NCBI RefSeq assembly: GCF_024436055.1
Contig: NZ_JANFNH010000001.1
Span: forward strand, 124,001-188,000
Length of the DNA stretch: 64,000 nucleotides
DNA from: Streptantibioticus rubrisoli
GTDB lineage: Bacteria; Actinomycetota; Actinomycetes; Streptomycetales; Streptomycetaceae
Direction: 5' to 3'
Within the stretch, counting starts at the first letter, position 1. Each line of letters opens with the position of its first letter. This document shows positions 1 through 64,000 of this stretch, piece by piece. The position numbers were made by a program, and so were the translations under genes. Under the pieces are notes generated by a model. It worked only from the letters and a program-made list of their open reading frames with translations, had not been told where the DNA came from and made no database searches.

Positions 1-155
1 TGGACTTCGACGTGGACGACCTCGACGGGGAGGAGAAGCGGGCGCTCGCCCTCGGTGCGACCGTGCTGGAGCGGACGGACCAGCTCCGCGCGGAGGCCAA
101 CTGGCGGGTCTACGCGGACCCGGCTGGCCATCCGTTCTGCCTCTGCCTCCACTGA
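1..155 (+). CDS. VOC/glyoxalase-family protein, C-terminal fragment
   Basis: Only the last ~50 codons are in the window; the gene starts upstream. The reading frame begins at base 3 and ends with TGA at 153-155. The end reads W-R-V-Y-A-D-P-A-G-H-P-F-C-L-C, the typical last strand of actinobacterial glyoxalase-like (VOC) proteins, where the D-P-x-G-H-P-F-C motif closes the beta-alpha-beta-beta-beta fold. No substrate can be inferred. The family call rests on this C-terminal motif alone. Confidence 0.7.
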   Translation, partial: DFDVDDLDGEEKRALALGATVLERTDQLRAEANWRVYADPAGHPFCLCLH

Positions 156-526
156 GCCCACGGGCCTGACGCAGCCGCTGACACGGCGCCACGGCAGCCG
201 CTGGACGTCGCGGCTTCGACCCCGCGGTCGATCAGCCCGGCGCAGACCGCCACTCGGTGCATCCGGTTGGTCGGACGATCACTGGACCGTTCGCCCAGCG
301 GTACCTCGCGCTTCTCCCGGATGCCCCGCCGCGTCCCACCCCATCGTGTCTGCCGAGATCTCGCACCTGTGGCCGAGCTCCACGCAAGACTGAGGTCCGT
401 GAGGGACCAGGTACGGACAGGCGCTAGCGTGGTCGGTGCTGACAGCGAGGACCGTGCCGGTTCGGTACCGGGTCCAGGGGTGGAGTGAAGGGGAGTAAGG
501 GGAGACATGCGGGTCGGAGCGGCGTT
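156..526. other. Non-coding stretch upstream of sbcD
   Basis: About 370 bases with no convincing gene. A short hairpin (GGTCC/GGACC, 394-408) is visible. A GTG at 485 is in frame with sbcD but would add a 14-residue tail not expected for the family. I see no strong promoter. Confidence 0.4.
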
Positions 527-1687
527 TTGAGGATTCTGCACACATCCGACTGGCATCTGGGGCGGTCGTTCCACCGGGTCAACCTTCTGTCCGCCCAGGA
601 GGCCTTCGTCGACCACCTGGTGGAGACGGTGCGTGCCGAGCGGGTTGACGCGGTTCTGGTCGCGGGGGACGTGTACGACCGCGCGGTGCCGCCGCTGCCC
701 GCCGTGGAACTCTTCGACTCCGCTCTGCACCGGCTCGGCGAGCTAGGTGTGCCGACCGTGATGATCTCCGGCAACCATGACTCGGCACGCCGCCTGGGCG
801 TCGGGGCACGGCTGATGTCCCGCGCGGGCATCCATCTGCGCACCGCGCCGAAGGACTGCGGCACCCCCGTGCTGCTGAACGACGAGCACGGCGAGGTGGC
901 GCTGTACGGGCTGCCGTACCTCGAACCGACCCTGGTACGCGCCGAGTTCGGCGCGACACGCGCCGACCACACCACCGTGCTCAGCGCCGCCATGGACCGG
1001 GTCCGCGCCGACCTGGCCGCCCGCCCGGCCGGTACCCGCTCGGTCGTCCTCGCCCATGCCTTCGTCGCGGGCGGGGTCGGCTGCCGCAGCGAACGCGACA
1101 TCACCGCGGGTGGTGTCGCCGCGGTACCCGCCGAGGTGTTCGACGGCGTCGACTATGTGGCCCTCGGCCATCTGCACGGCGCGCAGACCATCACCGACCG
1201 GATCCGCTACTCCGGCTCCCCACTGGCCTACTCGTTCTCCGAGCACCAGCACCGCAAGACCATGTGGCTGGTCGACCTCGGCCCGGACGGCGGGATCGCC
1301 GCGGAACGGGTGGACTGCCCGGTGCCGCGCCGACTGGCCAGGATCAGGGGCACGCTGGAGGAACTGCTGTCCGACCCGGCGCTGGAGGCCGCCGAGGACG
1401 CCTGGGTGGAGGCCACACTGACCGACGCGCAGCGCCCGTACGATCCGATGGCCCGGCTGGCCCGGCGCTTCCCGCATGTGCTGGCGCTCGACTTCGACCC
1501 GCAGGGCGCCGCCGTGGATCCGCTGGCCTCCTACGCCAAGCGGTTGCGTGACCGTACCGACCAGCAGATCGCCGAGGACTTCGTGGCCCATGTGCGCGGC
1601 CGTGGGCCGGATCCGGCGGAGCGCGCGGTGCTGCGGGACGCGCTGGAGGCGGCGCGGGTGCGCGCCGCGGTGGGAGAGGCGGTCTGA
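527..1687 (+). CDS. sbcD: Exonuclease SbcCD subunit D (SbcD/Mre11-type nuclease)
   Basis: Nuclease subunit of the SbcCD complex, the bacterial Mre11-Rad50 counterpart that opens hairpins and trims double-strand DNA ends. The calcineurin-like metallophosphoesterase motifs appear in order: H-T-S-D-W-H-L-G near the N-terminus, G-D-V-Y-D-R, S-G-N-H-D-S, H-A-F and G-H-L-H-G. About 386 residues, normal for the family. The start is taken as TTG at 527, because M/L-R-I-L-H-T-S-D is the usual first block and GGAG lies 7 bases upstream; GTG at 485 is the in-frame alternative. The stop overlaps the sbcC start by one base (TGATG), so the two are translationally coupled. Confidence 0.93.
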   Translation: MRILHTSDWHLGRSFHRVNLLSAQEAFVDHLVETVRAERVDAVLVAGDVYDRAVPPLPAVELFDSALHRLGELGVPTVMISGNHDSARRLGVGARLMSRAGIHLRTAPKDCGTPVLLNDEHGEVALYGLPYLEPTLVRAEFGATRADHTTVLSAAMDRVRADLAARPAGTRSVVLAHAFVAGGVGCRSERDITAGGVAAVPAEVFDGVDYVALGHLHGAQTITDRIRYSGSPLAYSFSEHQHRKTMWLVDLGPDGGIAAERVDCPVPRRLARIRGTLEELLSDPALEAAEDAWVEATLTDAQRPYDPMARLARRFPHVLALDFDPQGAAVDPLASYAKRLRDRTDQQIAEDFVAHVRGRGPDPAERAVLRDALEAARVRAAVGEAV

Positions 1688-4600
1688 TGAGGCTGCACCG
1701 GCTGAAGGTGACCGCCTTCGGACCGTACCGCCGCACCGAGGAAATAGACTTCGACGAACTGTCCTCCGGCGGGATATTCCTGCTGCACGGCGCCACGGGT
1801 GCGGGCAAGACCTCGGTGCTCGACGCGGTGTGCTTCGCGCTGTACGGCGAGGTACCGGGCGTCCGGCCGCGCAACCGGCTGCGCAGCGACCACGCGGATC
1901 CCGACCAGTTGACCGAGGTGGTCCTCGAACTCACCGTCGGCGGGCGCCGTTTGGAGTTGACCCGCCGCCCTGAACAGGAGCGCCCCAAGCGGCGCGGCAC
2001 CGGCACCACGGTGGACAAGCAGTTCAGCGCGCTGCGCGAACTGTCGTCCAGCACCGGCGAGTGGACCGCGCTCAGCCGCTCGCACCAGGAGATCGGCGAG
2101 GAGATCAAGCAGCTGCTCGGCATGAGCAGGGAGCAGTTCTGCCAGGTGGTGCTGCTGCCACAGGGCCAGTTCGCCACGTTCCTGCGGGCCGACGCCACCA
2201 AGCGCGGCGAACTGCTCGGCAGGCTGTTCGGCACCGACCGCTTCGTCAGCGCGGAGCGCTGGCTGTTCGAGCGGCGCGGCGCCGTCGAGGACCGGGTACG
2301 AGCCCAGGACCAGCGGCTGATCGCACTGGCGCACCGGATGCGGCAGGCCGCGGGCCCAGCCGTCGCGGAACAGCCGCCGCCGGATACTGCACCGGGCGAG
2401 CCGGAGTTGGCCGAACGGGTACTGGCCTGGGCCGCCTTCGCGCGTACCGCCGCCCGGGAGCACGCCGACGTCGCGGAGCTGGCCCTGACCGCGGCGGAGT
2501 CGGCGCTGAAGCAGGCCGAGGGAAGCCTGGAGGCGGTCCGCGAGACCGCCGACCTGCAGCAGCGGTACGCCGACGCGCAGGCCCGCTCCGCTGAACTCGC
2601 CGCCGAGCGCGGGCAGTACGAGGCGGCACGCGAGCGCTGGACGCGCGCCAGTGCCGCCGGGCAGGTCGCCCCCGCACTCGACGCACGCGACACCGCGCGG
2701 CGCGATCACCACGCGGCCGAGGCGGCCCGGCACCGCACCTGCGCCACGCTCCCCGACGCCCCCGGCAGCGCCGACGAACTCGCCGAGCGTGCGGGCCGAC
2801 TGCGTGAGGACCTCGGTCGGCTCGACGTGGCCCGCCGCGCCGAGGAACGGATCAACGAGCTGATCGTGGCCCGCGACAAGCTCGACCGCGAGGCCGCCGC
2901 CGACGAGCAGGCCGAACGCGACACCGAGATATGGCTGGCCGACTGGGACCAGGTGCGCGCCGCCCACCAGCGCCGTATCGACACCGCGCACGAGGCCGCG
3001 CAGCTTGCGGTACGACTCGCCGGTCAACTGGACGCCGCGCGTACGGGCGTTGACGCCGCGCGCCGCCGTGACGAGCTGGTCGAGCGGGAACGGGCCGTCG
3101 ACGAGCGGTTGTTGGGCGCCCGTGAGGCCGCGGTCGCCGCGCGGGAGCGGTGGCTGGAGTTGAAGGACCGGCGGCTGCGTGGCATAGCCGCGGAGCTGGC
3201 CGGGGAGTTGACCGACGGCGAACCGTGCCCGGTCTGCGGCTCGGCCGACCATCCCGCACCGGCGGAGCCCGGCACCGGTCATGTCGACCGGGCCATGGAG
3301 GAGCGGGCCCAGGCCGACTACCTGCGGGCCGACGAGTCCCGTGCCGCCGCCCAGCTCGAGCTGCACACCGTACGGGAGCGGCTGTCCGCCGTCCGCGAGG
3401 CCGTGCGGGACCAGCCGGTGGCCGAACTCGCCGCCCGGCTGGCCGAGTTGGAGTCGGCGCACGACGAGGCGGCTCGTGCGGCGGCTGACGCGCGTCCCGC
3501 CCGGGAGGCATGGGAACTGGCTGAGCGGGAGCATCAGCGACGTATCGACGCCCGGCAACGGGCCCGCGCCCGCGCCGCCGACCTGCTCGCCCGCCGTGAG
3601 ACCCTGGACGCCGAACTCAGCGCGCTGCGCGACCAGTTGGCCGGGCTGCTGGACGGCCAGGGCGGCGTCGCCGAGCACGCCTCGCGCCTGGAGCGGCTCG
3701 CGGCGGCGTACACCGCGGCGGCGGACGCCGCGAAGGCCGCGGCCGGTACGGCCGAGCGCCTGGCGCAGGCGGAGGAACGGCTGGCGGACGCCGCGCGCCG
3801 CGCCGGATTCGACACCGTGGCGCAGGTCTGCGAGGCCCGCCTGGACGCGGAGGAACTGCGCGCACTGGGCAAGCGGGTCGAGGAGTACCAGGCGCGACAG
3901 GCCGCCGTCACCCGCGAACTGGCCGACCCCGAGGTACGGGCCGCGGCGGCGTCGCCGCCCGCCGATCCGCAGCGGGCCCGCGCGACCCTCGACGCCGCCG
4001 GTGAAAGACTGCGCGAGGCGTTCGCCGTACGGCAGGCGGCACGCTCCCGGTGCGCGGAACTCGACCGCCTGTCGGCAGCGGCGCAACGGCAGACGGCCGA
4101 ACTCGCCCCGCTGCGCGAGGAGTACAACCGGCTCAGGCGGCTCGCGGAACTGGTGTCGGGCAGCTCGGCGGAGAACCAGTACCGGATGCGCCTGGAGTCA
4201 TATGTCCTCGCGGCCCGGCTGGAGCAGGTCGCGGTCGCGGCGAGCCTAAGGCTGCGGCGGATGTCCTCCGGCCGTTACACCCTGGTGCACACCGACGCCA
4301 GGATCTCCGGGCGGGGCCGCTGGGGCCTGGGGCTACGGGTGGTGGACGCCTGGACCGGAACCGAGCGCGACACCACGACGCTGTCCGGCGGCGAGACCTT
4401 CTTCGCCTCGCTCGCCCTCGCGCTCGGGCTCGCCGATGTGGTGACCGAGGAGGCCGGGGGCGTACGGCTGGACACGCTGTTCATCGACGAGGGCTTCGGC
4501 AGCCTGGACGAGCAGACGCTGGACGAGGTCCTCGATGTGCTGGACGGCCTGCGGGAGCGCGACCGCGCGGTGGGCATCGTCAGCCATGTCGCCGATCTGC

Positions 4601-4692
4601 GGCAGCGCATCCCGGCCCAACTGGAGGTCGTCAAGGGCCGGTACGGCTCGGTGGTGCGGCAGCGCTCGGGCGCGGCGGCGGTCAGCGGGTGA
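1687..4692 (+). CDS. sbcC: Exonuclease SbcCD subunit C (SbcC/Rad50-type ATPase)
   Basis: SMC-like ATPase partner of SbcD, 1001 residues. Walker A is G-A-T-G-A-G-K-T-S (residues 35-43). Long Ala/Glu/Arg-rich coiled coils flank a zinc hook C-P-V-C at residues 514-517, which dimerises the two coils through one zinc. The C-terminal lobe carries the ABC signature T-L-S-G-G-E and Walker B L-F-I-D-E-G-F-G. All elements needed for ATP-gated DNA-end processing are present. The ATG overlaps the sbcD stop. Its 3' end overlaps the convergent GNAT gene by 11 bases. Confidence 0.95.
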   Translation: MRLHRLKVTAFGPYRRTEEIDFDELSSGGIFLLHGATGAGKTSVLDAVCFALYGEVPGVRPRNRLRSDHADPDQLTEVVLELTVGGRRLELTRRPEQERPKRRGTGTTVDKQFSALRELSSSTGEWTALSRSHQEIGEEIKQLLGMSREQFCQVVLLPQGQFATFLRADATKRGELLGRLFGTDRFVSAERWLFERRGAVEDRVRAQDQRLIALAHRMRQAAGPAVAEQPPPDTAPGEPELAERVLAWAAFARTAAREHADVAELALTAAESALKQAEGSLEAVRETADLQQRYADAQARSAELAAERGQYEAARERWTRASAAGQVAPALDARDTARRDHHAAEAARHRTCATLPDAPGSADELAERAGRLREDLGRLDVARRAEERINELIVARDKLDREAAADEQAERDTEIWLADWDQVRAAHQRRIDTAHEAAQLAVRLAGQLDAARTGVDAARRRDELVERERAVDERLLGAREAAVAARERWLELKDRRLRGIAAELAGELTDGEPCPVCGSADHPAPAEPGTGHVDRAMEERAQADYLRADESRAAAQLELHTVRERLSAVREAVRDQPVAELAARLAELESAHDEAARAAADARPAREAWELAEREHQRRIDARQRARARAADLLARRETLDAELSALRDQLAGLLDGQGGVAEHASRLERLAAAYTAAADAAKAAAGTAERLAQAEERLADAARRAGFDTVAQVCEARLDAEELRALGKRVEEYQARQAAVTRELADPEVRAAAASPPADPQRARATLDAAGERLREAFAVRQAARSRCAELDRLSAAAQRQTAELAPLREEYNRLRRLAELVSGSSAENQYRMRLESYVLAARLEQVAVAASLRLRRMSSGRYTLVHTDARISGRGRWGLGLRVVDAWTGTERDTTTLSGGETFFASLALALGLADVVTEEAGGVRLDTLFIDEGFGSLDEQTLDEVLDVLDGLRERDRAVGIVSHVADLRQRIPAQLEVVKGRYGSVVRQRSGAAAVSG

Positions 4693-5221
4693 GGCCGGGC
4701 GTGCCCGGCTCGCCCAACTCGTACGCCCACAGGCCCTCGCGGTCCTCGACCCGGTGGAATCCGGCGCGCTCCAGGACCCGTTGGGACGGCCGGTTGTCCG
4801 GCTCGGTCATGGCCAGCACGGTGTGCACGCCGGGCTGACGCAGCGTCCAGTCGGTGAGCAGCCGTAGCGCGTCGGTCGCCCAGCCCGACCCTCGGCCGGA
4901 CACCGACAGGTCGTAGCCGACCTCCACCACGCCGTCCACCGGCGGTCCGTGGAACCCCATCCCGCCGACGGCCACCGCGTCCTCGGCGCGCAGGATCGCG
5001 AACAGCCCCCAGTGCGGCCGGTGTTGCCCGGCGGCGCTGGCCTTCGCCACCATCCTGGCCGCCACCACGGTGCCCTCGCCGGGAGCACCGTCGATCCAGC
5101 GCAGACCGTCGGGCGCGCCGTCGGCCACCAGCGCCGCCTCTTCGGGCGTGACCTCGTGCAACGCGACCCGTCCCTGGCGCAGCACCAGCCGCGGGCCTTC
5201 ATGGGACACGTCCACCACCAT
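4682..5221 (-). CDS. GNAT-family N-acetyltransferase
   Basis: 179 residues with a GNAT fold: a beta-strand pair around V-G-G-M-G-F-H-G, the G-Y-D-L-S-V strand, and an acetyl-CoA pyrophosphate loop in S-G-R-G-S-G-W-A-T-D-A (Q/R-x-x-G-x-G/A type), followed by E-P-D-N-R-P-S-Q-R-V-L-E-R-A-G-F. This last motif is typical of RimJ/RimL-like enzymes that acetylate protein N-termini or small amines. The ATG at 5221 is the first in-frame start. Convergent with sbcC. The acceptor substrate is unknown. Confidence 0.85.
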   Translation of the reverse strand: MVVDVSHEGPRLVLRQGRVALHEVTPEEAALVADGAPDGLRWIDGAPGEGTVVAARMVAKASAAGQHRPHWGLFAILRAEDAVAVGGMGFHGPPVDGVVEVGYDLSVSGRGSGWATDALRLLTDWTLRQPGVHTVLAMTEPDNRPSQRVLERAGFHRVEDREGLWAYELGEPGTPGLTR

Positions 5222-5248
5222 CGGGCGACTCCTACGGGGAAAGGTGGT

Positions 5249-5276
5249 GGCGGCCGGGCCTGACGACCCGGCCGCC
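5249..5276 (-). terminator. Hairpin terminator after the DUF885 gene
   Basis: Perfect 10-bp stem (GGCGGCCGGG / CCCGGCCGCC) with an 8-base loop, 18 bases past the stop of the leftward DUF885 gene and before the next leftward gene. No T-run, as is usual in Streptomyces. Confidence 0.6.
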
Positions 5277-5293
5277 GCTGACCATGGACGCGA

Positions 5294-7015
5294 TCAGAGC
5301 TGGGAGAGCTCGTCCACCAGGTCGTCCAGACCCAGCGAACCCTGGGAGAGGGCCGCCATGTGCCAGGACTTGGCGTCGAAGTCCGCCCCGTGCGCCCGGC
5401 GGGCCGCCTCGCGACCGGTCAACCAGGCGCGTTCGCCGAGCTTGTAGCCGATCGCCTGCCCCGGCATGCCCAGGTACCGTACGAGCTCGCTGTCCAGGAA
5501 CTTCGCCGGCCGGCCGCTGTGCAGACCGAAGAACTCCCGGGCCAGCGCGGGCGTCCAGCGCTGGCCGTCACCGTTCGACCAGCCGATCCGCCGGGCCGAG
5601 TCCGCCGGGATCGGCAGCTCCAGGTGCATGCCGATGTCGATGATCACCCGCACCGCGCGCATCATCTGCGCGTCCAGATAGCCCAGTCGGCGGCCCGGGT
5701 CGGTGAGGAAGCCCAACTCGTCCATCAGGCGCTCGGCATACAGTGCCCAGCCCTCGACGTTGGCGCTCACCAGGCCCACCGATGCCTGGTAGCGGGACAG
5801 TTGGGGAGCCACGTGCACCCACTGGGCCAGTTGCAGATGGTGGCCGGGGACACCCTCGTGGTACCAGGTGCTGACCAGGTCGTAGACCGGGAAGCGCTCC
5901 CGGCCCAGGGTCGGCAGCCAGGTCCGGCCCGGACGCGAGAAGTCCAGCGCGGGGCTGGTGTAGTACGGTGCCGCGGCGCTGCCCGGCGGGGCGATCATCG
6001 CCTCCACCTTGCGGACCGGCTCGGCGAGGTCGAAGTGCGTGCCGTCGAGCGCGGCGATCGCTTCGTCCATCAGCCCCTGCAGCCACTCGCGCACCGCTTC
6101 GACGCCCTCGACGGCCTCGCCCGCCGTCTCCAGATGCGCCAGCGCCTCGCGGGGTGTGGAGCCGGGCAGCACCTTCTCCGCCTCGGCGCGCATCTCGTCG
6201 TGGATGCGGTGGAACTCCTGCCAGCCCCAGGCGTACGCCTCGTCCAGGTCGAGGTCGGCGCCGGTCCACTCGCGCACCCACAGCGCGTAGCGGTCGCGGC
6301 CCACGGGGTCCGGAGTGTCCCGTATGGCGGGCGCGTAGGTGTCACGCAGCCAGTCGCGCAGCTCGGCGACGGCGGCGGTGGCCTTGGCGGCGGACGCGTC
6401 GAGTTCGGTGCGCAGCGCCTGCGGGCCGGTGGCGACGAGGTCGGCGAACCAGCTGCGCTCGTCACCGGCCCACTCGGTCAACTGCTCGACAACGGTCTCC
6501 ACTTGGCGCGGCCCACCGGGCAGGCCCTGCCGCAGGCCCTCTTCCAGAGAGGCGCGGTAACCGCTGAGCGCCTCGGGGACGTTGCGCAGCCGCCCGGCGA
6601 CCGAGGTCCAGTCCGCCTCGGTCTCGGTGGGCATGAGCGTGAACCCCTCCCGCACCGCGTGCACGGGTGAGCTGAGGTTGCTGATCCACCGCAGCCGTTC
6701 CCCCGCGTCGTGCACGGCGAGCCCGGCGGTGAGCCGTTCGCGCAGCAGCCGGGCGCAGCGGCGCTCGGCCTCGTCCTGGCAGCCGCCCGCCGCCTCGGCG
6801 GCGTCCAGTTCGGCGAGGGTGCGCCGGGACAGGTCGGCAAGGGCGTCGAAGCCTGCCGGTGAGAAGTCGGGCAGCCGGTCGTCGCCTGGGTTCAGGCCGA
6901 GGTAGAGGCCGGTGAGCGGGTCGAGTTCGGCCAGGGCGTCTACGTAGGCGTCGGCGATCGCCCGCGGGAGCCGCCGGTCGGGTCGGCTCTTGGCAGCGTC
7001 AGATGTATCGGACAT
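5294..7015 (-). CDS. DUF885 family protein (predicted metallopeptidase-like)
   Basis: 573 residues, the usual length of DUF885 proteins. The diagnostic H-E-G-V-P-G-H-H block is near residues 386-393; in this family H-E-x-x-P-G-H-H is the presumed zinc-binding, peptidase-like site. No signal peptide or membrane segment, so it is probably cytoplasmic. Starts at ATG 7015 and stands alone between two hairpin- or gap-bounded genes. The biological substrate is unknown; peptidase activity is inferred from the motif. Confidence 0.88.
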   Translation of the reverse strand: MSDTSDAAKSRPDRRLPRAIADAYVDALAELDPLTGLYLGLNPGDDRLPDFSPAGFDALADLSRRTLAELDAAEAAGGCQDEAERRCARLLRERLTAGLAVHDAGERLRWISNLSSPVHAVREGFTLMPTETEADWTSVAGRLRNVPEALSGYRASLEEGLRQGLPGGPRQVETVVEQLTEWAGDERSWFADLVATGPQALRTELDASAAKATAAVAELRDWLRDTYAPAIRDTPDPVGRDRYALWVREWTGADLDLDEAYAWGWQEFHRIHDEMRAEAEKVLPGSTPREALAHLETAGEAVEGVEAVREWLQGLMDEAIAALDGTHFDLAEPVRKVEAMIAPPGSAAAPYYTSPALDFSRPGRTWLPTLGRERFPVYDLVSTWYHEGVPGHHLQLAQWVHVAPQLSRYQASVGLVSANVEGWALYAERLMDELGFLTDPGRRLGYLDAQMMRAVRVIIDIGMHLELPIPADSARRIGWSNGDGQRWTPALAREFFGLHSGRPAKFLDSELVRYLGMPGQAIGYKLGERAWLTGREAARRAHGADFDAKSWHMAALSQGSLGLDDLVDELSQL

Positions 7016-7178
7016 GCGGCCATCCTGGTACGGGAGCCGGTCCCGCGTCGATCACTTTGCGCTCGCGCTCAGCGGAACGGTGGCTCCGACGCCGCCGCGC
7101 GCCGTCCTCCGGCCGCGGTGGGCCAGGCCGGTCGCGCGGCGGCCTCCCGGCTGCCGCGGGTCACAACTCCGTTGCGCC

Positions 7179-8540
7179 CTACCGTGGTCGGGGCTGCTGG
7201 TGTATGAGGGGTGCGTCCTCGGCGTCGCGGTTGAAGGTGGCGGTGATGACCAGGGTGGCGTCCTCCACGAGGTAGTCCAGTGGCAGGCCGAGCCCGCGCA
7301 TCGCCGCCACCATGGGGGTGTTCGCCGACTTGGTGACCGCGTACACCCCACCGCACCCCGTCTCCCGGGCGAGTGCGACCAGCCGCCGCAGGAGTTCGGC
7401 GCCGATGCCACGCCCCTGCCACTCGTCCTCCACCAGCAGCGCGACCTCGGTCTCGTCACCGTCCCAGAGCAGATGGCCGAGGGCGACCAGCCTGCCGGAC
7501 GCCGTCTCGACGGCGAGGGTGCGGCCGTGGCGCGGGCTGAGCAGATGGCCCAGATAGCGGGTGGCGTCGCCGGTCGGGCCGTGGTAGCGGCGGCTGAGTG
7601 TGGTGGGCGAGCAGCGGTCGTGCATCGCCCGGGCGGCCGGGAGGTCGGCGGGACTCGCGCGTCGTACGGTGATCTCGTTGCCCTCGGGCAGGGTCAGCAC
7701 ATCGCGCCGGTGCGGGACCCGGGTGCCCAACTGGGCGTCCAGTTCGACCAGCGCCCGGGCTCGGGCGAACTCCGTCGGGGTGAACGGCAGATACGGCCGC
7801 TCGATGACGATCGTGCCGCCTGAGGGGTCCCGTAGCCGCAGCGTGAACTCCTCCAACGCACCGTCCGCGGGCGGCTGTGCGACGTCCCCGGCGGGCAGCG
7901 ACCTTATCCGGCAGCGGCCCAGCAACTGGCGTAGCGCCAGCGGGAGTTCGGCGCTGTCCAGTGCGGTGCGAGTGGCCAGGGTCAGGACCCGGGTGGGGGT
8001 GTCCACCAGGTCGTGGGTGTCGGCCCGCTCCAGCCAGGTGTCCCGGCCGCCCGCCGTGGACACCGTACGGGCCAGCTCCTGCGACTGCACGGTGATCGGC
8101 GCGCGGACCAGGAACTCGTCGACGGTGCCGTCGGAGAGCGGATGGGTCTGCAGTGTGAGGATGTCCACGCCTTCGGCGGCGAGCGCACCGCACAGTGCGG
8201 CGAGGCTGCCCGGTGTGTCGCGCACCGTGGTGCGCAGCCGCCACAGGACGCGCTCACCGGTCACCGGGGCCGCACCGGCCGTCGCGGTGTCCGGCCCCGG
8301 CGGTCCTGGGGGTGAGTGGCCGTGGCGGCGTGACCACCATGTGTGGAACCCGGTGACGGCCAGCAGCAGTACGGCCGAGCCCGTGAGCAGTGCGGGACCG
8401 CCGGGACCGTGCGCCACCAGGTTCGCGGCGAGGTCGGCGGCGGCCACGGCGACGAAGACCGCGGCGAGTTCCACCGCCTCGCGTCGCCAGTGGCGGCGGC
8501 CGCGATGGGATACAGCTTGTGAATGTGACGACTGATGCAT
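7179..8540 (-). CDS. Membrane-anchored ACT-domain / GNAT acetyltransferase fusion
   Basis: About 453 residues from ATG 8540 (an in-frame start 36 bases upstream is possible but has no better ribosome site). Order: two N-terminal hydrophobic segments (A-V-F-V-A-V-A-A-A-D-L-A and L-L-T-G-S-A-V-L-L-L-A-V), a Pro-rich linker, an ACT-like domain (L-R-T-T-V-R-D-T-P-G-S-L-A-A-L), a Pro/Asp-rich middle, then a C-terminal GNAT domain with E-W-Q-G-R-G-I-G-A-E-L-L, a clear acetyl-CoA loop (Q-x-x-G-x-G). ACT domains usually bind amino acids, so amino-acid-controlled acetylation is plausible but inferred. Confidence 0.82.
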   Translation of the reverse strand: MHQSSHSQAVSHRGRRHWRREAVELAAVFVAVAAADLAANLVAHGPGGPALLTGSAVLLLAVTGFHTWWSRRHGHSPPGPPGPDTATAGAAPVTGERVLWRLRTTVRDTPGSLAALCGALAAEGVDILTLQTHPLSDGTVDEFLVRAPITVQSQELARTVSTAGGRDTWLERADTHDLVDTPTRVLTLATRTALDSAELPLALRQLLGRCRIRSLPAGDVAQPPADGALEEFTLRLRDPSGGTIVIERPYLPFTPTEFARARALVELDAQLGTRVPHRRDVLTLPEGNEITVRRASPADLPAARAMHDRCSPTTLSRRYHGPTGDATRYLGHLLSPRHGRTLAVETASGRLVALGHLLWDGDETEVALLVEDEWQGRGIGAELLRRLVALARETGCGGVYAVTKSANTPMVAAMRGLGLPLDYLVEDATLVITATFNRDAEDAPLIHQQPRPR

Positions 8541-8618
8541 GGCACCCACCCTGTCGAACGCTTGTTGCGTGATCACGAACGCTTCGTGTCGGATGGGTAA
8601 AGGAGGGCTGATGTGGGG

Positions 8619-9215
8619 TTAGTTGCCCTCTTTGCTGCCATCCATCCGGTTTACTGAGGAGGCGTTGGCGGGGTCGGCCTCGCCTGCCCCGGCTCCGGTC
8701 ATGGCGGCGCGGGTCAAACGACGCAGCGTCACTCCGCACCACCGCGCGTAGACGCGTTGCAGCGCACGCCCCAGCGGTCCTGCGGCGCGCAGGTACCAGC
8801 TCGCCGCACGGCTGAACGCGGTGACGCTCAGCCAGGCCGCCCCGTCGGCCGCCCGTTCGACTGTGAACGACTCCTCGCCGCACTCCGGGTGGCCCGCGAG
8901 CGTGCCGTAGGCGAAGCCGATCCGGTGCGGCTCGCGCACCGTCCACACCACCTCGCAGGGCGCGTGTATTCGCCAACGCCCGATGCCGAGACCCACCACG
9001 ACCCGCACCCCTGGCGCGGCCCGCGTGGCGGTGGCGTCGATCCGCACCCCCATCGCCCGGTGCATGCGCCAGTCGAGCACCGCCGCACCGGCGGCGGCCA
9101 GCGCCGACGGACCGTCACCGATCCGGGTGCGGACGCGGAAGAAGTGGTACCCGGGCGGCGGCAGTTCACGGATCCGCCGTGTCGCCCCCACCTCGTCGTA
9201 TGTGAACCCGCCCAC
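8619..9215 (-). CDS. DUF1990 family protein
   Basis: 198 residues beginning at GTG 9215 behind a purine-rich stretch. The family hallmarks are an early W-R-M-H block, the G-L-G-I-G-R-W-R strand, and G-T-L-A-G-H-P-E-C-G-E-E-S-F-T-V. DUF1990 proteins are SRPBCC/START-like in general appearance; no activity is established. The C-terminal ~25 residues are low-complexity and probably disordered. Same strand as its neighbours but with ~80-90-base gaps, so co-transcription is only possible. Confidence 0.85.
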   Translation of the reverse strand: MGGFTYDEVGATRRIRELPPPGYHFFRVRTRIGDGPSALAAAGAAVLDWRMHRAMGVRIDATATRAAPGVRVVVGLGIGRWRIHAPCEVVWTVREPHRIGFAYGTLAGHPECGEESFTVERAADGAAWLSVTAFSRAASWYLRAAGPLGRALQRVYARWCGVTLRRLTRAAMTGAGAGEADPANASSVNRMDGSKEGN

Positions 9216-9307
9216 CGCTCCACCCCCTTTGCCTTCGTGGTTCCCACACTAGACCGGGGTACCGACAATCGGGCTGGGGGTGGATGGTGGGCCGGGAAAG
9301 CGGTGGA

Positions 9308-10153
9308 TCAGCGGCTGCCGTCCAGGATCACCCGGGCGACCAGCTGCGGGTCGTCGTTCATCGGCACATGGCCGCATCCCGGCAGCCGCACCAGCCGGGC
9401 GTGCGGAACCACCCGCTTGACCCGTGGGCCCTGGCGCCGCACCAGCACATGGTCGCGGGTGCCCCAGCCGATCGTCACCGGGATGTCCTCGGGGATCCCG
9501 CCCTCGAACAGCACGCCCTTGCGGCCCGCCGACAAGGTGGCCTCGAAACCGGGCGCCTCGCGCATGGCCCTGGTCTCCGCGACCACCGCCTCGGGTGACC
9601 GCCGTCCGGGGCGGTGGTAGATGCTGCCGGTCAGCGCCGCCCGTCCGGCGGCGCTGCGTGAGAGCAACTCGACCGTGGTGGGCGGCAGCAGGCGCGCGCC
9701 GCGCCGCATGGTGCTGAGCACCGTGAACGCGTAGAGGCGTTCGGGTTCGGTCCAGAACCCGGCGGGGGACAGCGCGGTCACGCTGCGCACCTGGCCGGCG
9801 CGTGCGAGGTGCAGGGCGATCAGGCCCCCCAGGGAGTTGCCGACGACATGCGGCCGGTCGACGCCCAGTTCGCTGAACATGGCGGCGAACACCTCGACCG
9901 CGCTCTCCAGCGAGTACGGGATGGACGGCGGCTGGGCGGGTGACTCGCCGAACCCGGGCAGGTCGACGGCGATGACCTCGCGATGGGCGGACAGCGCGTC
10001 GGCGACCGGGTCCCAGGCCTGGCGGTGGTGCCCGATGCCGTGCAGCAGGACGAGCGGTTCACCGGTGCCGTGCCGCTCGTACGCCGCTGTCACCGTCGGC
10101 CGCCCGGCCGGGGCGACATGGACGAAGGAGGTCGTAGCCGTGGTGATGGTCAT
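9308..10153 (-). CDS. Alpha/beta hydrolase
   Basis: 281 residues with a complete alpha/beta-hydrolase set: the oxyanion H-G-I-G-H-H loop, nucleophile elbow V-G-N-S-L-G-G (Ser), acid in G-T-R-D-H, and catalytic His in G-C-G-H-V-P. No signal peptide. The fold covers esterases, lactonases and C-C hydrolases, and the substrate cannot be told from sequence. ATG at 10153. About 340 bases upstream are non-coding. Confidence 0.88.
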   Translation of the reverse strand: MTITTATTSFVHVAPAGRPTVTAAYERHGTGEPLVLLHGIGHHRQAWDPVADALSAHREVIAVDLPGFGESPAQPPSIPYSLESAVEVFAAMFSELGVDRPHVVGNSLGGLIALHLARAGQVRSVTALSPAGFWTEPERLYAFTVLSTMRRGARLLPPTTVELLSRSAAGRAALTGSIYHRPGRRSPEAVVAETRAMREAPGFEATLSAGRKGVLFEGGIPEDIPVTIGWGTRDHVLVRRQGPRVKRVVPHARLVRLPGCGHVPMNDDPQLVARVILDGSR

Positions 10154-10495
10154 GCGTCGCTCCGGTCCCTACTCAGTGGTAACCCTTGGGTAACACTGTC
10201 CGGTCGACAGGTGGTCACGGCAAGAGTCTTGCCAGTCACAAAAGTGTTGAGGCCAACCAGTCCTCCACTCCCCGGCGTTGGGCCGCGCCCGGCTGCCGCC
10301 GCGATCCCGACCCCTCCAGCTCTCGTGGCGCGCGTGGAGTGCCGTGGTGGCGGCGGTGCGCAGGGTCATTGTGGGCCGCGTGCGGCGCTTCCGCGCGGAC
10401 GGCCGTGCCGAAGGGGGGAACGGCACGCGCTGTTCCACCGTCCGGAGCGGGCGGGGATCGTTCCGGAACGCCTTCGCCCGTTCGGGTTGCGGCGA
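10154..10495. other. Non-coding stretch between hydrolase and SDR genes
   Basis: About 340 bases without a gene-like frame. Just upstream of the hydrolase start lies a direct repeat GGTAAC-5-GGTAAC (10171-10195 region), a candidate regulator site for that leftward gene. The rest shows no clear structure. Confidence 0.35.
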
Positions 10496-11242
10496 TTACA
10501 GGCCGCCCGCCACGCGTAGGACGGCGCCGGTGGTGTACGAGGCGTCCGGTGAAAGCAGCCACTGGACGGCTGCCGCGATCTCGTCGGGCTCGCCGGGTCG
10601 GCCCATCGGCACCCGCTCCGGGTTGCGCCAGGGCCGGTCGGGGTCACCCATCGCCGCGTGGATGTCGGTCACCGTCATGCCGGGTTGCACGGAGTTGACC
10701 CGCACCCCGTCCAGGGCCAGTTCCTTGGCGAGGCCGATGGTGAGCGTGTCGACCGCCGCCTTGCTCGCCGCGTAGTGCACGTACTCACCCGGGCTGCCCA
10801 GCGTCGCGCCGCCGGAGGAGATGTTGACGATGGCTCCACCGCCCCCGCCGTGCCGGGTGGACATCTCCGCCGCGGCGCGCCGGGCGCATATCATCGCGCC
10901 CAGCACATTGACGTCCACCACCCGGCGCATCACCTCGACCGGGGTGTCGGTGAACCGGCCCAACGGGCCGGTGATACCAGCGTTGTTGACCAGTCCGGTG
11001 ATCGGCCCGAGGCGCTCCTTGACCGTGTCGAACAGCGCGTCCACCTGCTCCTCGACGCTGGTGTCGACCTGGACCACGACGCATTCGCCGCCGATGTCGC
11101 GAACGCGTTCGGCGACGTCCAGTGCGGCGTTGGCCGCGCGCTCGTATCCGATGCCGACATGGTGGCCCTGGCTGGCCAGACGCAGGACGACGGCCGCTCC
11201 GATCCCCCGGCTGCCGCCGGTGACCACCGTGACTGGACTCAT
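10496..11242 (-). CDS. SDR-family NAD(P)-dependent oxidoreductase
   Basis: 248 residues, a classical short-chain dehydrogenase: nucleotide motif T-G-G-S-R-G-I-G at the N-terminus, N-N-A-G-I after strand 4, catalytic Ser in N-I-S-S-G-G, and Y-A-A-S-K (Tyr-x-x-x-Lys). The end matches FabG-like 3-oxoacyl reductase/glucose dehydrogenase relatives. ATG 11242 follows GGGAGCG. It points away from the GntR gene. Specific substrate unknown. Confidence 0.9.
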   Translation of the reverse strand: MSPVTVVTGGSRGIGAAVVLRLASQGHHVGIGYERAANAALDVAERVRDIGGECVVVQVDTSVEEQVDALFDTVKERLGPITGLVNNAGITGPLGRFTDTPVEVMRRVVDVNVLGAMICARRAAAEMSTRHGGGGGAIVNISSGGATLGSPGEYVHYAASKAAVDTLTIGLAKELALDGVRVNSVQPGMTVTDIHAAMGDPDRPWRNPERVPMGRPGEPDEIAAAVQWLLSPDASYTTGAVLRVAGGL

Positions 11243-11434
11243 CGCTCCCGCTTCCTGTCGCGCCTTTGTGCGGCGAACGTGTCCGCCGTTGATCCAGAAC
11301 GCTAGCGCACCGGTGGATGGTAGTAATCCGCCCGAATTTTCCTGATAGGTGGGCGGGGATCGGGGTGTGCGAACTTGACGTGAACGCTGCGCGTAGTGCG
11401 ACGCGTACAGCGGGTAGGGAAGCGAGGATTGGTC

Positions 11435-11463
11435 TTGACCAAGGGGAGTGCCGGTCCTATGGT
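11435..11463 (+). promoter_or_regulatory. SigA/HrdB-type promoter of the GntR gene
   Basis: TTGACC (11435-11440), a 17-base spacer, then TATGGT (11458-11463): near-consensus for the Streptomyces housekeeping sigma factor and the best promoter in this part of the window. The transcription start is expected near 11470, leaving a ~115-base leader. Confidence 0.65.
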
Positions 11464-11484
11464 CGCGGTGAGAGTACTGAAAGA

Positions 11485-11503
11485 ACCCTTAATAAATAAG
11501 GGT
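11485..11503 (+). promoter_or_regulatory. Inverted repeat in the GntR leader (candidate autoregulatory operator)
   Basis: Perfect 7-bp dyad ACCCTTA-5-TAAGGGT, A/T-rich in a very GC-rich region. It lies about 15-33 bases past the predicted transcription start of the GntR gene, where a bound repressor would block transcription. Assignment to the GntR protein is inferred from position. Confidence 0.45.
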
Positions 11504-11586
11504 GAGAAAAACCCCAGGGTGGCCAACATCCGGGGCGCGCAAGCCCGTAGCGCACATGCCGACACACGCCGGATGCGGAGGACAGG

Positions 11587-12366
11587 GTGGGGACCACGCA
11601 GCTAGAGGCGCCGCAAGAGCCGAAGTACTGGCACCTGAAGACCGTTCTGGGCGACGCGCTCGACTCCGAGTTCGCCGTCGGTGAAGTGCTGCCGAACGAG
11701 CGGGAGTTGGCGGCGCGCTTCGGGGTCGCCCGGGCCACCCTCCGCCAGGCCCTGGAGCAACTGGAGCTGGAGGGGCGGCTGCAGCGGCGCCGTGGCGTCG
11801 GCACCACCGTCGCCCCGCCGCGCATCGGTGTCTCCGTCGGCCCCGCACAGGGCAGTTGGCCCGGCGAGGGCAATGACGCCTGGCGGGCCATCGGTTGCGC
11901 GGAGGCCCCCGCTCCGGCCAACGTGGCGCGGCTGTTCGGGGAGTCGGCGCGGGATGACCGTGCGGTGCACACCATTCGGCGGGTGCGGATGACGCACGCT
12001 CAGCCGGTCGCCACCGAGTTGCTCTACATACCCCCGGCTTCCGTGCCGGGGCTGCCGGAACTGCTCAGCCCCGGGGCGCACGCCCAGGCCGTCCTGCGTG
12101 AGCTGCACCGGCTGGAGCTGGAGGGCGAGGACCGCGCCGTGGAGCTCGGCTCGGCCCGCGCGGAGGACGCCAAGCAGTTGGAGCGGCTGCCCGGCGCCCC
12201 GGTACTGCTCGTCACCACCCGCTACTTCGCCTCCGGTCGGGTCGCCGCGGCCTCCGTCGCGACGTACCGGGCCGACACCTGCCGACTGACCTTCGGTGAC
12301 GCCGGAGCCATGCAGATCACCCACCACGGGCCCAACGGCAACTCGGAGCAGCGGCACGCTTCCTGA
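11587..12366 (+). CDS. GntR/HutC-family transcriptional regulator
   Basis: 259 residues from GTG 11587. The N-terminal winged helix (residues ~10-75) has P-N-E-R-E-L-A-A-R-F-G-V-A-R-A-T-L-R-Q-A, followed by the wing G-R-L-Q-R-R-R-G-V-G-T, the GntR signature. The remaining ~170 residues form a UTRA-type effector domain as in HutC/DasR relatives, which usually bind small metabolites such as sugar phosphates or histidine-derived compounds. Preceded by a strong promoter and a perfect dyad, so autoregulation is likely. Convergent with a ROK gene. Confidence 0.9.
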   Translation: MGTTQLEAPQEPKYWHLKTVLGDALDSEFAVGEVLPNERELAARFGVARATLRQALEQLELEGRLQRRRGVGTTVAPPRIGVSVGPAQGSWPGEGNDAWRAIGCAEAPAPANVARLFGESARDDRAVHTIRRVRMTHAQPVATELLYIPPASVPGLPELLSPGAHAQAVLRELHRLELEGEDRAVELGSARAEDAKQLERLPGAPVLLVTTRYFASGRVAAASVATYRADTCRLTFGDAGAMQITHHGPNGNSEQRHAS

Positions 12367-12405
12367 TCGCCTGTCAGGCCGCCCCGCGTTCTTACCGGTA
12401 TCGCG

Positions 12406-13563
12406 TCACCGGCGCGCCGAGGCGGCCTGGTCCACGGCGAACAACTGCTCCTCGACGTGGTCGAGTGCGAGCCGCAGCGCACCGGTGGCCACCGCCTCCT
12501 CGCCCAGTGCGGACAGCGCCACCTTCGGCGGGCGCAGGCAGTAACGCGCCAACTCCTCGCGCAGCGGCTCCAGTACGCCGTCGAGGCCGGCCGCCCAACC
12601 GCCCAGGACGACGAGTTCGGGGTCGAGCGCGAGGACCAGCGCCGCCACATCGTGCACCAGCCGCCGCAAGAAGCGGTCCACCGCCTCACGCGCCAGGGGG
12701 TCGCCCTCCCGGGCCAGTGCGAACACCCGGGTCACCGCGGGCTCGTCCAGCGGGTCCAGCGGCGTGCCCGTGGTGGACAGCAGCCGCTCCGGGCTCGCCT
12801 CCCGGCCCAGCAGGTGCAGGGCGCCGATCTCACCGGCCGCGCCGCCGAAACCGCGGTGCAGCCGTCCGCCGATGAGCGAACCGGCGCCCGGGCTGAGCCC
12901 GGCCATCACGAAGACGATGTCGTCGCTGCCCCGCGCCGCGCCCGTCCAGTGCTCGGCGACGGCGGCCGCGTTGGCGTCGTTCTCCACCAGTACCGGGCAG
13001 CGGAACGAGCGGCGCAACCGGTCGCCCAACGGCAGCCCGGTCCAACCGGGCATGGCCGTGCCCAGCCGGACGGTGCCGTCGGATTCCACGATGCCCGGAC
13101 TGCCCACGCCCACCGCCCACAGCGTGCTGCGCGCCACCCCGGTGGCCCGCAGCAGTTCGGCGACCGCGCCGCGCACCCGCTCCAGCCGCTCCTCGGCGGG
13201 GACCAGCTCATCGAGATCATGCCCGAGCCAGTCCAGCATCCGGCCGCTGAGGTCCGCGAGCACCACCCGCACCTGGTGCACCCCGATCTCGATGCCCAGC
13301 AGATGCCCCGCCTCGGCATGGAACCGGAACCGGCGCGCCGGGCGCCCCTGCTTACGGGCGTCGGCGGGATCGGCGGGCGCCTCCACGACCAGGCCGGACT
13401 GCGTCAGACCCTCGATCACTCCCTCGACCGTCGGCCTGGACAGACCGGTGGCGTGAACGAGTTCGGTCAGGGTGCGGGATCGTTCACCGCGCAGTGTGTG
13501 GAGCACCACCGCTGAATTGATTCTGCGCAGCAGGGAGGGGTCCCCGCCGGTCAGCCGCCCCAA
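12406..13563 (-). CDS. ROK-family transcriptional regulator
   Basis: About 385 residues. An N-terminal winged helix (L-L-R-R-I-N-S-A-V-V-L, then L-S-R-P-T-V-E-G-V) is followed by a ROK sugar-kinase-like domain with G-I-E-I-G-V and the G-x-x-G-x-x-G-G-x-x-x-G-x-G-G-A-A-G-E-I-G signature. The ROK zinc-site cysteines are not obvious, fitting a regulator rather than a kinase. TTG at 13563 is preferred because GGGAGG lies 6 bases upstream; GTG at 13599 would add 12 residues. ROK regulators usually sense sugars. Confidence 0.87.
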   Translation of the reverse strand: MGRLTGGDPSLLRRINSAVVLHTLRGERSRTLTELVHATGLSRPTVEGVIEGLTQSGLVVEAPADPADARKQGRPARRFRFHAEAGHLLGIEIGVHQVRVVLADLSGRMLDWLGHDLDELVPAEERLERVRGAVAELLRATGVARSTLWAVGVGSPGIVESDGTVRLGTAMPGWTGLPLGDRLRRSFRCPVLVENDANAAAVAEHWTGAARGSDDIVFVMAGLSPGAGSLIGGRLHRGFGGAAGEIGALHLLGREASPERLLSTTGTPLDPLDEPAVTRVFALAREGDPLAREAVDRFLRRLVHDVAALVLALDPELVVLGGWAAGLDGVLEPLREELARYCLRPPKVALSALGEEAVATGALRLALDHVEEQLFAVDQAASARR

Positions 13564-13716
13564 CGTCCGCCTCCCTGACTGTACGCATGGCCCCACCACG
13601 AGCGCGCTCGCGCCCCGGTCCGCCCGGCTGGATGTCCGCCGGGCCGGAATCCTGGTGGTAGTACGCGTTTGCGGGATCGTACCCGGCTTGACTCAATGCG
13701 GCGAACAACACCAACT

Positions 13717-13728
13717 TGGTCCGTACCA
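13717..13728. promoter_or_regulatory. TGGT-4-ACCA dyad upstream of the ROK gene (dre-like)
   Basis: TGGT-CCGT-ACCA, about 150 bases upstream of the ROK start. The half-sites equal those of the DasR-responsive element known in Streptomyces (TGGT-4-ACCA core), although the outer bases differ. This is a candidate site only. Confidence 0.3.
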
Positions 13729-13779
13729 GCACTGATCCGGCCTTGACCGGAACGTGTGCGCCGGAGGCTCGCGCGATCT

Positions 13780-14280
13780 TCAGCCTTCGGCCGCCGCGGC
13801 CCGCAGCCGTGCGAACTCCTCGGCCATCGTGTGCGGCGTCCAATGGGCGTTCAGACCGCTCGGGTTGGGCAGCGCCCATATCCGGGTGCCGCCGATGACG
13901 CGCTCCTGCGGGCCGATCCTCGCCGTACGCTCGCCGAAGGCGGTGCGGTACGCGGTGATGCCCGCCACGGCCAGCCAGCGCGGCTGGTAGCGCCGCACCT
14001 TGGCGACGAGCGCCCGGCCGCCCTCGCGCAGTTCCTCCTCGCTCAGCTCATCGGCCTTCGCCGTAGCGCGGGGCGCCACATTGGTGATGCCGAGGCCGTA
14101 GTCGAGCAGCTTGTGCTGCTCGGCGGGGGCGAGTTGGCGCGGGGTGAATCCGGAGGCGTGCAGCGCGGGCCAGAACCGGTTGCCGGGGCGGGCGAAGTGA
14201 TGGCCGGTGTGCGCCGTCAGCAAACCGGGATTAATGCCGCAGAACAGTACGCGCAGGCCGTCCGCGACCACATCCGGCAC
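13780..14280 (-). CDS. mug: G/U mismatch-specific uracil-DNA glycosylase (Mug)
   Basis: 166 residues from GTG 14280. Mug/TDG hallmarks are F-C-G-I-N-P-G-L near the N-terminus and L-P-N-P-S-G-L-N-A-H-W in the C-terminal half, with A-R-P-G-N-R-F-W between. It excises uracil or thymine opposite G. Upstream in the same frame lie residues L-T-P-E-E-L-A-A-A-R-D-R-T that look like the usual Mug start. The true start may therefore be a CTG at 14319 overlapping the purB stop, giving 179 residues and coupling the two genes. Confidence 0.9.
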   Translation of the reverse strand: MPDVVADGLRVLFCGINPGLLTAHTGHHFARPGNRFWPALHASGFTPRQLAPAEQHKLLDYGLGITNVAPRATAKADELSEEELREGGRALVAKVRRYQPRWLAVAGITAYRTAFGERTARIGPQERVIGGTRIWALPNPSGLNAHWTPHTMAEEFARLRAAAAEG

Positions 14281-14315
14281 GGTGCGGTCGCGGGCAGCCG
14301 CCAGCTCCTCGGGGG

Positions 14316-15749
14316 TCAGAGGATCGCTCCGGGGGTGTACGAGGCGGCCCGCGGGTACCGCTCGGTGACCTCCTCGACGCGCCGTACCACCGCGGCGACC
14401 TGATCGGCGGCGGCACCGGTGAACGACAGCCGGTCGGCCATCAGCGCCTCAAGTCCCGCCCGATCCAGCGGAATTCGCTCGTCGGCGGCCAGCCGGTCCA
14501 GCAGTTCGTTGCGCTCGGCGCCCTTCTCGCGCATCGCGAGGGCGGTCGCCACCGCATGCTCCTTGATCGCCTCATGGGCGACCTCCCGGCCCACCCCGGC
14601 GCGTACCGCGGCCATCAGCACCTTGGTGGTGGCCAGGAACGGCAGATAGCGGTCCAGCTCGCGGGCGATGACCGCCGGGAAGGCACCGAACTCGTCCAGC
14701 ACCGTGAGGAACGTCTCCAGCAGGCCGTCGAAGGCGAAGAACGCGTCCGGCAGCGCGACCCGCCGCACCACGGAGCAGGACACATCGCCCTCGTTCCACT
14801 GGTCGCCCGCCAGCTCCGCGGTCATCGACGCATGGCCGCGAAGGATCACCGCGAGCCCGTTGACCCGCTCGCAGGAACGCGTGTTCATCTTGTGGGGCAT
14901 CGCCGAGGAGCCGACCTGGCCCGGCTTGAAGCCCTCGGTCACCAGCTCGTGCCCGGCCATCAGCCGGATCGTCTTGGCGAGCGAGGACGGCGCCGCGGCC
15001 AGCTGCACCAGTGTGGAGACCACCTCGTAGTCCAGCGAGCGCGGGTAGACCTGGCCCACCGAGGTGAAGGCCCGCGCGAAGCCCAGGTGCTCGGCGATGC
15101 GGGACTCCAGCTCGGCGAGCTTTGCCGCGTCGCCGCCGAGCAGGTCGAGCATGTCCTGGGCTGTGCCGACCGGACCCTTGATACCGCGCAGCGGGTAGCG
15201 GCCCAGCAACTCCTCGACCCGGCCGAAGGCGACCAGCAGCTCATCGGCGGCGGTCGCGAAGCGCTTGCCGAGCGTGGTGGTCTGCGCCGCGACATTGTGC
15301 GAGCGGCCAGCCATCACCAACTCGGCGTGCTCGGCGGCCAACCTGCCCAGCCGGGCGAGCACGGCGACGGTACGGTCGCGCACCAGCTCCAGCGACAGCC
15401 GGATCTGCAACTGCTCGACGTTCTCCGTCAGATCGCGCGAGGTCATCCCCTTGTGCACATGCTCATGGCCGGCGAGGGCGTTGAACTCCTCGATGCGTGC
15501 CTTCACATCGTGCCGGGTGACCTTCTCCCGCTCGGCGATGGAGTCCAGGTCGACCTGCTCCAGCACGCGTTCGTAGTCCGCCAGCGCCTGCTCCGGCACC
15601 TCGATCCCGAGGTCACGCTGAGCCCGGAGCACGGCGAGCCACAGTCGGCGCTCAAGGATCACCTTCTGCTGCGGGGACCACAAGGTGGCCAGCTCCGCGG
15701 AGGCATAGCGGTTGGCCAGGACGTTCGGGATGCGCGGCTTAACGGTCAC
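14316..15749 (-). CDS. purB: Adenylosuccinate lyase
   Basis: 477 residues. It cleaves SAICAR and adenylosuccinate to fumarate in purine synthesis. Sequence hallmarks are the N-terminal R-I-P-N-V-L-A-N-R-Y-A-S, the T-S-R-D-L-T-E-N block, A-G-R-S-H-N-V-A-A-Q, and the superfamily signature G-S-S-A-M-P-H-K-M-N with the catalytic serine. GTG 15749 (V-T-V-K-P-R-I-P) is the natural start; an open frame continues upstream but is not family-like. A TAGACT box at 15758-15763 sits 8 bases before the GTG, so the message may be leaderless. Confidence 0.95.
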   Translation of the reverse strand: MTVKPRIPNVLANRYASAELATLWSPQQKVILERRLWLAVLRAQRDLGIEVPEQALADYERVLEQVDLDSIAEREKVTRHDVKARIEEFNALAGHEHVHKGMTSRDLTENVEQLQIRLSLELVRDRTVAVLARLGRLAAEHAELVMAGRSHNVAAQTTTLGKRFATAADELLVAFGRVEELLGRYPLRGIKGPVGTAQDMLDLLGGDAAKLAELESRIAEHLGFARAFTSVGQVYPRSLDYEVVSTLVQLAAAPSSLAKTIRLMAGHELVTEGFKPGQVGSSAMPHKMNTRSCERVNGLAVILRGHASMTAELAGDQWNEGDVSCSVVRRVALPDAFFAFDGLLETFLTVLDEFGAFPAVIARELDRYLPFLATTKVLMAAVRAGVGREVAHEAIKEHAVATALAMREKGAERNELLDRLAADERIPLDRAGLEALMADRLSFTGAAADQVAAVVRRVEEVTERYPRAASYTPGAIL

Positions 15750-15856
15750 GTGACCAGAGTCTACTGGCGGTTTACGCAGGCCAGCGCCGTGGTCCGGTTC
15801 GTAGATTGCTACAGTCCCCGCTCCGTTGGCGCGGCCCCGGTGCGCTCGCGCCGCCG

Positions 15857-16627
15857 TCAGCCCTCGTACGGCAGTAGTTCGGGGCGCTTGGCGGGGCGGC
15901 CGTCGCCCGAGGAACGGTTGGCCAACCGCCTGCCGATCCACGGGACCAGATGCTCACGGGCGAACCGGATATCCGCTGTGCGGCGCGCCAGCCAGCCCGG
16001 CGGCAGATGCGCGGGCAGCGGGGCGTTCCAGTCGGACTCCGGCTCATGGCCGAGCGCCTGCCACACCGCCTCGGCCACCCGCCGATGGCCCTCGGCGTTC
16101 AGGTGCAGCCGGTCATCCGCCCACATCCGGGAGTCGCCCAGCGCCTCCGAGGAGAACAAGTCCACCACCAAGGCATCATGCCGAACCGCCAGCTCGTCGA
16201 TGAAGTCGAAGAGCTGTTCCATGCGCGGCCGCATCCGCTCCATCACCGGTCCACGCCTGGCCGGGCTGCGCATCAGCACCAGTTGCCGGCAGGTCGGGGC
16301 GAGGGTGACCACCGCTTCCTCAAGCCGCGCGCACACCGCTTCGACATCGCACTTGGGCCGCAGCACATCGTTGAGCCCGCCGACCAGCGTCACCAGATCA
16401 GCGCCCATTGCCGCGGCGATCCGGGTCTGCTCCGTCACGATCTGCCCGATGAGCTTTCCGCGCACCGCCAGGTTGGCGTAGCGGAAGCCGGGCGAGCGGG
16501 CGGCGAGCCTGGCCGCCAGCAGATCGGCCCAGCCGCGATTGCTGCCATCCGGAAGGCCGTCGGACATGCCCTCGGTGAACGAGTCACCCACGGCGGCGAA
16601 ACTGGTGAACCGGACATCGATCTCCAT
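15857..16627 (-). CDS. SGNH/GDSL-family hydrolase
   Basis: 256 residues. All four SGNH blocks are present: G-D-S-F-T-E-G (Ser), a Gly in block II, G-G-L-N-D (Asn), and W-A-D-D-R-L-H-L-N (Asp and His). No signal peptide, so it is probably a cytoplasmic esterase or lipase-like enzyme. ATG 16627. Substrate unknown. Confidence 0.9.
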   Translation of the reverse strand: MEIDVRFTSFAAVGDSFTEGMSDGLPDGSNRGWADLLAARLAARSPGFRYANLAVRGKLIGQIVTEQTRIAAAMGADLVTLVGGLNDVLRPKCDVEAVCARLEEAVVTLAPTCRQLVLMRSPARRGPVMERMRPRMEQLFDFIDELAVRHDALVVDLFSSEALGDSRMWADDRLHLNAEGHRRVAEAVWQALGHEPESDWNAPLPAHLPPGWLARRTADIRFAREHLVPWIGRRLANRSSGDGRPAKRPELLPYEG

Positions 16628-16672
16628 GGCGCGGGCGATCCTATCCGGTCGCCGCCGGGAGCCATCGGGGTG

Positions 16673-17251
16673 TCACCAGGCGCCGGGTATGAGCCTGCGG
16701 GTCCGGGCGGCGTACGACCGGTACTCATCGCCGAGCGCCTCGAGCAGCATCCGCTCCTCCACCCGTATCCGATAGCCCAGGGCGATCAGACAGCAGGCGG
16801 TGAACACCAGCCAGGACGCCGCGTTGCCCATCAGCAGGGCCAGGTCCAGCGCCGCCAGCAGCATGCCGCTGTACGCCGGGTGCCGCACGAAGCGGTAAGG
16901 GCCGGTGGTGACGACGCGGTGGTCGTGCTGGATGTGCACCGTGCCGCGGAAGAAGCGGCCGAGGGCGACGATCGCCCACAACCTGATCGCTATCCCGATC
17001 CAGGCCACCGCCAGGATCGCGGTCCGCACCGTCAGGGCGTGCGGACTGTACGACAGCGCGGGCACCGCGTGCCGGATCGGCCCCGCCAACGCGACGCCAC
17101 CCGTGATCAGCACCGGAAAGAGCAGCAGGCTGAGCCACTCCGTCCGCTCGGTGGCCTCGCTGCGCTGCCGCTGCCGTATCTGGAGCACCGCCTCGGCCGC
17201 CACCCACACCCAGATGGTGATGGTGAGCGCTGCGTTCACGGCGTGATGCAT
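16673..17251 (-). CDS. Isoprenylcysteine carboxyl methyltransferase-like membrane protein
   Basis: 192 residues with four to five hydrophobic segments and the ICMT/PEMT-type signature: G-P-Y-R-F-V-R-H-P-A-Y-S-G, then R-I-R-V-E-E-R-M-L-L-E-A-L-G-D-E-Y. These bind S-adenosylmethionine and the substrate at the membrane interface. Bacterial members have varied or unknown methyl acceptors. ATG 17251. Confidence 0.88.
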   Translation of the reverse strand: MHHAVNAALTITIWVWVAAEAVLQIRQRQRSEATERTEWLSLLLFPVLITGGVALAGPIRHAVPALSYSPHALTVRTAILAVAWIGIAIRLWAIVALGRFFRGTVHIQHDHRVVTTGPYRFVRHPAYSGMLLAALDLALLMGNAASWLVFTACCLIALGYRIRVEERMLLEALGDEYRSYAARTRRLIPGAW

Positions 17252-17324
17252 GACGGCACCTCCCGACCACTCCAGGACCCCGCCCCCGCGACGGGACCTT
17301 CGTATTCACGATCGCACCCGGGGC

Positions 17325-17343
17325 GGGTGGAGCGGCTCCACCC
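17325..17343. terminator. Inverted repeat between CNNM and ICMT-like genes
   Basis: Perfect 8-bp dyad GGGTGGAG-3-CTCCACCC, 100 bases past the stop of the leftward CNNM gene and ~75 bases before the leftward ICMT-like gene. It may be a terminator or a regulator site; position does not decide. Confidence 0.3.
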
Positions 17344-17441
17344 GAGGGTGGACGCATGGGTGGAGATTCGCGGCCCCGCCGGGCTGGTGGCAGCCCGAAG
17401 GCCACGCCACGTCCGGTATGCGGCCGCGACGCGCCCGGCGG

Positions 17442-18482
17442 CTACGCCTCCGGCGCGGTCCGCAGGTCCTGTGGCGCCTGCCCGACCAGTTCCCGCAGCA
17501 CGTCCTCCATCGTCACCAGGCCGACGGTGCGTCCGGCGTCGTCCACCACCGCCGCCAGATGCGCCCGGCGGCCGCGCATCGCGGTGAGCGCGTCGTCCAA
17601 CGGCGTGTTGGCCCGCACCCGGGTGATCGGCCGCAGCGCGGACACCGGGAACGCGGCATCCCGGGGCTCGGCGTCCAGCGCGTCCTTGACGTGCAGATAG
17701 CCGAGCACCCGGCCGGAGGCGTCCACGACCGGGAAGCGGGAGAAGCCGGTGGCGGCGGCGAGCCGCTCCAGGTCCTCCGGGGTGGTGCCCAGCGGCGCGT
17801 GGACCACCCGCTCGGCCGGGAGCACCACCTCACCCACCGGTCGACGGCCCAGTTCCAGAGCGTCCTGGAGACGCTCGGCCGCGCGTTGGTCCAGCAACCC
17901 GGCCTGACCGGCGTCGGTGACCATGCGCGCCAGCTCCGCGTCGGAGAACGCCGCCGCCACCTCGTTCCTGGGCTCCACCCGCAGCAGCCGCAGACCGGCG
18001 TTGGCCAGGGCGTTGACGCCGAGGATCACCGGGCGCAGCGCGTGGGTGAGGGCGACCAGTGGGGGACCGAGGGCCAGTGCCGCGCGGGCCGGGTCCGCGA
18101 GCGCGACGTTCTTCGGGACCATCTCCCCGAGCAGCATGTGCAGATACGTCGCGGCGGCCAGTGCGATCACGAACGAGGCCGGGTGCACCAGGCTCGTCGA
18201 CACCCGCGCCGCGTGGAAGGCGGGCTCCAACAGGTGGGCGAAGGCCGGTTCGGCGACCGCGCCCAGCACCAGGGTGCAGACGGTGATGCCGAGTTGGGCC
18301 GTGGCCATCAGCGCGGCGAGATGCTCAAGACCCCACAGCACGCCGCGCGCCCGGCGGTCGCCGCTCTCGGCGAGCGGGTCGATCTGGCTGCGGCGCACCG
18401 ACACGAGCGCGAACTCGGCGCCGACGAAGAACGCGTTCGCCACCAACGTCAGCGCACCGAGCAGCAGTTGGAGCACGATCAT
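17442..18482 (-). CDS. CNNM-domain/CBS-pair membrane protein (hemolysin family)
   Basis: 346 residues. An N-terminal CNNM (DUF21) membrane domain with about four hydrophobic segments is followed by two CBS motifs (V-H-A-P-L-G-T-T and I-T-R-V-R-A-N-T-P-L-D). It lacks the C-terminal CorC_HlyC domain of its partner. Such proteins are linked to magnesium or cation efflux in other organisms. Its start overlaps the upstream paralogue's stop by 4 bases (ATGA), so the two form a coupled pair, probably a heteromer. Confidence 0.88.
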   Translation of the reverse strand: MIVLQLLLGALTLVANAFFVGAEFALVSVRRSQIDPLAESGDRRARGVLWGLEHLAALMATAQLGITVCTLVLGAVAEPAFAHLLEPAFHAARVSTSLVHPASFVIALAAATYLHMLLGEMVPKNVALADPARAALALGPPLVALTHALRPVILGVNALANAGLRLLRVEPRNEVAAAFSDAELARMVTDAGQAGLLDQRAAERLQDALELGRRPVGEVVLPAERVVHAPLGTTPEDLERLAAATGFSRFPVVDASGRVLGYLHVKDALDAEPRDAAFPVSALRPITRVRANTPLDDALTAMRGRRAHLAAVVDDAGRTVGLVTMEDVLRELVGQAPQDLRTAPEA

Positions 18483-19831
18483 CGCGCGGCCTCCGCGCTC
18501 CCGCCGGTGCCCTCGTCGGTGTCGGCCGCGGGCGCGGTCAACCGCAGCCGGGCGGCGCGGTGCCCGGCCGCCGCGGTGACCTCAAGCAGCCAACCGGACT
18601 CCTCGATGGTGTCGCCCGTGCGCGGGATCCGTCCCAGCCGTTGCGCGACCAGGCCCGCGAGGGTCTCGTACGGGCCTTCCTGCACGTCGAGTCCGATCTG
18701 CTGGACCTGGTCGGTGCGGGTGGCGCCGTCGGCGTCGTACAGCGGATGCCCTGAGGCGTCCTCACCGACCACGACCAGATCGGGTGGCTCGTGCGGATCG
18801 TGTTCGTCGCGGACCTCGCCCACCACCTCTTCGACGATGTCCTCCAGGGTCGCCACACCGGCGGTGCCGCCGTACTCGTCGATGACCACGGCCATGCTGC
18901 GCTCGCCGGAGAGCCGGTCCAGCAGTCGGTCCACCGGGAGCGACTCGGGGACCAGCAGCGGCTCCTTCATCAGCGCGGTCACCGGGTGCCGGTCGCGCTG
19001 TCCGGCCGGGATCGCCAGCGCGTCCTTGATGTGCACCACGCCCACCACTGAGTCCAGGCTGTCCCGGTAGACCGGGAAGCGGGACAGACCGGTGGCGCGG
19101 GTGGCGTTGGCGACGTCCGCCGCGTTGGCGCGGGCGTCGAGCGCGGTGACCTGTACCCGGGGCGTCATCACGTTCTCCGCGGTCAGGTCGGGCAGACCGA
19201 GCGTGCGGACGAACAGTTCGGCGGTGTCCGCCTCCAGGGCGCCCTGTTTGGCCGAGTGCTTGGCGAGCGCCTCCAGTTCCTGGCGGCTGCGGGTGGAGAC
19301 CAGTTCCTGCGCCGGCTCGATGCCGAGGCGTCGCAGAACACGGTTCGCCGTGCTGTTCAGATGGCTGATCAGTGGCCGGAACATGGCGCTGAAGGCGCGC
19401 TGCGGGGTGGCGACGGCCTTGGCCACCCGGAGCGGACGGGAGATCGCCCAGTTCTTGGGGATCAGCTCGCCGACCACCATCAGCACGACGCTGGACAGCG
19501 CGGTACCCAGCACGAGTGCCACGGAGTCCGCCGCGGAGCCGAGACCCACCGCCCTCAGCGGCCTGGCCAGCAGCCTGGCGATGGACGGCTCCGCGATCAT
19601 GCCGATGACCAGGCCGGTGACCGTGATGCCCAGCTGCGCCCCGGAGAGCTGGAACGTCAACGCGCGGGCGGCCTTGCGCGCGCTGTCGGCGCCCCGCTCG
19701 CCCCGTTCCGCGGCCAGGTCCAACTCCCGGCGCTCGACGGTGGTCAGCGAGAACTCCGCGGCCACGAAGACGCCGCAGGCCAGCACCAGCGCCAGGGCCA
19801 CGAACAGCAGGAGTACCTCGGTCATCGCCAC
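18479..19831 (-). CDS. CNNM/CBS/CorC_HlyC membrane protein (hemolysin family)
   Basis: 450 residues: a CNNM membrane domain (first ~200 residues), a CBS pair around V-M-T-P-R-V-Q-V-T-A-L-D and the following I-K-D-A-L, an acidic linker (E-D-I-V-E-E-V-V-G-E-V-R-D-E-H-D), and a C-terminal CorC_HlyC transporter-associated domain. The family includes cation-efflux proteins such as CorB. First gene of a two-gene unit with the shorter paralogue. Confidence 0.9.
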   Translation of the reverse strand: MAMTEVLLLFVALALVLACGVFVAAEFSLTTVERRELDLAAERGERGADSARKAARALTFQLSGAQLGITVTGLVIGMIAEPSIARLLARPLRAVGLGSAADSVALVLGTALSSVVLMVVGELIPKNWAISRPLRVAKAVATPQRAFSAMFRPLISHLNSTANRVLRRLGIEPAQELVSTRSRQELEALAKHSAKQGALEADTAELFVRTLGLPDLTAENVMTPRVQVTALDARANAADVANATRATGLSRFPVYRDSLDSVVGVVHIKDALAIPAGQRDRHPVTALMKEPLLVPESLPVDRLLDRLSGERSMAVVIDEYGGTAGVATLEDIVEEVVGEVRDEHDPHEPPDLVVVGEDASGHPLYDADGATRTDQVQQIGLDVQEGPYETLAGLVAQRLGRIPRTGDTIEESGWLLEVTAAAGHRAARLRLTAPAADTDEGTGGSAEAAR

Positions 19832-20015
19832 ACCTCTGTTCCATGATCGGCCCGTGCCGCGCGACGCGCACGGTGTCGCTCCTGCGGGGGAGGGTCAATG
19901 CGACGGCTGCCAGGCTCGCCCATGGGGGCGCTCACACCTTTCGGTCAGGCCGCTGGCGCGGTCGAACGTCCCAGCGGCAGGCGGGCCTCAAGGGTAAAGG
20001 AACGGCAAAGTGGAG

Positions 20016-20468
20016 TTATGGGGTGAGTGGCTTGGTCCAGCGGCTCCACTGGGGTTCCGGCCGGTAGCCCGCGGCCCGCCAGGCCTGGTGCGCGCGCTCG
20101 TTGCGGTCCAGCACCATGGCGTCCGCACGCCGCCCGCCGAGCGCGGTGAAGCGGCGCTCCGCCGCTTCGAGCAGGGCGCTGGCGATGCCGTGCCGCCGGG
20201 CCCGCGGGTGTACGGCGAGTCGGTACAGATGGCACCGCCAGCCGTCGAATCCGGCGATCACCGTGCCGACGAGCGCGCCATCGCGCTCAGCGAGCAGCAC
20301 CGCGTCCGCGTCGCGCTCGATGAGCCGGGCGACTCCGGCCGCGTCGTCGCTGATGCTCGCGCCCTCCGCCGCGAGCCGCCAGAAGGCGAGCAGCCCGTGG
20401 ACATCCGCGGGTGTCGCGGTGCGTATGCGTACGCCGCCCCGCACACCGGGGCGTTGAAGATCGGTCAT
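20016..20468 (-). CDS. GNAT-family N-acetyltransferase
   Basis: 150 residues from ATG 20468; a TTG four codons earlier is in frame but has no support. GNAT signs are R-T-A-T-P-A-D-V at the start, L-Y-R-L-A-V-H-P-R-A-R-R-H-G-I-A-S-A-L-L (acetyl-CoA loop R-x-x-G-I/x-A) and L-D-R-N-E-R-A-H-Q-A-W-R-A-A-G-Y at the end. Divergent from the APH-like gene. Substrate unknown. Confidence 0.88.
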   Translation of the reverse strand: MTDLQRPGVRGGVRIRTATPADVHGLLAFWRLAAEGASISDDAAGVARLIERDADAVLLAERDGALVGTVIAGFDGWRCHLYRLAVHPRARRHGIASALLEAAERRFTALGGRRADAMVLDRNERAHQAWRAAGYRPEPQWSRWTKPLTP

Positions 20469-20548
20469 GCTCGCAGCCAAGCAGCGCCGTACTGGTTGGG
20501 CCAGCGGATTTCACCTCGTGGTCGGCCCAACTCCCTGTCGGGCGGCCG

Positions 20549-20577
20549 TTGTCAGTGCCCTGCGGTACACAGATAGG
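20549..20577 (+). promoter_or_regulatory. Candidate promoter of the APH-like gene
   Basis: TTGTCA (20549-20554), 17 bases, GATAGG (20572-20577). The spacing is good and the -10 moderate. It is followed 12 bases later by AGGAGG and the ATG at 20606. Confidence 0.4.
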
Positions 20578-20605
20578 GCAGGGGGCGGGTATGAGGAGGG
20601 GGATC

Positions 20606-21523
20606 ATGGACATGGTGGTGCCGCGCGCGGCGCGTGAGGCGTTGGTGGTGCGGTTCGGGCCGGGTGCCGGGGCGTGGTGTGACGGGCTGCCCCGGAGGGT
20701 GGCGCGGCTGGCGGAGCGTTGGGAGCTGCGGCCGGTGCGGCAGTTGGGCGGTGGCACCTCACGCGTGATCGTCTGCGGCTTGCCGGGCGGTGGCCGGACG
20801 TACCTCAAGCTCACCCCGGATCCGGCGGTCGCCGCACAGGAGGCGGAGGCGCTGCGGCTCTGGCAGGGCGGCGGCCGCACTCCAGCGCTGCTCGCCGCGG
20901 CACCGCACGAGGGGGCGCTGCTGCTCGCGGCGGTCGAACGGCCCGACGGCAGTCCCGCGCCCACGCTACGCGACGAGGCGGAGGCCCGACTGGCCGACGT
21001 GGCAGGGCTGTTGACGCAGATACGCGGACACCGCCCCGGGCCCAGCAGCGCACTGCCCACACTGGCGGAGCGGGTCGACTTCCTCTTCGACCTCACCCGC
21101 AGACGGCTGGGCGCGACACCGCGGCCTGCCGTAGGCCCGGAGCTGGTCGAGCGTTGCCGACGCGCCGCTCTCCGGCTGGCGGAGGGCGAGTGGAGCGCGG
21201 TGGTGCACGGCGATCTGCACCCGGGCAACGTCCTCGACGCCGGACCGAAGCGGGGCCTGGTGGCGATCGACCCCCGCCCGGCGGTCGGCGATTCCGACTT
21301 CGACGCCATCGACTGGGCGCTGTCCGGTGCCACCACACCGGCCGCGGTCCAGGAGCGCGTACAGCGGCTCGCCGACCTGGTGCCGGGGCTCGCCGCGGAC
21401 CGGGTATCGCGCTGGTGTGAGGTGACCGCCGTGATCATGGCGGTGCCACGGGTCGCCCGTGGCGCCGACGACCGGTACACGCGGCTACTGGTCGGCATGG
21501 CGACTCTTGCCGCTGCTAGCTGA
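20606..21523 (+). CDS. Aminoglycoside phosphotransferase-family kinase
   Basis: 305 residues. The APH/choline-kinase fold is shown by V-V-H-G-D-L-H-P-G-N-V-L (catalytic Asp and metal Asn) and V-A-I-D-P-R-P-A-V-G-D-S-D-F-D (DxD-like metal site). The start is ATG 20606, with AGGAGGGGG just upstream; ATG 20591 is also in frame. Such chromosomal APH-like kinases act on many small molecules, and resistance cannot be assumed. The stop is 20 bases before the antitoxin gene, and its last codons contain that gene's promoter. Confidence 0.85.
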   Translation: MDMVVPRAAREALVVRFGPGAGAWCDGLPRRVARLAERWELRPVRQLGGGTSRVIVCGLPGGGRTYLKLTPDPAVAAQEAEALRLWQGGGRTPALLAAAPHEGALLLAAVERPDGSPAPTLRDEAEARLADVAGLLTQIRGHRPGPSSALPTLAERVDFLFDLTRRRLGATPRPAVGPELVERCRRAALRLAEGEWSAVVHGDLHPGNVLDAGPKRGLVAIDPRPAVGDSDFDAIDWALSGATTPAAVQERVQRLADLVPGLAADRVSRWCEVTAVIMAVPRVARGADDRYTRLLVGMATLAAAS

Positions 21524-21536
21524 TGGGCGCTAGCTT
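21507..21536 (+). promoter_or_regulatory. Promoter and operator of the RHH/Fic-like toxin-antitoxin pair
   Basis: TTGCCG (21507-21512), an 18-base spacer, TAGCTT (21531-21536). Two copies of the palindrome GCTAGC (21515-21520 and 21529-21534), 14 bp apart, lie in the spacer and over the -10. Transcription should start at or next to the ATG at 21544, so the mRNA is probably leaderless, and an antitoxin dimer pair could cover the core promoter. Confidence 0.5.
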
Positions 21537-21543
21537 TAGGGGT

Positions 21544-21834
21544 ATGGCCAAGACGCAGCTGAACGTGCGGGTCGACGAGAGCACCGCGGAAACCGCCAGG
21601 AACCGTGCGTCGCAGCGCGGTATCAGCGTGAACCGCTACATCGAGGAACTGGTCCGTGCCGACCAGGCGGAGAACGGCCGGACGTTCGTGGAGGCCGCCG
21701 CCGACTTCATGAAGCAGTACGAAGCGGTGTTCGCCGAGGAGTTCGGACGGGAACGCGAAGGCAGGCGGACCAACGCCCTGCCCGCCGACGAAGCGCTGAA
21801 CGGCGGTTCCGGCTCGGGGCGTACCCCGGCGTGA
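21544..21834 (+). CDS. Ribbon-helix-helix antitoxin (HicB/Arc-like)
   Basis: 96 residues from ATG 21544. The N-terminal T-Q-L-N-V-R-V-D-E strand followed by helices T-A-E-T-A-R-N-R-A and S-V-N-R-Y-I-E-E-L-V is a textbook ribbon-helix-helix DNA-binding domain. The middle (F-V-E-A-A-A-D-F-M-K-Q-Y-E) probably binds the toxin, and the tail is disordered. There is no good ribosome site, but the predicted transcription start is at the ATG. Overlaps the toxin gene by 4 bases (GTGA). It probably represses its own operon. Confidence 0.82.
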   Translation: MAKTQLNVRVDESTAETARNRASQRGISVNRYIEELVRADQAENGRTFVEAAADFMKQYEAVFAEEFGREREGRRTNALPADEALNGGSGSGRTPA

Positions 21835-22214
21835 CCCTGCGCATCGATCTGGCCTGGTTGTTGATGGTCGCCGAGCGGAACACTCCAGGTGATCCACAGG
21901 TCACCGACTGGGGAGCGCTGCTCGCCGCGGTCGCCCGCCACCAGGCGGAGATATTCGGCACGCCCGTCTACCCCGATCCACGGCAACGCGCGGCCGCGCT
22001 CCTGCAGTTGCTGGTGCACGTACCGGCGCTGGAGCGCTCCAACGTGATGTTCGCCTGCGCTGTGGCCTATGCGTATCTGGTCGCCTGCGGCATGAAGGTG
22101 GTCACCTCGCCGGAGCAAGTGCGAGATCTGGCGCGGCTGGTGAAGGACGGCACGGCGGACCTGGAGCGCATCACCGACGAACTGCGGGGCTGGACCGGGG
22201 GCGCGGAGCACTGA
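21831..22214 (+). CDS. Fic/Doc-like toxin component with degenerate motif
   Basis: 127 residues from GTG 21831, coupled to the antitoxin. The overall helical pattern and the A-L-L-Q-L-L-V-H-V-P-A-L-E-R-S-N-V-M-F-A block resemble Fic/Doc proteins. The canonical H-x-F-x-x-G-N-K/G-R motif is not intact: only His63 and an Asn (71), with changed spacing, remain. Either a diverged subfamily with another activity or an inactive partner. The toxin role is inferred from operon layout and overall resemblance. Confidence 0.7.
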   Translation: MTLRIDLAWLLMVAERNTPGDPQVTDWGALLAAVARHQAEIFGTPVYPDPRQRAAALLQLLVHVPALERSNVMFACAVAYAYLVACGMKVVTSPEQVRDLARLVKDGTADLERITDELRGWTGGAEH

Positions 22215-22249
22215 GCGCTCCGCGGGGGGTGCGGGCGATGTGCCGCCGA

Positions 22250-22305
22250 TCGTCTGCGGCGCCTTTGCGGCTGGTCGCGCAGTTCCCGCGCCCCTTTGGG
22301 GCGCT
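22250..22305. repeat. Common Streptomyces intergenic repeat with hairpin
   Basis: Contains GGTCGCGCAGTTCCCGCGC followed by CCCTTTGGGGCGC; the hairpin is GCGCCCC-TTT-GGGGCGC (22288-22304). Near-identical sequences (CTGGTCGCGCAGTTCC... hairpin) are scattered through many Streptomyces genomes between convergent genes. Here it sits between the convergent toxin and methyltransferase genes and probably ends both. Confidence 0.6.
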
Positions 22306-22384
22306 ACCGAACCGCGGCGGACCAGCGGGGCCGAACCTGCCACCACCCCGCAACCCGACCGGCACCCACTGGACAGGCGCCCGC

Positions 22385-23047
22385 TCAGGCGCGGCGCGCG
22401 GCGCACAGCACATGTGGTGTGCTGGGGAACGGAATTGGGCCGTCCGGCACCTTCAGAGTGCGTACCGTGCCGAGTTCGAAGCCCGCGGCGGCCACCTCCG
22501 CCAGCGTGTCGCGGCTCGTGTGGCAGCCGCCGAACAGCAGCGGCCAGAACGTGTGGTCCACCGCCCACTGCGCCGCCGCCAAGCCGCCGCCGGTGGCCCG
22601 TACGTGCTCCAACAGCCGCAGTTCGCCGCCCGGCTTCACCACCCGTCTCAACTCCGCCAGGGCGCGCCGCTGATCGCGCACCGAGCACAGCACCAGACAG
22701 GCCACCGCCGCGTCGAACGCCTCGCTCTTGACCGGCAGTGCCTCGGCCGCACCAGGAACGACGTCCACCGGCACCTCCATCCGCGAGGCAACGTCGGCCG
22801 CCGCCCGGCGCAGCCGTCGCTCCGGCTCGATCGCCACCACCTCGCAGACCGCCGCCGGATAGTGCCGGAAGTTCAGCCCCGACCCGGCGCCGATCTCGAT
22901 GACCCGCCCGGAGAGCCCGGCCAGCAACTCCCGGCGGTGTCGGACCAACTCCAGCCGTTCTTCGGCGATCGGCGCCCACCACTCGTAGAACCGGGCGAAC
23001 ACCGGGTGGTGAACCGCGTCCCGCGGAGCCCGCGTCAGTGCGCTCAT
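22385..23047 (-). CDS. Class I SAM-dependent methyltransferase
   Basis: 220 residues from ATG 23047. Motif I is V-I-E-I-G-A-G-S-G-L-N; motif II is V-V-A-I-E-P-E; motif IV is F-D-A-A-V-A-C-L-V-L-C-S-V. The C-terminal L-L-E-H-V-R-A and F-G-G-C-H-T-S-R-D-T resemble METTL7-/phospholipid-type methyltransferases rather than BioC. It follows bioD by 49 bases on the same strand and may be co-transcribed, but a role in biotin synthesis is not supported. Acceptor unknown. Confidence 0.85.
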   Translation of the reverse strand: MSALTRAPRDAVHHPVFARFYEWWAPIAEERLELVRHRRELLAGLSGRVIEIGAGSGLNFRHYPAAVCEVVAIEPERRLRRAAADVASRMEVPVDVVPGAAEALPVKSEAFDAAVACLVLCSVRDQRRALAELRRVVKPGGELRLLEHVRATGGGLAAAQWAVDHTFWPLLFGGCHTSRDTLAEVAAAGFELGTVRTLKVPDGPIPFPSTPHVLCAARRA

Positions 23048-23096
23048 GGCGTTCGCCTCTCCTCGCGCGGGGCCGACGCCACCAGTGTGCCGCCGG

Positions 23097-23816
23097 TCAG
23101 GCCCCCGCGCGAGTGCTGAACGCGTGCGCGTCCCAGTGCCCACCGAGGGCGGGCGCCAGCCAACCGGCCGCCGCCCGGCGGAAGTCGGCGGGCGGCAGCG
23201 CTCCCGCACCCTGCGGCACCGCCCCCAGCAACGGGGCGTCCGCCACCTGGGGCAGATCGGCGAGGTTGCACCGGGCCGCCAGATCCGGCTCGCGCGGCCA
23301 GCTGCCCACCACCACACCGAGGCAGTCCAGCCCGCGGTGCCGCAGCTCCCTGGCGGTCAGCTCGGTCATGTTCAGGGTGCCGAGACCGGCCGCGACGACC
23401 AACAGCACCTGGGCGCCCAGCAGTCCGGCGGCGTCCGCCAGCGTCGTGCCGTGCTCGTCGAAGCGCACCAGCAGCCCGCCCGCGCCCTCCACCAGGACCA
23501 GGTCATGGTCGAGGGCCAACTTCCGGGCGGCGTCCGCGACCTGCTGGGGGTCCACCGTGGGCAGTCCGGCGCGCCGGGCCGCGGTGCCGGGCGCCAATGG
23601 CTCGGGGTAGCGGGCGAGTTCGGCGGTCGTCACATCTCCGGCCAGCCGCGCCACCTCCGCGGCGTCACCCGTCTCGTCCGCCGTCACACCGGTCTGCGCC
23701 GGCTTCAGCACGGCGACGGTGCGGCCGAGCGCCACGGCGGTGGCGGCCACGGCGGCGGTCACCACCGTCTTGCCGATCTCCGTGCCAGTCCCCGTGACGA
23801 CGATCACCGTACCCAT
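23097..23816 (-). CDS. bioD: Dethiobiotin synthetase
   Basis: 239 residues. ATP-dependent closure of the ureido ring from 7,8-diaminopelargonate and CO2. The P-loop G-T-G-T-E-I-G-K-T (residues 9-17), the K-P-A-Q-T-G block and E-G-A-G-G-L-L-V are all diagnostic. ATG 23816 lies 9 bases after the bioA stop; third gene of the bioB-bioA-bioD unit. Confidence 0.95.
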   Translation of the reverse strand: MGTVIVVTGTGTEIGKTVVTAAVAATAVALGRTVAVLKPAQTGVTADETGDAAEVARLAGDVTTAELARYPEPLAPGTAARRAGLPTVDPQQVADAARKLALDHDLVLVEGAGGLLVRFDEHGTTLADAAGLLGAQVLLVVAAGLGTLNMTELTARELRHRGLDCLGVVVGSWPREPDLAARCNLADLPQVADAPLLGAVPQGAGALPPADFRRAAAGWLAPALGGHWDAHAFSTRAGA

Positions 23817-23825
23817 GTCGCTTAC

Positions 23826-25130
23826 TCAACCCTCCCGCGCCGCGGCTATTACCGCCGCGCAGATCCGTGCCACGTCCTCGTCCCCGGTGACGTACGGCGG
23901 CATCGTGTACACCAGGTCGCGGAACGGCCGCAGCCACACGCCGTCGCCGACCGCGGCCCGGGTCGCCGCCGCGATGTCCACCTCGTGGTCGAGTTGGACC
24001 ACACCGATCGCGCCGAGCACGCGGACGTCCCGTACCCCCGCGACCGCCGCGGCGCCCGCCAGGCCCTCGCGCAGGCCCGTCTCGATCCGCTTGACCTCCA
24101 ACGCCCAGTCCTGGCTGAGCAGCAGGTCGATGGAGGCGTTGGCGACGGCCGCCGCCAACGGGTTGCCCATGAACGTGGGGCCGTGGGCCAGCACCGGTAC
24201 CTCACCGCGTGAGATGCCCTCGGCGACCCGTGCGGTGCACAGTGTCGCGGCCATCGTCAGATAGCCGCCGGTCAGCGCCTTGCCCAGGCACATCACATCG
24301 GGCGCGATCCCCGCGTGATCGGCCGCGAACAGCGTGCCCGTGCGGCCGAAGCCGGTGGCGATCTCGTCCAGCACCAGCAGCACGTCGTGCTCGTCGCACG
24401 CCTCGCGCAGCACCCGCAGATAGCCGGGAGAGTGGAAGCGCATCCCACCAGCCCCCTGTACCACGGGTTCCACGATCACCGCGGCCAACTCGTCGGCGTG
24501 CCGCGCGATCAACTCCCGCAGGTGCGCGGCGTACCGCGGGTCAGCCGGATCGTCGAAGCCGCCGGGTGGCGGGTCGGCGAAGACCTGCCGGGCGAGCACT
24601 CCGGACCACAGGTGGTGCATGCCACCGTCCGGGTCGCACACCGACATCGGCTGCCAGGTGTCCCCGTGATAGCCGCCCCGCCAGGTCAACAGCCGCCGCT
24701 TGCCCGGCCGTCCGCGCGACCGCCAGTACTGCAGGCACATCTTGACCGCGACCTCGACCGACACCGAACCGGAGTCGGCCAGAAAGACATGGCGCAACGG
24801 CTCAGGGGTGAGCTCCACCAGCCGGGCGGCCAGCCGGACGGCGGGCTCATGGGTGAGCCCGCCGAACATCACATGGCTCATCCGGTCCAGTTGGCCGCGC
24901 ACCGCCTCGTTGAGCACCGGGTGGTTGTAGCCGTGGATGGCCGACCACCACGAGGACATCCCGTCCACCAACTCGGCGGTACCGCCCGCCGGATCGCTGA
25001 CCCGCAGCCGTACACCGCTGGCCGACTCGACCAGGAGCGGTTCCGCGCGGCCGGGCATCGGGCCGTACGGGTGCCAGACGTGCTCCCGGTCGAGGGCCAG
25101 CAGTTCACGCACGGAGAGCGGCTCAGGCAT
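23826..25130 (-). CDS. bioA: Adenosylmethionine-8-amino-7-oxononanoate aminotransferase
   Basis: 434 residues from ATG 25130 ([10 protein letters not shown]). PLP enzyme making diaminopelargonate with SAM as amino donor. Signatures are H-V-W-H-P-Y-G-P-M near the start, [25 protein letters not shown] (PLP Asp), and L-G-K-A-L-T-G-G-Y (PLP Lys). The start overlaps the bioB stop by 8 bases. An open frame extends upstream but only through bioB. Confidence 0.95.
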
Positions 25131-26355
25131 TGGGCGGCAGGTCCGTGCCCGCGCCACGGCGGCGCACCGCGACCAGATCGGTACGGGCGGCCGCGGCGGG
25201 CGCCGCCACCGGCTCCGGCTCAACGCCGCACGGCCCGCAGGCGCTCTCGTGCGCACCGCACCCCTCGTGCGCGCCGGAAGCCGATCCGCACCCCGCGTCG
25301 GAAGCCGATCCGCACCCCGCGCCGGAGGCCGAGCCGCAGGCCGCGCCGGCGCGCCGGTGCTCGGGCAGCGTGGTGGTCTGCGCACCCTCCACCTCGAAGC
25401 CCGCGTCCGCGATCATCTCGAGGTCGGCCTGGCCCGCCTGCCCCTCACTGGTCAGGTAGTCGCCCAGGAAGATGGAGTTGACCAGGTGCAGCGCCAGCGG
25501 CTGGAGCGTGCGCAGATGGATCTCCCGGCCGCCCGCCAGCCGTACCTCCACGTCCGGGCAGACGAACCGGACCATCGCCAGGATGCGCAGGCACCGCTGC
25601 GGGGTCAGCGACCAATTCTCCCCGAGCGGAGTGCCCTCGAACGGGATGAGGAAGTTCACCGGTACGGAGTCCGGGTCCATTTCGCGCAGCGCGAAAACCA
25701 CGTCCACCAGATCGGTGTCCGACTCACCCATTCCGGCGATCAGTCCGGAGCACGCCGACAGGCCCGCCTGCTGTGCCTGCCGGACGGTGTCCACCCGGTC
25801 GGAGAAGTCGTGCGTGGTGCAGATGTCGCCGTAGGTCGCCTCTGAGGTGTTGAGGTTGTGGTTGTAGGCGTCCGCTCCGGCCGCCCGCAGCCGCTCGGCC
25901 TGGCCGTCGGACAGCAGCCCGAGGCAGGCGCACACCTCCACGCCCTCGTGCTCGTTCTTGATGGCCTCGATGGTCTTGGAGACCCGCTCCACGTCCCGGT
26001 CGGTCGGACCGCGGCCGCTGGCCACCAGGCAGACCCGCTTGGCGCCGCCCGCGATCCCGGCGCCCGCGGCGTCCGCGGCCTCGCCCGGCTTCAGCCAGGT
26101 GTACTTGAGGATCTCGGCCTTGGAGCCGAGCCGCTGGGAGCAGTACGAGCAGTCCTCGGGGCACAGCCCGGACTTCAGGTTGACCAGGTAGTTCAGCTTC
26201 ACCCGGCGTCCGAACCAGTGGCGGCGGACCTTTCCGGCCGCGGCCACCACGTCGAGCAGTTCATCGTCGGAGGTGGCCAGTACGGCCAGCGCCTCCTCGC
26301 GGGTCGGCAGTTCTCGCCGCAGCCCCTTGTCCACCAGCGTGTTCAGCAGGTCCAT
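25123..26355 (-). CDS. bioB: Biotin synthase with Cys-rich C-terminal tail
   Basis: 410 residues from ATG 26355. A radical-SAM enzyme that inserts sulfur into dethiobiotin. The cluster motif is C65-P-E-D-C69-S-Y-C72, and downstream blocks ([26 protein letters not shown]) are complete. Unusual is a tail of about 75 residues with repeated G-C-G-S-A-S units and C-G-x-H/C-G-P-C-G motifs, six cysteines in all, encoded partly by a 24-bp tandem repeat. First gene of the leftward bio unit, divergent from bioF. Confidence 0.95.
25271..25342 (-). repeat. Three tandem 24-bp units inside bioB
   Basis: Units at 25271-25294, 25295-25318 and 25319-25342; the first two differ at one base and the third at a few. 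In frame, each adds eight residues of the G-C-G-S-A-S-x-A type to the BioB tail. Confidence 0.85.
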
Positions 26356-26452
26356 GGCGATGATCCTCGCCCAGCGGGCCACCAACGGCCAATGGCAAAC
26401 CACACAACACCCACCGATCGACATGTGTGTATCACCACACCCCGGTCCGCAC

Positions 26453-26481
26453 GGTTCACCCGCTAGGTTGCAGGGCGAACC
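26453..26481. promoter_or_regulatory. Inverted repeat in the bioB-bioF divergent region
   Basis: GGTTCACCC-11-GGGCGAACC, 8 of 9 pairs matching, between divergent bioB (start 26355) and bioF (start 26530). The position suits an operator acting on both units. The protein is unknown; TetR-type BioQ or BirA-like biotin regulators are the family precedents. Confidence 0.4.
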
Positions 26482-26529
26482 GGGTGCGGCCCGGTACGCC
26501 CGCCCGAGCACCTGGACGACTGGACGAAC

Positions 26530-27678
26530 ATGCCCCGTGATCCGTTCGACTGGATCGACGCCCGCGCCGAGGACCGCCGCCGCGCCGGGCTGGTCCGAAC
26601 GCTGCGCCCCCGCCCCGCCGAGTCGCGGTTGCTCGACCTGGCCAGCAACGACTACCTGGGGCTGGCCCGGCACCCCGAGGTCACGGATGCCGCCGCGCGG
26701 GCCGCGGTGCGGTGGGGCGCGGGCTCGACCGGGTCGCGGCTGGTGACCGGAACCACCGAGCTGCACGCCGAACTGGAGGCGGAGCTCGCCGCGTTCTGCG
26801 GCTTCGAGGCGGCCCTGGTCTTCGCCACCGGCTACGCCGCCAACCTCGCCGCGGTCACCGCGCTGTCCGCACCGGGATCGCTGATCGTCTCCGACGCCGC
26901 CAACCACGCCTCGCTGATCGACGGCTGCCGTCTGGCCCGCGCCGAGACCGTCGTCGTACCGCACCGCGATCCGGGGGCGTTCCACAAGGCGCTCGACGGG
27001 CACGGGGGTTTCGCGCTGGCCGTCACCGACTCGGTCTTCTCGGTCGACGGCGACGCCGCACCGCTGTCCCAACTGGCCGCCGTCTGCGCCGAGTCGGGCG
27101 CCGCGCTGCTGGTCGACGACGCGCACGGACTCGGGGTGCTGGGCGACGGCGGCCGGGGCGCGTTGGCCGCGGCGGGGCTGTCCGGCGCGCCCGGTGTGGT
27201 GTGCACGGTGACGTTGTCCAAGTCGTTGGGCAGCCAGGGGGGCGCGGTGCTCGGCCCGGCGCGGGTCATCGAGCATCTGGTCAACTCCGCACGGACGTTC
27301 ATCTTCGACACCGGGCTCGCCCCCGCCTCGGCGGCCGGAGCGCTGGCCGCGCTGCGCCTGCTGCGCGGGGAGCCGGGCCGGGCGGCGCGCGCCCGCGCCG
27401 TCGCCCGGGAGTTGCACCGGCGGTTGACCGCCGCCGGGCTCGACTCGGCCGCGCCGGACGCCTGTGTGCTGTCGGTACGGGCGCCGCAGCCGCAGGCCGC
27501 GGTGCGGTGGGCCGCGGACTGCCGGGCGGCGGGGATCGCGGTCGGCTGCTTCCGTCCGCCGTCGGTGCCGGACGGGATCTCGCGGCTACGGCTCTCCGCC
27601 CGTGCGGATATGACGGAGAGTGAGATCACGGAAGCCTGCGAGGTGATCATCCGCACTGCTCCCGAGGGCTCGCGCTGA
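26530..27678 (+). CDS. bioF: 8-amino-7-oxononanoate synthase
   Basis: 382 residues. Condenses pimeloyl-thioester with alanine, the first committed step of the biotin ring. Alpha-oxoamine-synthase hallmarks are [25 protein letters not shown] (residues 195-200; PLP-ring Asp and His) and [11 protein letters not shown] with Lys231 as the PLP lysine. ATG 26530; the ribosome site is weak. Divergent from bioBAD across a 174-base control region. Confidence 0.94.
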
Positions 27679-27900
27679 GTGCGCCCGTGACCCTCGACTG
27701 CGGTCATACCCAGCAGAGTTCACTGTTTTGAGGGACAGAGCAAAGCAGCGCTTGGCGGAGCAACCGGGTCGGCGGCAGCATGGATCGCACTCTGTGAAAA
27801 GCAACTGTCCGTAGTCGTGCCACTGACATATCCACGGTCGGTAGCGGCACGGGCAGTCCGCGATCGGAGTCCGAGCCGGCGGAAGAGGGACAGCGTCGCC

Positions 27901-28371
27901 ATGGCAGACCAACAGGAAGCATCCGTCACCCTGCCGAGCGATCCAGCCTCGGTGACGGTGGCGCGTAGATACGTCACCGGGATCCTCGACGAGTGGGGGC
28001 TGCCGGACACCGCGCCCGCCTCCGACACGGTGCGGCTGATCGTCTCGGAGCTGGCGACCAACGCCGTACAGCACACCCTCGGCCAGTCGCCGACGTTCAC
28101 CGTCGATCTGCTGCTCGACCGTGAGGAGCGGCTGCGGATCGGCGTCAGTGACAGCCATCCGCGCTGGCCGCAGCGGCTTCCGGCGGCGGTGCAGCAGGAC
28201 AACGGACGGGGGATGTCCATCATCCGCTATCTCACCGCGGAGTCCGGCGGCCGGATGACCGTCGCGCCACGGCCGGAGGGCGGCAAGACCGTCTGGATCG
28301 CGCTGCCCTGGCGCGTACTGTCCGGCGACCGGGGCGAGTTACGGGACCAGGAGTGCGAACCCACCCGGTGA
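27901..28371 (+). CDS. RsbW-like ATP-binding protein (anti-sigma-type HATPase)
   Basis: 156 residues from ATG 27901. Single HATPase_c domain with the N-box S-E-L-A-T-N-A-V-Q-H, G1-like V-S-D-S-H-P-R-W-P and G2-like D-N-G-R-G-M-S-I-I. This is the GHKL fold of anti-sigma serine kinases, which are abundant in Streptomyces and control SigB-type factors or anti-anti-sigma proteins. No partner gene is nearby, so its target is unknown. Confidence 0.86.
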   Translation: MADQQEASVTLPSDPASVTVARRYVTGILDEWGLPDTAPASDTVRLIVSELATNAVQHTLGQSPTFTVDLLLDREERLRIGVSDSHPRWPQRLPAAVQQDNGRGMSIIRYLTAESGGRMTVAPRPEGGKTVWIALPWRVLSGDRGELRDQECEPTR

Positions 28372-28441
28372 CGGTACGCCTTGGAGACTCGCCGCCCGCT
28401 ACGACCACGACGCCATGGCCGGTTGGCGTCGTGGGAGGAGA

Positions 28442-28497
28442 CCGCTGGCCCGGGGCACCGCGGCGGGTGGTGACCGCCGCGGTCCCCGGGCCAGCGG
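28442..28497. terminator. Long bidirectional hairpin between convergent genes
   Basis: Stem of about 24 bp with one bulged base (arms beginning CCGCTGGCCCGGGG and ending CCCCGGGCCAGCGG, loop GTGGTGA). It ends 2 bases before the stop of the NlpC/P60 gene and 70 bases after the RsbW-like gene. It is probably used from both sides. Confidence 0.75.
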
Positions 28498-28498
28498 C

Positions 28499-28972
28499 TC
28501 AGCGCACCCGGCCGTACCAGACGTGGCGGGTCCAGATCCTTTCCAGGCGCACTCGGGTGCCGGTCCTTGGGGCGTGCCAGATGCGGTTGTGCCCCGCGTA
28601 GACACCGACGTGGTAGACGTAGCCTCCGTGGTGGAAGAAGACCAGGTCGCCCGGGCGGCGGGCGCTGGCGGAGATGTGGCGGGTCCGGTGGTACTGGGCC
28701 GCCGCGGTTCTCGGCAGTATCCGGCCCGCCTTGCGGAAGGCGTAGGAGGTCAGGCCCGAGCAGTCGAAGCTGTACGGACCCGTGGCACCCCACCGGTACG
28801 GGGAGCCCTGCTTGGATGCGGCGATCTTCAGGGCTCTGATGGATACCGGGTTGGCGCTCGCCTGTTGGGTGAGCCCCGGGGCCACGATGGTTGCGGTCAG
28901 CGCGGCGGTGGCCAGTGCCACGGTCGCCGCGACGCGGGAGAGCAGAACGGACGGAATTGTCGGCGCACTCAT
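28499..28972 (-). CDS. Secreted NlpC/P60 peptidoglycan hydrolase
   Basis: 157 residues. The signal peptide runs from a Ser/Arg start through A-T-V-A-L-A-T-A-A-L-T-A-T-I-V-A to about A-S-A. The NlpC/P60 (C40) domain has catalytic Cys71 in F-D-C-S-G-L, His121 in Y-H-V-G-V-Y and a third polar residue, His133, in I-W-H-A-P. The family cleaves D-Glu-diaminopimelate peptide bonds in the cell wall. It is preceded by a ydaO-type c-di-AMP riboswitch, the usual control of such hydrolases in actinobacteria. Confidence 0.92.
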   Translation of the reverse strand: MSAPTIPSVLLSRVAATVALATAALTATIVAPGLTQQASANPVSIRALKIAASKQGSPYRWGATGPYSFDCSGLTSYAFRKAGRILPRTAAAQYHRTRHISASARRPGDLVFFHHGGYVYHVGVYAGHNRIWHAPRTGTRVRLERIWTRHVWYGRVR

Positions 28973-28989
28973 GAGGCACCCCTTCTTCG

Positions 28990-29130
28990 TCGTCCGCCTA
29001 CGAAGGGTGGCCTGTCGGGTTCGGGCTGGCGAAGTTGCCCGGCCGCCGCGGCGGCTTCACCCCAAGGGGCCGTCACCTTGTCGGAACGACCCCGTACTGC
29101 TTGGGTCCTCCGCTCCTGCCGTTGTGGTGT
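28990..29130 (-). promoter_or_regulatory. Cyclic di-AMP riboswitch (ydaO-yuaA leader)
   Basis: On the minus strand, in order: GGAGGACCCAA (29111-29101), GGGGTGAA (29063-29056), CGAACCCGACAGG (29023-29011) and GTAGGCG (29001-28995). These conserved blocks and their order match the ydaO/c-di-AMP riboswitch consensus. It sits directly in the leader of a cell-wall hydrolase, its typical target. High c-di-AMP is expected to switch the gene off. Boundaries are approximate. Confidence 0.82.
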
Positions 29131-29336
29131 CGACTCGGCATCCAGGCGGCGGCAGGACTCGGCGTCCGCCCGGACCGCCCCGTCGCTGTGGCGGGGGCTT
29201 GTCGTCGCAGGGATCATTACCCATGAACTAGATCAAATCCGACCAGGAAATGCTCCGTTCGGGTTCTCTGTAGATCTGAGGAGGCCGAAACCAGGCCGCT
29301 GTCGACCTTTTCAGGACGATGGTCGGCGATAGCCCG

Positions 29337-29639
29337 TCAGAGTGGTCGGACGGGAATCGCGGGCAACCGGCAGCGCCGTTCGCCGTCCAGTACCCGTAGC
29401 GCTCGCACCAGGGCGGCGCCGTGCACCTCCAGCTCACCGCGCTCGTACATCAGCTCCAGCGCCTCGCGCAGTGCTTTCGCCGTGTTGACCAGCGCCTGAG
29501 CGGCGCGCAGCGCGGAGTATGTGTCGGTGCAGCGGGCAGGGTTGATGCGGCCCAGCAGGTCGACCGTCTCCAGATAGCGGTCCACCAGTGCGCCCTCCGC
29601 CCGGGTGAGTGCGGGCAGTCGCGGTAGTTCGGGGAGCAC
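29337..29639 (-). CDS. Small conserved hypothetical protein
   Basis: 100 residues, all-helical appearance (L-P-A-L-T-R-A-E-G-A-L-V-D-R-Y-L-E-T-V-D-L-L-style amphipathic helices), no signal peptide or known motif. It starts 6 bases beyond the clpP-like stop on the same strand, so it is very likely co-transcribed and possibly coupled. About 360 bases between it and the NlpC gene hold the riboswitch and an A/T-rich promoter-like stretch. No function recognised. Confidence 0.6.
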   Translation of the reverse strand: MLPELPRLPALTRAEGALVDRYLETVDLLGRINPARCTDTYSALRAAQALVNTAKALREALELMYERGELEVHGAALVRALRVLDGERRCRLPAIPVRPL

Positions 29640-29645
29640 CGGCGC

Positions 29646-30278
29646 TCACCGCTCCCGCAGCGGCAGGGCCGACTTGCGGTCCTGGGTGAGGTGGTCCACC
29701 AGGCCGTACGCCACGGCGCTCGGGCCGTCCAGCACCGTGGCGCGCTCCAGGTCGTCCCGTACCCGGCCCAGCGGCTGGCCGGTGTGCTCGCAGAGCAGCT
29801 TCTCGGTCAACTCCCGTTGTCGGCCTACCTCGTTGGCCTGGATCTCCAGATCCGACGGCTGGCCGCGCACCGGCTCCGGAATGCCCGGCTGCTCCAGCAG
29901 TACCCGTGCCCCGGGCAGGGCGAGCCGCTTGCCCGGGGTGCCCGCGGCCAGCAGTACGGCCGCGGCGGAGCCCGCCTGGCCCAGGCAGACCGTCTGGATG
30001 TCGCAGGAGATGTACCGCATGGTGTCGTAGAGGGCGGACATGGCGGTGAACGATCCGCCGGGCGAGTTGATGTAGAGCTGGATGTCCTGTTCCGGCGCGG
30101 CGTGTTCCAGCTGCAGCAGCTGCGCCATCACGTCGTTGGCCGAGGTGTCGTCGATGGGCGCGCCGAGGAAGACCACCCGCTCGGAGAGCAGCTTGGAGTA
30201 CGGGTCCATCGTGCGCAGGCCCTGTGCGGTGCGTTCGGTGAACTCCGGAAGAACATATCGGGCGGTCGGCCGGACCAT
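29646..30278 (-). CDS. ClpP-family protein with degenerate catalytic triad
   Basis: 210 residues from ATG 30278 (GGAGG 8 bases upstream; ATG 30293 also in frame). The ClpP fold is clear: [31 protein letters not shown]. The nucleophile Ser104 is kept, but the position of the catalytic His (normally I-H-Q-P) is Glu129 in L-E-Q-P, and the Asp position aligns with Ala180. Probably a non-proteolytic or regulatory subunit. Streptomyces carry several clpP genes, and this single-copy locus fits an accessory paralogue. Confidence 0.87.
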
Positions 30279-30286
30279 GCTCCATG

Positions 30287-30315
30287 CCTCCATAAGGGCA
30301 TACCTCCATAAGGGC
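30287..30315 (-). repeat. Two 13-bp direct repeats just upstream of the clpP-like gene
   Basis: CCTCCATAAGGGC at 30287-30299 and 30303-30315 (16-bp period). On the minus strand each reads as ATGGAGG in context, so each copy carries both an ATG and a Shine-Dalgarno-like GGAGG. The duplication creates alternative starts and may affect translation. Confidence 0.6.
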
Positions 30316-30367
30316 GCCGCTGAGAACCGCTTCCCTTCGAGGGGCAGGGGCGGTCCATCTGTAAAAA

Positions 30368-30395
30368 ATGTACAGGACGTACATCCCGTTATGAT
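30368..30395 (+). promoter_or_regulatory. Promoter and operator of the Phd/YefM gene
   Basis: The -10 box TATGAT (30390-30395) lies 6 bases before the ATG at 30402, so the transcript is probably leaderless. Perfect dyad ATGTAC-5-GTACAT (30368-30384) covers the -35 region. This is the layout of an autoregulated antitoxin promoter. The same region separates the leftward clpP-like gene. Confidence 0.6.
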
Positions 30396-30401
30396 GGGAG
30401 C

Positions 30402-30695
30402 ATGGCGCACGAAGTCCCGGTGACACAAGCCCGAGCCGAACTCGCGGAACTGATCAACCGCGTGGTCTACGGCGGTGAACGGGTCGTGGTGACCCGGCAC
30501 GGAAAGCCGCTGGTCGCCCTGGTGTCCGCCGCTGACCTGCGACGACTCGAAGAGGGCGAGGAGCCGAACCAGGAGCGGGTGATCAGCACCGTCTCCACCC
30601 CGGTCCCCGGTGCGTCCGCCACCGGCGAACGCCGCCGCTTCGGCATCGCCGCCCAGCACACCGACCCCACGACGCACCGCCCTCACACCACCTGA
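30402..30695 (+). CDS. Phd/YefM-type antitoxin without adjacent toxin
   Basis: 97 residues. The Phd/YefM DNA-binding domain is clear: [15 protein letters not shown], then [16 protein letters not shown]. The C-terminal part is disordered. No toxin gene follows: the next 198 bases are non-coding and then urease begins. It could be an orphan regulator of itself and of the divergent clpP-like gene. The ATG sits on the predicted transcription start. Confidence 0.87.
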
Positions 30696-30723
30696 CCGCC
30701 CCGGAGCCGGTAGCGCGGCGTCC

Positions 30724-30761
30724 TTAACGCGGCGGAAACAGCGCCGAACCCGGGTCGTAAC
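30724..30761 (+). promoter_or_regulatory. GlnR-type operator upstream of ureA
   Basis: Four pentamers with exact 6-base spacers: TTAAC-6-GAAAC-6-GAACC-6-GTAAC. GlnR boxes are built as GTnAC-6-GaAAC units with an 11-bp period, and urease is a known GlnR target in Streptomyces. Lies 133-170 bases before ureA. Binding and the sign of regulation are inferred from the family. Confidence 0.65.
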
Positions 30762-30893
30762 CGCCCTGCAAAATCCTGGGAACCGGCAGGTCAAGCGCGG
30801 CTTTCCGGGAGTTGCAGTGCCGGCGGCGCCGCTCTGCCAGAGGTGCTCGCGCCATGTGCCCGGGCCGGTCACCAGGTCAACTGTGAGGTGTGC

Positions 30894-31196
30894 ATGCAAC
30901 TGACTCCGCATGAGCAGGAGCGCTTGCTGATCCATGTCGCCGCCGATGTGGCGGAGCGGCGACGGGCACGAGGGCTGAAGCTGAACCACCCCGAGGCCGT
31001 CGCGCTGATCACCTCGCACGTCCTGGAAGGCGCCAGGGACGGCAACACGGTGGCCGAACTGATGGCCTCCGGCCGCAAGGTGCTCACCCGGGACGAGGTG
31101 ATGGACGGCATCCCCGAGATGCTGCACTCGGTACAGGTCGAGGCCACCTTCCCGGACGGCACCAAGCTGGTCACCGTGCACGACCCGATCGTCTGA
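30894..31196 (+). CDS. ureA: Urease subunit gamma
   Basis: 100 residues from ATG 30894. Small structural subunit of urease. M[11 protein letters not shown] at the start, [10 protein letters not shown], and the [16 protein letters not shown] end are invariant family blocks. First gene of ureABCFGD, separate from ureB as in most bacteria. Confidence 0.96.
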
Positions 31197-31221
31197 ACAG
31201 GCTGACAGGACACGTCACTTG

Positions 31222-31533
31222 ATGATCCCCGGAGAGCTGCTCCTCGCCGACGAACCGGTGACCCTCAACGAGGGCAGGCCGGTCACCCGGCTCACCGTGC
31301 TCAACACCGGCGACCGACCGGTACAAGTCGGCTCGCATTACCACTTCGCCGAGGCCAATCCCGCACTGCGCTTTGACCGGGCCGCCGCACACGGACTGCG
31401 CCTGGGAGTCGCCGCGGGCACCGCCGTGCGCTTCGAGCCTGGCATTCCGGTCGAGGTCGATCTGGTGCCCATCGCGGGCGCCCGGATCGTCGCCGGGCTG
31501 CGCGGGCAGACGGCGGGGGCGCTGGATGACTGA
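31222..31533 (+). CDS. ureB: Urease subunit beta
   Basis: 103 residues from ATG 31222 (a TTG directly before is in frame). Blocks [22 protein letters not shown] and G-T-A-V-R-F-E-P-G are diagnostic. Overlaps ureC by 8 bases. Confidence 0.95.
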
Positions 31534-33268
31534 GTCCGTGCACCAGCCGGTCCGGCTGGCCCGTGCCGCATACGCCGATCTGTTCGGCCCCACCACCGGC
31601 GACCGCATCCGGCTCGCCGACACCAGCCTGCTGATCGAGATCGAACGCGACCTGTCCGGCGGACCCGGCAACTGCGGGGACGAGGCGGTCTTCGGCGGCG
31701 GCAAGGTGATCCGCGAGTCGATGGGGCAGTCCAGGGTCACCAGGGCGCAGGGCGCGCCGGACACCGTGATCACCGGTGCGGTGATCCTCGACCACTGGGG
31801 GATCATCAAGGCCGATATCGGTATCCGCGACGGACGGATATCGGCCATCGGTAAGGCCGGTAATCCGGACACCATGGACGGTGTTCATCCGGGACTGGTC
31901 ATCGGACCAGAGACCGAGATCATCGCGGGCAACGGCAGGATCATCACCGCGGGCGCCATCGACGCCCATGTGCACTTCATCTGCCCGCAGTTGGTCGACG
32001 AGGCGCTGTCCTCCGGAGTGACCACCCTGGTCGGCGGCGGCACCGGCCCCGCCGAGGGCAGCAAGGCCACCACCATCACCCCCGGCGCCTGGCACCTTGA
32101 GCGGATGTTCCAGGCGCTGGACGGCTCGCCGGTCAACATCGGCCTGCTGGGCAAGGGCAACACGGTCAGCACCGAGTCGATGCACGACCAACTGCGCGCC
32201 GGAGTGGTGGGCTTCAAGGTGCACGAGGACTGGGGCGCCACCCCCGCGGTCATCGACGCGTGCCTGACGGTCTGCGAGGCGAGCGGCGCCCAACTCGCCA
32301 TCCACACCGACACCCTGAACGAGGCCGGGTTCGTGGAGGACACCCTGGCCGCCATCGCCGGGCGCGGTATCCACGCCTACCACACCGAGGGTGCGGGCGG
32401 TGGACACGCACCGGACATCATCACGGTGGTCTCCCGGCCGAACGTGCTGCCCTCCTCGACCAATCCGACCCGCCCGCACACCGTCAACACCGTTGAGGAA
32501 CACCTCGACATGCTGATGGTCTGCCACCACCTCAACCCGGCGGTGCCCGAGGACCTCGCCTTCGCCGAGTCCCGTATCCGGCCGTCCACCATCGCCGCCG
32601 AGGATGTACTGCACGACCTCGGTGCGATATCCATCATCTCCTCGGACTCCCAGGCGATGGGCCGGATCGGCGAGGTCGTGCTGCGCACATGGCAGACCGC
32701 TCATGTGATGAAGGAGCGCCGGGGCGCGCTGCCGGGCGACGGCCGGGCGGACAACCACCGGGCTCGCCGCTATGTCGCCAAGTACACCATCAACCCGGCC
32801 GTCGCCCAGGGGCTCGACGGTGAGATCGGCTCGGTCGAGGAGGGCAAGCTCGCCGATCTGGTGCTGTGGGAGCCCGCGTTCTTCGGCGTGCGACCGCAAC
32901 TGGTGATCAAGGGCGGCCAGATCGCGTACGCGCAGATGGGCGACGCCAACGCCTCCATCCCGACCCCGCAACCGCTGCTGCCGCGGCCGATGTTCGGCGC
33001 CACCGGCCGAGCGCCCGGCGGCAACTCGGTCAACTTCGCGACCTCCTCGGCGCTGGACGCGGGACTCGCCGACCGGCTGGAGCTCGGCAAGAGGTTCACC
33101 GCCATCCGCAGCACGCGTCCCGTCACCAAGGCGGACATGCGGGAGAACGACGCGCTGCCCCGGGTGGAGGTCGACCCCGACTCCTTCACGGTGCGCATCG
33201 ACGGCGAGGTCATCGATCCCGCTCCGGCCGCCCAACTGCCCATGACCCAGCGCTACTTCCTGTTCTGA
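31526..33268 (+). CDS. ureC: Urease subunit alpha
   Basis: 580 residues from ATG 31526. Catalytic subunit that hydrolyses urea to ammonia and carbamate. Nickel ligands are in A-H-V-H-F-I, the carbamylated lysine is Lys231 in V-G-F-K-V-H-E-D-W, the following H-T-D-T-L-N-E and G-A-G-G-G-H-A-P-D blocks are present, the flap Cys333 is in M-V-C-H-H-L, and the Asp is in S-S-D-S-Q-A-M-G-R. Everything needed for activity is intact. Confidence 0.97.
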
Positions 33269-33284
33269 GGCGCGAGGTCACGGC

Positions 33285-33971
33285 ATGACGACCACCACGG
33301 CCACCCGCGCGGCGCTGCTGGTCCTCGCCGACGGTCGCTTCCCGGCGGGCGGACACGCCCACTCCGGAGGCGCCGAGGCGGCGATCGCGGCCGGACGGGT
33401 GTCGGACCCGGCGTCCCTGGAGGCGTTCTGCCGGGGGCGGTTGGGCACCGCCGGACTGGTGGCCGCGGCACTGGCCGCCGCCGCGGCGGCCGGGGCGAAT
33501 CCGCTGCTGCTGGACGAGGCGGCCGATGCCCGCACCCCCTCGCCCGCGCTGCGGATGACCGCCCGCAAGCTCGGCCGCCAGATGATGCGGGCGGCGCGCG
33601 CCTGCTGGCCCTCGCCCGCGCTGGACGCGTTGGCGGCGGCCCGGCCGCGCGGCGCCCACCAGCCGGTGGTCCTCGGCCTCGCCGCCGCCGCGGCCGGGCT
33701 CGGGCCGCTGGACGCGGCGCATGCGGCGGCCTACGAGGCGGTCAGCGGACCGGCGACGGCGGCGGTCCGGCTGCTCAGCCTCGATCCATTCGACGCCACC
33801 GCGGTACTCGCCCGGCTCGCCCCCGAACTGGACCGGGTAGCCGAACTGGCCGTGGCGGCAGCCGAGTCGGCGCTCGACGACCTCGACGCGCTACCGGCCG
33901 CCTCCGCGCCGCTGCTGGAGATCGCGGCGGAAGCGCACGCCGCCTGGCCCGTGCGCCTCTTCGCCTCCTAG
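33285..33971 (+). CDS. ureF: Urease accessory protein UreF
   Basis: 228 residues, all-helical. Early block L-A-D-G-R-F-P-A-G-G-H-A-H-S-G-G is the UreF sign; the C-terminus (W-P-V-R-L-F-A-S) matches the family end. It gates GTP hydrolysis by UreG in the UreDFG nickel-insertion complex. ATG 33285, 16 bases after ureC. Confidence 0.9.
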   Translation: MTTTTATRAALLVLADGRFPAGGHAHSGGAEAAIAAGRVSDPASLEAFCRGRLGTAGLVAAALAAAAAAGANPLLLDEAADARTPSPALRMTARKLGRQMMRAARACWPSPALDALAAARPRGAHQPVVLGLAAAAAGLGPLDAAHAAAYEAVSGPATAAVRLLSLDPFDATAVLARLAPELDRVAELAVAAAESALDDLDALPAASAPLLEIAAEAHAAWPVRLFAS

Positions 33972-34004
33972 CCGACCCCCGTCCCCGACCGCCCGGAGCC
34001 GACC

Positions 34005-34730
34005 ATGCACCTGGACCACCCCGAGACCTACCCCCAGCGGTATGCCGCCGCCCCGTCAAGGCAGCGCCGCGCGCCCACGCCGTCGAGCGCGCCCACCACC
34101 CGCCCCGACGGCACCCGCCGGGCGCTGCGGATCGGGCTGGGCGGACCGGTCGGTTCCGGGAAGACGGCGACCGTGGCCGCGATCTGCCGCCAATTGCGGG
34201 AGGAGTTGTCCATCGCGGTGGTCACCAACGACATCTACACCCGGGAGGACGCCGAGTTCCTGCTGCGCAACGCGGTTCTGCCGGCTGAGCGGATCAGCGC
34301 GGTGGAGACCGGGGCCTGCCCGCACACCGCCATCAGGGACGACATCTCCGCCAACCTCGAAGCCGTGGAGGACTTGGAGGAGAGCGTCGGCCCGTTGGAC
34401 CTGGTGCTGGTCGAGTCCGGCGGCGACAACCTCACCGCCACCTTCTCCAAGGGGCTGGTGGACGCGCAGATCTTCGTGATCGACGTGGCGGGCGGTGACA
34501 AGATCCCGCGCAAGGGCGGCCCGGGGGTCTCCACCGCCGATCTGCTCGTGGTCAACAAGACCGACCTGGCCCCACTGGTCGGCGCCGATCTGGAGGTGAT
34601 GGCACGGGACGCCAGGGCGCAGCGCGGCGAACTGCCGGTCACCTTCACCGCGTTGACCGAACCGGACGGAATCGCCCCGGTCGTCGCCTGGGTCCGCGAG
34701 CGGCTCGCCTGCTGGACCGCGGCGGCATGA
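34005..34730 (+). CDS. ureG: Urease accessory GTPase UreG
   Basis: 241 residues. SIMIBI GTPase that delivers nickel. P-loop G-P-V-G-S-G-K-T (47-54), metal site C-P-H (105-107), E-S-G-G-D-N and N-K-T-D motifs are all present. The N-terminus is ~15-20 residues longer than many UreG, with a Pro/Ser/Arg-rich linker between M-H-L-D-H and the G-domain. Overlaps ureD (ATGA). Confidence 0.95.
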
Positions 34731-35536
34731 CCGCCGTCGCACCAGCCCCGGCGGCGTCCTGCGGGGTACGTGCCGCCGCGCGGATCGTGGCCGCACCGGA
34801 CGGCCGCGGCGGCACGGCGCTGCCGGTGCTGCACGGCGAGGGGCCGCTGGTGCCGCGCCGCACCCGGGCCGCCCGGGCGGATACCGCCCAGGTCACGGTG
34901 GTCGGGGCGATGAGCGCGCCGCTGGGCGGCGACCATCTCCGGCTGGACGCGCGGGTGCTGCCCGGCGCGCGGCTGGCGGTGGGCTCGGCGGCGGCCACGG
35001 TGTCGCTGCCGGGGCGGGACGGGGCGCGCGCCCGGTACGACGTGCGGCTGGCGGTGGACGAGGGCGCGGAGCTGCGCTGGTTGCCGGAGCCGTTGATCGC
35101 GGCGGCCGGGAGCGATCTGGCGATGACCACCAGGGTGGAGCTTGCCGAGGGCGCCCGGCTGGTACTGCGAGAGGAGTTGGTGCTGGGCCGGGCGGGGGAG
35201 CGGCCGGGGCGGCTGGTGAGCAGGCTGACCGTCCGGCGGGGCGGCCGGGCGCTGCTCGACCAGGAGGTGGCCCTTGGACCCGGGGTGCCCGGTTGGTCGG
35301 GGCCCGCGGTGCTCGACCGGTACCGGGCGATGGGTCAACTCCTCATCGCTGACCCGTGGTTCGAGGAGCACGCCCCGGGGGTGGTGGCGCTGGCGTCGGA
35401 CCCGGCCGAGGGAGAGGCGGTGCTCACCCCGCTTGCCGGACCGGCCGTTCTGGTGACCGCGTTGGGCCGGGACGCCCTGACGGTGCGGCGGCTGCTGAAC
35501 GCGGGGCAGCGAGCGGCGGCGCCCCCGGCGGGCTAA
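34727..35536 (+). CDS. ureD: Urease accessory protein UreD
   Basis: 269 residues from ATG 34727. Scaffold of the activation complex that binds apo-urease and UreF. Blocks such as [12 protein letters not shown] and [14 protein letters not shown] are typical of actinobacterial UreD. Last gene of the operon. About 210 non-coding bases follow, A/T-rich near 35620-35660 and probably holding the next gene's promoter. Confidence 0.9.
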
Positions 35537-35745
35537 GCGGCCTCCGCGATGCCGGGCACGCTTCCGCTACGCCAGGCGGCGGTGCATGGTGGTGGCGGTG
35601 GCCCAACCCGCAGGTCAGCCGTTACAAAATGGTAAAGAAATCTCGGGAATATCTGTGCGGATGCTCTGAACGGACGCGAAGATCCCCGTGGAGCTGCTTG
35701 ATCGTTGCCGCTGACCGTGGCACCGAAGCAGAGAGGGGAAATTCC

Positions 35746-37329
35746 TTGAAACGCATTGCCGTGCTCGGCGCCACCGGCGCCCTGCTCGCGGGCACCATCG
35801 CGGCGGCCCCCGTGGCCACCGCCGGAGACCGGACGGCGGGCGGTGCCGCCCAGGGTGTGAGTGCCGAGGCGCGCGGGGTGGGCGTCGCGGCCGCGCGGGC
35901 CGCGAAGGCTGGTGTCCACTGGACCGACTGCCCGACAGCCTGGGGTTTGAAGTCGCCCATCCAGTGCGGGTACGTGACGGTTCCGATCGACTACGCCAGG
36001 CCCGACGGACCGTCCATCAGGCTCGCGGTGGACCGGGTCCGCAGCACCGGGACCCCGGCGCGGCGGCAGGGCTCGCTGCTGTACAACCCGGGCGGACCGG
36101 GTGGCTCCGGCATGAAGTTCCCCACCCGGGTGACCAGCAAGAACCCGCTGTGGACCAAGATGGCCCAGGCGTATGACTTCGTGGGCTTCGACCCGCGCGG
36201 AGTCGGCCACTCCGCGCCGATCAGCTGCGAGGACCCGCGCGCGTTCGTCAAGGCCCCCAAGGCCGACCCGGTCCCCGGTGACGCTGCGGACAAGCGGGCG
36301 CAGCGCAAGCTCGCCAAGGAGTACGCGGACGGGTGCGCGCAGCGCAGCGGGGCGCTGCTGCGTTATATGACGACGCCCGACACCGCCCGCGACATGGATG
36401 TCATCCGTGCCGCGCTCGGTGAGAAGAAGCTCAACTACCTTGGCGTTTCCTACGGCACGTACCTGGGCGCGGTCTACGCCACGCTGTTCCCGACCCATGT
36501 GCGCCGGCTCCTGGTGGACAGCGTCGTCAACCCCGACCAGAAGGACATCTGGTACCAGAACAACCTGAACCAGGATGTGGCCTTCGAGGGGCGGTGGAAG
36601 GACTTCGAGAGCTGGGTCGCCCGGTACGACAGCGTGTACCACCTGGGCGGCACCCGGGCCAAGGTCCAGCAGCAGTGGCTGGGGCTGCGCGCCACCGCCA
36701 AGCGCCGGCCGATCGGCGGTGTGGTCGGCCCCGCCGAACTGATCGCCTTCTTCCAGAACGCCCCGTACTTCGACCAGTCCTGGCCGATCATCGCCGACGC
36801 GTGGAGCAAGTATGCCGCTGGTGACGCCAAGCCGCTGATCAAGGCGGCGGGTCCGGACTACTCGAACGCGGCGACGGCGGAGAACTCCAACGCCGTCTAC
36901 ACCGCCGTGGAGTGCAACGACGCCCACTGGCCCACCAGTTGGGAGCGCTGGGACCGGGACAACACCGCGCTGAACGCCAGGTACCCGTTCATGACGTGGG
37001 ACAACGCGTGGATGAACCTGCCGTGCGCCACCTGGACGCAGCCGCAGCACACCCCGGTCGACGTCCGCTCGCACCAGGGGCTGCCCAACGTGCTGATCGT
37101 GCAGAGCACACGTGACGCGGCGACCCCGTACGCGGGTGCGGTGGAACTGCACCGCAGGCTGCGCGGCTCGGAGCTGATCACCGAGCGGGCCGCGGGCTCG
37201 CACGGTGTGACGGGCCTGGTGAACCCGTGCGTCAACGACCGGGTGACCGCCTACTTCGTGGACGGTCGGCTCGACGGTCACGACGTGGTCTGCGGCCCGC
37301 ACGCCGCGCCGGTGCCGAACGGCAAGTGA
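35746..37329 (+). CDS. Secreted tripeptidyl aminopeptidase-like S33 hydrolase
   Basis: 527 residues from TTG 35746, with GAGAGGGGA as ribosome site. The signal peptide (K-R start, A-L-L-A-G-T-I-A-A-A-P-V-A-T-A) is followed by an alpha/beta-hydrolase: N-P-G-G-P-G-G-S-G oxyanion loop, nucleophile in G-V-S-Y-G-T-Y-L-G, late acid in S-T-R-D-A-A-T-P, and His in A-G-S-H-G-V. This matches the Streptomyces tripeptidyl aminopeptidase (Tap/SlpD-E) family that trims N-terminal tripeptides outside the cell. Confidence 0.9.
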   Translation: MKRIAVLGATGALLAGTIAAAPVATAGDRTAGGAAQGVSAEARGVGVAAARAAKAGVHWTDCPTAWGLKSPIQCGYVTVPIDYARPDGPSIRLAVDRVRSTGTPARRQGSLLYNPGGPGGSGMKFPTRVTSKNPLWTKMAQAYDFVGFDPRGVGHSAPISCEDPRAFVKAPKADPVPGDAADKRAQRKLAKEYADGCAQRSGALLRYMTTPDTARDMDVIRAALGEKKLNYLGVSYGTYLGAVYATLFPTHVRRLLVDSVVNPDQKDIWYQNNLNQDVAFEGRWKDFESWVARYDSVYHLGGTRAKVQQQWLGLRATAKRRPIGGVVGPAELIAFFQNAPYFDQSWPIIADAWSKYAAGDAKPLIKAAGPDYSNAATAENSNAVYTAVECNDAHWPTSWERWDRDNTALNARYPFMTWDNAWMNLPCATWTQPQHTPVDVRSHQGLPNVLIVQSTRDAATPYAGAVELHRRLRGSELITERAAGSHGVTGLVNPCVNDRVTAYFVDGRLDGHDVVCGPHAAPVPNGK

Positions 37330-37340
37330 CGCCGGTCAGT

Positions 37341-37379
37341 CACGGTGCCGCGTTCCTGGAGCAGGAGCGCGGCACCGTG
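37341..37379 (+). terminator. Strong hairpin terminator after the aminopeptidase gene
   Basis: Perfect 12-bp outer stem CACGGTGCCGCG / CGCGGCACCGTG with an inner TCCTG-GAG-CAGGA stem, 11 bases past the stop. Confidence 0.75.
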
Positions 37380-37444
37380 CTGTTGACCGCGATCGGTCGG
37401 ACCGCGGCCCGGGGCACGGTGCGGCGGGGGACGTGACAGCCGTA

Positions 37445-37472
37445 TTGCCAGGCTCGGCTATCGCGATATAAC
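37445..37472 (+). promoter_or_regulatory. Promoter of the DUF1707 gene with overlapping palindrome
   Basis: TTGCCA (37445-37450), 16 bases, TATAAC (37467-37472), close to the housekeeping consensus. The 10-bp palindrome TATCGCGATA (37459-37468) overlaps the -10 and is a likely repressor site. Confidence 0.6.
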
Positions 37473-37518
37473 GTGAGTGTCGTCATGGTCCGCGCACGCC
37501 GTGGAAAAGGATGTCCTG

Positions 37519-38172
37519 ATGTCCGCGTCAGCCCCCGTACCCGCACCGCAACCCGCCAGGCTGGCCAAGTCCTCCGGTGCCGCGCCCGACCTGCGCGCCT
37601 CCGATGAGGAGCGCGACCGGGTGGCCGCCATCCTCGCGGACGCGCTGGCCACCGGACGCCTGGCGCCCGAGGAGCACGCCGAGCGCCTTGAGGCGGTGTA
37701 CGCCTCCCGTACCGTCGGCGAACTCGCGCCGATCACCCGGGACCTGCCCGAGCCCGCCACCGAACCGGCGCCCGCGGCACACCTGGACGCCGCGCCGGTC
37801 AAGGCGGTGTTCAGCAAGATCCGCCGTGGCGGCCAGTGGCCGGTACCGCCGCGCACCGAGGTCCGCTCCACCTTCGGCGCCGCGGTGATCGACCTGCGGC
37901 ACGCCGTCTTCACCCGGCGCGAGGTGGTCATCGACGCCCGTTCGTTCTGCGGCAAGATCGAGGTCCTGGTACCGGACAACGCCCGGGTCTACGACACCGG
38001 TACCGCCCTGTTCGGCAAGCGCTCGCTGCCCGGCGGCAAGGGGGCGCAGGACGAGGAGGGGCCGGTCATCCGGATCAACGGCCGATCGGTCCTCGGGCAT
38101 CTGCGGGTCGTGCGCGGCGGCTTCAAGCAGTACTGGCGCGACTTCCGCGACGCCTGGAAGTCAGGGGCGTAG
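37519..38172 (+). CDS. DUF1707 / LiaF-like domain protein
   Basis: 217 residues from ATG 37519. An N-terminal DUF1707 domain (L-R-A-S-D-E-E-R-D-R-V-A-A-I-L, then G-R-L-A-P-E-E-H-A-E-R-L-E-A-V-Y) is followed by a linker and a beta-rich C-terminal domain (S-T-F-G-A-A-V-I-D-L-R, V-L-V-P-D-N-A-R-V) like the cell-wall-stress LiaF/DUF2154 type. No membrane segment is visible. Role unknown; envelope-stress links are family-based. It overlaps the convergent epimerase gene by 12 bases. Confidence 0.85.
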   Translation: MSASAPVPAPQPARLAKSSGAAPDLRASDEERDRVAAILADALATGRLAPEEHAERLEAVYASRTVGELAPITRDLPEPATEPAPAAHLDAAPVKAVFSKIRRGGQWPVPPRTEVRSTFGAAVIDLRHAVFTRREVVIDARSFCGKIEVLVPDNARVYDTGTALFGKRSLPGGKGAQDEEGPVIRINGRSVLGHLRVVRGGFKQYWRDFRDAWKSGA

Positions 38173-39198
38173 GGCGGCCAGCCAGCGGTCCTCCGCCGCG
38201 TAGTCGAACAACTGCGGGTAGCTGCCGGCCAGTCGCGGGAAGACCGTGCGCCAGTCCCCGTCGCCCAGCGCGCGCACCGTCCACTCGACCGTGGACGGGA
38301 GCGAGTCCAGGTACGTGGTCACCGGGCGGTAGCCCAACTCCCGTTCGGCCGCGGACATGTCGAGCACCATGGGATACGGCGTCGACCACGGTGTGCCGCC
38401 CACGTTCTGAGATGTGGCCGGACCGTCCATGAGGACCGTCTCGCAGACGGTGCCCAGCACCGCGTCGACCGCCGAGCCGATCTCGGCCACGGTCGGCGGG
38501 TGCGGGTCGCCCGCGTTCAGCACCCGCGAACCGGGTCTGCTGGCGGCCAGTCGCACCAACTCGGCGATGTTGGAGGTGTGGACGGTGTGGAAACGGCTCT
38601 CGCCGCGGTACGCCAGCACACGCACCGGCCGGTGGTCCAGGGCCCGTTGGATGAAGTACAGCTCGCGCGGGAGCCGGTTGTACCGGCCGTGGACCGCGCC
38701 CGCGCGCAGCAGCGTCGTCGGCAACTGGCCGCCCGCCGCCAGTAGTCGGCCCTCCAGCGCGGCCTTGCGCGTCGCGTAGCTTCGCTCGCCGGGCGCCACC
38801 GTGCGCTGCGTCTCCGGCACCGGCACCGGATAGCGCGGGAAGCCGTCCGGTTCCTCCTGGGTGTCGAAGCCGCGGCCGCGCTCGTCCTCGTACACCGCCG
38901 CGCTGGAGATGACGACCGCCGAGCCGATCCGGTCCGCGATCCCGATGAGCTGTGCCGCGTCGCGTGTTCCGTAGGCCACGCAGTCGACGAGCACGTCGCA
39001 CCCGTCGCCCAGCGCCGCCGTCAGCGCCTCGGTGTCCGTCCGGTCGAGCGCCAGCGGCTCCACATCGTCCGGCCAGGTCTCGTCGCGCTGGCCGTGCAGC
39101 GAGGCGGCGCGCACCCGCCAGCCGTCCTCGGCGAGCACCCGGACGGCGGTCCGGCCGATCTGCCCCATGGCCCCGATCACGAACACGTCTGCGGTCAT
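38161..39198 (-). CDS. NAD-dependent epimerase/dehydratase-family protein
   Basis: 345 residues. The N-terminal Rossmann motif is G9-A-M-G12-Q-I-G15. An extended-SDR layout follows, with V-V-I-S-S-A-A-V-Y and, later, L-L-R-A-G-A-V-H-G-R-Y. A canonical Y-x-x-x-K is not obvious (E-R-S-Y-A-T-R-K has Y-x-x-x-K-like spacing), so enzymatic activity is uncertain. ATG 39198. Substrate unknown. Confidence 0.83.
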   Translation of the reverse strand: MTADVFVIGAMGQIGRTAVRVLAEDGWRVRAASLHGQRDETWPDDVEPLALDRTDTEALTAALGDGCDVLVDCVAYGTRDAAQLIGIADRIGSAVVISSAAVYEDERGRGFDTQEEPDGFPRYPVPVPETQRTVAPGERSYATRKAALEGRLLAAGGQLPTTLLRAGAVHGRYNRLPRELYFIQRALDHRPVRVLAYRGESRFHTVHTSNIAELVRLAASRPGSRVLNAGDPHPPTVAEIGSAVDAVLGTVCETVLMDGPATSQNVGGTPWSTPYPMVLDMSAAERELGYRPVTTYLDSLPSTVEWTVRALGDGDWRTVFPRLAGSYPQLFDYAAEDRWLAALRP

Positions 39199-39254
39199 GG
39201 CAGGGACGGTACGCGGATCGGCGGCCGCATCAACCGCTGTTCGCCGAACGCGGA

Positions 39255-39965
39255 TTACGCGGGCTTGCGCAGATGGTGGGAACCGCTGTGCGCCAACTCG
39301 GCCTTCACATCAGGGGCGTAGCGGTCCACGTACTCCTGGCCGGACAGTTCCATGATCGCGTACATGATCTCGTCGACGATCGAGCGCAGCACGTACCGGT
39401 CGTGCTCCATCCCCTCGAACCGGGAGAAGTCCAGCGGCCTGCCGAACCGTATCGTCACCCGGCGGATCCTCGGCACCAGCCGTCCCGGCGGCTGGATCTC
39501 GAAGGTGCCGATCATCGCGCACGGCACCACCGGTGCATGCGCCTTGAGCGCCATCACCGCAACGCCGGTGCGCCCCTTGTAGAGCCGTCCGTCGTGCGAG
39601 CGGGTGCCCTCGGGGTAGACGCCCATGAGCTCACCGCGCTCCAGCACCGCGAGCGCCTCCTCCACCGCCGGGCGCGCCGCCTTGCCGCCGGTGCGGTCCA
39701 CCGGGATCTGGCCCGCGCTGCGGAAGAACGAGGCGATCAGCGCGCCCTTCAGACCGGGGCCGGTGAAGTACTCCTGTTTGGCGAGGAAGGTGATCCGGCG
39801 CGGCAGCACCGCGGGCATCAGGAAGTGGTCGGAGAAGGAGAGGTGGTTGCCCGCGATGATCGCCGGACCCTCCTGCGGAATGTTCTCCAACCCTTCGATA
39901 CGCGGCCGGAACAGCAGCTTCAGCAGCGGCCCGAGCACCACGTACTTCAGCACGTAATAGAACAC
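39255..39965 (-). CDS. 1-acyl-sn-glycerol-3-phosphate acyltransferase (PlsC family)
   Basis: 236 residues. The acyltransferase signature N-H-L-S-F-S-D-H (H-x4-D) is followed by P-E-G-T-R-S-H-D-G and a hydrophobic N-terminal segment (L-K-Y-V-V-L-G-P-L-L-K-L-L). Transfers an acyl chain to lysophosphatidic acid in phospholipid synthesis, or a similar lipid step. ATG 39965. The next gene upstream is a tiny membrane protein 13 bases away on the same strand. Confidence 0.9.
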   Translation of the reverse strand: MFYYVLKYVVLGPLLKLLFRPRIEGLENIPQEGPAIIAGNHLSFSDHFLMPAVLPRRITFLAKQEYFTGPGLKGALIASFFRSAGQIPVDRTGGKAARPAVEEALAVLERGELMGVYPEGTRSHDGRLYKGRTGVAVMALKAHAPVVPCAMIGTFEIQPPGRLVPRIRRVTIRFGRPLDFSRFEGMEHDRYVLRSIVDEIMYAIMELSGQEYVDRYAPDVKAELAHSGSHHLRKPA

Positions 39966-39978
39966 TGCGGACGCCTCC

Positions 39979-40137
39979 TCAGGTCCGCCGGGTCAGTGCG
40001 GTGCCCGCGGTCAGCAGCCCCAGCACCACCCAGCCGAACCACAACCACCCGTTGCTGCCCAGCGCCACGGTGTACGCGGTGACCAGCACCAGGACCACCA
40101 ACGTGCACACCGTCATCGCCTTCGCGGATCCCGGCAT
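39979..40137 (-). CDS. Tiny two-helix membrane protein
   Basis: 52 residues from ATG 40137 (internal ATG at residue 8). Two hydrophobic helices (T-V-C-T-L-V-V-L-V-L-V-T-A-Y and W-L-W-F-G-W-V-V-L-G-L-L) are separated by a short G-S-N-G turn, and the C-terminus is basic. Ends 13 bases before the PlsC-like gene on the same strand. The coding look is good (hydrophobic pattern, G/C third bases). No function known. Confidence 0.65.
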   Translation of the reverse strand: MPGSAKAMTVCTLVVLVLVTAYTVALGSNGWLWFGWVVLGLLTAGTALTRRT

Positions 40138-40223
40138 CGCCCCAGCCACCTCCACAAGACCATCGTCGCCCCGCGGCGGTCCCCACCGCTACGGGGCGAC
40201 GACGACGTAAAGCGGACGCGCTC

Positions 40224-41198
40224 TCAGCGACCACGTCCCTGGAGCGAGGCCAGATAGGCGTTGTACGCCACCAGCTCCTGGTCCCCGTCCCGGTCCGCCG
40301 CCCGGTCCTTGCGCCGGGACTGCCGCTGCTCGGCGAGGTACCACTGCATGACCAGCGCGATCAGCACGATGACCGACGGGATCTCACTGAACGCCCAGGC
40401 GATCGCACCGCCCGAGTGCATGTCGGAGAGCGGGTCCACACCGAGCGAGGCGGGGGGATGCTCGAAGGTCTTGATCATCGGCTGGCTGGCCATCATCAGC
40501 GCGATACCGAAGAACGCGTGGAACGGCATCCCCATGAACAGCTCCAGGATGCGCATCACGTATCCCGGCCGGTGCGGTCCCGGGTCGACGCCCATGATCG
40601 GCCAGAAGAAGACCAGGCCCACCGCCAGGAAGTGCACCATCATCGCGATGTGCCCGACCTTGCTGCCCATCAGGAAGTCAAACAGCGGGGTGAAGTACAG
40701 CGCGTACAGGCTGGCGATGAACAGCGGGATGGTGAACGCCGGATGTGTGATGACCCGCATGTAGCGGCTGTGCAGCAGGGTCACCAGCAGCTCGCGCGGC
40801 CCCCTGCGACCGCGGCCCGCGGTGGGCAGCGCGCGCAGCGTAAGCGTCACCGGCGCGCCGAGCAGCAGCAGGATGGGGGAGAGCATGCTGATGATCATGT
40901 GCTGCACCATGTGCACGCTGAACATGACCATGCCGTAGTCGTTCAGCTTGGTGCACATCGTCACGCCCACGGTCAGCACTCCCGCCGTGAACGCCACCGT
41001 GCGCACCACCGGCCACTCGTCGCCGCGTCTGCGCAGCCGGACCACGCCCCACACGTACAGGCCGAGCGCCAGCAGGCAGCCGATCAGGAAGAACGGGTCC
41101 CCGCTGAACTGCAGGCCCCGCTGCCAGGTGAACGGCGGCATATCCATGTTCATGTGCATGCCGTGCATGCCCGACATGCCGTGCCCGCTGTGATCCAT
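40224..41198 (-). CDS. Cytochrome c oxidase assembly protein CtaG-like
   Basis: 324 residues from ATG 41198, AGGAGA 7 bases upstream. The first 20 residues hold seven Met and four His, a likely copper-binding tail. Then come seven or so membrane helices of the CtaG (caa3-CtaG) type with M-V-Q-H-M-I-I-S-M-L-S-P and M-V-H-F-L-A-V-G-L-V-F. The role in copper delivery to cytochrome oxidase is family-based. Confidence 0.9.
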   Translation of the reverse strand: MDHSGHGMSGMHGMHMNMDMPPFTWQRGLQFSGDPFFLIGCLLALGLYVWGVVRLRRRGDEWPVVRTVAFTAGVLTVGVTMCTKLNDYGMVMFSVHMVQHMIISMLSPILLLLGAPVTLTLRALPTAGRGRRGPRELLVTLLHSRYMRVITHPAFTIPLFIASLYALYFTPLFDFLMGSKVGHIAMMVHFLAVGLVFFWPIMGVDPGPHRPGYVMRILELFMGMPFHAFFGIALMMASQPMIKTFEHPPASLGVDPLSDMHSGGAIAWAFSEIPSVIVLIALVMQWYLAEQRQSRRKDRAADRDGDQELVAYNAYLASLQGRGR

Positions 41199-41274
41199 CC
41201 GCAACTCTCCTGTCGCGCCTCGCCCAGGGCGCCCCTTTGCAACCGTTTCGACCGGTGCGCCCGCACCAGACTAG

Positions 41275-41310
41275 AGCCGCCCCCGCCCGAGGCTTCGGGC
41301 CGGGGCGGCT
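41275..41310 (-). terminator. Hairpin terminator after pfkA
   Basis: AGCCGCCCC... / ...GGGGCGGCT, 15 of 16 pairs, loop GGCT, 27 bases past the pfkA stop on the minus strand. Confidence 0.7.
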
Positions 41311-41337
41311 CGTTGAACGCTCATCCGTGTCGCGGTC

Positions 41338-42363
41338 TCACAGAACGCACTCGGCTTCCACGTACCGCTCGGCCGGAACGGTCTTGAGGTGGTCGACGGC
41401 CTCGGCCAGCGGCACCAGCGTGATGTCGGTGCCGCGCAGCGCCGTCATCATCCCGAAGTCGCCGTTGTGCGCCGCCTCCACCGCGTGCCAGCCGAACCGG
41501 GTGGCCAGCACCCGGTCGTAGGCGGTCGGCGTACCGCCGCGCTGCACATGGCCGAGGATCACGGGGCGGGCCTCCTTGCCGAGCCGCTGCTCCAGCTCGA
41601 CCGACAACTGCCGGGCCACACCGGCGAACCGCTCGTGCCCGTAGATGTCGGTGCCACCGGTCTCGAACGGCATCGAGCCCTCACGCGGCTTGGCGCCCTC
41701 GGAGACCACCACGATCGCGAACTTCTTGCCCGCCGCGAACCGCTTGCCGACCACCTCGGTCAGCTCCTCGATGTCGAACGGCCGCTCCGGCACCACGATC
41801 GCGTGCGCACCGGCCGCCATGCCCGAGTGCAGCGCGATCCAGCCGGTGTGGCGGCCCATCACCTCGACGATCAGCACCCGCTGGTGGGACTCGGCGGTGG
41901 TCTTCAGCCGGTCCAGCGCCTCGGTCGCCACCATCACCGCGGTGTCGAAGCCGAACGTGACATCGGTCGAGGAGATGTCGTTGTCGATGGTCTTCGGCAC
42001 GCCCACGATCGGCAGTCCCGCGTCCGACAGCAGTCGGGCCGCCTTGAGCGTGCCCTCGCCGCCGATCGGGATGATCGCGTCCAGGCCGAGGTCCTTGACA
42101 TGGCCCTTGGCCCGCTCGACACCGTCGCGCAGATGCGCGGGCTGCACCCGTGACGAGCCGAGGATGGTGCCGCCGCGGGCGAGGATGCCACCGACCGCGT
42201 CCAGGTCCAGCTTGCGGTAGTCGCACTCCAGAAGACCCTTCCACCCGTCGTGGAAGCCGATGACCTCGTCACCGTGGTCGGCCACGGCGCGGTGCACCAC
42301 GGACCGGATGACGGCGTTCAGTCCGGGGCAGTCGCCGCCGCTGGTCAGCACACCAATACGCAT
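41338..42363 (-). CDS. pfkA: 6-phosphofructokinase
   Basis: 341 residues. N-terminal T-S-G-G-D-C-P-G-L-N, G-G-E-G-T at 101-105 (Gly in the position that favours ATP over PPi), P-K-T-I-D-N-D at 123-129 with the catalytic Asp, and M-G-R-H-T-G-W. Commits fructose-6-phosphate to glycolysis. The GEGT variant (usually GDGS) is common in actinobacterial PfkA. ATG 42363. Confidence 0.94.
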   Translation of the reverse strand: MRIGVLTSGGDCPGLNAVIRSVVHRAVADHGDEVIGFHDGWKGLLECDYRKLDLDAVGGILARGGTILGSSRVQPAHLRDGVERAKGHVKDLGLDAIIPIGGEGTLKAARLLSDAGLPIVGVPKTIDNDISSTDVTFGFDTAVMVATEALDRLKTTAESHQRVLIVEVMGRHTGWIALHSGMAAGAHAIVVPERPFDIEELTEVVGKRFAAGKKFAIVVVSEGAKPREGSMPFETGGTDIYGHERFAGVARQLSVELEQRLGKEARPVILGHVQRGGTPTAYDRVLATRFGWHAVEAAHNGDFGMMTALRGTDITLVPLAEAVDHLKTVPAERYVEAECVL

Positions 42364-42511
42364 TGCTCTCGCTACTCCTGCACCTGCAAGTCAACCGGCG
42401 ACCGGACCCCGTCGTCCGGAAGGACCCCGACAGCCTATCCGTACGGGGAGAACATCGGTCCGTCGTGCCGGTTTCGTCCGGATGACGGAATCCCAGGCTC
42501 CGCGGGGCGGT

Positions 42512-43243
42512 TCAGGCCGACGCCTCGGTGGCGGCGGCGATCCGCTCGGCGCGCAGCGCCTCGTACCACTGCTCGTCGACCGGCGGCAGCGCGTGCACGT
42601 CGAGCGCCAACTTCAGCAGCATGTCGGCGATCTGCGGGTTGCGGGCCATCACCGGGCCGTGCGCGTAGGTGCCGAAGACCGTGTCGCACCAGGCGCCCTC
42701 GGTGCCGTCGCCGGTGCCGTTGCCGCTGCCGAAGCGGAGCCGGGCGAACGGGCGGGCGCCGGGGCCGATGACCGTGTTGCCCTGGTGGTTCTCGAAGCCG
42801 GTCAGCGGCGGCAGGCCGAGCCGCTCGTCGATGTCGCCCATGATGTCGCCGACGTGCCGGGCGCCCTCGTTGCGGACACTGCGCACGTCGAGGATGCCCA
42901 GGCCAGGCTCGGGGTGGCCGAGGTCGTTGATGAACTCGGTGCCCAGGATCTGGTAGCCCGCGCAGACCGAAAAGACGATGGCACCGTTGCCCACCGCCCG
43001 GTTCAGTCCGCCGTCCCGGCGCAGCCGCTCGGCGGCCAGCCGCTGCGGCCGGTCCTCACCGCCGCCGATCAGGTAGATGTCGCCCGAGGTGGGGATGGGC
43101 TGGTCGGAGCGTACGTCGATACGGGTGACGGGGATGTGCCGCTGCTGGGCGCGGCGCTCCACCACCAGGACGTTGCCCTGGTCACCGTAGGTGCTCAGCA
43201 GGTCGGGGTAGACCCACACCAGGCGCAGGCTGGTGTCGCTCAT
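42512..43243 (-). CDS. gatD: Lipid II isoglutaminyl synthase, glutamine amidotransferase subunit GatD
   Basis: 243 residues from ATG 43243. Class I-like amidotransferase with nucleophile in F-S-V-C-A-G-Y-Q-I-L and a catalytic His in T-Y-A-H-G-P-V; I-Y-L-I-G-G-G-E-D lies upstream. With MurT it amidates D-glutamate of lipid II, needed for cross-linking. Follows murT by 38 bases in the same operon. Confidence 0.93.
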   Translation of the reverse strand: MSDTSLRLVWVYPDLLSTYGDQGNVLVVERRAQQRHIPVTRIDVRSDQPIPTSGDIYLIGGGEDRPQRLAAERLRRDGGLNRAVGNGAIVFSVCAGYQILGTEFINDLGHPEPGLGILDVRSVRNEGARHVGDIMGDIDERLGLPPLTGFENHQGNTVIGPGARPFARLRFGSGNGTGDGTEGAWCDTVFGTYAHGPVMARNPQIADMLLKLALDVHALPPVDEQWYEALRAERIAAATEASA

Positions 43244-43281
43244 GCTCGCAATCCTTCTGTAGGAGTCCTGGTACGGGCCGG

Positions 43282-44520
43282 TCAGTTGCCGACTGCTCGG
43301 CGCAGGTCCTGGAACGCCGTGTAGTTGGCGATGACCTCGATCTTGCCGGGTGGTGCCGAGCGCACCGCCTCGTCCACGTCGGCGCAGACCCGGAACTGCA
43401 GTCCGGCGACTTCGAGGCGGACCGCCAGGTCCAGCTTGCGGTCGCCGATCACGAAGATCGGGTGTCCGGCGAGCCGGGGATAGTCCACGTCCCACAGCCA
43501 CGAGGTGTCGGTGCCGTCCGCGCTGCGCGCGTTCACCGACAGCAGCACCGGGGCGGGCGGGCCGTCGATCAGCGAGAAGGTCTCCAGCCAGCCCGCGGGG
43601 TTCTTCGCCAGCAGCAGCCGCAGGTCACGGCCGAGGTAGGAGACCACGTCGTACCGTCCGGCGACCGCCTGCACCGCGTACATCCGCTCCAGCGCGATCT
43701 TGGGGGCCACCCCGAAGACCGCGGCGACGGCGGCCGAGGTGGCCGCGTTCGCCTTGTTGGCCCGGCCGGGAAGCTGCAGCTGGATCGGCCAGGCGACACC
43801 GTCGGGGGCGATCACGTAGTCGCCGGACAGCGCCCAGGTGGGCTGGGGGCGGCGGAATCCGCACTCGCCGCAGAACCAGTCCTCGGTGTGGCGCTGGAGC
43901 ACACCGCCGCAGGACGGGCAGGACCAGGCGTCGTCCTTCCACTCCTGGCCCGCGGCCACCCACACCACGGTCGGGCAGGAGGAGGCGGCCCAGGCCACCA
44001 GCGGGTCGTCAGCGTTGGCGATGACGATCGCCTCGGTGCCGGCCAGGCCCTCGCGCCACTTCTCGGCGAGCATCCGGGTCTCGCCCGCGCGGTCGAGCTG
44101 GTCGCGGGAGAGGTTGAGCAGCGCGATGGCCTTCGGCGACACATCGCGGGCGACGCCCGCCAGGTACTTCTCGTCGACCTCGATCACGCCGTACCGGGCG
44201 TCCGAGCCGCCCGCCAGGGCGGAGGTGATGCCGGCGGGCATGTTGGCGCCGAGCGCGTTGGAGACGACGGGACCGGCCGCCCGCAGCGCCTCGGCGATCA
44301 GGCGGGTGGTGGTGGTCTTGCCGTTGGTCGCCGACACCAGGACCACGTCCAGGTGCCCGGCGAGCCGACCCAGCAGCTCGGGGTCGAGCTTGAGGGCCAC
44401 CCGGCCGCCGATCACCGATCCGCTGCCACGGCCCGCGGCGCGCGACACCGCCGCCGCGGCCTTGCCCGCCGTCACGGCCAGCTTCGCCCGCGGCGACAGC
44501 GGCTCCGTGTTGCCTGCCAT
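43282..44520 (-). CDS. murT: Lipid II isoglutaminyl synthase, Mur-ligase subunit MurT
   Basis: 412 residues. Mur-ligase ATP site S-A-T-N-G-K-T-T-T-T-R, a four-Cys zinc ribbon (Cys201, 204, 217, 220) typical of MurT, and a C-terminal DUF1727 domain (V-L-L-S-V-N-A-R-S-A-D-G-T-D-T-S-W-L-W-D). Activates the D-Glu carboxylate for amidation by GatD. ATG 44520. Confidence 0.94.
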   Translation of the reverse strand: MAGNTEPLSPRAKLAVTAGKAAAAVSRAAGRGSGSVIGGRVALKLDPELLGRLAGHLDVVLVSATNGKTTTTRLIAEALRAAGPVVSNALGANMPAGITSALAGGSDARYGVIEVDEKYLAGVARDVSPKAIALLNLSRDQLDRAGETRMLAEKWREGLAGTEAIVIANADDPLVAWAASSCPTVVWVAAGQEWKDDAWSCPSCGGVLQRHTEDWFCGECGFRRPQPTWALSGDYVIAPDGVAWPIQLQLPGRANKANAATSAAVAAVFGVAPKIALERMYAVQAVAGRYDVVSYLGRDLRLLLAKNPAGWLETFSLIDGPPAPVLLSVNARSADGTDTSWLWDVDYPRLAGHPIFVIGDRKLDLAVRLEVAGLQFRVCADVDEAVRSAPPGKIEVIANYTAFQDLRRAVGN

Positions 44521-44955
44521 CGTCTTTCGATCCTCCTCGCGTTCGACACCGGGCCTCCGGGTGCGTTGTGCACCACCGCCTGGATGGGGGTGGTGTAGCG
44601 CGTCCGCCGGTGCCGCACCGCGGCTGGGATGCCCGCGCGGGCCGCGCCGGTCCGCCGGGGCGGAAGGCTTCGGTCGCGGATCAGCCTATCGAGTCCTCGG
44701 GCCGCCCCCGCACCGCGCCATGGCCTGCCCGGCCGGGGTACGCGATCCGCCGGGGGTCGCCGGCTGGGCGTTCGGCTTGCTGCTGGGCGGTGAAATGCCC
44801 TGTTTCGGGGTGGTGTTGGGGTTGGATCTTTGGTGCGTTGCGGGAGGTTCGGCACCTGGGGCCGCGGCGTTGCGGTTGCTCGCCGTCGCGCCGGACATCC
44901 GCATCCCGGGATCGCCGGGACGGCGGTCCCGGCGCGGCGACGTAACCTTGCCGCC
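44521..44955. other. Divergent non-coding region between murT and def
   Basis: About 435 bases without a credible gene. It holds CACCACC/GGTGGTG (44571-44595) near the murT start, a TAGGCT -10-like box for murT on the minus strand near 44684, and a perfect 9-bp hairpin CGCCGGGAC-4-GTCCCGGCG (44913-44934), 21 bases before the def start, that may affect def translation. Confidence 0.4.
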
Positions 44956-45501
44956 ATGAGACCCCGCACCATCCCCGGCAGCTCGGGAACCGTACGGCCG
45001 ATGCGGCTGCTCGGCGATCCTGTGCTGCGGTCGTCGGCCGCCGAGGTGACCGGCTTCGACCCGGAACTGGCGCGGCTGGTGGAGGACATGTACGCCACGA
45101 TGTACGCCGCCGACGGCGTCGGACTGGCCGCGCCGCAAATCGGTGTCCCCTTGCGGGTGTTCGTCTACGACTGCCCGGACGACGAGGACCGCCGCCACCT
45201 CGGCGCGGTGGTCAATCCGCGCCTGACGGAGGCGGACGGCGTGGTGGTCGGCGGCACGGAGGGCTGTCTGTCGCTGCCCGGTGTCACCGCCACCACCCCG
45301 CGCTTCGACCGCGCCGTTGTGGAGGGCTTCGACCCGCACGGCGAGCCGGTACGGATCGAGGGCACCGGGTTCTTCGCCCGCTGCCTGCAGCACGAATGCG
45401 ACCACCTGGGCGGCGAGTTGTTCACCGACCGCCTCACCGGGCTGCGCCGCCGCCGAGCCCTGCGCGCCGCCCGTCGCGCGCCGTGGGCCCGCGGCGGGTA
45501 G
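44956..45501 (+). CDS. def: Peptide deformylase
   Basis: 181 residues from ATG 44956. Removes the N-formyl group from nascent proteins. All three motifs are present: G-V-G-L-A-A-P-Q (54-61), E-G-C-L-S-L-P-G (102-109, metal Cys) and H-E-C-D-H (146-150). The second motif reads G-T-E-G-C-L-S-L-P, as in type I/III. Ends 7 bases before the convergent TetR gene. Confidence 0.95.
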   Translation: MRPRTIPGSSGTVRPMRLLGDPVLRSSAAEVTGFDPELARLVEDMYATMYAADGVGLAAPQIGVPLRVFVYDCPDDEDRRHLGAVVNPRLTEADGVVVGGTEGCLSLPGVTATTPRFDRAVVEGFDPHGEPVRIEGTGFFARCLQHECDHLGGELFTDRLTGLRRRRALRAARRAPWARGG

Positions 45502-45508
45502 GGCGCCC

Positions 45509-46150
45509 TCAGAACCCGGGGCTGCCCGGCACGTCGCCCGCCGCCGCGAGGCGGCCCCACAGCAGGTCGGCCAGATGGGCCACCAACTGGCCGCGCTCAC
45601 AGGGGCGTTCGGCCAGCCACCAGTCGCCTGCCGCGTGCATCATGCCGACGATGCCGTGGCCCCACACCCGCGCCAGCTCCTCGCCGTTGGGGCCGAGGTC
45701 GAGCCGTTCGGCGATGATCTTCGCCAACTCCTCACCGAGTCGGCGCAGTAGGGGCGCGGAGTAGCGGCGGGTGTCGAAGCCCTTCTCGGCGTCCGCGTCC
45801 TCGGTGGGATGCATCAGAAAGCGGTACACCTGCGGGCGGGCCTCGATGGCCGTCAGATAGGCGTCCAAGGTGGCCTCGACCCGGTCGCGGCGGGCACTGC
45901 GGGAGTCCAGCGCGGTGCGCAGGTTGTCCAGCAGCGCGTCGGTGTGCCGCTTGGCGAGTGCCCGGTACAGACCGCTTTTGTCGCCGAAGTGCCGGTACAG
46001 GATCGGCTTGGTGATCCCCGCCTCGGCGGCGATGGCGTTCATGGACGCCTCGGGTCCGTCGCGCAGCACCACCCGGTCCGCGGCTTCGAGCAGCTCCCGG
46101 CGCCGGTTCTCCGTCGCCTGCTGCTGGTCCAGTCGCTGGCTGGTCTGCAT
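45509..46150 (-). CDS. TetR/AcrR-family regulator
   Basis: 213 residues from ATG 46150. HTH: M-N-A-I-A-A-E-A-G-I-T-K-P-I-L-Y-R-H-F-G-D-K-S-G-L-Y. A ligand domain of about 150 residues follows, with W-G-H-G-I-V-G-M-M-H. Divergent from the acyl-CoA dehydrogenase gene, with a 23-bp perfect dyad between them, so it is very likely a repressor of that gene that responds to an acyl-CoA or fatty-acid derivative (inference from position). Confidence 0.88.
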   Translation of the reverse strand: MQTSQRLDQQQATENRRRELLEAADRVVLRDGPEASMNAIAAEAGITKPILYRHFGDKSGLYRALAKRHTDALLDNLRTALDSRSARRDRVEATLDAYLTAIEARPQVYRFLMHPTEDADAEKGFDTRRYSAPLLRRLGEELAKIIAERLDLGPNGEELARVWGHGIVGMMHAAGDWWLAERPCERGQLVAHLADLLWGRLAAAGDVPGSPGF

Positions 46151-46273
46151 CGAGCCTCCCCGCCCGTTCGATTCTCGCGCTGTGCGCAACGTACTGCATT
46201 TTCCGGTGAACGCCGCAATGCCCTGCGGCTTCCCGGCGGGCGGCAGGTGGCGCCTTGGTGCGCAAGCTGGCGG

Positions 46274-46313
46274 TTGACATCCCTACCGGCCGGTAACACA
46301 CTGCGTGTTACCG
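46274..46313 (+). promoter_or_regulatory. Promoter and TetR-type operator of the acyl-CoA dehydrogenase gene
   Basis: TTGACA (46274-46279) with a -10 region about 17 bases on (CACACT). A perfect 9-bp dyad CGGTAACAC-5-GTGTTACCG (46291-46313) covers the -10, and a 12-bp palindrome TACCGGCCGGTA (46284-46295) overlaps its left arm. The size and symmetry suit a TetR dimer. Confidence 0.6.
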
Positions 46314-46340
46314 TAAGTAACAAGCAGGTGGAGGGGAACG

Positions 46341-47567
<1,227 letters not shown>

Positions 47568-47610
47568 CGGGAAACACCTGGAGGCCACGCGTAGATAGCC
47601 GCTGAAGAAA

Positions 47611-47639
47611 GGGCCCTCCCAGAGCATCTGGGAGGGCCC
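47611..47639 (+). terminator. Strong hairpin just inside the left end of the element
   Basis: Perfect 13-bp stem GGGCCCTCCCAGA / TCTGGGAGGGCCC with loop GCA. It ends acyl-CoA dehydrogenase transcription and insulates the element from it. Confidence 0.8.
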
Positions 47640-47731
47640 ACAGGTGTCGCAATGGGGTGATCAAACAGCCGCTGGGGCCGGTGGGAGGAGTGGATCTGCT
47701 GGGCCCGCAACGGAGACAAGTGGAGCGCCGA

Positions 47732-47872
47732 ATGACCACCGTCCTGCCCGCCGCGATGTGCGCATGCTGCGAGCGGCCGATACGCGCCCGCGTGGTGTGG
47801 TGCTCGCAGACGTGCCGCAACCTCGACGACCCCCACGACGACCAGGGCGAGCCCGAGCCTGGGGATGACTGA
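47732..47872 (+). CDS. Small zinc-ribbon protein
   Basis: 46 residues from ATG 47732, GGAG 6 bases upstream. C-A-C-C-E-R-P-I-R then V-W-C-S-Q-T-C-R: two Cys pairs as in DUF2116-like zinc ribbons; the tail is acidic. Similar tiny proteins occur in actinobacterial mobile elements. Function unknown. Confidence 0.55.
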   Translation: MTTVLPAAMCACCERPIRARVVWCSQTCRNLDDPHDDQGEPEPGDD

Positions 47873-48061
47873 GGAGGGAACGCCTGGTCGTGTGATCACC
47901 CGTTTGGCGGCGTAGATTCTAAAAAACAAGACCTTCAGGTGTGTGCGGCAGAAGGCCCGCCACTGTTGCGGTCTTTGTCGCCCCGGCATTTTGCCCTCTC
48001 CGGTCAGCCACGCGGCCGAGTACGTGTCCGGCCGATCTCTCAGGCCTGTCAGGAGGGTTCC

Positions 48062-48405
48062 ATGCGCAGACGACTGATACCGGCGGCTCCATTTTGCGCT
48101 GTAACGTCGTCCCCCTTTCCTATGTGTCGTGTGGCTCTGTCGACGTTGGCCCCGGGGAAACCCTTTCTGTGCGGGTCACGAGCGACGCGACGGCACAGAC
48201 CGGGACGGTACAGGCCGCTGATTTCCAGGCATTCCTCAATGGCGCGAAGATCAAGGATGTCGGGCCAGTCATTAGTTCTGATCAAAAACCCCAAGTCATC
48301 TTGAAGAATCTTACGACCTCTACCGTGACGGTAACGATGCAAGCCAGTGCCGGCGGGTTGGATTTTGGGTTTCTGACAGGTGGCTACATCGTCACCGGTC
48401 CCTGA
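48062..48405 (+). pseudogene. Probable secreted protein gene with a frameshift
   Basis: AGGAGG and ATG 48062 open a basic, signal-like start (M-R-R-R-L-I-P-A-A), but that frame soon loses protein character. From about 48140 a different frame is convincing up to TGA 48405: V-G-P-G-E-T-L-S-V-R-V-T-S-D, ending G-F-L-T-G-G-Y-I-V-T-G-P, a beta-rich extracellular look. Joining the two needs one frameshift near 48135-48145. Alternatively a TTG at 48094 starts the second frame. Third-position G/C is low, marking it as foreign. No family recognised. Confidence 0.45.
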
Positions 48406-48460
48406 GCCTCCAGCGGCTCCATCGCGGACCTAGCCCGACGAGCTGCTCAGCTAGTCCCCC

Positions 48461-48504
48461 GACGCTGCGCCCCGGCCTCGATGACGAGGCCGGGGCGCAG
48501 CGTC
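48461..48504. terminator. Perfect 20-bp bidirectional terminator hairpin
   Basis: Arms GACGCTGCGCCCCGGCCTCG (48461-48480) and its exact complement (48485-48504), loop ATGA. Lies between a rightward and a leftward gene. Confidence 0.85.
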
Positions 48505-48554
48505 GTGTCAGCGTGCTCCTCCGAAGATCTCGTGGGTGCAGCTGACCGCTGCTC

Positions 48555-49133
48555 TCAGCTGTGTTTCATTGCCAGACAGCGGATGCCGAATACGTCGCCG
48601 TAGCGGTTGAAGTAGGAGACCAGGCTGTATCCCTGGGCGACGAGCGTCGGGTTGAGCCAGCGGCAGGCGGCGTGCAAGTCGATGGCGTAGTGGACACCGT
48701 TGTATCCGACGCATCGCCATCCCGCGACATTGTGTACGTCGAGAGCCGGGGTGTTGTACCCGAGGGCCTTACAGTAGCCGCCCAGCGGCATGTCGCTGGG
48801 GGATGAATAGTCGATCGCGTTGATCGCCCAGCAGCGTCCGCCCACGAACCGGACGTTGAAGCCGGCTCGCACCAGATCGCTGAACTGCCAGTCGCAGGCG
48901 GCGAACAGGTTCAGCGGCGTCCAGTACGCGCCGTTGTTGTAGTAACAGACCCAGGGGTTGGAATTGCCATTGTCGATCTTCTCGGCGCCCTGGTAGTGCA
49001 TCGCCTGGCAGTACTCATTGAGCTCCATGCCACCGAGGTCTCCCGTGGTGGCACTGGCCATGGGGGCCGCGACAAACAGGCACAGAACAGCACCAAGAAG
49101 GGTAGTGAATAATCGAGTACGAGTGCGAGACAT
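48555..49133 (-). CDS. Secreted protein with duplicated four-cysteine module
   Basis: 192 residues from ATG 49133. Signal peptide with R-T-R-T-R start, hydrophobic L-L-G-A-V-L-C-L-F-V-A-A and A-S-A cleavage near residue 28. The mature part is two copies of one module: L-x3-Y-C-x-A (Cys42 / Cys121), W-x-C-x-Y-N-G-like (Cys63 / Cys141), L-x-A-A-C-x-W (Cys80 / Cys157), R-C-x-A (Cys101 / Cys186). The eight cysteines probably form disulfides outside the cell. I recall similar single modules in other actinobacterial secreted proteins, but no function. Confidence 0.8.
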   Translation of the reverse strand: MSRTRTRLFTTLLGAVLCLFVAAPMASATTGDLGGMELNEYCQAMHYQGAEKIDNGNSNPWVCYYNNGAYWTPLNLFAACDWQFSDLVRAGFNVRFVGGRCWAINAIDYSSPSDMPLGGYCKALGYNTPALDVHNVAGWRCVGYNGVHYAIDLHAACRWLNPTLVAQGYSLVSYFNRYGDVFGIRCLAMKHS

Positions 49134-49361
49134 GTGTCCCCCTGTTGAGGTCGGGGCGGCTACTCGGGAAGAAAGCATGGGCACTCAGGCATCCAATAGG
49201 CTCCCGTCCCATATGCCAGCTGTCAAGGCCATGCCATATTGATCAGAAACTCAAAGTTTCTATTCGGCCTTCATCGTGCCGGGCTGGCCGCAGTGAGTCT
49301 CAGCGCTACGTTGTGCGGCCCCGAGTACGCGCGGCGTCTCGATCACCCGCCGTCCGTCCAG

Positions 49362-49673
49362 TTGCACGTGGCCGAGGGCATCCTCCGCGAATGGGGCTGG
49401 CAGCAGCAGCCTCACCACCTCCGAAACCGGCGCGGCGCCCGCTGCGTATGCGGGGCGATCTGCGCCGCCGTGGCGCTCGGCGTCGGCTCCGAGCACGCCG
49501 CACACCGGGCCGCAGGGCACGTCCTCCACGTCCTGCGTGACCGCGGCTGGCCACACCTGATCGGCGACTGGAACCAGCAGCCCGGGCGCACCCCCCAGCA
49601 GGCATATGGGAAGCCGAGCAAGCCCGAATCGAGGAGACCCGCTCCCGGGAGATCGCCAACTACCACGTCATGA
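49362..49673 (+). CDS. DUF6197-like protein, 3' end fused to foreign sequence
   Basis: The start is uncertain (TTG 49362 or GTG 49368; the frame is open from 49239). V-A-E-G-I-L-R-E-W-G-W-Q-Q, then C-V-C-G-A-I-C-A-A-V-A-L-G, then G-D-W-N-Q-Q-P-G-R-T follow the DUF6197 pattern found in Streptomyces and their phages. After R-T-P-Q-Q the family-like sequence stops. From ~49604 another frame encodes the linker of an Mrr-type nuclease, so a deletion seems to have joined two genes here. Confidence 0.5.
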   Translation: MHVAEGILREWGWQQQPHHLRNRRGARCVCGAICAAVALGVGSEHAAHRAAGHVLHVLRDRGWPHLIGDWNQQPGRTPQQAYGKPSKPESRRPAPGRSPTTTS

Positions 49674-50035
49674 GTCCGCGGCAGTTCGAAGAGGGCATCG
49701 CCTACCTATGCCAGCGAGACGGCTGCACGGACGTGCAAGTCGTTGGTGGCCGCGGGGACCTCGGAGCCGACGTGAAAGCCATAGCCCCCGACGGGCGCCG
49801 CATCGTCATCCAGTGCAAGCGCTACGGGCCGAGCAACAAGGTCGGCTCCGGGGACATGCAAAAGTTCGGCGGCACCTGCTACGCCTGGCACCGAGCCGAT
49901 ATCGCCGCGCTCGTGACGACCTCGACGTTCACCAAGGACGCCGCAAACTACGGGAGGAGTATGCGCATCGGCCTCTATGACGTCGACGCCCTCGCCGGGT
50001 GGGCCTCCCGAACCGGTCCGGCGCCCTGGCAGTAA
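49670..50035 (+). CDS. Mrr-type restriction endonuclease domain, N-terminally truncated
   Basis: 121 residues from ATG 49670. PD-(D/E)xK core: G-D-L-G-A-D-V (Asp34) and I-V-I-Q-C-K-R-Y (Gln48, Lys50), the Mrr/DUF2034 pattern. Full-length Streptomyces relatives carry N-terminal membrane helices and a coiled linker. Here the linker (A-E-Q-A-R-I-E-E-T-R-S-R-E-I) is readable upstream in frame to ~49604 but has no start codon. The catalytic domain is intact, but expression is doubtful. Confidence 0.7.
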   Translation: MSPRQFEEGIAYLCQRDGCTDVQVVGGRGDLGADVKAIAPDGRRIVIQCKRYGPSNKVGSGDMQKFGGTCYAWHRADIAALVTTSTFTKDAANYGRSMRIGLYDVDALAGWASRTGPAPWQ

Positions 50036-50061
50036 CCCGGCCGACTGTTGAGCCCATGCGC

Positions 50062-50078
50062 GGGGCTTTCGCATGCCC
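50062..50078 (+). repeat. Dispersed terminator-tail repeat, copy 1
   Basis: GGGGCTTTCGCATGCCC after the Mrr-like gene; one of four copies of GGGGCTTTCGCATGC in the element. Confidence 0.7.
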
Positions 50079-50130
50079 GAACCGACGCCCGTGACCTGCT
50101 GTTCGCCGGTATGCAGATCCAGGGGGCACG

Positions 50131-50265
50131 ATGGGGAAGCGTCGGCAGGTGCGGATCGCGTTAGTCGCCGTGAGCGTGCTGGTGATCGGAAGCCTGGCGA
50201 TACTGCGCTACGTGGCCACCCCGCTCATCGACTGGATCTGCCGCGACTTCACCCTCTACTGGTGA
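50131..50265 (+). CDS. Tiny membrane protein with a TTA codon
   Basis: 44 residues from ATG 50131 (AGGGGG upstream). Basic start M-G-K-R-R-Q-V-R, one hydrophobic helix (A-L-V-A-V-S-V-L-V-I-G-S-L-A-I-L), then W-I-C-R-D-F-T-L-Y-W. Codon 11 is TTA, rare in Streptomyces and dependent on bldA tRNA, so translation may be limited to late growth. Function unknown. Confidence 0.55.
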   Translation: MGKRRQVRIALVAVSVLVIGSLAILRYVATPLIDWICRDFTLYW

Positions 50266-50298
50266 GACCGCCTACCGCCGCCCCGCGCACCGTCGCGC

Positions 50299-50315
50299 GG
50301 GGCTTTCGCATGCCC
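50299..50315 (+). repeat. Dispersed terminator-tail repeat, copy 2
   Basis: GGGGCTTTCGCATGCCC preceded by CCCCGCGC, so it forms a CCCCGCGC/GCGCGGGG hairpin followed by CTTTCG: a working terminator for the tiny membrane gene. Confidence 0.75.
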
Positions 50316-50370
50316 GGGCATGGTCGCGGGCCGGGCGCATACTGGCCGTGAGAGCGCCGGGAGGCGGGCG

Positions 50371-50790
50371 ATGACTGATCCACTGGAGTTCCTGGTAGCG
50401 GCCCACGGACGGGCCGAGGAGATCGCACGGGCCCTACGCGATGACCTGTGGTGGCCGCCCGAAGCCGAACGTATCGAGGTCTACACAGACAGCAACATCC
50501 TGATCGCCGGAGCTGACGACACCATCCGGTGCCTGACCGCGGCCGCCGACCCGGCCGCAGTGCTACGCCGGATCGCCGCCGAACGCGAACTCCTCGCCCT
50601 GCACCAGCCGGAACGCGAGGCGTACATCTACCCGGACGTGGATGGGCCCGAGCCCGGTGTGCTCACAGTCGCCTGCAAGACCTGCGCCCAAGGTCAGCAC
50701 TACGACCTCCGACCCGAAGTGTTCCCGTGCCCCACGGTCCGGCTGCTCGCCGAAGCCTGGGGCTGGACGGAACAGGAGGAGCAGCGGTGA
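50371..50790 (+). CDS. DUF6221-like protein
   Basis: 139 residues from ATG 50371, GGGAGG 7 bases upstream. L-E-F-L-V-A-A-H-G-R-A-E-E-I-A-R-A-L at the start, D-P-A-A-V-L-R-R-I-A-A-E-R-E-L-L-A-L in the middle and C-P-T-V-R-L-L-A-E-A-W at the end fit the DUF6221 plan, common on Streptomyces plasmids and phages. A C-K-T-C pair is visible. Function unknown. Confidence 0.65.
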   Translation: MTDPLEFLVAAHGRAEEIARALRDDLWWPPEAERIEVYTDSNILIAGADDTIRCLTAAADPAAVLRRIAAERELLALHQPEREAYIYPDVDGPEPGVLTVACKTCAQGQHYDLRPEVFPCPTVRLLAEAWGWTEQEEQR

Positions 50791-50793
50791 CGC

Positions 50794-50808
50794 GGAGCTT
50801 TCGCATGC
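50794..50808 (+). repeat. Dispersed terminator-tail repeat, copy 3
   Basis: GGAGCTTTCGCATGC, one change from the others, directly after the DUF6221-like stop. Confidence 0.6.
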
Positions 50809-50859
50809 GAGCCGAGTAGTGAGACCCTAGGCCACAGGTTCGCAGCACCGGGGGACACT

Positions 50860-51030
50860 ATGACGAACCCATTCAAAGGCCGCCGCCGACCGATCCGCCG
50901 AATCCTCTACATACTGCTGGCCATCGGCCTGATCTGGCTCGCCTGGCACCCACACCACTGGCACACGGGCGGCGACCCCTGTAACCCCGTCGGTAGCTAC
51001 TACTGCGGATCGTCCAACTGGCAGTGGTAG
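50860..51030 (+). CDS. Tiny membrane protein with Trp/Cys-rich tail
   Basis: 56 residues from ATG 50860 (GGGGG upstream). Basic start with R-R-R, one hydrophobic helix (I-L-Y-I-L-L-A-I-G-L-I-W-L-A-W), then H-P-H-H-W-H and two Cys in G-D-P-C-N-P-V-G-S-Y-Y-C-G. Likely exposed outside the membrane with a disulfide or metal site. No family recognised. Confidence 0.55.
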   Translation: MTNPFKGRRRPIRRILYILLAIGLIWLAWHPHHWHTGGDPCNPVGSYYCGSSNWQW

Positions 51031-51302
51031 CAGCCTGTCGACCGCGGCATCATCGCCCGGGCGATCCATCGGCGGTCGAGCGACATGCGAACCGGTTTCA
51101 TCGTCGGCACCGCACCCAGCTGGGAACAGAGTTCGTCGAGGGCGGCGGCGCACTCCTCCCGCGTATCCGCGTGCCTCACCGCCATAACAGCAAGTGGACC
51201 ATGAAACCCGCCTGAGTGGGCCAATTGGTCACATCCGGGCGTTGTCGCGCACCAGGAGCACAATGGGCGCGGCACCCTCACGCAACCCGGGAGGCCCCGC
51301 GC

Positions 51303-51998
51303 GTGTCGACCCCGAGACCCTGCCCTGGCCTGTGCAACAACCCATGGCGCCGCGCAGAAACCGAACGCCACCCACGGCACCACCCACGACCTCCAGCCCA
51401 CCTGGGGCGACCCCGTCCACTGCGCACGCTGCACCCACCGCGCCCACACCGAACTCCTCACCGCCATAGGCTGGAGGCCGTCCACGGCACACGCGGCATG
51501 CCCACCGGCACCATCGGACGCCACCCCACCCACCCCGCATGGCCCGGACAAGCATCCCGACTCCTCACCGACCACATCCTCGGCGCCCTAGTCGAGTTGG
51601 AGGAGGGCATCCGCCAACTCCGCAGCCTCATCCGGAGGTCAGCCCGCGGACGGGAAGGCGCCACCGCGAACGCCGCGATGACGTTCCTCGCCGCACACCT
51701 GGATTGGGCACTGGCCCACCACCCGCTCGCCGTCGAGGTCCACGACCGGCTGTCCGGGAACCCGGCCGCGCAGATCCACGGCTGGCACCGCACAGCCCTA
51801 CGGTTCACCGCCCGGGACACAAGGCTGGAGCACCACCGTGTGCCGTGCCCCCGCTGCGAGTTGCTGGCCCTGTTCCGTGCGGACGGTGACGACTACATCG
51901 AGTGCCGGAACTCCAACTGCGGCCTGCTGTTGACCCCGGCGGAGCTGTTCGCGCACACCAAGGCCGTGGCCGTCGAGTACGCGCAAGCCGCCGCTTAG
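51303..51998 (+). CDS. Zinc-ribbon mobile-element protein with compensated frameshift
   Basis: 231 residues from GTG 51303, GGGAGG 6-7 bases upstream. Start S-T-P-R-P-C-P-G-L-C-N and end P-C-P-R-C-E-L-L-A-L... D-Y-I-E-C-R-N-S-N-C-G-L-L-L-T match a zinc-finger protein family of Streptomyces plasmids and phages. Between about 51366 and 51470 the family-like residues (P-T-W-G-D-P-V-H-C-A-R-C-T) are in another frame, so one inserted and one lost base seem to bracket this part. The frame stays open but the first zinc site is destroyed. Confidence 0.6.
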   Translation: MSTPRPCPGLCNNPWRRAETERHPRHHPRPPAHLGRPRPLRTLHPPRPHRTPHRHRLEAVHGTRGMPTGTIGRHPTHPAWPGQASRLLTDHILGALVELEEGIRQLRSLIRRSARGREGATANAAMTFLAAHLDWALAHHPLAVEVHDRLSGNPAAQIHGWHRTALRFTARDTRLEHHRVPCPRCELLALFRADGDDYIECRNSNCGLLLTPAELFAHTKAVAVEYAQAAA

Positions 51999-52084
51999 TT
52001 GACGAATGAACAGTGTTACGCGTAACTTCATCGGCAGGTACAGGTGTGCCCACCGATCCACAAGCCCCGAAGCCCCTCGGCTCT

Positions 52085-52100
52085 GGGGCTTTCGCATGCC
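52085..52100 (+). repeat. Dispersed terminator-tail repeat, copy 4
   Basis: GGGGCTTTCGCATGCC preceded by GAAGCCCC, giving a 7-bp hairpin with the repeat as its 3' arm; follows the zinc-ribbon gene. Confidence 0.7.
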
Positions 52101-52111
52101 AGGAGAGACCC

Positions 52112-52341
52112 GTGATCAGCATTGACGGAGACCTCGACCAACAACACACCCTCTCGACCACCGCCGAGGGGCCGGGGCAGCGGGCGTCGAGTCTGGTGTC
52201 ATCCGGATCTGGGCGCACCGCGGGCACCTCAAGCGCGCCACCTGCGAGAAGTGCCGCATCCCGAAGTACCGGGCCATCGACGTGGTGAAGGCCGAGAAGG
52301 CCACCCGGGAGCGCGCCCGCCGCACCTACAACGCCGCCTAG
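52112..52341 (+). pseudogene. Frameshifted small Cys/Lys-rich protein gene
   Basis: AGGAGA and GTG 52112 start I-S-I-D-G-D-L-D-Q-Q-H-T-L. From ~52197 another frame carries a convincing end: W-A-H-R-G-H-L-K-R-A-T-C-E-K-C-R-I-P-K-Y-R-A (one C-x-x-C pair) with stop TAG 52341. Each half alone ends abruptly, so a single frameshift near 52185-52200 has probably broken the gene. It resembles small zinc-binding proteins of Streptomyces phages. Confidence 0.5.
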
Positions 52342-52385
52342 ACAGCCGCGCTTTCGCCCTGGATCACCTGATGGGAGGTGACCCG

Positions 52386-53180
52386 GTGCGTCGTCGCCTC
52401 GCCGCCGTTGGTCTGATGGTCGCCGCACTCCTCGGACTCAACGCCGCCCCTGCTCCAGCCGCTCAACACGGCTTCCGCCTGATCTTCGCCGACGGGTTCA
52501 ACCAGCGCACACCGCTCGGGAGCTTCTCCGGCTGCGACCACAACGACGACACCCCGCAGGTGTACCGCTCTGGCCTGACCGGCAGCATGCGCGCGAACTG
52601 GTGGGCCTACCCCGCGGGTTGGCCGGACACCGCGACCCAGCGCGGCTACCCGGTCGGCGGCTACTACGACCCCGTCACCACCCTGTGGGTCGTACCCTCG
52701 CCGTGGGGCGACGGGCAGTCGCACATCCGCATGTGGCGCGGCTCGTCCGGCCCGGTCCACTCCGCGACCGTCGTACCCAAGGCCGCCATGGGTCTCAAGT
52801 ACGGGGCCTACCAGGAACGGTGGCGCGTCTCCCACGTCGCCAAGGGTTACAAGAGCGCCCACCTGCTGTGGCCCGTGTCGAACTCGGACCAGTGCTCGGA
52901 GAACGACTTCCCGGAGTCGGAGGGGGACACGCAGGTCGCCGGGTTCATGCACCCCTCCAACTACGGCGAACAAGTAGCCGTCGACACCGGCCAATCATGG
53001 GGACGCTGGCACTTCCTGCTGCGGTTCACCGAGGGCAACGTTCCCGACCTGAGTGATGCCCTTGACACTGGAAGAGGTCGATGGGAGCCCGCAGCTGAAC
53101 AGCCGGACCTGCGGAACCGTGCACGCCGCGGGTGGGTGGCGGTCGCCGTAAATCGAAACTTCGTTCACCCTGTTGGGTGA
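52386..53180 (+). CDS. Secreted GH16-like protein, C-terminally altered
   Basis: 264 residues from GTG 52386 (GGGAGG upstream). Signal peptide R-R-R-L-A-A-V-G-L-M-V-A-A-L-L with A-P-A-A-Q cleavage. The concanavalin-like body holds E172-N-D-F-P-E177, the E-x-D-x-x-E catalytic pattern of GH16 glycosidases. After W-G-R-W-H-F-L-L-R-F-T-E-G-N-V-P the sequence becomes Arg-rich and unlike the family, so the 3' part was probably replaced by a deletion near the right end of the element. Activity uncertain. Confidence 0.65.
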   Translation: MRRRLAAVGLMVAALLGLNAAPAPAAQHGFRLIFADGFNQRTPLGSFSGCDHNDDTPQVYRSGLTGSMRANWWAYPAGWPDTATQRGYPVGGYYDPVTTLWVVPSPWGDGQSHIRMWRGSSGPVHSATVVPKAAMGLKYGAYQERWRVSHVAKGYKSAHLLWPVSNSDQCSENDFPESEGDTQVAGFMHPSNYGEQVAVDTGQSWGRWHFLLRFTEGNVPDLSDALDTGRGRWEPAAEQPDLRNRARRGWVAVAVNRNFVHPVG

Positions 53181-53290
53181 CTGACGCGATGCTCTGCGCG
53201 CTGTTGACTATTGCAGAGTGAGCAACACCCTCAGGCGTGTCGGGATCTCCCGCAGTGGATGGTCCCCCTCGGTAGGTCCCGGCACTGAGC

Positions 53291-53320
53291 GAGCCCCTTC
53301 CCGGACGCGGGAGGGGGCTC
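53291..53320. terminator. Hairpin near the right end of the element
   Basis: GAGCCCCTTCCCG / CGGGAGGGGGCTC, 12 of 13 pairs, 3-4-base loop. The surrounding ~280 bases before the right repeat contain no recognisable gene; three phased GGA-R-Y-AAC motifs lie at 53368, 53389 and 53400. Confidence 0.6.
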
Positions 53321-53460
53321 ATGCCGTTTCGGGGGAGAAATGGGAGACGATCTTGCCCGCGCAACCCGGAACAACACCGATCCAGCGCGGAGCAACCCCG
53401 GAGTAACGCAGCGCTGACCAGCAGCGGAACTGAGTTGGCGCAGGGCCAGCCCAGCCGACA

Positions 53461-53546
<86 letters not shown>

Positions 53547-53566
53547 GCGATTGGGGCGGCAGGACG

Positions 53567-54388
53567 CTACTGCTGGGTGATCGGTTCCTGCAGTTCGGTG
53601 ACCATGCCGTCGAGGTCTTCGGGGCAGGCCAGGGTCACTTCGCGGTTCGGCCCGGCGGTGCGGTAGCCCGCATCCTCGATCCAGCGGGCCAGCGCCTGGT
53701 AGGTGGGCAGGCAGTCGTCCATCGAGCCGCGATGGACGATCGTGGCCGCCTGCTCCACCTCCGGAAGGTCGACCACCGCGAAGTCGAAGGCATCATCGGG
53801 CTCGACGTTCACCGGAAGACCGGCGTGGACGATGACGCTTTCCCCGTCCCCAGCGTCCTCGTAGTAGGCGGTCGCCGGACCGACCGGAGTGACCCCCGCC
53901 CGGTCCAGGGCCGAGCACAGTTCGGCGTACAGTTCGCGAACGACCGGGCCGATCGACAACGGCTCCAGGGTCTTCGCGGTACCGGTCATCTCCGCGACCC
54001 GCACGGCGGGAATGCGCTTGATCGTCACTTCTTCGCTGGGCATGGTCCCCTCGCTCTCAATCATCCGGAGCCGCGCCTGGACGTGCGCCAGTCGAGCCGT
54101 GTCCGTCGCGATCTGGGTCTGGAGCTCAGCCTGCCGCAGCGTGAGCATTCCGCGCAGTTCCCCAGCGGTGACGTGATCGTCGAGGATCTGCTGGACCTGC
54201 TGCAGGGTGAATCCCAACTCCTTCAACGCGACGACGCGGTTGAGCCTGGACAACTGGCCCGCCTCGTAGGAGCGGTAGCCGGTCGCGGGGTCGACGTGCG
54301 CGGGCCGGAGCAGTCCGATCGCGTCGTAGTGACGCAGCATGCGGACCGACACCCGACCGTGCCTGGCGAAGTCTCCGATACTGAACAT
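53567..54388 (-). CDS. MerR-family regulator with GyrI-like effector domain
   Basis: 273 residues. MerR HTH at the N-terminus (F-S-I-G-D-F-A-R-H-G-R-V-S-V-R-M-L-R-H-Y-D), a dimerisation helix (L-T-L-R-Q-A-E-L-Q), then a GyrI/BmrR-type ligand domain from about residue 118. Such proteins sense hydrophobic cations or drugs and remodel an overlong promoter. Exactly such a promoter precedes the gene, so it probably activates itself on ligand binding. Confidence 0.9.
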   Translation of the reverse strand: MFSIGDFARHGRVSVRMLRHYDAIGLLRPAHVDPATGYRSYEAGQLSRLNRVVALKELGFTLQQVQQILDDHVTAGELRGMLTLRQAELQTQIATDTARLAHVQARLRMIESEGTMPSEEVTIKRIPAVRVAEMTGTAKTLEPLSIGPVVRELYAELCSALDRAGVTPVGPATAYYEDAGDGESVIVHAGLPVNVEPDDAFDFAVVDLPEVEQAATIVHRGSMDDCLPTYQALARWIEDAGYRTAGPNREVTLACPEDLDGMVTELQEPITQQ

Positions 54389-54399
54389 GGCGTCTCCGG

Positions 54400-54430
54400 G
54401 TGTAGGCCCTCACACGATGTGAGGGTCAAG
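54400..54430 (-). promoter_or_regulatory. MerR-type promoter with 19-bp spacer and operator
   Basis: On the minus strand TTGACC (54430-54425), exactly 19 bases, TACACC (54405-54400). Between them is the perfect dyad CCCTCACA-3-TGTGAGGG (54408-54426). A 19-bp spacer holding the dyad is the hallmark of MerR-activated promoters. The start codon is only ~12 bases beyond the -10. Confidence 0.7.
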
Positions 54431-54462
54431 CATCGGCCACCACCGCACCGGCTCCGGACGCG

Positions 54463-54492
54463 GTGGTCAAGCCTGAGGTGGTCAAGCCTGAT
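54463..54492. repeat. Tandem 15-bp duplication
   Basis: GGTGGTCAAGCCTGA twice in a row, in the non-coding DNA between the MerR promoter and the FUSC terminator. No other structure seen there. Confidence 0.6.
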
Positions 54493-54587
54493 CCGATTCC
54501 CGGAGCGACGACGCGAACTCTCCGGCCCGCCAACCTCCTTTCGTACGGGGGTAGATGTAATGGCCATCCGTCAGCTATGCTGATGGT

Positions 54588-54622
54588 GTTCGGGCGCCGC
54601 TTCCCCCGTGCGGCGCCCGAAC
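54588..54622 (-). terminator. Terminator after the FUSC-family gene
   Basis: Perfect 13-bp stem GTTCGGGCGCCGC / GCGGCGCCCGAAC, 9-base loop, directly beyond the stop at 54624. Confidence 0.8.
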
Positions 54623-54623
54623 C

Positions 54624-56684
54624 TCACTTCTCCCGCACCGCGGTTGAGGGCGCCCGTACCGCGTGCGCCAGGTCCTCCAGTGCTTCCGTGACCAGTTCGG
54701 CCGCCCGCGCCAGGACCGGGTCGGCGGTCCGTTGGCCCGCGGAGCCCAACTGGGCCTGAACAGGCTCCCGTTGCCGGATCGCCGCTGACATGGATGCCGC
54801 CGTGGAGCGCACCGCCTCGGCGAACGCGTCGGCTTCCGGAAGCGGGGGTGCGTCGCGGGGCGGTAGGTGGGCCTCCAGGAGCATTCCGCCGCGGGCCATC
54901 AACGTCAGTGCGTCCTTGGCGAGTTCGCTCGCCCTGGGCGACAGGCCGCGATGGCGCACCGGCTCGGCGCGGGCCCGGCCAACGGCCTGGTCCCAGGCCA
55001 GCCGGGCCGAGCGGAAGTCCAGCAGCGCCTCGCGCACCCGGCGGTGTCGGCGGCGGTCCGCCGGGTGCGCGTAGCAGGCGGCCACCTCCGCCGTGTACCG
55101 CCCGGTCACCTCGAGCCAGTCGGCCAGCCGCTCGCGCAACCGCGGCGTCTCCCAGGCCGGGAAGACCGCGTACGCCGCCATGGCCAGCGCACCGCCGATC
55201 AGCGTCAGCAGCACCCGGTCGGTGACCGCCTCATGCCAGCCGACACCGATCATGCCGAGCAGGAAGACCACGTACGCCGCGATGCACGCGGAGGTCACCG
55301 CGTATCCGGTGCGCAGCAGCAGGTACATCAACCCCAGGCAGCACACCGCCAGTCCGGCGCACACCAGCGGCCCGGGAGCGGCGAACCGCATCACCGCACC
55401 GGCCACCACCAGCCCGGCCAGCGTTCCGGCGAACCGCGCCACCCCGCGCGCGTACGTCTGGGAGAAGTCCGGCCGCAGCACCATCGTCGAGGTCACCGGC
55501 GCCCAGTAACCGTGCCCCAACGGCAGGGCCCGGCCCAGCAGATAGCCGAGCGAAGCCACCACCGACAGCCGTATCGCGTGCCGCAGCACCGGGGAGTCCC
55601 AGCGCATCTCGCGCCGCACCGCCCGTACCGCGAGCGGCAGGAGCTTCGGCACGGTCGGCCGCAGCAGCGCGCCCTGCACGGCCGCCTGGTCGGCGGCGCT
55701 CGGGCCGTTCGCCTCCTCGACGGCCTCCTCGAGCAGCGCGGTCAGCCGTCCGGCCGCCCGCCGCGCCGGACCCGTCAGCGGCGAGCCGCCCTCCGGCTCC
55801 TCCAGGGCCGCGGCGGTCCGGCTCGACAGCCGCACCGGGCGGCCGGTACGGATCGCGTGCGCCACCGCGTCCAGCACCTCGGCGGCGCCGCCGAGCAACT
55901 GGCGGGCCCGGTCCCGTTCCGGACCCTCGGACGCCGCGCCCAGCGCCGGATCCGCCAGCGAAGCGAGCACCGGTCGGATCCGCTCCGCCACCGCGCGCCC
56001 GCCGCGCAGTTGGGCCGGGCGCCGCCGGGCCTGCCGCGGGGTCACCGCCGCCGCGCTGCGCGCCGTCATCATCGGCTCGGGTTCGAACGGCGCCATCGGG
56101 TCGTGCCGCAGTCGCCGCGCGTAGTCCGCCACCGTGGCGAACGCCTCGGCCAGCGCGTCGCGTTGGGCGCCCCACCGGCGGATCGGGAAGAGGACGATCA
56201 ACGCCGCCTGCACCAGACCGCCGAAGGCGATCACCCCGGCATGGCCGAGCGCCCCCAGCACGCTGGTGGGCAACGTCACCACGACCAGCATCACCGTGAC
56301 CGTCAGCGCGGCGACCACGCCGCTGGTGGGTCCCAGCGCCCAGGCCGTTCCGGCGCCCAGCGACCACAGCGCCAGCAGCGCGACGAACGCGCCGGTGCGG
56401 CCCGCCGCCAGGTATCCCAGGAAGGTGCTGACCGCGAGCCCGCCGCCGGCGGTGAGCGCCAGCACCGGGCGCGGCCGCCAACTGCGCTGGAAGGTCGCGA
56501 TTCCGGCGGCGAACGCCCCGAACGCGCAGGACGCGGCGAACGCCGGTGTGGTCAGCCACAGGGCCAGCGCGATGACCACCGCCACTCCGGCGGCACCGCG
56601 CAGGGCGGCCAGCGGCTCCAGCTGGGCCCGCTCGACGGACAGTCCGGAACGGACCGCCTCGCGGAGCGAACGCTGCCAGGTCAT
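54624..56684 (-). CDS. FUSC-family integral membrane protein (aromatic-acid exporter-like)
   Basis: 686 residues. Two halves, each with about five to six hydrophobic helices (residues ~25-175 and ~370-510), separated and followed by long Ala/Arg-rich cytoplasmic helices: the FUSC/AaeB arrangement. The second block has G-Y-L-L-G-R-A-L-P-L-G-H-G-Y-W-A-P-V-T, the conserved FUSC signature. Related proteins export aromatic acids or are of unknown transport role. ATG 56684. Confidence 0.86.
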   Translation of the reverse strand: MTWQRSLREAVRSGLSVERAQLEPLAALRGAAGVAVVIALALWLTTPAFAASCAFGAFAAGIATFQRSWRPRPVLALTAGGGLAVSTFLGYLAAGRTGAFVALLALWSLGAGTAWALGPTSGVVAALTVTVMLVVVTLPTSVLGALGHAGVIAFGGLVQAALIVLFPIRRWGAQRDALAEAFATVADYARRLRHDPMAPFEPEPMMTARSAAAVTPRQARRRPAQLRGGRAVAERIRPVLASLADPALGAASEGPERDRARQLLGGAAEVLDAVAHAIRTGRPVRLSSRTAAALEEPEGGSPLTGPARRAAGRLTALLEEAVEEANGPSAADQAAVQGALLRPTVPKLLPLAVRAVRREMRWDSPVLRHAIRLSVVASLGYLLGRALPLGHGYWAPVTSTMVLRPDFSQTYARGVARFAGTLAGLVVAGAVMRFAAPGPLVCAGLAVCCLGLMYLLLRTGYAVTSACIAAYVVFLLGMIGVGWHEAVTDRVLLTLIGGALAMAAYAVFPAWETPRLRERLADWLEVTGRYTAEVAACYAHPADRRRHRRVREALLDFRSARLAWDQAVGRARAEPVRHRGLSPRASELAKDALTLMARGGMLLEAHLPPRDAPPLPEADAFAEAVRSTAASMSAAIRQREPVQAQLGSAGQRTADPVLARAAELVTEALEDLAHAVRAPSTAVREK

Positions 56685-56829
56685 TCCCGGATCATAGGGA
56701 TGATCCCTATGAAACAGATAGCACCCCTCGGCGGCGCACGGCGGAAAATCCCGGCTGGAACCGCGACCGGAAGCATGTGGAGTACATCAACTGGCGCGGC
56801 AGGCGCCGACCTTCTGGTTCAATGGCGTC

Positions 56830-56958
56830 ATGGCCAGCTTGAATGACACCGCGACGGGTCGCAGTGACCTTGAGCCGTTCTGGCCGTCTCGGCAGGCGCA
56901 CGACTTCGACCGCCTGTGTTGCCGCGCGAACCGCGCGCGGGCCCACGCCCACGGCTGA
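56830..56958 (+). CDS. 42-residue Cys-Cys peptide upstream of winged-helix gene
   Basis: From ATG 56830 to TGA 56958: T-A-T-G-R-S-D-L-E-P-F-W-P-S-R-Q, then H-D-F-D-R-L-C-C-R-A, and an Arg/Ala/His end. There is no Shine-Dalgarno; a TTCAAT box ends 6 bases before the ATG, so it may be leaderless. It lies 84 bases before the winged-helix gene and may be a leader peptide or small partner. Coding look is moderate. Confidence 0.45.
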   Translation: MASLNDTATGRSDLEPFWPSRQAHDFDRLCCRANRARAHAHG

Positions 56959-57042
56959 CCCGGAAACGGCCACCGCCGTCGGTACGGCCCGGCCCCGCGC
57001 ACGACGTCCGCACGTCCCTTCGCGCGAAAGAGCCGAGACCCC

Positions 57043-57579
57043 ATGCCGAACATCTCCAGCACCCACACCCTGCACGCTTCCATCCCGGCCCGCCAGCGGC
57101 TGCGCGCGGTACGGCCCGACGAGGTCGTTCCGGCGCCGGACTTCCTGCCACCGGGCGCCACCTGGATCCCCGCCCCCGGGCATTCGCTGCCCGCGGCCGC
57201 CGGGCAGCCGCCGATGGTCGGCTACCTGGTACTGGTCCCCGCCGACCAGGCCCCGCCGACGGAGGCGGCCGAACCGCCCGGTTCCGGCGACCCGATCCTG
57301 ATCGACCACGAACGCCGTACGGCCAGCATCGACGGGCGCGAGCTCGACCTGACCTACCTCGAGTTCGAGCTGCTGGCGCACCTGGTGGCCCATCCGCACC
57401 GGGTGCACACCCGCGACCAGTTGGTCAACACCGTCTGGGGCTACGGCCACGTGGGTGACGGGCGCACGGTGGACGTGCATATCGCCCGGCTGCGCCGCAA
57501 GCTCGGTCCCGAGCACCGGGCGGGCATCGTGACCGTCCGCCGGGTCGGGTACAAGTACGCGCCGCTCACCGGCGACTGA
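57043..57579 (+). CDS. Orphan OmpR/PhoB-type winged-helix protein
   Basis: 178 residues. The C-terminal ~90 residues are a response-regulator DNA-binding domain: L-D-L-T-Y-L-E-F-E-L-L-A-H-L, R-D-Q-L-V-N-T-V-W-G-Y, D-G-R-T-V-D-V-H-I-A-R-L-R-R-K-L, V-R-R-V-G-Y-K-Y. There is no receiver domain or phospho-Asp; the N-terminal half is Pro/Ala-rich with one hydrophobic strand (M-V-G-Y-L-V-L-V-P). No kinase nearby. It probably regulates without classical phosphorylation. Confidence 0.85.
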   Translation: MPNISSTHTLHASIPARQRLRAVRPDEVVPAPDFLPPGATWIPAPGHSLPAAAGQPPMVGYLVLVPADQAPPTEAAEPPGSGDPILIDHERRTASIDGRELDLTYLEFELLAHLVAHPHRVHTRDQLVNTVWGYGHVGDGRTVDVHIARLRRKLGPEHRAGIVTVRRVGYKYAPLTGD

Positions 57580-57589
57580 CCGCACGCGA

Positions 57590-57627
57590 CGCGGTGCGGG
57601 GCCGTGACCATGGCGGCCCGCACCGCG
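57590..57627 (+). terminator. Terminator after the winged-helix gene
   Basis: Perfect 11-bp stem CGCGGTGCGGG / CCCGCACCGCG, followed by TTGTT, 11 bases past the stop. Confidence 0.7.
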
Positions 57628-57724
57628 TTGTTGGTGCGGGGTCGCCCGGGCGGGGAACCATAGCCGTGGGGTGGGCGTCCTGAAGTCCATCACCCGCTCC
57701 GACCGGCTTAAGGATGCGCCAGCG

Positions 57725-57856
57725 ATGAACGAGGACGCGGATCGCTCGACCCCCGACGGCACGCGCTCGCCCGACGCGCCACAGGAGCGTGAGGCGGTGC
57801 CGCGGCAGCAACGGGTGGATGTGCGGCGGCGGTTGATGGCGCTGCGCCGCTGGTAG
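57725..57856 (+). CDS. Possible 43-residue hypothetical protein
   Basis: ATG 57725 to TAG 57856; acidic start (M-N-E-D-A-D) and Arg-rich end (V-D-V-R-R-R-L-M-A-L-R-R-W). AAGGA lies 10 bases upstream. The rest of the 57628-58095 stretch shows nothing gene-like. Weak evidence; it may be chance. Confidence 0.25.
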   Translation: MNEDADRSTPDGTRSPDAPQEREAVPRQQRVDVRRRLMALRRW

Positions 57857-58095
57857 GCCTCCCGGCGGACCGGTCGGCGTCCCGCGCCCCGGGGCCGCGC
57901 GGCGCGTTCGGCGGCTGCGGTGATGTGTCCTGCGCTGGACCGCGCCGTCGGGCTTGCTCGCCGATACCACGGGACGCCCCGCCCACTGCCCGAAAAGCGC
58001 CGTCGGCGTGGCCGACCCCGTGCCCCCGCCGAAGGCCCTGACGTCGTAGCCTTACCCCCGCGTTCACCCGCGACGTGGAAGGCGAGGCGCCACCG

Positions 58096-59322
<1,227 letters not shown>

Positions 59323-59330
59323 CCAACCGG

Positions 59331-59364
59331 GGGGCGCCCGGCCCGGTCGCGGTCCGGGCGCCCC
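59331..59364. terminator. Hairpin between convergent fahA and G1 peptidase genes
   Basis: Perfect 11-bp stem GGGGCGCCCGG / CCGGGCGCCCC followed by TT, 8 bases past the fahA stop and 30 bases beyond the stop of the leftward peptidase gene. Confidence 0.7.
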
Positions 59365-59394
59365 TTGCGGTTCCACGGTAGCGCTGGGCGGCCC

Positions 59395-60156
59395 TCAGTA
59401 GCGGATGACGCTGGGCCGTTTGGCGGGCGCGTGCGGGGTACGGGCGGCGGCGCCGCTCGGCGTCATGGAGAACGAACCCCCGGACAGCGGGCCCGGCGCG
59501 TAGCCGCCGCTGGTGAACGCCTGCGGGTTCGTCGCGTCGAGCGACTGGCCGTCCACCGTCACACCGGAGAAGTCCAGTTGGCTGAAGGACGGATAGCTCT
59601 GGGTGGGGGACTCTATGACCGCCTCGGCGCTGACGTTCTCCGCGGCCAGGTCCTTGTCGACGTGTTCGGTCCAGCCCTTGGTGTTGTCGGTGAGCGTCAG
59701 GGTGTAGCTGCCGCCGCCGTTGGAGACCACTGAGGCGGTGATGCTGTCGCCTTCGGAGACCGGGTCGTTCCAGTACACGGGGGCGGCGGGGTACATCTCG
59801 TACCAGGCGGAGAGCACCGGCGAGCCGCTGGAGCAGTCGGTCTGCACACCGGTCTGCTCCACGGTCTGCGAGCCGTAGCCGTCCAGGCCGATCCAGGGGG
59901 CGAACAGGTCGCTGCTGCTGTTGCAGGTGACATGCGGTTCGGTCCAGGAGCCGCTTATGGTGCTGAAGCTTCCGGTGGCGACATAGCCGCCCCAGTTGCT
60001 GTCCTGGAAGCGTCCCGCGTGCGGGCCGAAGCCCGTACCGGAGGCGGCCGCTGATGTTCCGGCACCCGCCGGGATCACAGCGGCGGCGAGCAGCAGACCC
60101 GCGGCTGCCGCCCGGCCGGTGAAACGATTGCGTCTGGTTCCTGCATTCGTGCCCAT
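59395..60156 (-). CDS. Secreted G1-family (eqolisin) acid peptidase
   Basis: 253 residues from ATG 60156, AGGAGA 7 bases upstream. Signal peptide N-R-F-T-G-R-A-A-A-A-G-L-L-L-A-A-A-V with A-A-A-S cleavage. The mature part is an eqolisin beta-sandwich: W-G-G-Y-V-A-T-G near the start, W-I-G-L-D-G-Y, catalytic Gln101 in V-E-Q-T-G-V and Glu182 in A-V-I-E-S-P. The Gln/Glu dyad works at low pH. A propeptide is short or absent. Divergent from a putative regulator gene. Confidence 0.87.
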   Translation of the reverse strand: MGTNAGTRRNRFTGRAAAAGLLLAAAVIPAGAGTSAAASGTGFGPHAGRFQDSNWGGYVATGSFSTISGSWTEPHVTCNSSSDLFAPWIGLDGYGSQTVEQTGVQTDCSSGSPVLSAWYEMYPAAPVYWNDPVSEGDSITASVVSNGGGSYTLTLTDNTKGWTEHVDKDLAAENVSAEAVIESPTQSYPSFSQLDFSGVTVDGQSLDATNPQAFTSGGYAPGPLSGGSFSMTPSGAAARTPHAPAKRPSVIRY

Positions 60157-60407
60157 GTACCGGTCTCCTGTGGGGGATGGAGTCGATGTTCGGGGGCCTG
60201 TCAGACCGGGGTTCATCGTGGGTGTGGCCTGCGTGAACCCTCAAGAGTCAGGGGCCAACCGGAACCCGCCATGGCGAGAACATGACACAATAGCGGGTGG
60301 TGGCGGGTACCGCTCGTCGAGCTCGGCCCGCCCGGAACCGAAGGGCGGTCAGGGTGTTCCCAGCCGGTTTCCACGCGGTGTCAGGCGGAACCCACTGGTC
60401 GGCGCCC

Positions 60408-61376
60408 ATGCGCGCGGCCTCGGGCGGTCTGCTCGAAGGCCTTGGCATTCCCGAAGCGGAACAGAGCACCTACCTACGTGTCCTCGCCTCTCCGCACTGT
60501 ACGGCAGCTGGTCTCGCCGCGGAGCTGGGCGTCACCGCCGACCGCGCCGAGCGGCTGCTGGCCGCGCTCGCCCAACACGGCCTGGTCACCCGGCATGACG
60601 GCATCCCGGTCCGCTGGTCGGCGGCGGCGCCCGATGTCGCCGTCGAGGCGCTACTGCTACGCCGGGAGGAGGAACTGCTGCGCACCCGCGGCCGGGTGAG
60701 CGAGCTGATGCGGGCCTACCGGCGGGCCCAGCAGCCGCACGCGGCCGATCTGGTGGAGGTGGTCACCGGCACGGCCGCCATCGCCGAGCGCTGGCGCCAG
60801 ATGCAGGACGGCGCGCGGCGGCACCTGCTGCTGTTCGACAAGCCCCCGCACATCTCGCGCACCGACACCGAACTGGAGCGCTCCCTGCTGACCCGTGGAG
60901 TGCGCGTCCGCGCGGTGTACGAGGCGGGCTCGGTCAGCGCCCCCGGCCGACTGGCCGAAATACGCCAGGTGGTCGCGGCGGGGGAGGAGGCGAGGATGCT
61001 GCCGGAACTGCCGTGCAAGCTGGCCATGGTGGACGACCGCTGGGCGATGCTCCCGGTGGCCACCGGATCCGAACTGCGGGCCGCGGTACTGGTGCGCGCC
61101 TCGTCCCTGCTGGACGCGCTGACCGGAATGTTCGAGGCGTACTGGCACCGGGCGGTACGGGTGCCGGACGCGGGCGGCCCGGCGTTCGGCGCGGAGGACC
61201 GCAGGGGGGAACTCCTCACGCTGCTGTCGGCCGGGTTCACCGACGACAGCATCGCCCGCCAGTTGGGCGTCTCGCCGCGCACCGTCCAGCGGTGGGTGCG
61301 CGAGGTGATGGACGCCCTCGGCGCACGGACCCGGTTCCAGGCGGGCATCCAGGCGGCCCGGGCCGGACTGCTGTAG
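60408..61376 (+). CDS. TrmB-like / LuxR-type helix-turn-helix regulator
   Basis: 322 residues from ATG 60408 (an upstream open frame makes the start uncertain; no clear ribosome site). N-terminal winged helix like TrmB (Y-L-R-V-L-A-S-P-H-C-T-A-A-G-L-A-A-E-L-G-V), a middle effector-like region with L-L-F-D-K-P-P-H, and a C-terminal LuxR HTH (L-L-S-A-G-F-T-D-D-S-I-A-R-Q-L-G-V-S-P-R-T-V-Q-R). Such double-HTH regulators are common in Streptomyces. Divergent from the G1 peptidase gene, a possible target. Confidence 0.82.
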   Translation: MRAASGGLLEGLGIPEAEQSTYLRVLASPHCTAAGLAAELGVTADRAERLLAALAQHGLVTRHDGIPVRWSAAAPDVAVEALLLRREEELLRTRGRVSELMRAYRRAQQPHAADLVEVVTGTAAIAERWRQMQDGARRHLLLFDKPPHISRTDTELERSLLTRGVRVRAVYEAGSVSAPGRLAEIRQVVAAGEEARMLPELPCKLAMVDDRWAMLPVATGSELRAAVLVRASSLLDALTGMFEAYWHRAVRVPDAGGPAFGAEDRRGELLTLLSAGFTDDSIARQLGVSPRTVQRWVREVMDALGARTRFQAGIQAARAGLL

Positions 61377-61402
61377 TTCCTTACCGTTCATCAGGACTTG
61401 CC

Positions 61403-61433
61403 AGGAGTTCACCTTATGGGGTGAATGTCTCCT
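61403..61433 (+). terminator. Hairpin after the regulator gene
   Basis: AGGAG-TTCACC / GGTGAA-TGT-CTCCT: 11 pairs with a 3-base bulge and TTATGG loop, 26 bases past the stop. Confidence 0.5.
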
Positions 61434-61971
61434 CGGGGAGCGGCGGGCGAAATTATTTCTTGAGGAATCCTGCGTAATTCCGGAGTGCGCTTGGTGGCCC
61501 GCCCGACGGTATGACGCGCTGTCAGTTCACGGTCGCCGTACTCCCCATTGCCTGCCCTTGGTGAACGCATTACCGCAGGTAGTCGCAGTTGGGGCCGAGT
61601 CTGTCGGGCTCGGCGCGCCGCCCCGGGCGAGCCGTTACGAATCCCGAACACCCCTTCCCTGATGGCCGCGTGGCCTGGTTACATGGGTGTTTCACGGCCT
61701 ACGGGGCGGGATCGCGACCTTGTCCCGAGGCGGTTCGGTCGGCTAGCTTCCTGAGCGCCAGACACCACTCAACGGGGTGGCAGTTCGCCTCGCATGTCAT
61801 GGGCATGCTTGTCTCCTGCCGTCCGCGTGCTACCCCCACCCCTGGCGTGCCCCCATCACGGCAGGGCGCAGCACACGTGCGAGTGGCGATTCCCGGGACA
61901 GCGCCGGGTTCGGTTCCACCCCCCTGGGTGGCCTTCAGCGCTGTCCCCATCCCCCCAGGGAGGGCCGTTCA
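61434..61971. other. Long non-coding leader region of the S53 peptidase gene
   Basis: About 540 bases with no credible gene. It holds a GGAAT-8-ATTCC dyad (61464-61481) and a 10-bp stem GGGACAGCGC / GCGCTGTCCC (61895-61904 with 61938-61947) enclosing an inner CCACCC/GGGTGG hairpin, just before the ribosome site GGGAGGG. The folded leader may control translation of the peptidase. Confidence 0.45.
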
Positions 61972-63222
61972 TTGCCTATATCGTCTCCCTCCGCGCACAG
62001 GCGCAAGCGCGGATTCCGCAAGGGTGCCATCGCGGCGGCGTCACTGAGCGCCGTGGTCGCCGGTACCTACGCGATCGTCGCCCCGGCGGGCGCGGCGTCC
62101 ACCACGTCGACCGCCGCCAGCCAGCCGCACGTCAAGCGGATGTGCTCACAGCCGAGCCAGCCGGGCATGATGTCCTGTCTCGCGCTGGTGCGCACCGACA
62201 TCGTCAAGCACAACATGGCGGGCGCCAACGACACCCCGCAGGGCTTCGGCCCCGCCGACCTGCGCAAGGCGTACAACCTCACCGGTGACGGCGCGGGCCA
62301 GACCGTGGCCATCGTCGACGCCCAGGACGACCCCAACGCCGCGCAGGACCTGGCCGCCTACCGCAAGCAGTACGGGCTGCCGGACTGCGGCAACGGCTGC
62401 TTCAAGAAGATCGACCAGAACGGCGGCACCAACTACCCGTCGGCTGACGCCGGTTGGGCCGGTGAGATCTCCCTCGACCTGGACATGGTCTCGGCCATCG
62501 CGCCCAAGGCCAACATCCTGCTGGTCGAGGCGAACTCGGCGAACATGAACGACCTCGGCGCGGCGGTCAACCAGGCCGTCAAGTCCGGGGCGAAGTTCGT
62601 CTCCAACAGCTACGGCGGCGGCGAGGACGCCACGGACGCCCAGGCGGACAGCCAGTTCTTCAACCACCCGGGTGTGGTCATCACCGCCTCGGCGGGTGAC
62701 TCCGGGTTCGGCGTGGAGTACCCGGCGGCCTCGCCGAACGTCACGGCGGTCGGCGGCACCTCGCTCACCAAGGACTCCAGCCAGCGCGGCTGGAGCGAGA
62801 AGGTCTGGGGCACAAGCGCGGGCGGCGAGGGCACCGGCTCCGGCTGCTCCACCGTCGAGGCCAAGCCCAGCTGGCAGAAGGACAACGGCTGTGCCAAGCG
62901 CACGGTGGCCGATGTCTCCGCGGTCGCCGACCCGGCGACCGGTGTCGCGGTCTACGACACCTACCAGTCCAACGGCTGGCAGGTCGTCGGCGGCACCAGC
63001 GCCTCGTCGCCGATCATCGCCAGCGTGTACGCGCTCGCCGGTGCGCCGTCCTCGGGCAGCAACCCGGCGTCGTTCCCCTACAAGAACGCGTCCGCGCTGA
63101 ACAACGTGACGTCCGGCTCCAACGGTACGTGCAACCCGTCGTACCTGTGCAACGGCGGCCAGGGCTACAACGGCCCGACCGGGCTCGGCACCCCGAACGG
63201 ACTGAAGGCGTTCACCGGCTGA
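61972..63222 (+). CDS. Secreted S53-family (sedolisin) serine-carboxyl peptidase
   Basis: 416 residues from TTG 61972, GGGAGG 8 bases upstream. Signal peptide H-R-R-K-R-G-F-R-K, then hydrophobic A-I-A-A-A-S-L-S-A-V-V-A. Catalytic Glu165 and Asp169 in G-E-I-S-L-D-L-D and nucleophile Ser343 in G-G-T-S-A-S-S-P are present, plus S-A-G-D-S-G for the oxyanion Asp. It lacks the long pro-kumamolisin propeptide of typical sedolisins. Expected to be active at acidic pH. Confidence 0.9.
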   Translation: MPISSPSAHRRKRGFRKGAIAAASLSAVVAGTYAIVAPAGAASTTSTAASQPHVKRMCSQPSQPGMMSCLALVRTDIVKHNMAGANDTPQGFGPADLRKAYNLTGDGAGQTVAIVDAQDDPNAAQDLAAYRKQYGLPDCGNGCFKKIDQNGGTNYPSADAGWAGEISLDLDMVSAIAPKANILLVEANSANMNDLGAAVNQAVKSGAKFVSNSYGGGEDATDAQADSQFFNHPGVVITASAGDSGFGVEYPAASPNVTAVGGTSLTKDSSQRGWSEKVWGTSAGGEGTGSGCSTVEAKPSWQKDNGCAKRTVADVSAVADPATGVAVYDTYQSNGWQVVGGTSASSPIIASVYALAGAPSSGSNPASFPYKNASALNNVTSGSNGTCNPSYLCNGGQGYNGPTGLGTPNGLKAFTG

Positions 63223-63240
63223 CGCCCCTGATGTGACACC

Positions 63241-63273
63241 GAGCCCCGGTCGCGAGCCACGCGGCCGGGGCTC
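63241..63273 (+). terminator. Terminator after the S53 peptidase gene
   Basis: 14-bp stem with one G-T pair (GAGCCCCGGTCGCG / CGCGGCCGGGGCTC), loop AGCCA, 18 bases past the stop. Confidence 0.75.
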
Positions 63274-63294
63274 AGTGGTCCCGGCGCGTCGTCG

Positions 63295-63564
63295 ATGCCG
63301 CTGATCCGCGTCGTCGCCAGCGTGGTGCGCACGCTCGGGCAGGTGTACGCGGGGTGCGCGGCGCTGTCCTGGGCCAGCCGGACGGCGGCGGCCGCGCAGC
63401 GCACCGGCGACGGCTATGTGGTCCCCGTCTCCCGGGAGTTGGGGCGGGTGCGCGGCGCACGCAGCCGGACGCCCACGGAGGGAGCGGGCGCGCCGCGCTG
63501 CGCGCGCGCCGAAGAGTTGACGCCCCGTCGGCCTCCGGCGCTCCCGGCGACACGCCGTTACTGA
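63295..63564 (+). CDS. Possible 89-residue hypothetical protein
   Basis: ATG 63295 to TGA 63564 with G/C-rich third positions. L-I-R-V-V-A-S-V-V-R-T-L-G-Q-V-Y-A-G-C-A looks helical; the second half is Arg/Ala low-complexity. No ribosome site. May be an accident of GC-rich DNA. Confidence 0.3.
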   Translation: MPLIRVVASVVRTLGQVYAGCAALSWASRTAAAAQRTGDGYVVPVSRELGRVRGARSRTPTEGAGAPRCARAEELTPRRPPALPATRRY

Positions 63565-63613
63565 TTGCCGATCACCTCCGTACGGGTAGTGGCCTGTTGG
63601 GGCTCCAAGCGAC

Positions 63614-63774
63614 TTGACATCCACCACGCTCAGTGGTGGCGGTTGGCGGGGGCGAATGTCCCGCTTCGTAGGTGAATTCCGGTCAAGGTCTGGTCAGTGG
63701 ACGGCAAAGATTCACGCAGGGAGGTAAAGCATTTGATAGTAAAAACCAAACACTCTTGTCCAGGTCATGACCTG
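63614..63774 (+). promoter_or_regulatory. Candidate control region of the next secreted-protein gene
   Basis: TTGACA (63614-63619) next to the dyad CCACCAC-5-GTGGTGG (63621-63639); an A/T-rich stretch (63725-63750), rare in this window; and the perfect 14-bp palindrome CAGGTCATGACCTG (63761-63774). Together they suggest a regulated promoter 60-220 bases before the ATG at 63832. No -10 is clear. Confidence 0.4.
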
Positions 63775-63831
63775 CCAGGTGGGATCGCCGCAGTCGTCCG
63801 AGTACGACTTCCCTCCATACAAGGAGAGTTC

Positions 63832-64000
63832 ATGCGAAGAGTTCGTCCCCGGCCGCGCGCCGTGGCCGCAGCCGCAGGGGCCACCGCCCTGGTCGTCGCC
63901 GCGGCGATTTCCCCGCTGAGCGGGACGGCGGCCGCCGCGCCGCAGGTCAAGCCGGTCCCGGCGATCGCCGGTCACTCCCTGATCAAGGGCGTGAGCGCTC
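63832..64000 (+). CDS. Secreted protein, N-terminal fragment
   Basis: Starts at ATG 63832 with AGGAGA 4 bases upstream and runs off the window. M-R-R-V-R-P-R-P-R, then a hydrophobic A-V-A-A-A-A-G-A-T-A-L-V-V-A-A-A and A-A-A-A-P cleavage site: a clear Sec signal peptide. The mature start (Q-V-K-P-V-P-A-I-A-G-H) is too short to name a family. Confidence 0.75.
   Translation, partial: MRRVRPRPRAVAAAAGATALVVAAAISPLSGTAAAAPQVKPVPAIAGHSLIKGVSA

Follow-up and report, generated by a model that had tools for sequence, protein, structure and literature searches.

The window, which is the whole stretch of 64,000 nucleotides analysed here, contains an integrated element of about 6 kb (47477-53546) in contig NZ_JANFNH010000001.1 of Streptantibioticus rubrisoli. 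The element is flanked by a 91-bp direct repeat. The left copy (47477-47567, plus strand) is the 3' end of an acyl-CoA dehydrogenase gene (46341-47567), and the right copy (53456-53546, plus strand) matches it at 99%. The 3' end of the dehydrogenase gene is restored upon insertion by a copy of this repeat. Neither of the two congeners, G001 and G002, has a match at this locus for the sequence between the repeat copies. In G001, the sequence from about 33 bp past the dehydrogenase end is 75% like the window from 54541 onward, while in G002 the dehydrogenase end is first followed by about 1.3 kb of other sequence. The flanking repeat and the absence of the interior from the locus in both congeners show that the element, of which the first-pass annotation had already spoken, is real. 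Pfam searches of seven frames revealed no integrase in it. A MerR/GyrI-like regulator gene (53567-54388) lies just outside the right repeat. It also has no match at the locus in either congener, so the variable region reaches beyond the right repeat.

The gene for a putatively exported protein of 192 aa, here called P0001, is located at 48555-49133 on the minus strand of the element. Based on Pfam, other element genes belong to the DUF6197 family (49293-49673), encode an Mrr-type restriction endonuclease domain (49670-50035), and belong to the DUF6221 family (50320-50790), all on the plus strand. The P0001 gene was initially described as reading opposite to the rest of the element. This is right for the accepted element genes, but the crude gene caller also lists one low-GC3 minus-strand frame at 47489-47989, which overlaps the dehydrogenase end. 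Its rating as the element's best-preserved gene, for P0001, is plausible. The "perfect terminator" of the same description is an inverted repeat whose 21-bp arms match perfectly around a 4-nt loop (48460-48505, no strand assigned). It forms a strong hairpin (z = -7.4) and is possibly a bidirectional terminator, but it is not followed by a T-run, and the block shared with a congener does not include it.

This shared block (48519-49266, minus strand) is 748 bp long with 92% DNA identity, and comprises the P0001 gene and about 130 bp upstream. In G002, it is found at another locus, outside the element, where the orthologue is 95% identical to P0001. The G002 gene sits between GNAT-like and APH-like genes, as judged from their reading frames. 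Its locus corresponds to about 20.4-20.5 kb of the window, where the window contains no such gene. The P0001 gene has a synonymous divergence of 0.117 and a GC content of 0.61; for five genes surrounding the G002 locus, the values are 0.175-0.354 and 0.72-0.76, respectively. The low synonymous divergence and the low GC content fit a separate acquisition or relocation of the P0001 gene. Three methods gave dN/dS values of 0.15-0.23, indicating purifying selection on the gene.

The first-pass annotation offered a superinfection factor as one possible role. If P0001 served the mobile element in superinfection control or defence, it would keep company with the Mrr-type endonuclease domain carried by the same element. 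The orthologue at another locus in a congener makes element-bound roles such as superinfection control unlikely. Besides, P0001 has no PADLOC model match at E<=0.01, and its relatives are absent from the phage and viral-contig collections searched. Such a role can be considered very improbable. The mobile element may carry the P0001 gene only as cargo.

Two four-cysteine modules in P0001

The N-terminus of P0001 consists of R-T-R-T-R, a hydrophobic core, and A-S-A before Thr29, and the 19-residue Kyte-Doolittle mean of this segment is 2.17. Residues 1-28 (49050-49133, minus strand) thus read as an export signal, a prediction drawn from sequence reading and hydropathy rather than from a dedicated signal or topology program. 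It supports the secretion proposed earlier. Cysteines are found at positions 18, 42, 63, 80, 101, 121, 141, 157, and 186. Cys18 is inside the predicted signal peptide, and the remaining eight belong to the modules.

Module 1 (residues 33-103; 48825-49037, minus strand) contains Cys42, 63, 80, and 101 and is supported by profile match. Module 2 (residues 113-188; 48570-48797, minus strand) contains Cys121, 141, 157, and 186 and is supported by profile match and a structure model. Both modules have Trp two residues before their second cysteine. The paired contexts are NEYC/GGYC, WVC/WRC, AACDW/AACRW, and GRC/IRC, and all eight cysteines with their contexts had been correctly listed in the first-pass annotation. 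The local alignment of the two halves has a score of 82, which is reached by none of 2000 shuffles (mean 26.2, sd 4.9, maximum 51). Masking the cysteines lowers the score to 52, which again none of 2000 shuffles reaches (maximum 49). The halves are true internal repeats, beyond chance. P0001 is a free protein, unattached to any Ser/Thr kinase. In its own genome, where all 103 first-look candidates were scored, the two modules of P0001 are the only ones at E<=0.1.

The module and its relatives in Actinomycetota

An independent profile was built from eight modules of four relatives, with P0001 left out. It scores P0001 at 56.0 bits (21.5 bits for module 1 and 35.1 bits for module 2), while the best of 2000 cysteine-fixed shuffles reaches 13.0 bits. 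Profile-profile comparison for P0001 gives a probability of 95.1 and an E-value of 3.1e-8. Iteration of the profile led to an aligned set of 51 modules from 29 actinobacterial proteins, in which three second matches from the search of the G932 family have no separate rows and to which a relative in G001, found later, does not belong. The iterated profile scores module 1 at 47.6 bits and module 2 at 62.7 bits. Identity between P0001 and the eight relatives compared does not exceed 32%. In the module tree, the P0001 modules stand on their own long inner branches and are joined to each other by long branches, so the tree was not used for dating the duplication in P0001. With this divergence, the function of P0001 may have drifted. 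The module is real and well conserved, and P0001 is a divergent free twin of it that resides here on a mobile element.

The module is about 75 residues long and has the signature Y-C ... W-x-C ... A-C ... C. The median spacers between successive cysteines are 19, 15, and 23 residues. The Trp of W-x-C is seen in 50 of the 51 modules, and the Tyr of Y-C in 44. Arg is present between the third and fourth cysteines in 44 of 51. Four cysteines are present in all 51, although the modules were picked by a profile, which biases toward conserved cysteines, and these counts describe the collected set. This conservation, together with the presence of the module on kinases, might suggest an extracellular redox sensor, in which the paired cysteines work as a reversible switch instead of structural bonds. 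Structural disulfides give equal conservation, however, and the motif CxxC is seen in none of the 51 modules. A redox sensor is improbable.

A hydrophobic segment precedes the module in all 29 proteins, with 19-residue means of 1.38-2.76 (only L044 is below 1.7). Free and membrane-anchored forms were assigned by hydropathy and the distance between the segment and the module. On this basis, 18 proteins are free secreted twins, two are free singles, and nine carry the module behind a membrane segment; one of the nine (L013 10285-11325) has its segment close to the N-terminus, and this segment may instead be a signal peptide. Three of the 29 are fused to a kinase or a helix-turn-helix (HTH) domain. 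The G034 protein contains HTH_31 (E 4.2e-6), a Ser/Thr kinase (E 6.1e-40), a transmembrane segment, and then the twin. The G029 protein contains HTH_31 (E 4.3e-8, above cut-off), a transmembrane segment, and the twin, and its HTH is 51% identical to that of G034. The G786 protein, from another family, contains a kinase (E 4.2e-50), a transmembrane segment, and a single outer module. At the G029 locus L013, two twin-module genes adjoin on the minus strand (9224-10309 and 10285-11325), one of which places its modules behind HTH_31 and a membrane segment.

Free forms are also seen outside the genus of P0001. G164 encodes a free secreted twin, and so does G932, in whose family 20 of 170 genomes have matches. 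The module is present in all 20 loci of the G932 family: 15 encode free twins, two encode free singles, and three encode the module behind a membrane segment. The free twins in loci L031-L043 and L045 consist of an export signal and two four-cysteine modules, and nothing else. G423, from another class, has a single module after a membrane segment. The plasmid NZ_CP054927 (NZ_CP054927.1) of Streptomyces microflavus encodes a membrane-anchored twin (L050 5791-6429), and this is the only record with a relative among the plasmid, phage, and viral-contig collections.

Because two kinases and an HTH protein carry the module on their outer side, extracellular binding or sensing is a likelier role than that of an effector or an adhesin, the two other roles named in the first pass. 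An adhesin or structural protein, not involved in sensing, would stick to the wall, spores, or hyphae of its own producer, or to other surfaces. This idea fits an exported, cysteine-rich protein with no enzyme match, and the long Pro/Ser/Thr-rich linkers in several membrane-anchored relatives would project the module outward. But two kinds of cytoplasmic signalling protein bear the module as their outer part, and neither a wall anchor nor a sorting motif was seen by eye in the translated sequence of P0001. A surface or matrix protein is unlikely, though the best placed of the other explanations.

The gene neighbourhoods bear on a secreted effector or inhibitor against competitors, such as an inhibitor of proteases or a small protein with antibacterial activity. 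P0001 is small, secreted by prediction, cysteine-rich, sporadic in distribution, and located on mobile DNA, as such a protein could be. Among 21 loci of another family, in 19 of which the module gene itself was called, no neighbour gene is common to more than four, so that a conserved partner such as an immunity gene was not found. The neighbour groups common to four loci sit almost wholly in one genus. An apparent subtilisin-like secreted protease gene adjoins the module gene in two of the 21 loci (L028 10162-11868 and L077 4667-5866). This adjacency could suit a protease inhibitor, but it is rare, and a toxin would not be expected to serve as the outer domain of kinases. An effector is quite unlikely, slightly more so than a surface protein.

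The genome totals of the searches overlap. P0001 itself is uncommon in closely related genomes and is present in two of three genomes of its genus, its own and G002. G001, which lacks P0001, encodes an apparent free secreted single-module protein (E 0.00145). G001 and G002 each also contain one weak match with a stop codon. The family search at E<=0.01 gave matches in six of 394 genomes: the genus pair, G164, G034, G323, and G196. G323 and G196 were rejected as relatives, as their matches are without the module. The search with the G034 pair at E<=0.001 gave four of 297 genomes and added G029; the match in G137 is a chance match without the module. The phylum search gave two of 396 genomes (its own and G423) and the class search two of 296 (G932 and G786), numbers that are possibly too low because these alignment searches scored 13-14 first-look candidates per genome. 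When the G423 module served as a single-protein query, G423 itself was the only match (one of 198 genomes), and within the respective genera of G029 and G164 no genome other than these two matched (one of three and one of 70, respectively).

Family and fold searches and the proposed function

Pfam lists only sub-threshold matches for P0001: MlaE (E 0.025), mostly at the signal peptide, and the CIDRalpha1 domain (E 0.74). NCBIfam and PHROGs gave no match, and neither Pfam nor NCBIfam assigned P0001 to an enzyme family. Among the relatives, DUF6164 stays below the cut-off (E 0.077, and E 0.013 for one of 12 modules), and DnaB_2 (E 0.019) and other Pfam families are matched weakly. One plasmid relative weakly matches a sialic-acid-binding adhesive repeat (E 0.011, below the Pfam cut-off). 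NCBIfam on nine members gave SslE in one (E 0.00015), which we take to be a match to a low-complexity linker, and three weaker matches in one member each. Neither P0001 nor another twin matches any PDB sequence, and the best match of the module profile (E 0.23) is not beyond chance. The G034 module pair is matched to Fc receptor-like protein 5 at E 0.0033, with no single stretch passing alone. No Pfam, NCBIfam, PHROGs, or PDB-sequence match is taken as real.

The model of module 2 has a pLDDT of 80.6, though the five models disagree (80.6, 72.5, 45.7, 41.3, and 41.1), and the model of the twin, with a pLDDT of 45.7, is too poor to use. Foldseek with the module model retrieved nothing at E<=0.001 from PDB (best 0.66) or BFVD (best 0.37), and the best VIA Z was 3.6 in a fold comparison with this moderate-confidence model. 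The absence of a confident fold match to such a predicted structure does not amount to a new fold. Literature searches on such a module and on the strain gave no description of it among the entries listed. Within the scope of the searches (Pfam, NCBIfam, PHROGs, PADLOC, PDB sequences, and literature), the module is undescribed. A homologue with a described fold and function had been named as evidence against the original reading; homologues exist, but none with a described function was found.

The reading we prefer, with a probability of about one half, is that P0001 is exported to act as a binding protein without enzymatic activity, and that it represents, in soluble form, an extracellular module of actinobacteria so far undescribed. 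The rarity of kinase or HTH fusions (three of 29 proteins), the unshared gene neighbourhoods, the disagreement among the structure models, and the divergence of P0001 count against this reading. From the placement and the conservation of the module, we infer that its four cysteines pair into two disulfides once the protein is exported, and that the module recognises an extracellular ligand, which may be a small molecule, a wall fragment, a glycan, or another protein. In the kinases and HTH proteins, ligand binding would be relayed through the membrane. The free twin would act outside the cell and might sequester, present, or neutralise the same class of ligand. A decoy for a receptor of the same cell is unlikely, because its own genome has no second, anchored copy. 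A broader and clearly more tentative idea is that this is a new extracellular recognition module of Actinomycetota, swapped among kinases, tethered HTH regulators, and free twins. In communication between cells, the free forms could then serve as diffusible signals, as scavengers, or as antagonists, and one such form spreads on mobile DNA.

To our knowledge, actinobacteria have numerous receptor kinases, most of them with no known ligand. As described in PMC3601408, the ectodomain of PknH of Mycobacterium tuberculosis (PDB 4ESQ) serves as the sensor of this kinase; it contains two intramolecular disulfides and a cleft presumed to bind a small molecule, and its ligand is unknown. The same review gives the ligands of both PknD and PknH as unknown, describes repeated small extracellular modules in the PASTA-domain kinases of the PknB/PrkC type, and reports that muropeptides bind PASTA3 of PrkC (PMC3601408). 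PknH resembles the relatives in G034 and G786 in having an extracellular domain on an actinobacterial Ser/Thr kinase, whereas P0001 is free. The module here differs from it as a four-cysteine unit that usually comes in pairs and, in most cases, is free and not part of a kinase. Pfam holds a PknH-type profile. This family is not listed for P0001 (E<=10) or for 12 modules (E<=1), in searches where HMMER filters drop most weak matches. The PASTA kinases are similar in bearing repeated small extracellular modules on bacterial kinases, but PASTA is not listed for P0001 or the scanned relatives, and as far as we know it needs no cysteines. P0001 might at most work like PknH or PASTA, and its sequence matches neither. 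The free twins of L031-L043 and L045 share the architecture of P0001, although the P0001 modules form their own branches.

A small separable module, found both free and on kinases, is a defined unit that can be purified and screened for its ligand. The definition of the module also lets unnamed or misleadingly named proteins be annotated. The relative on the S. microflavus plasmid is annotated as "phage holin family protein", a label that probably derives from its membrane segments alone.
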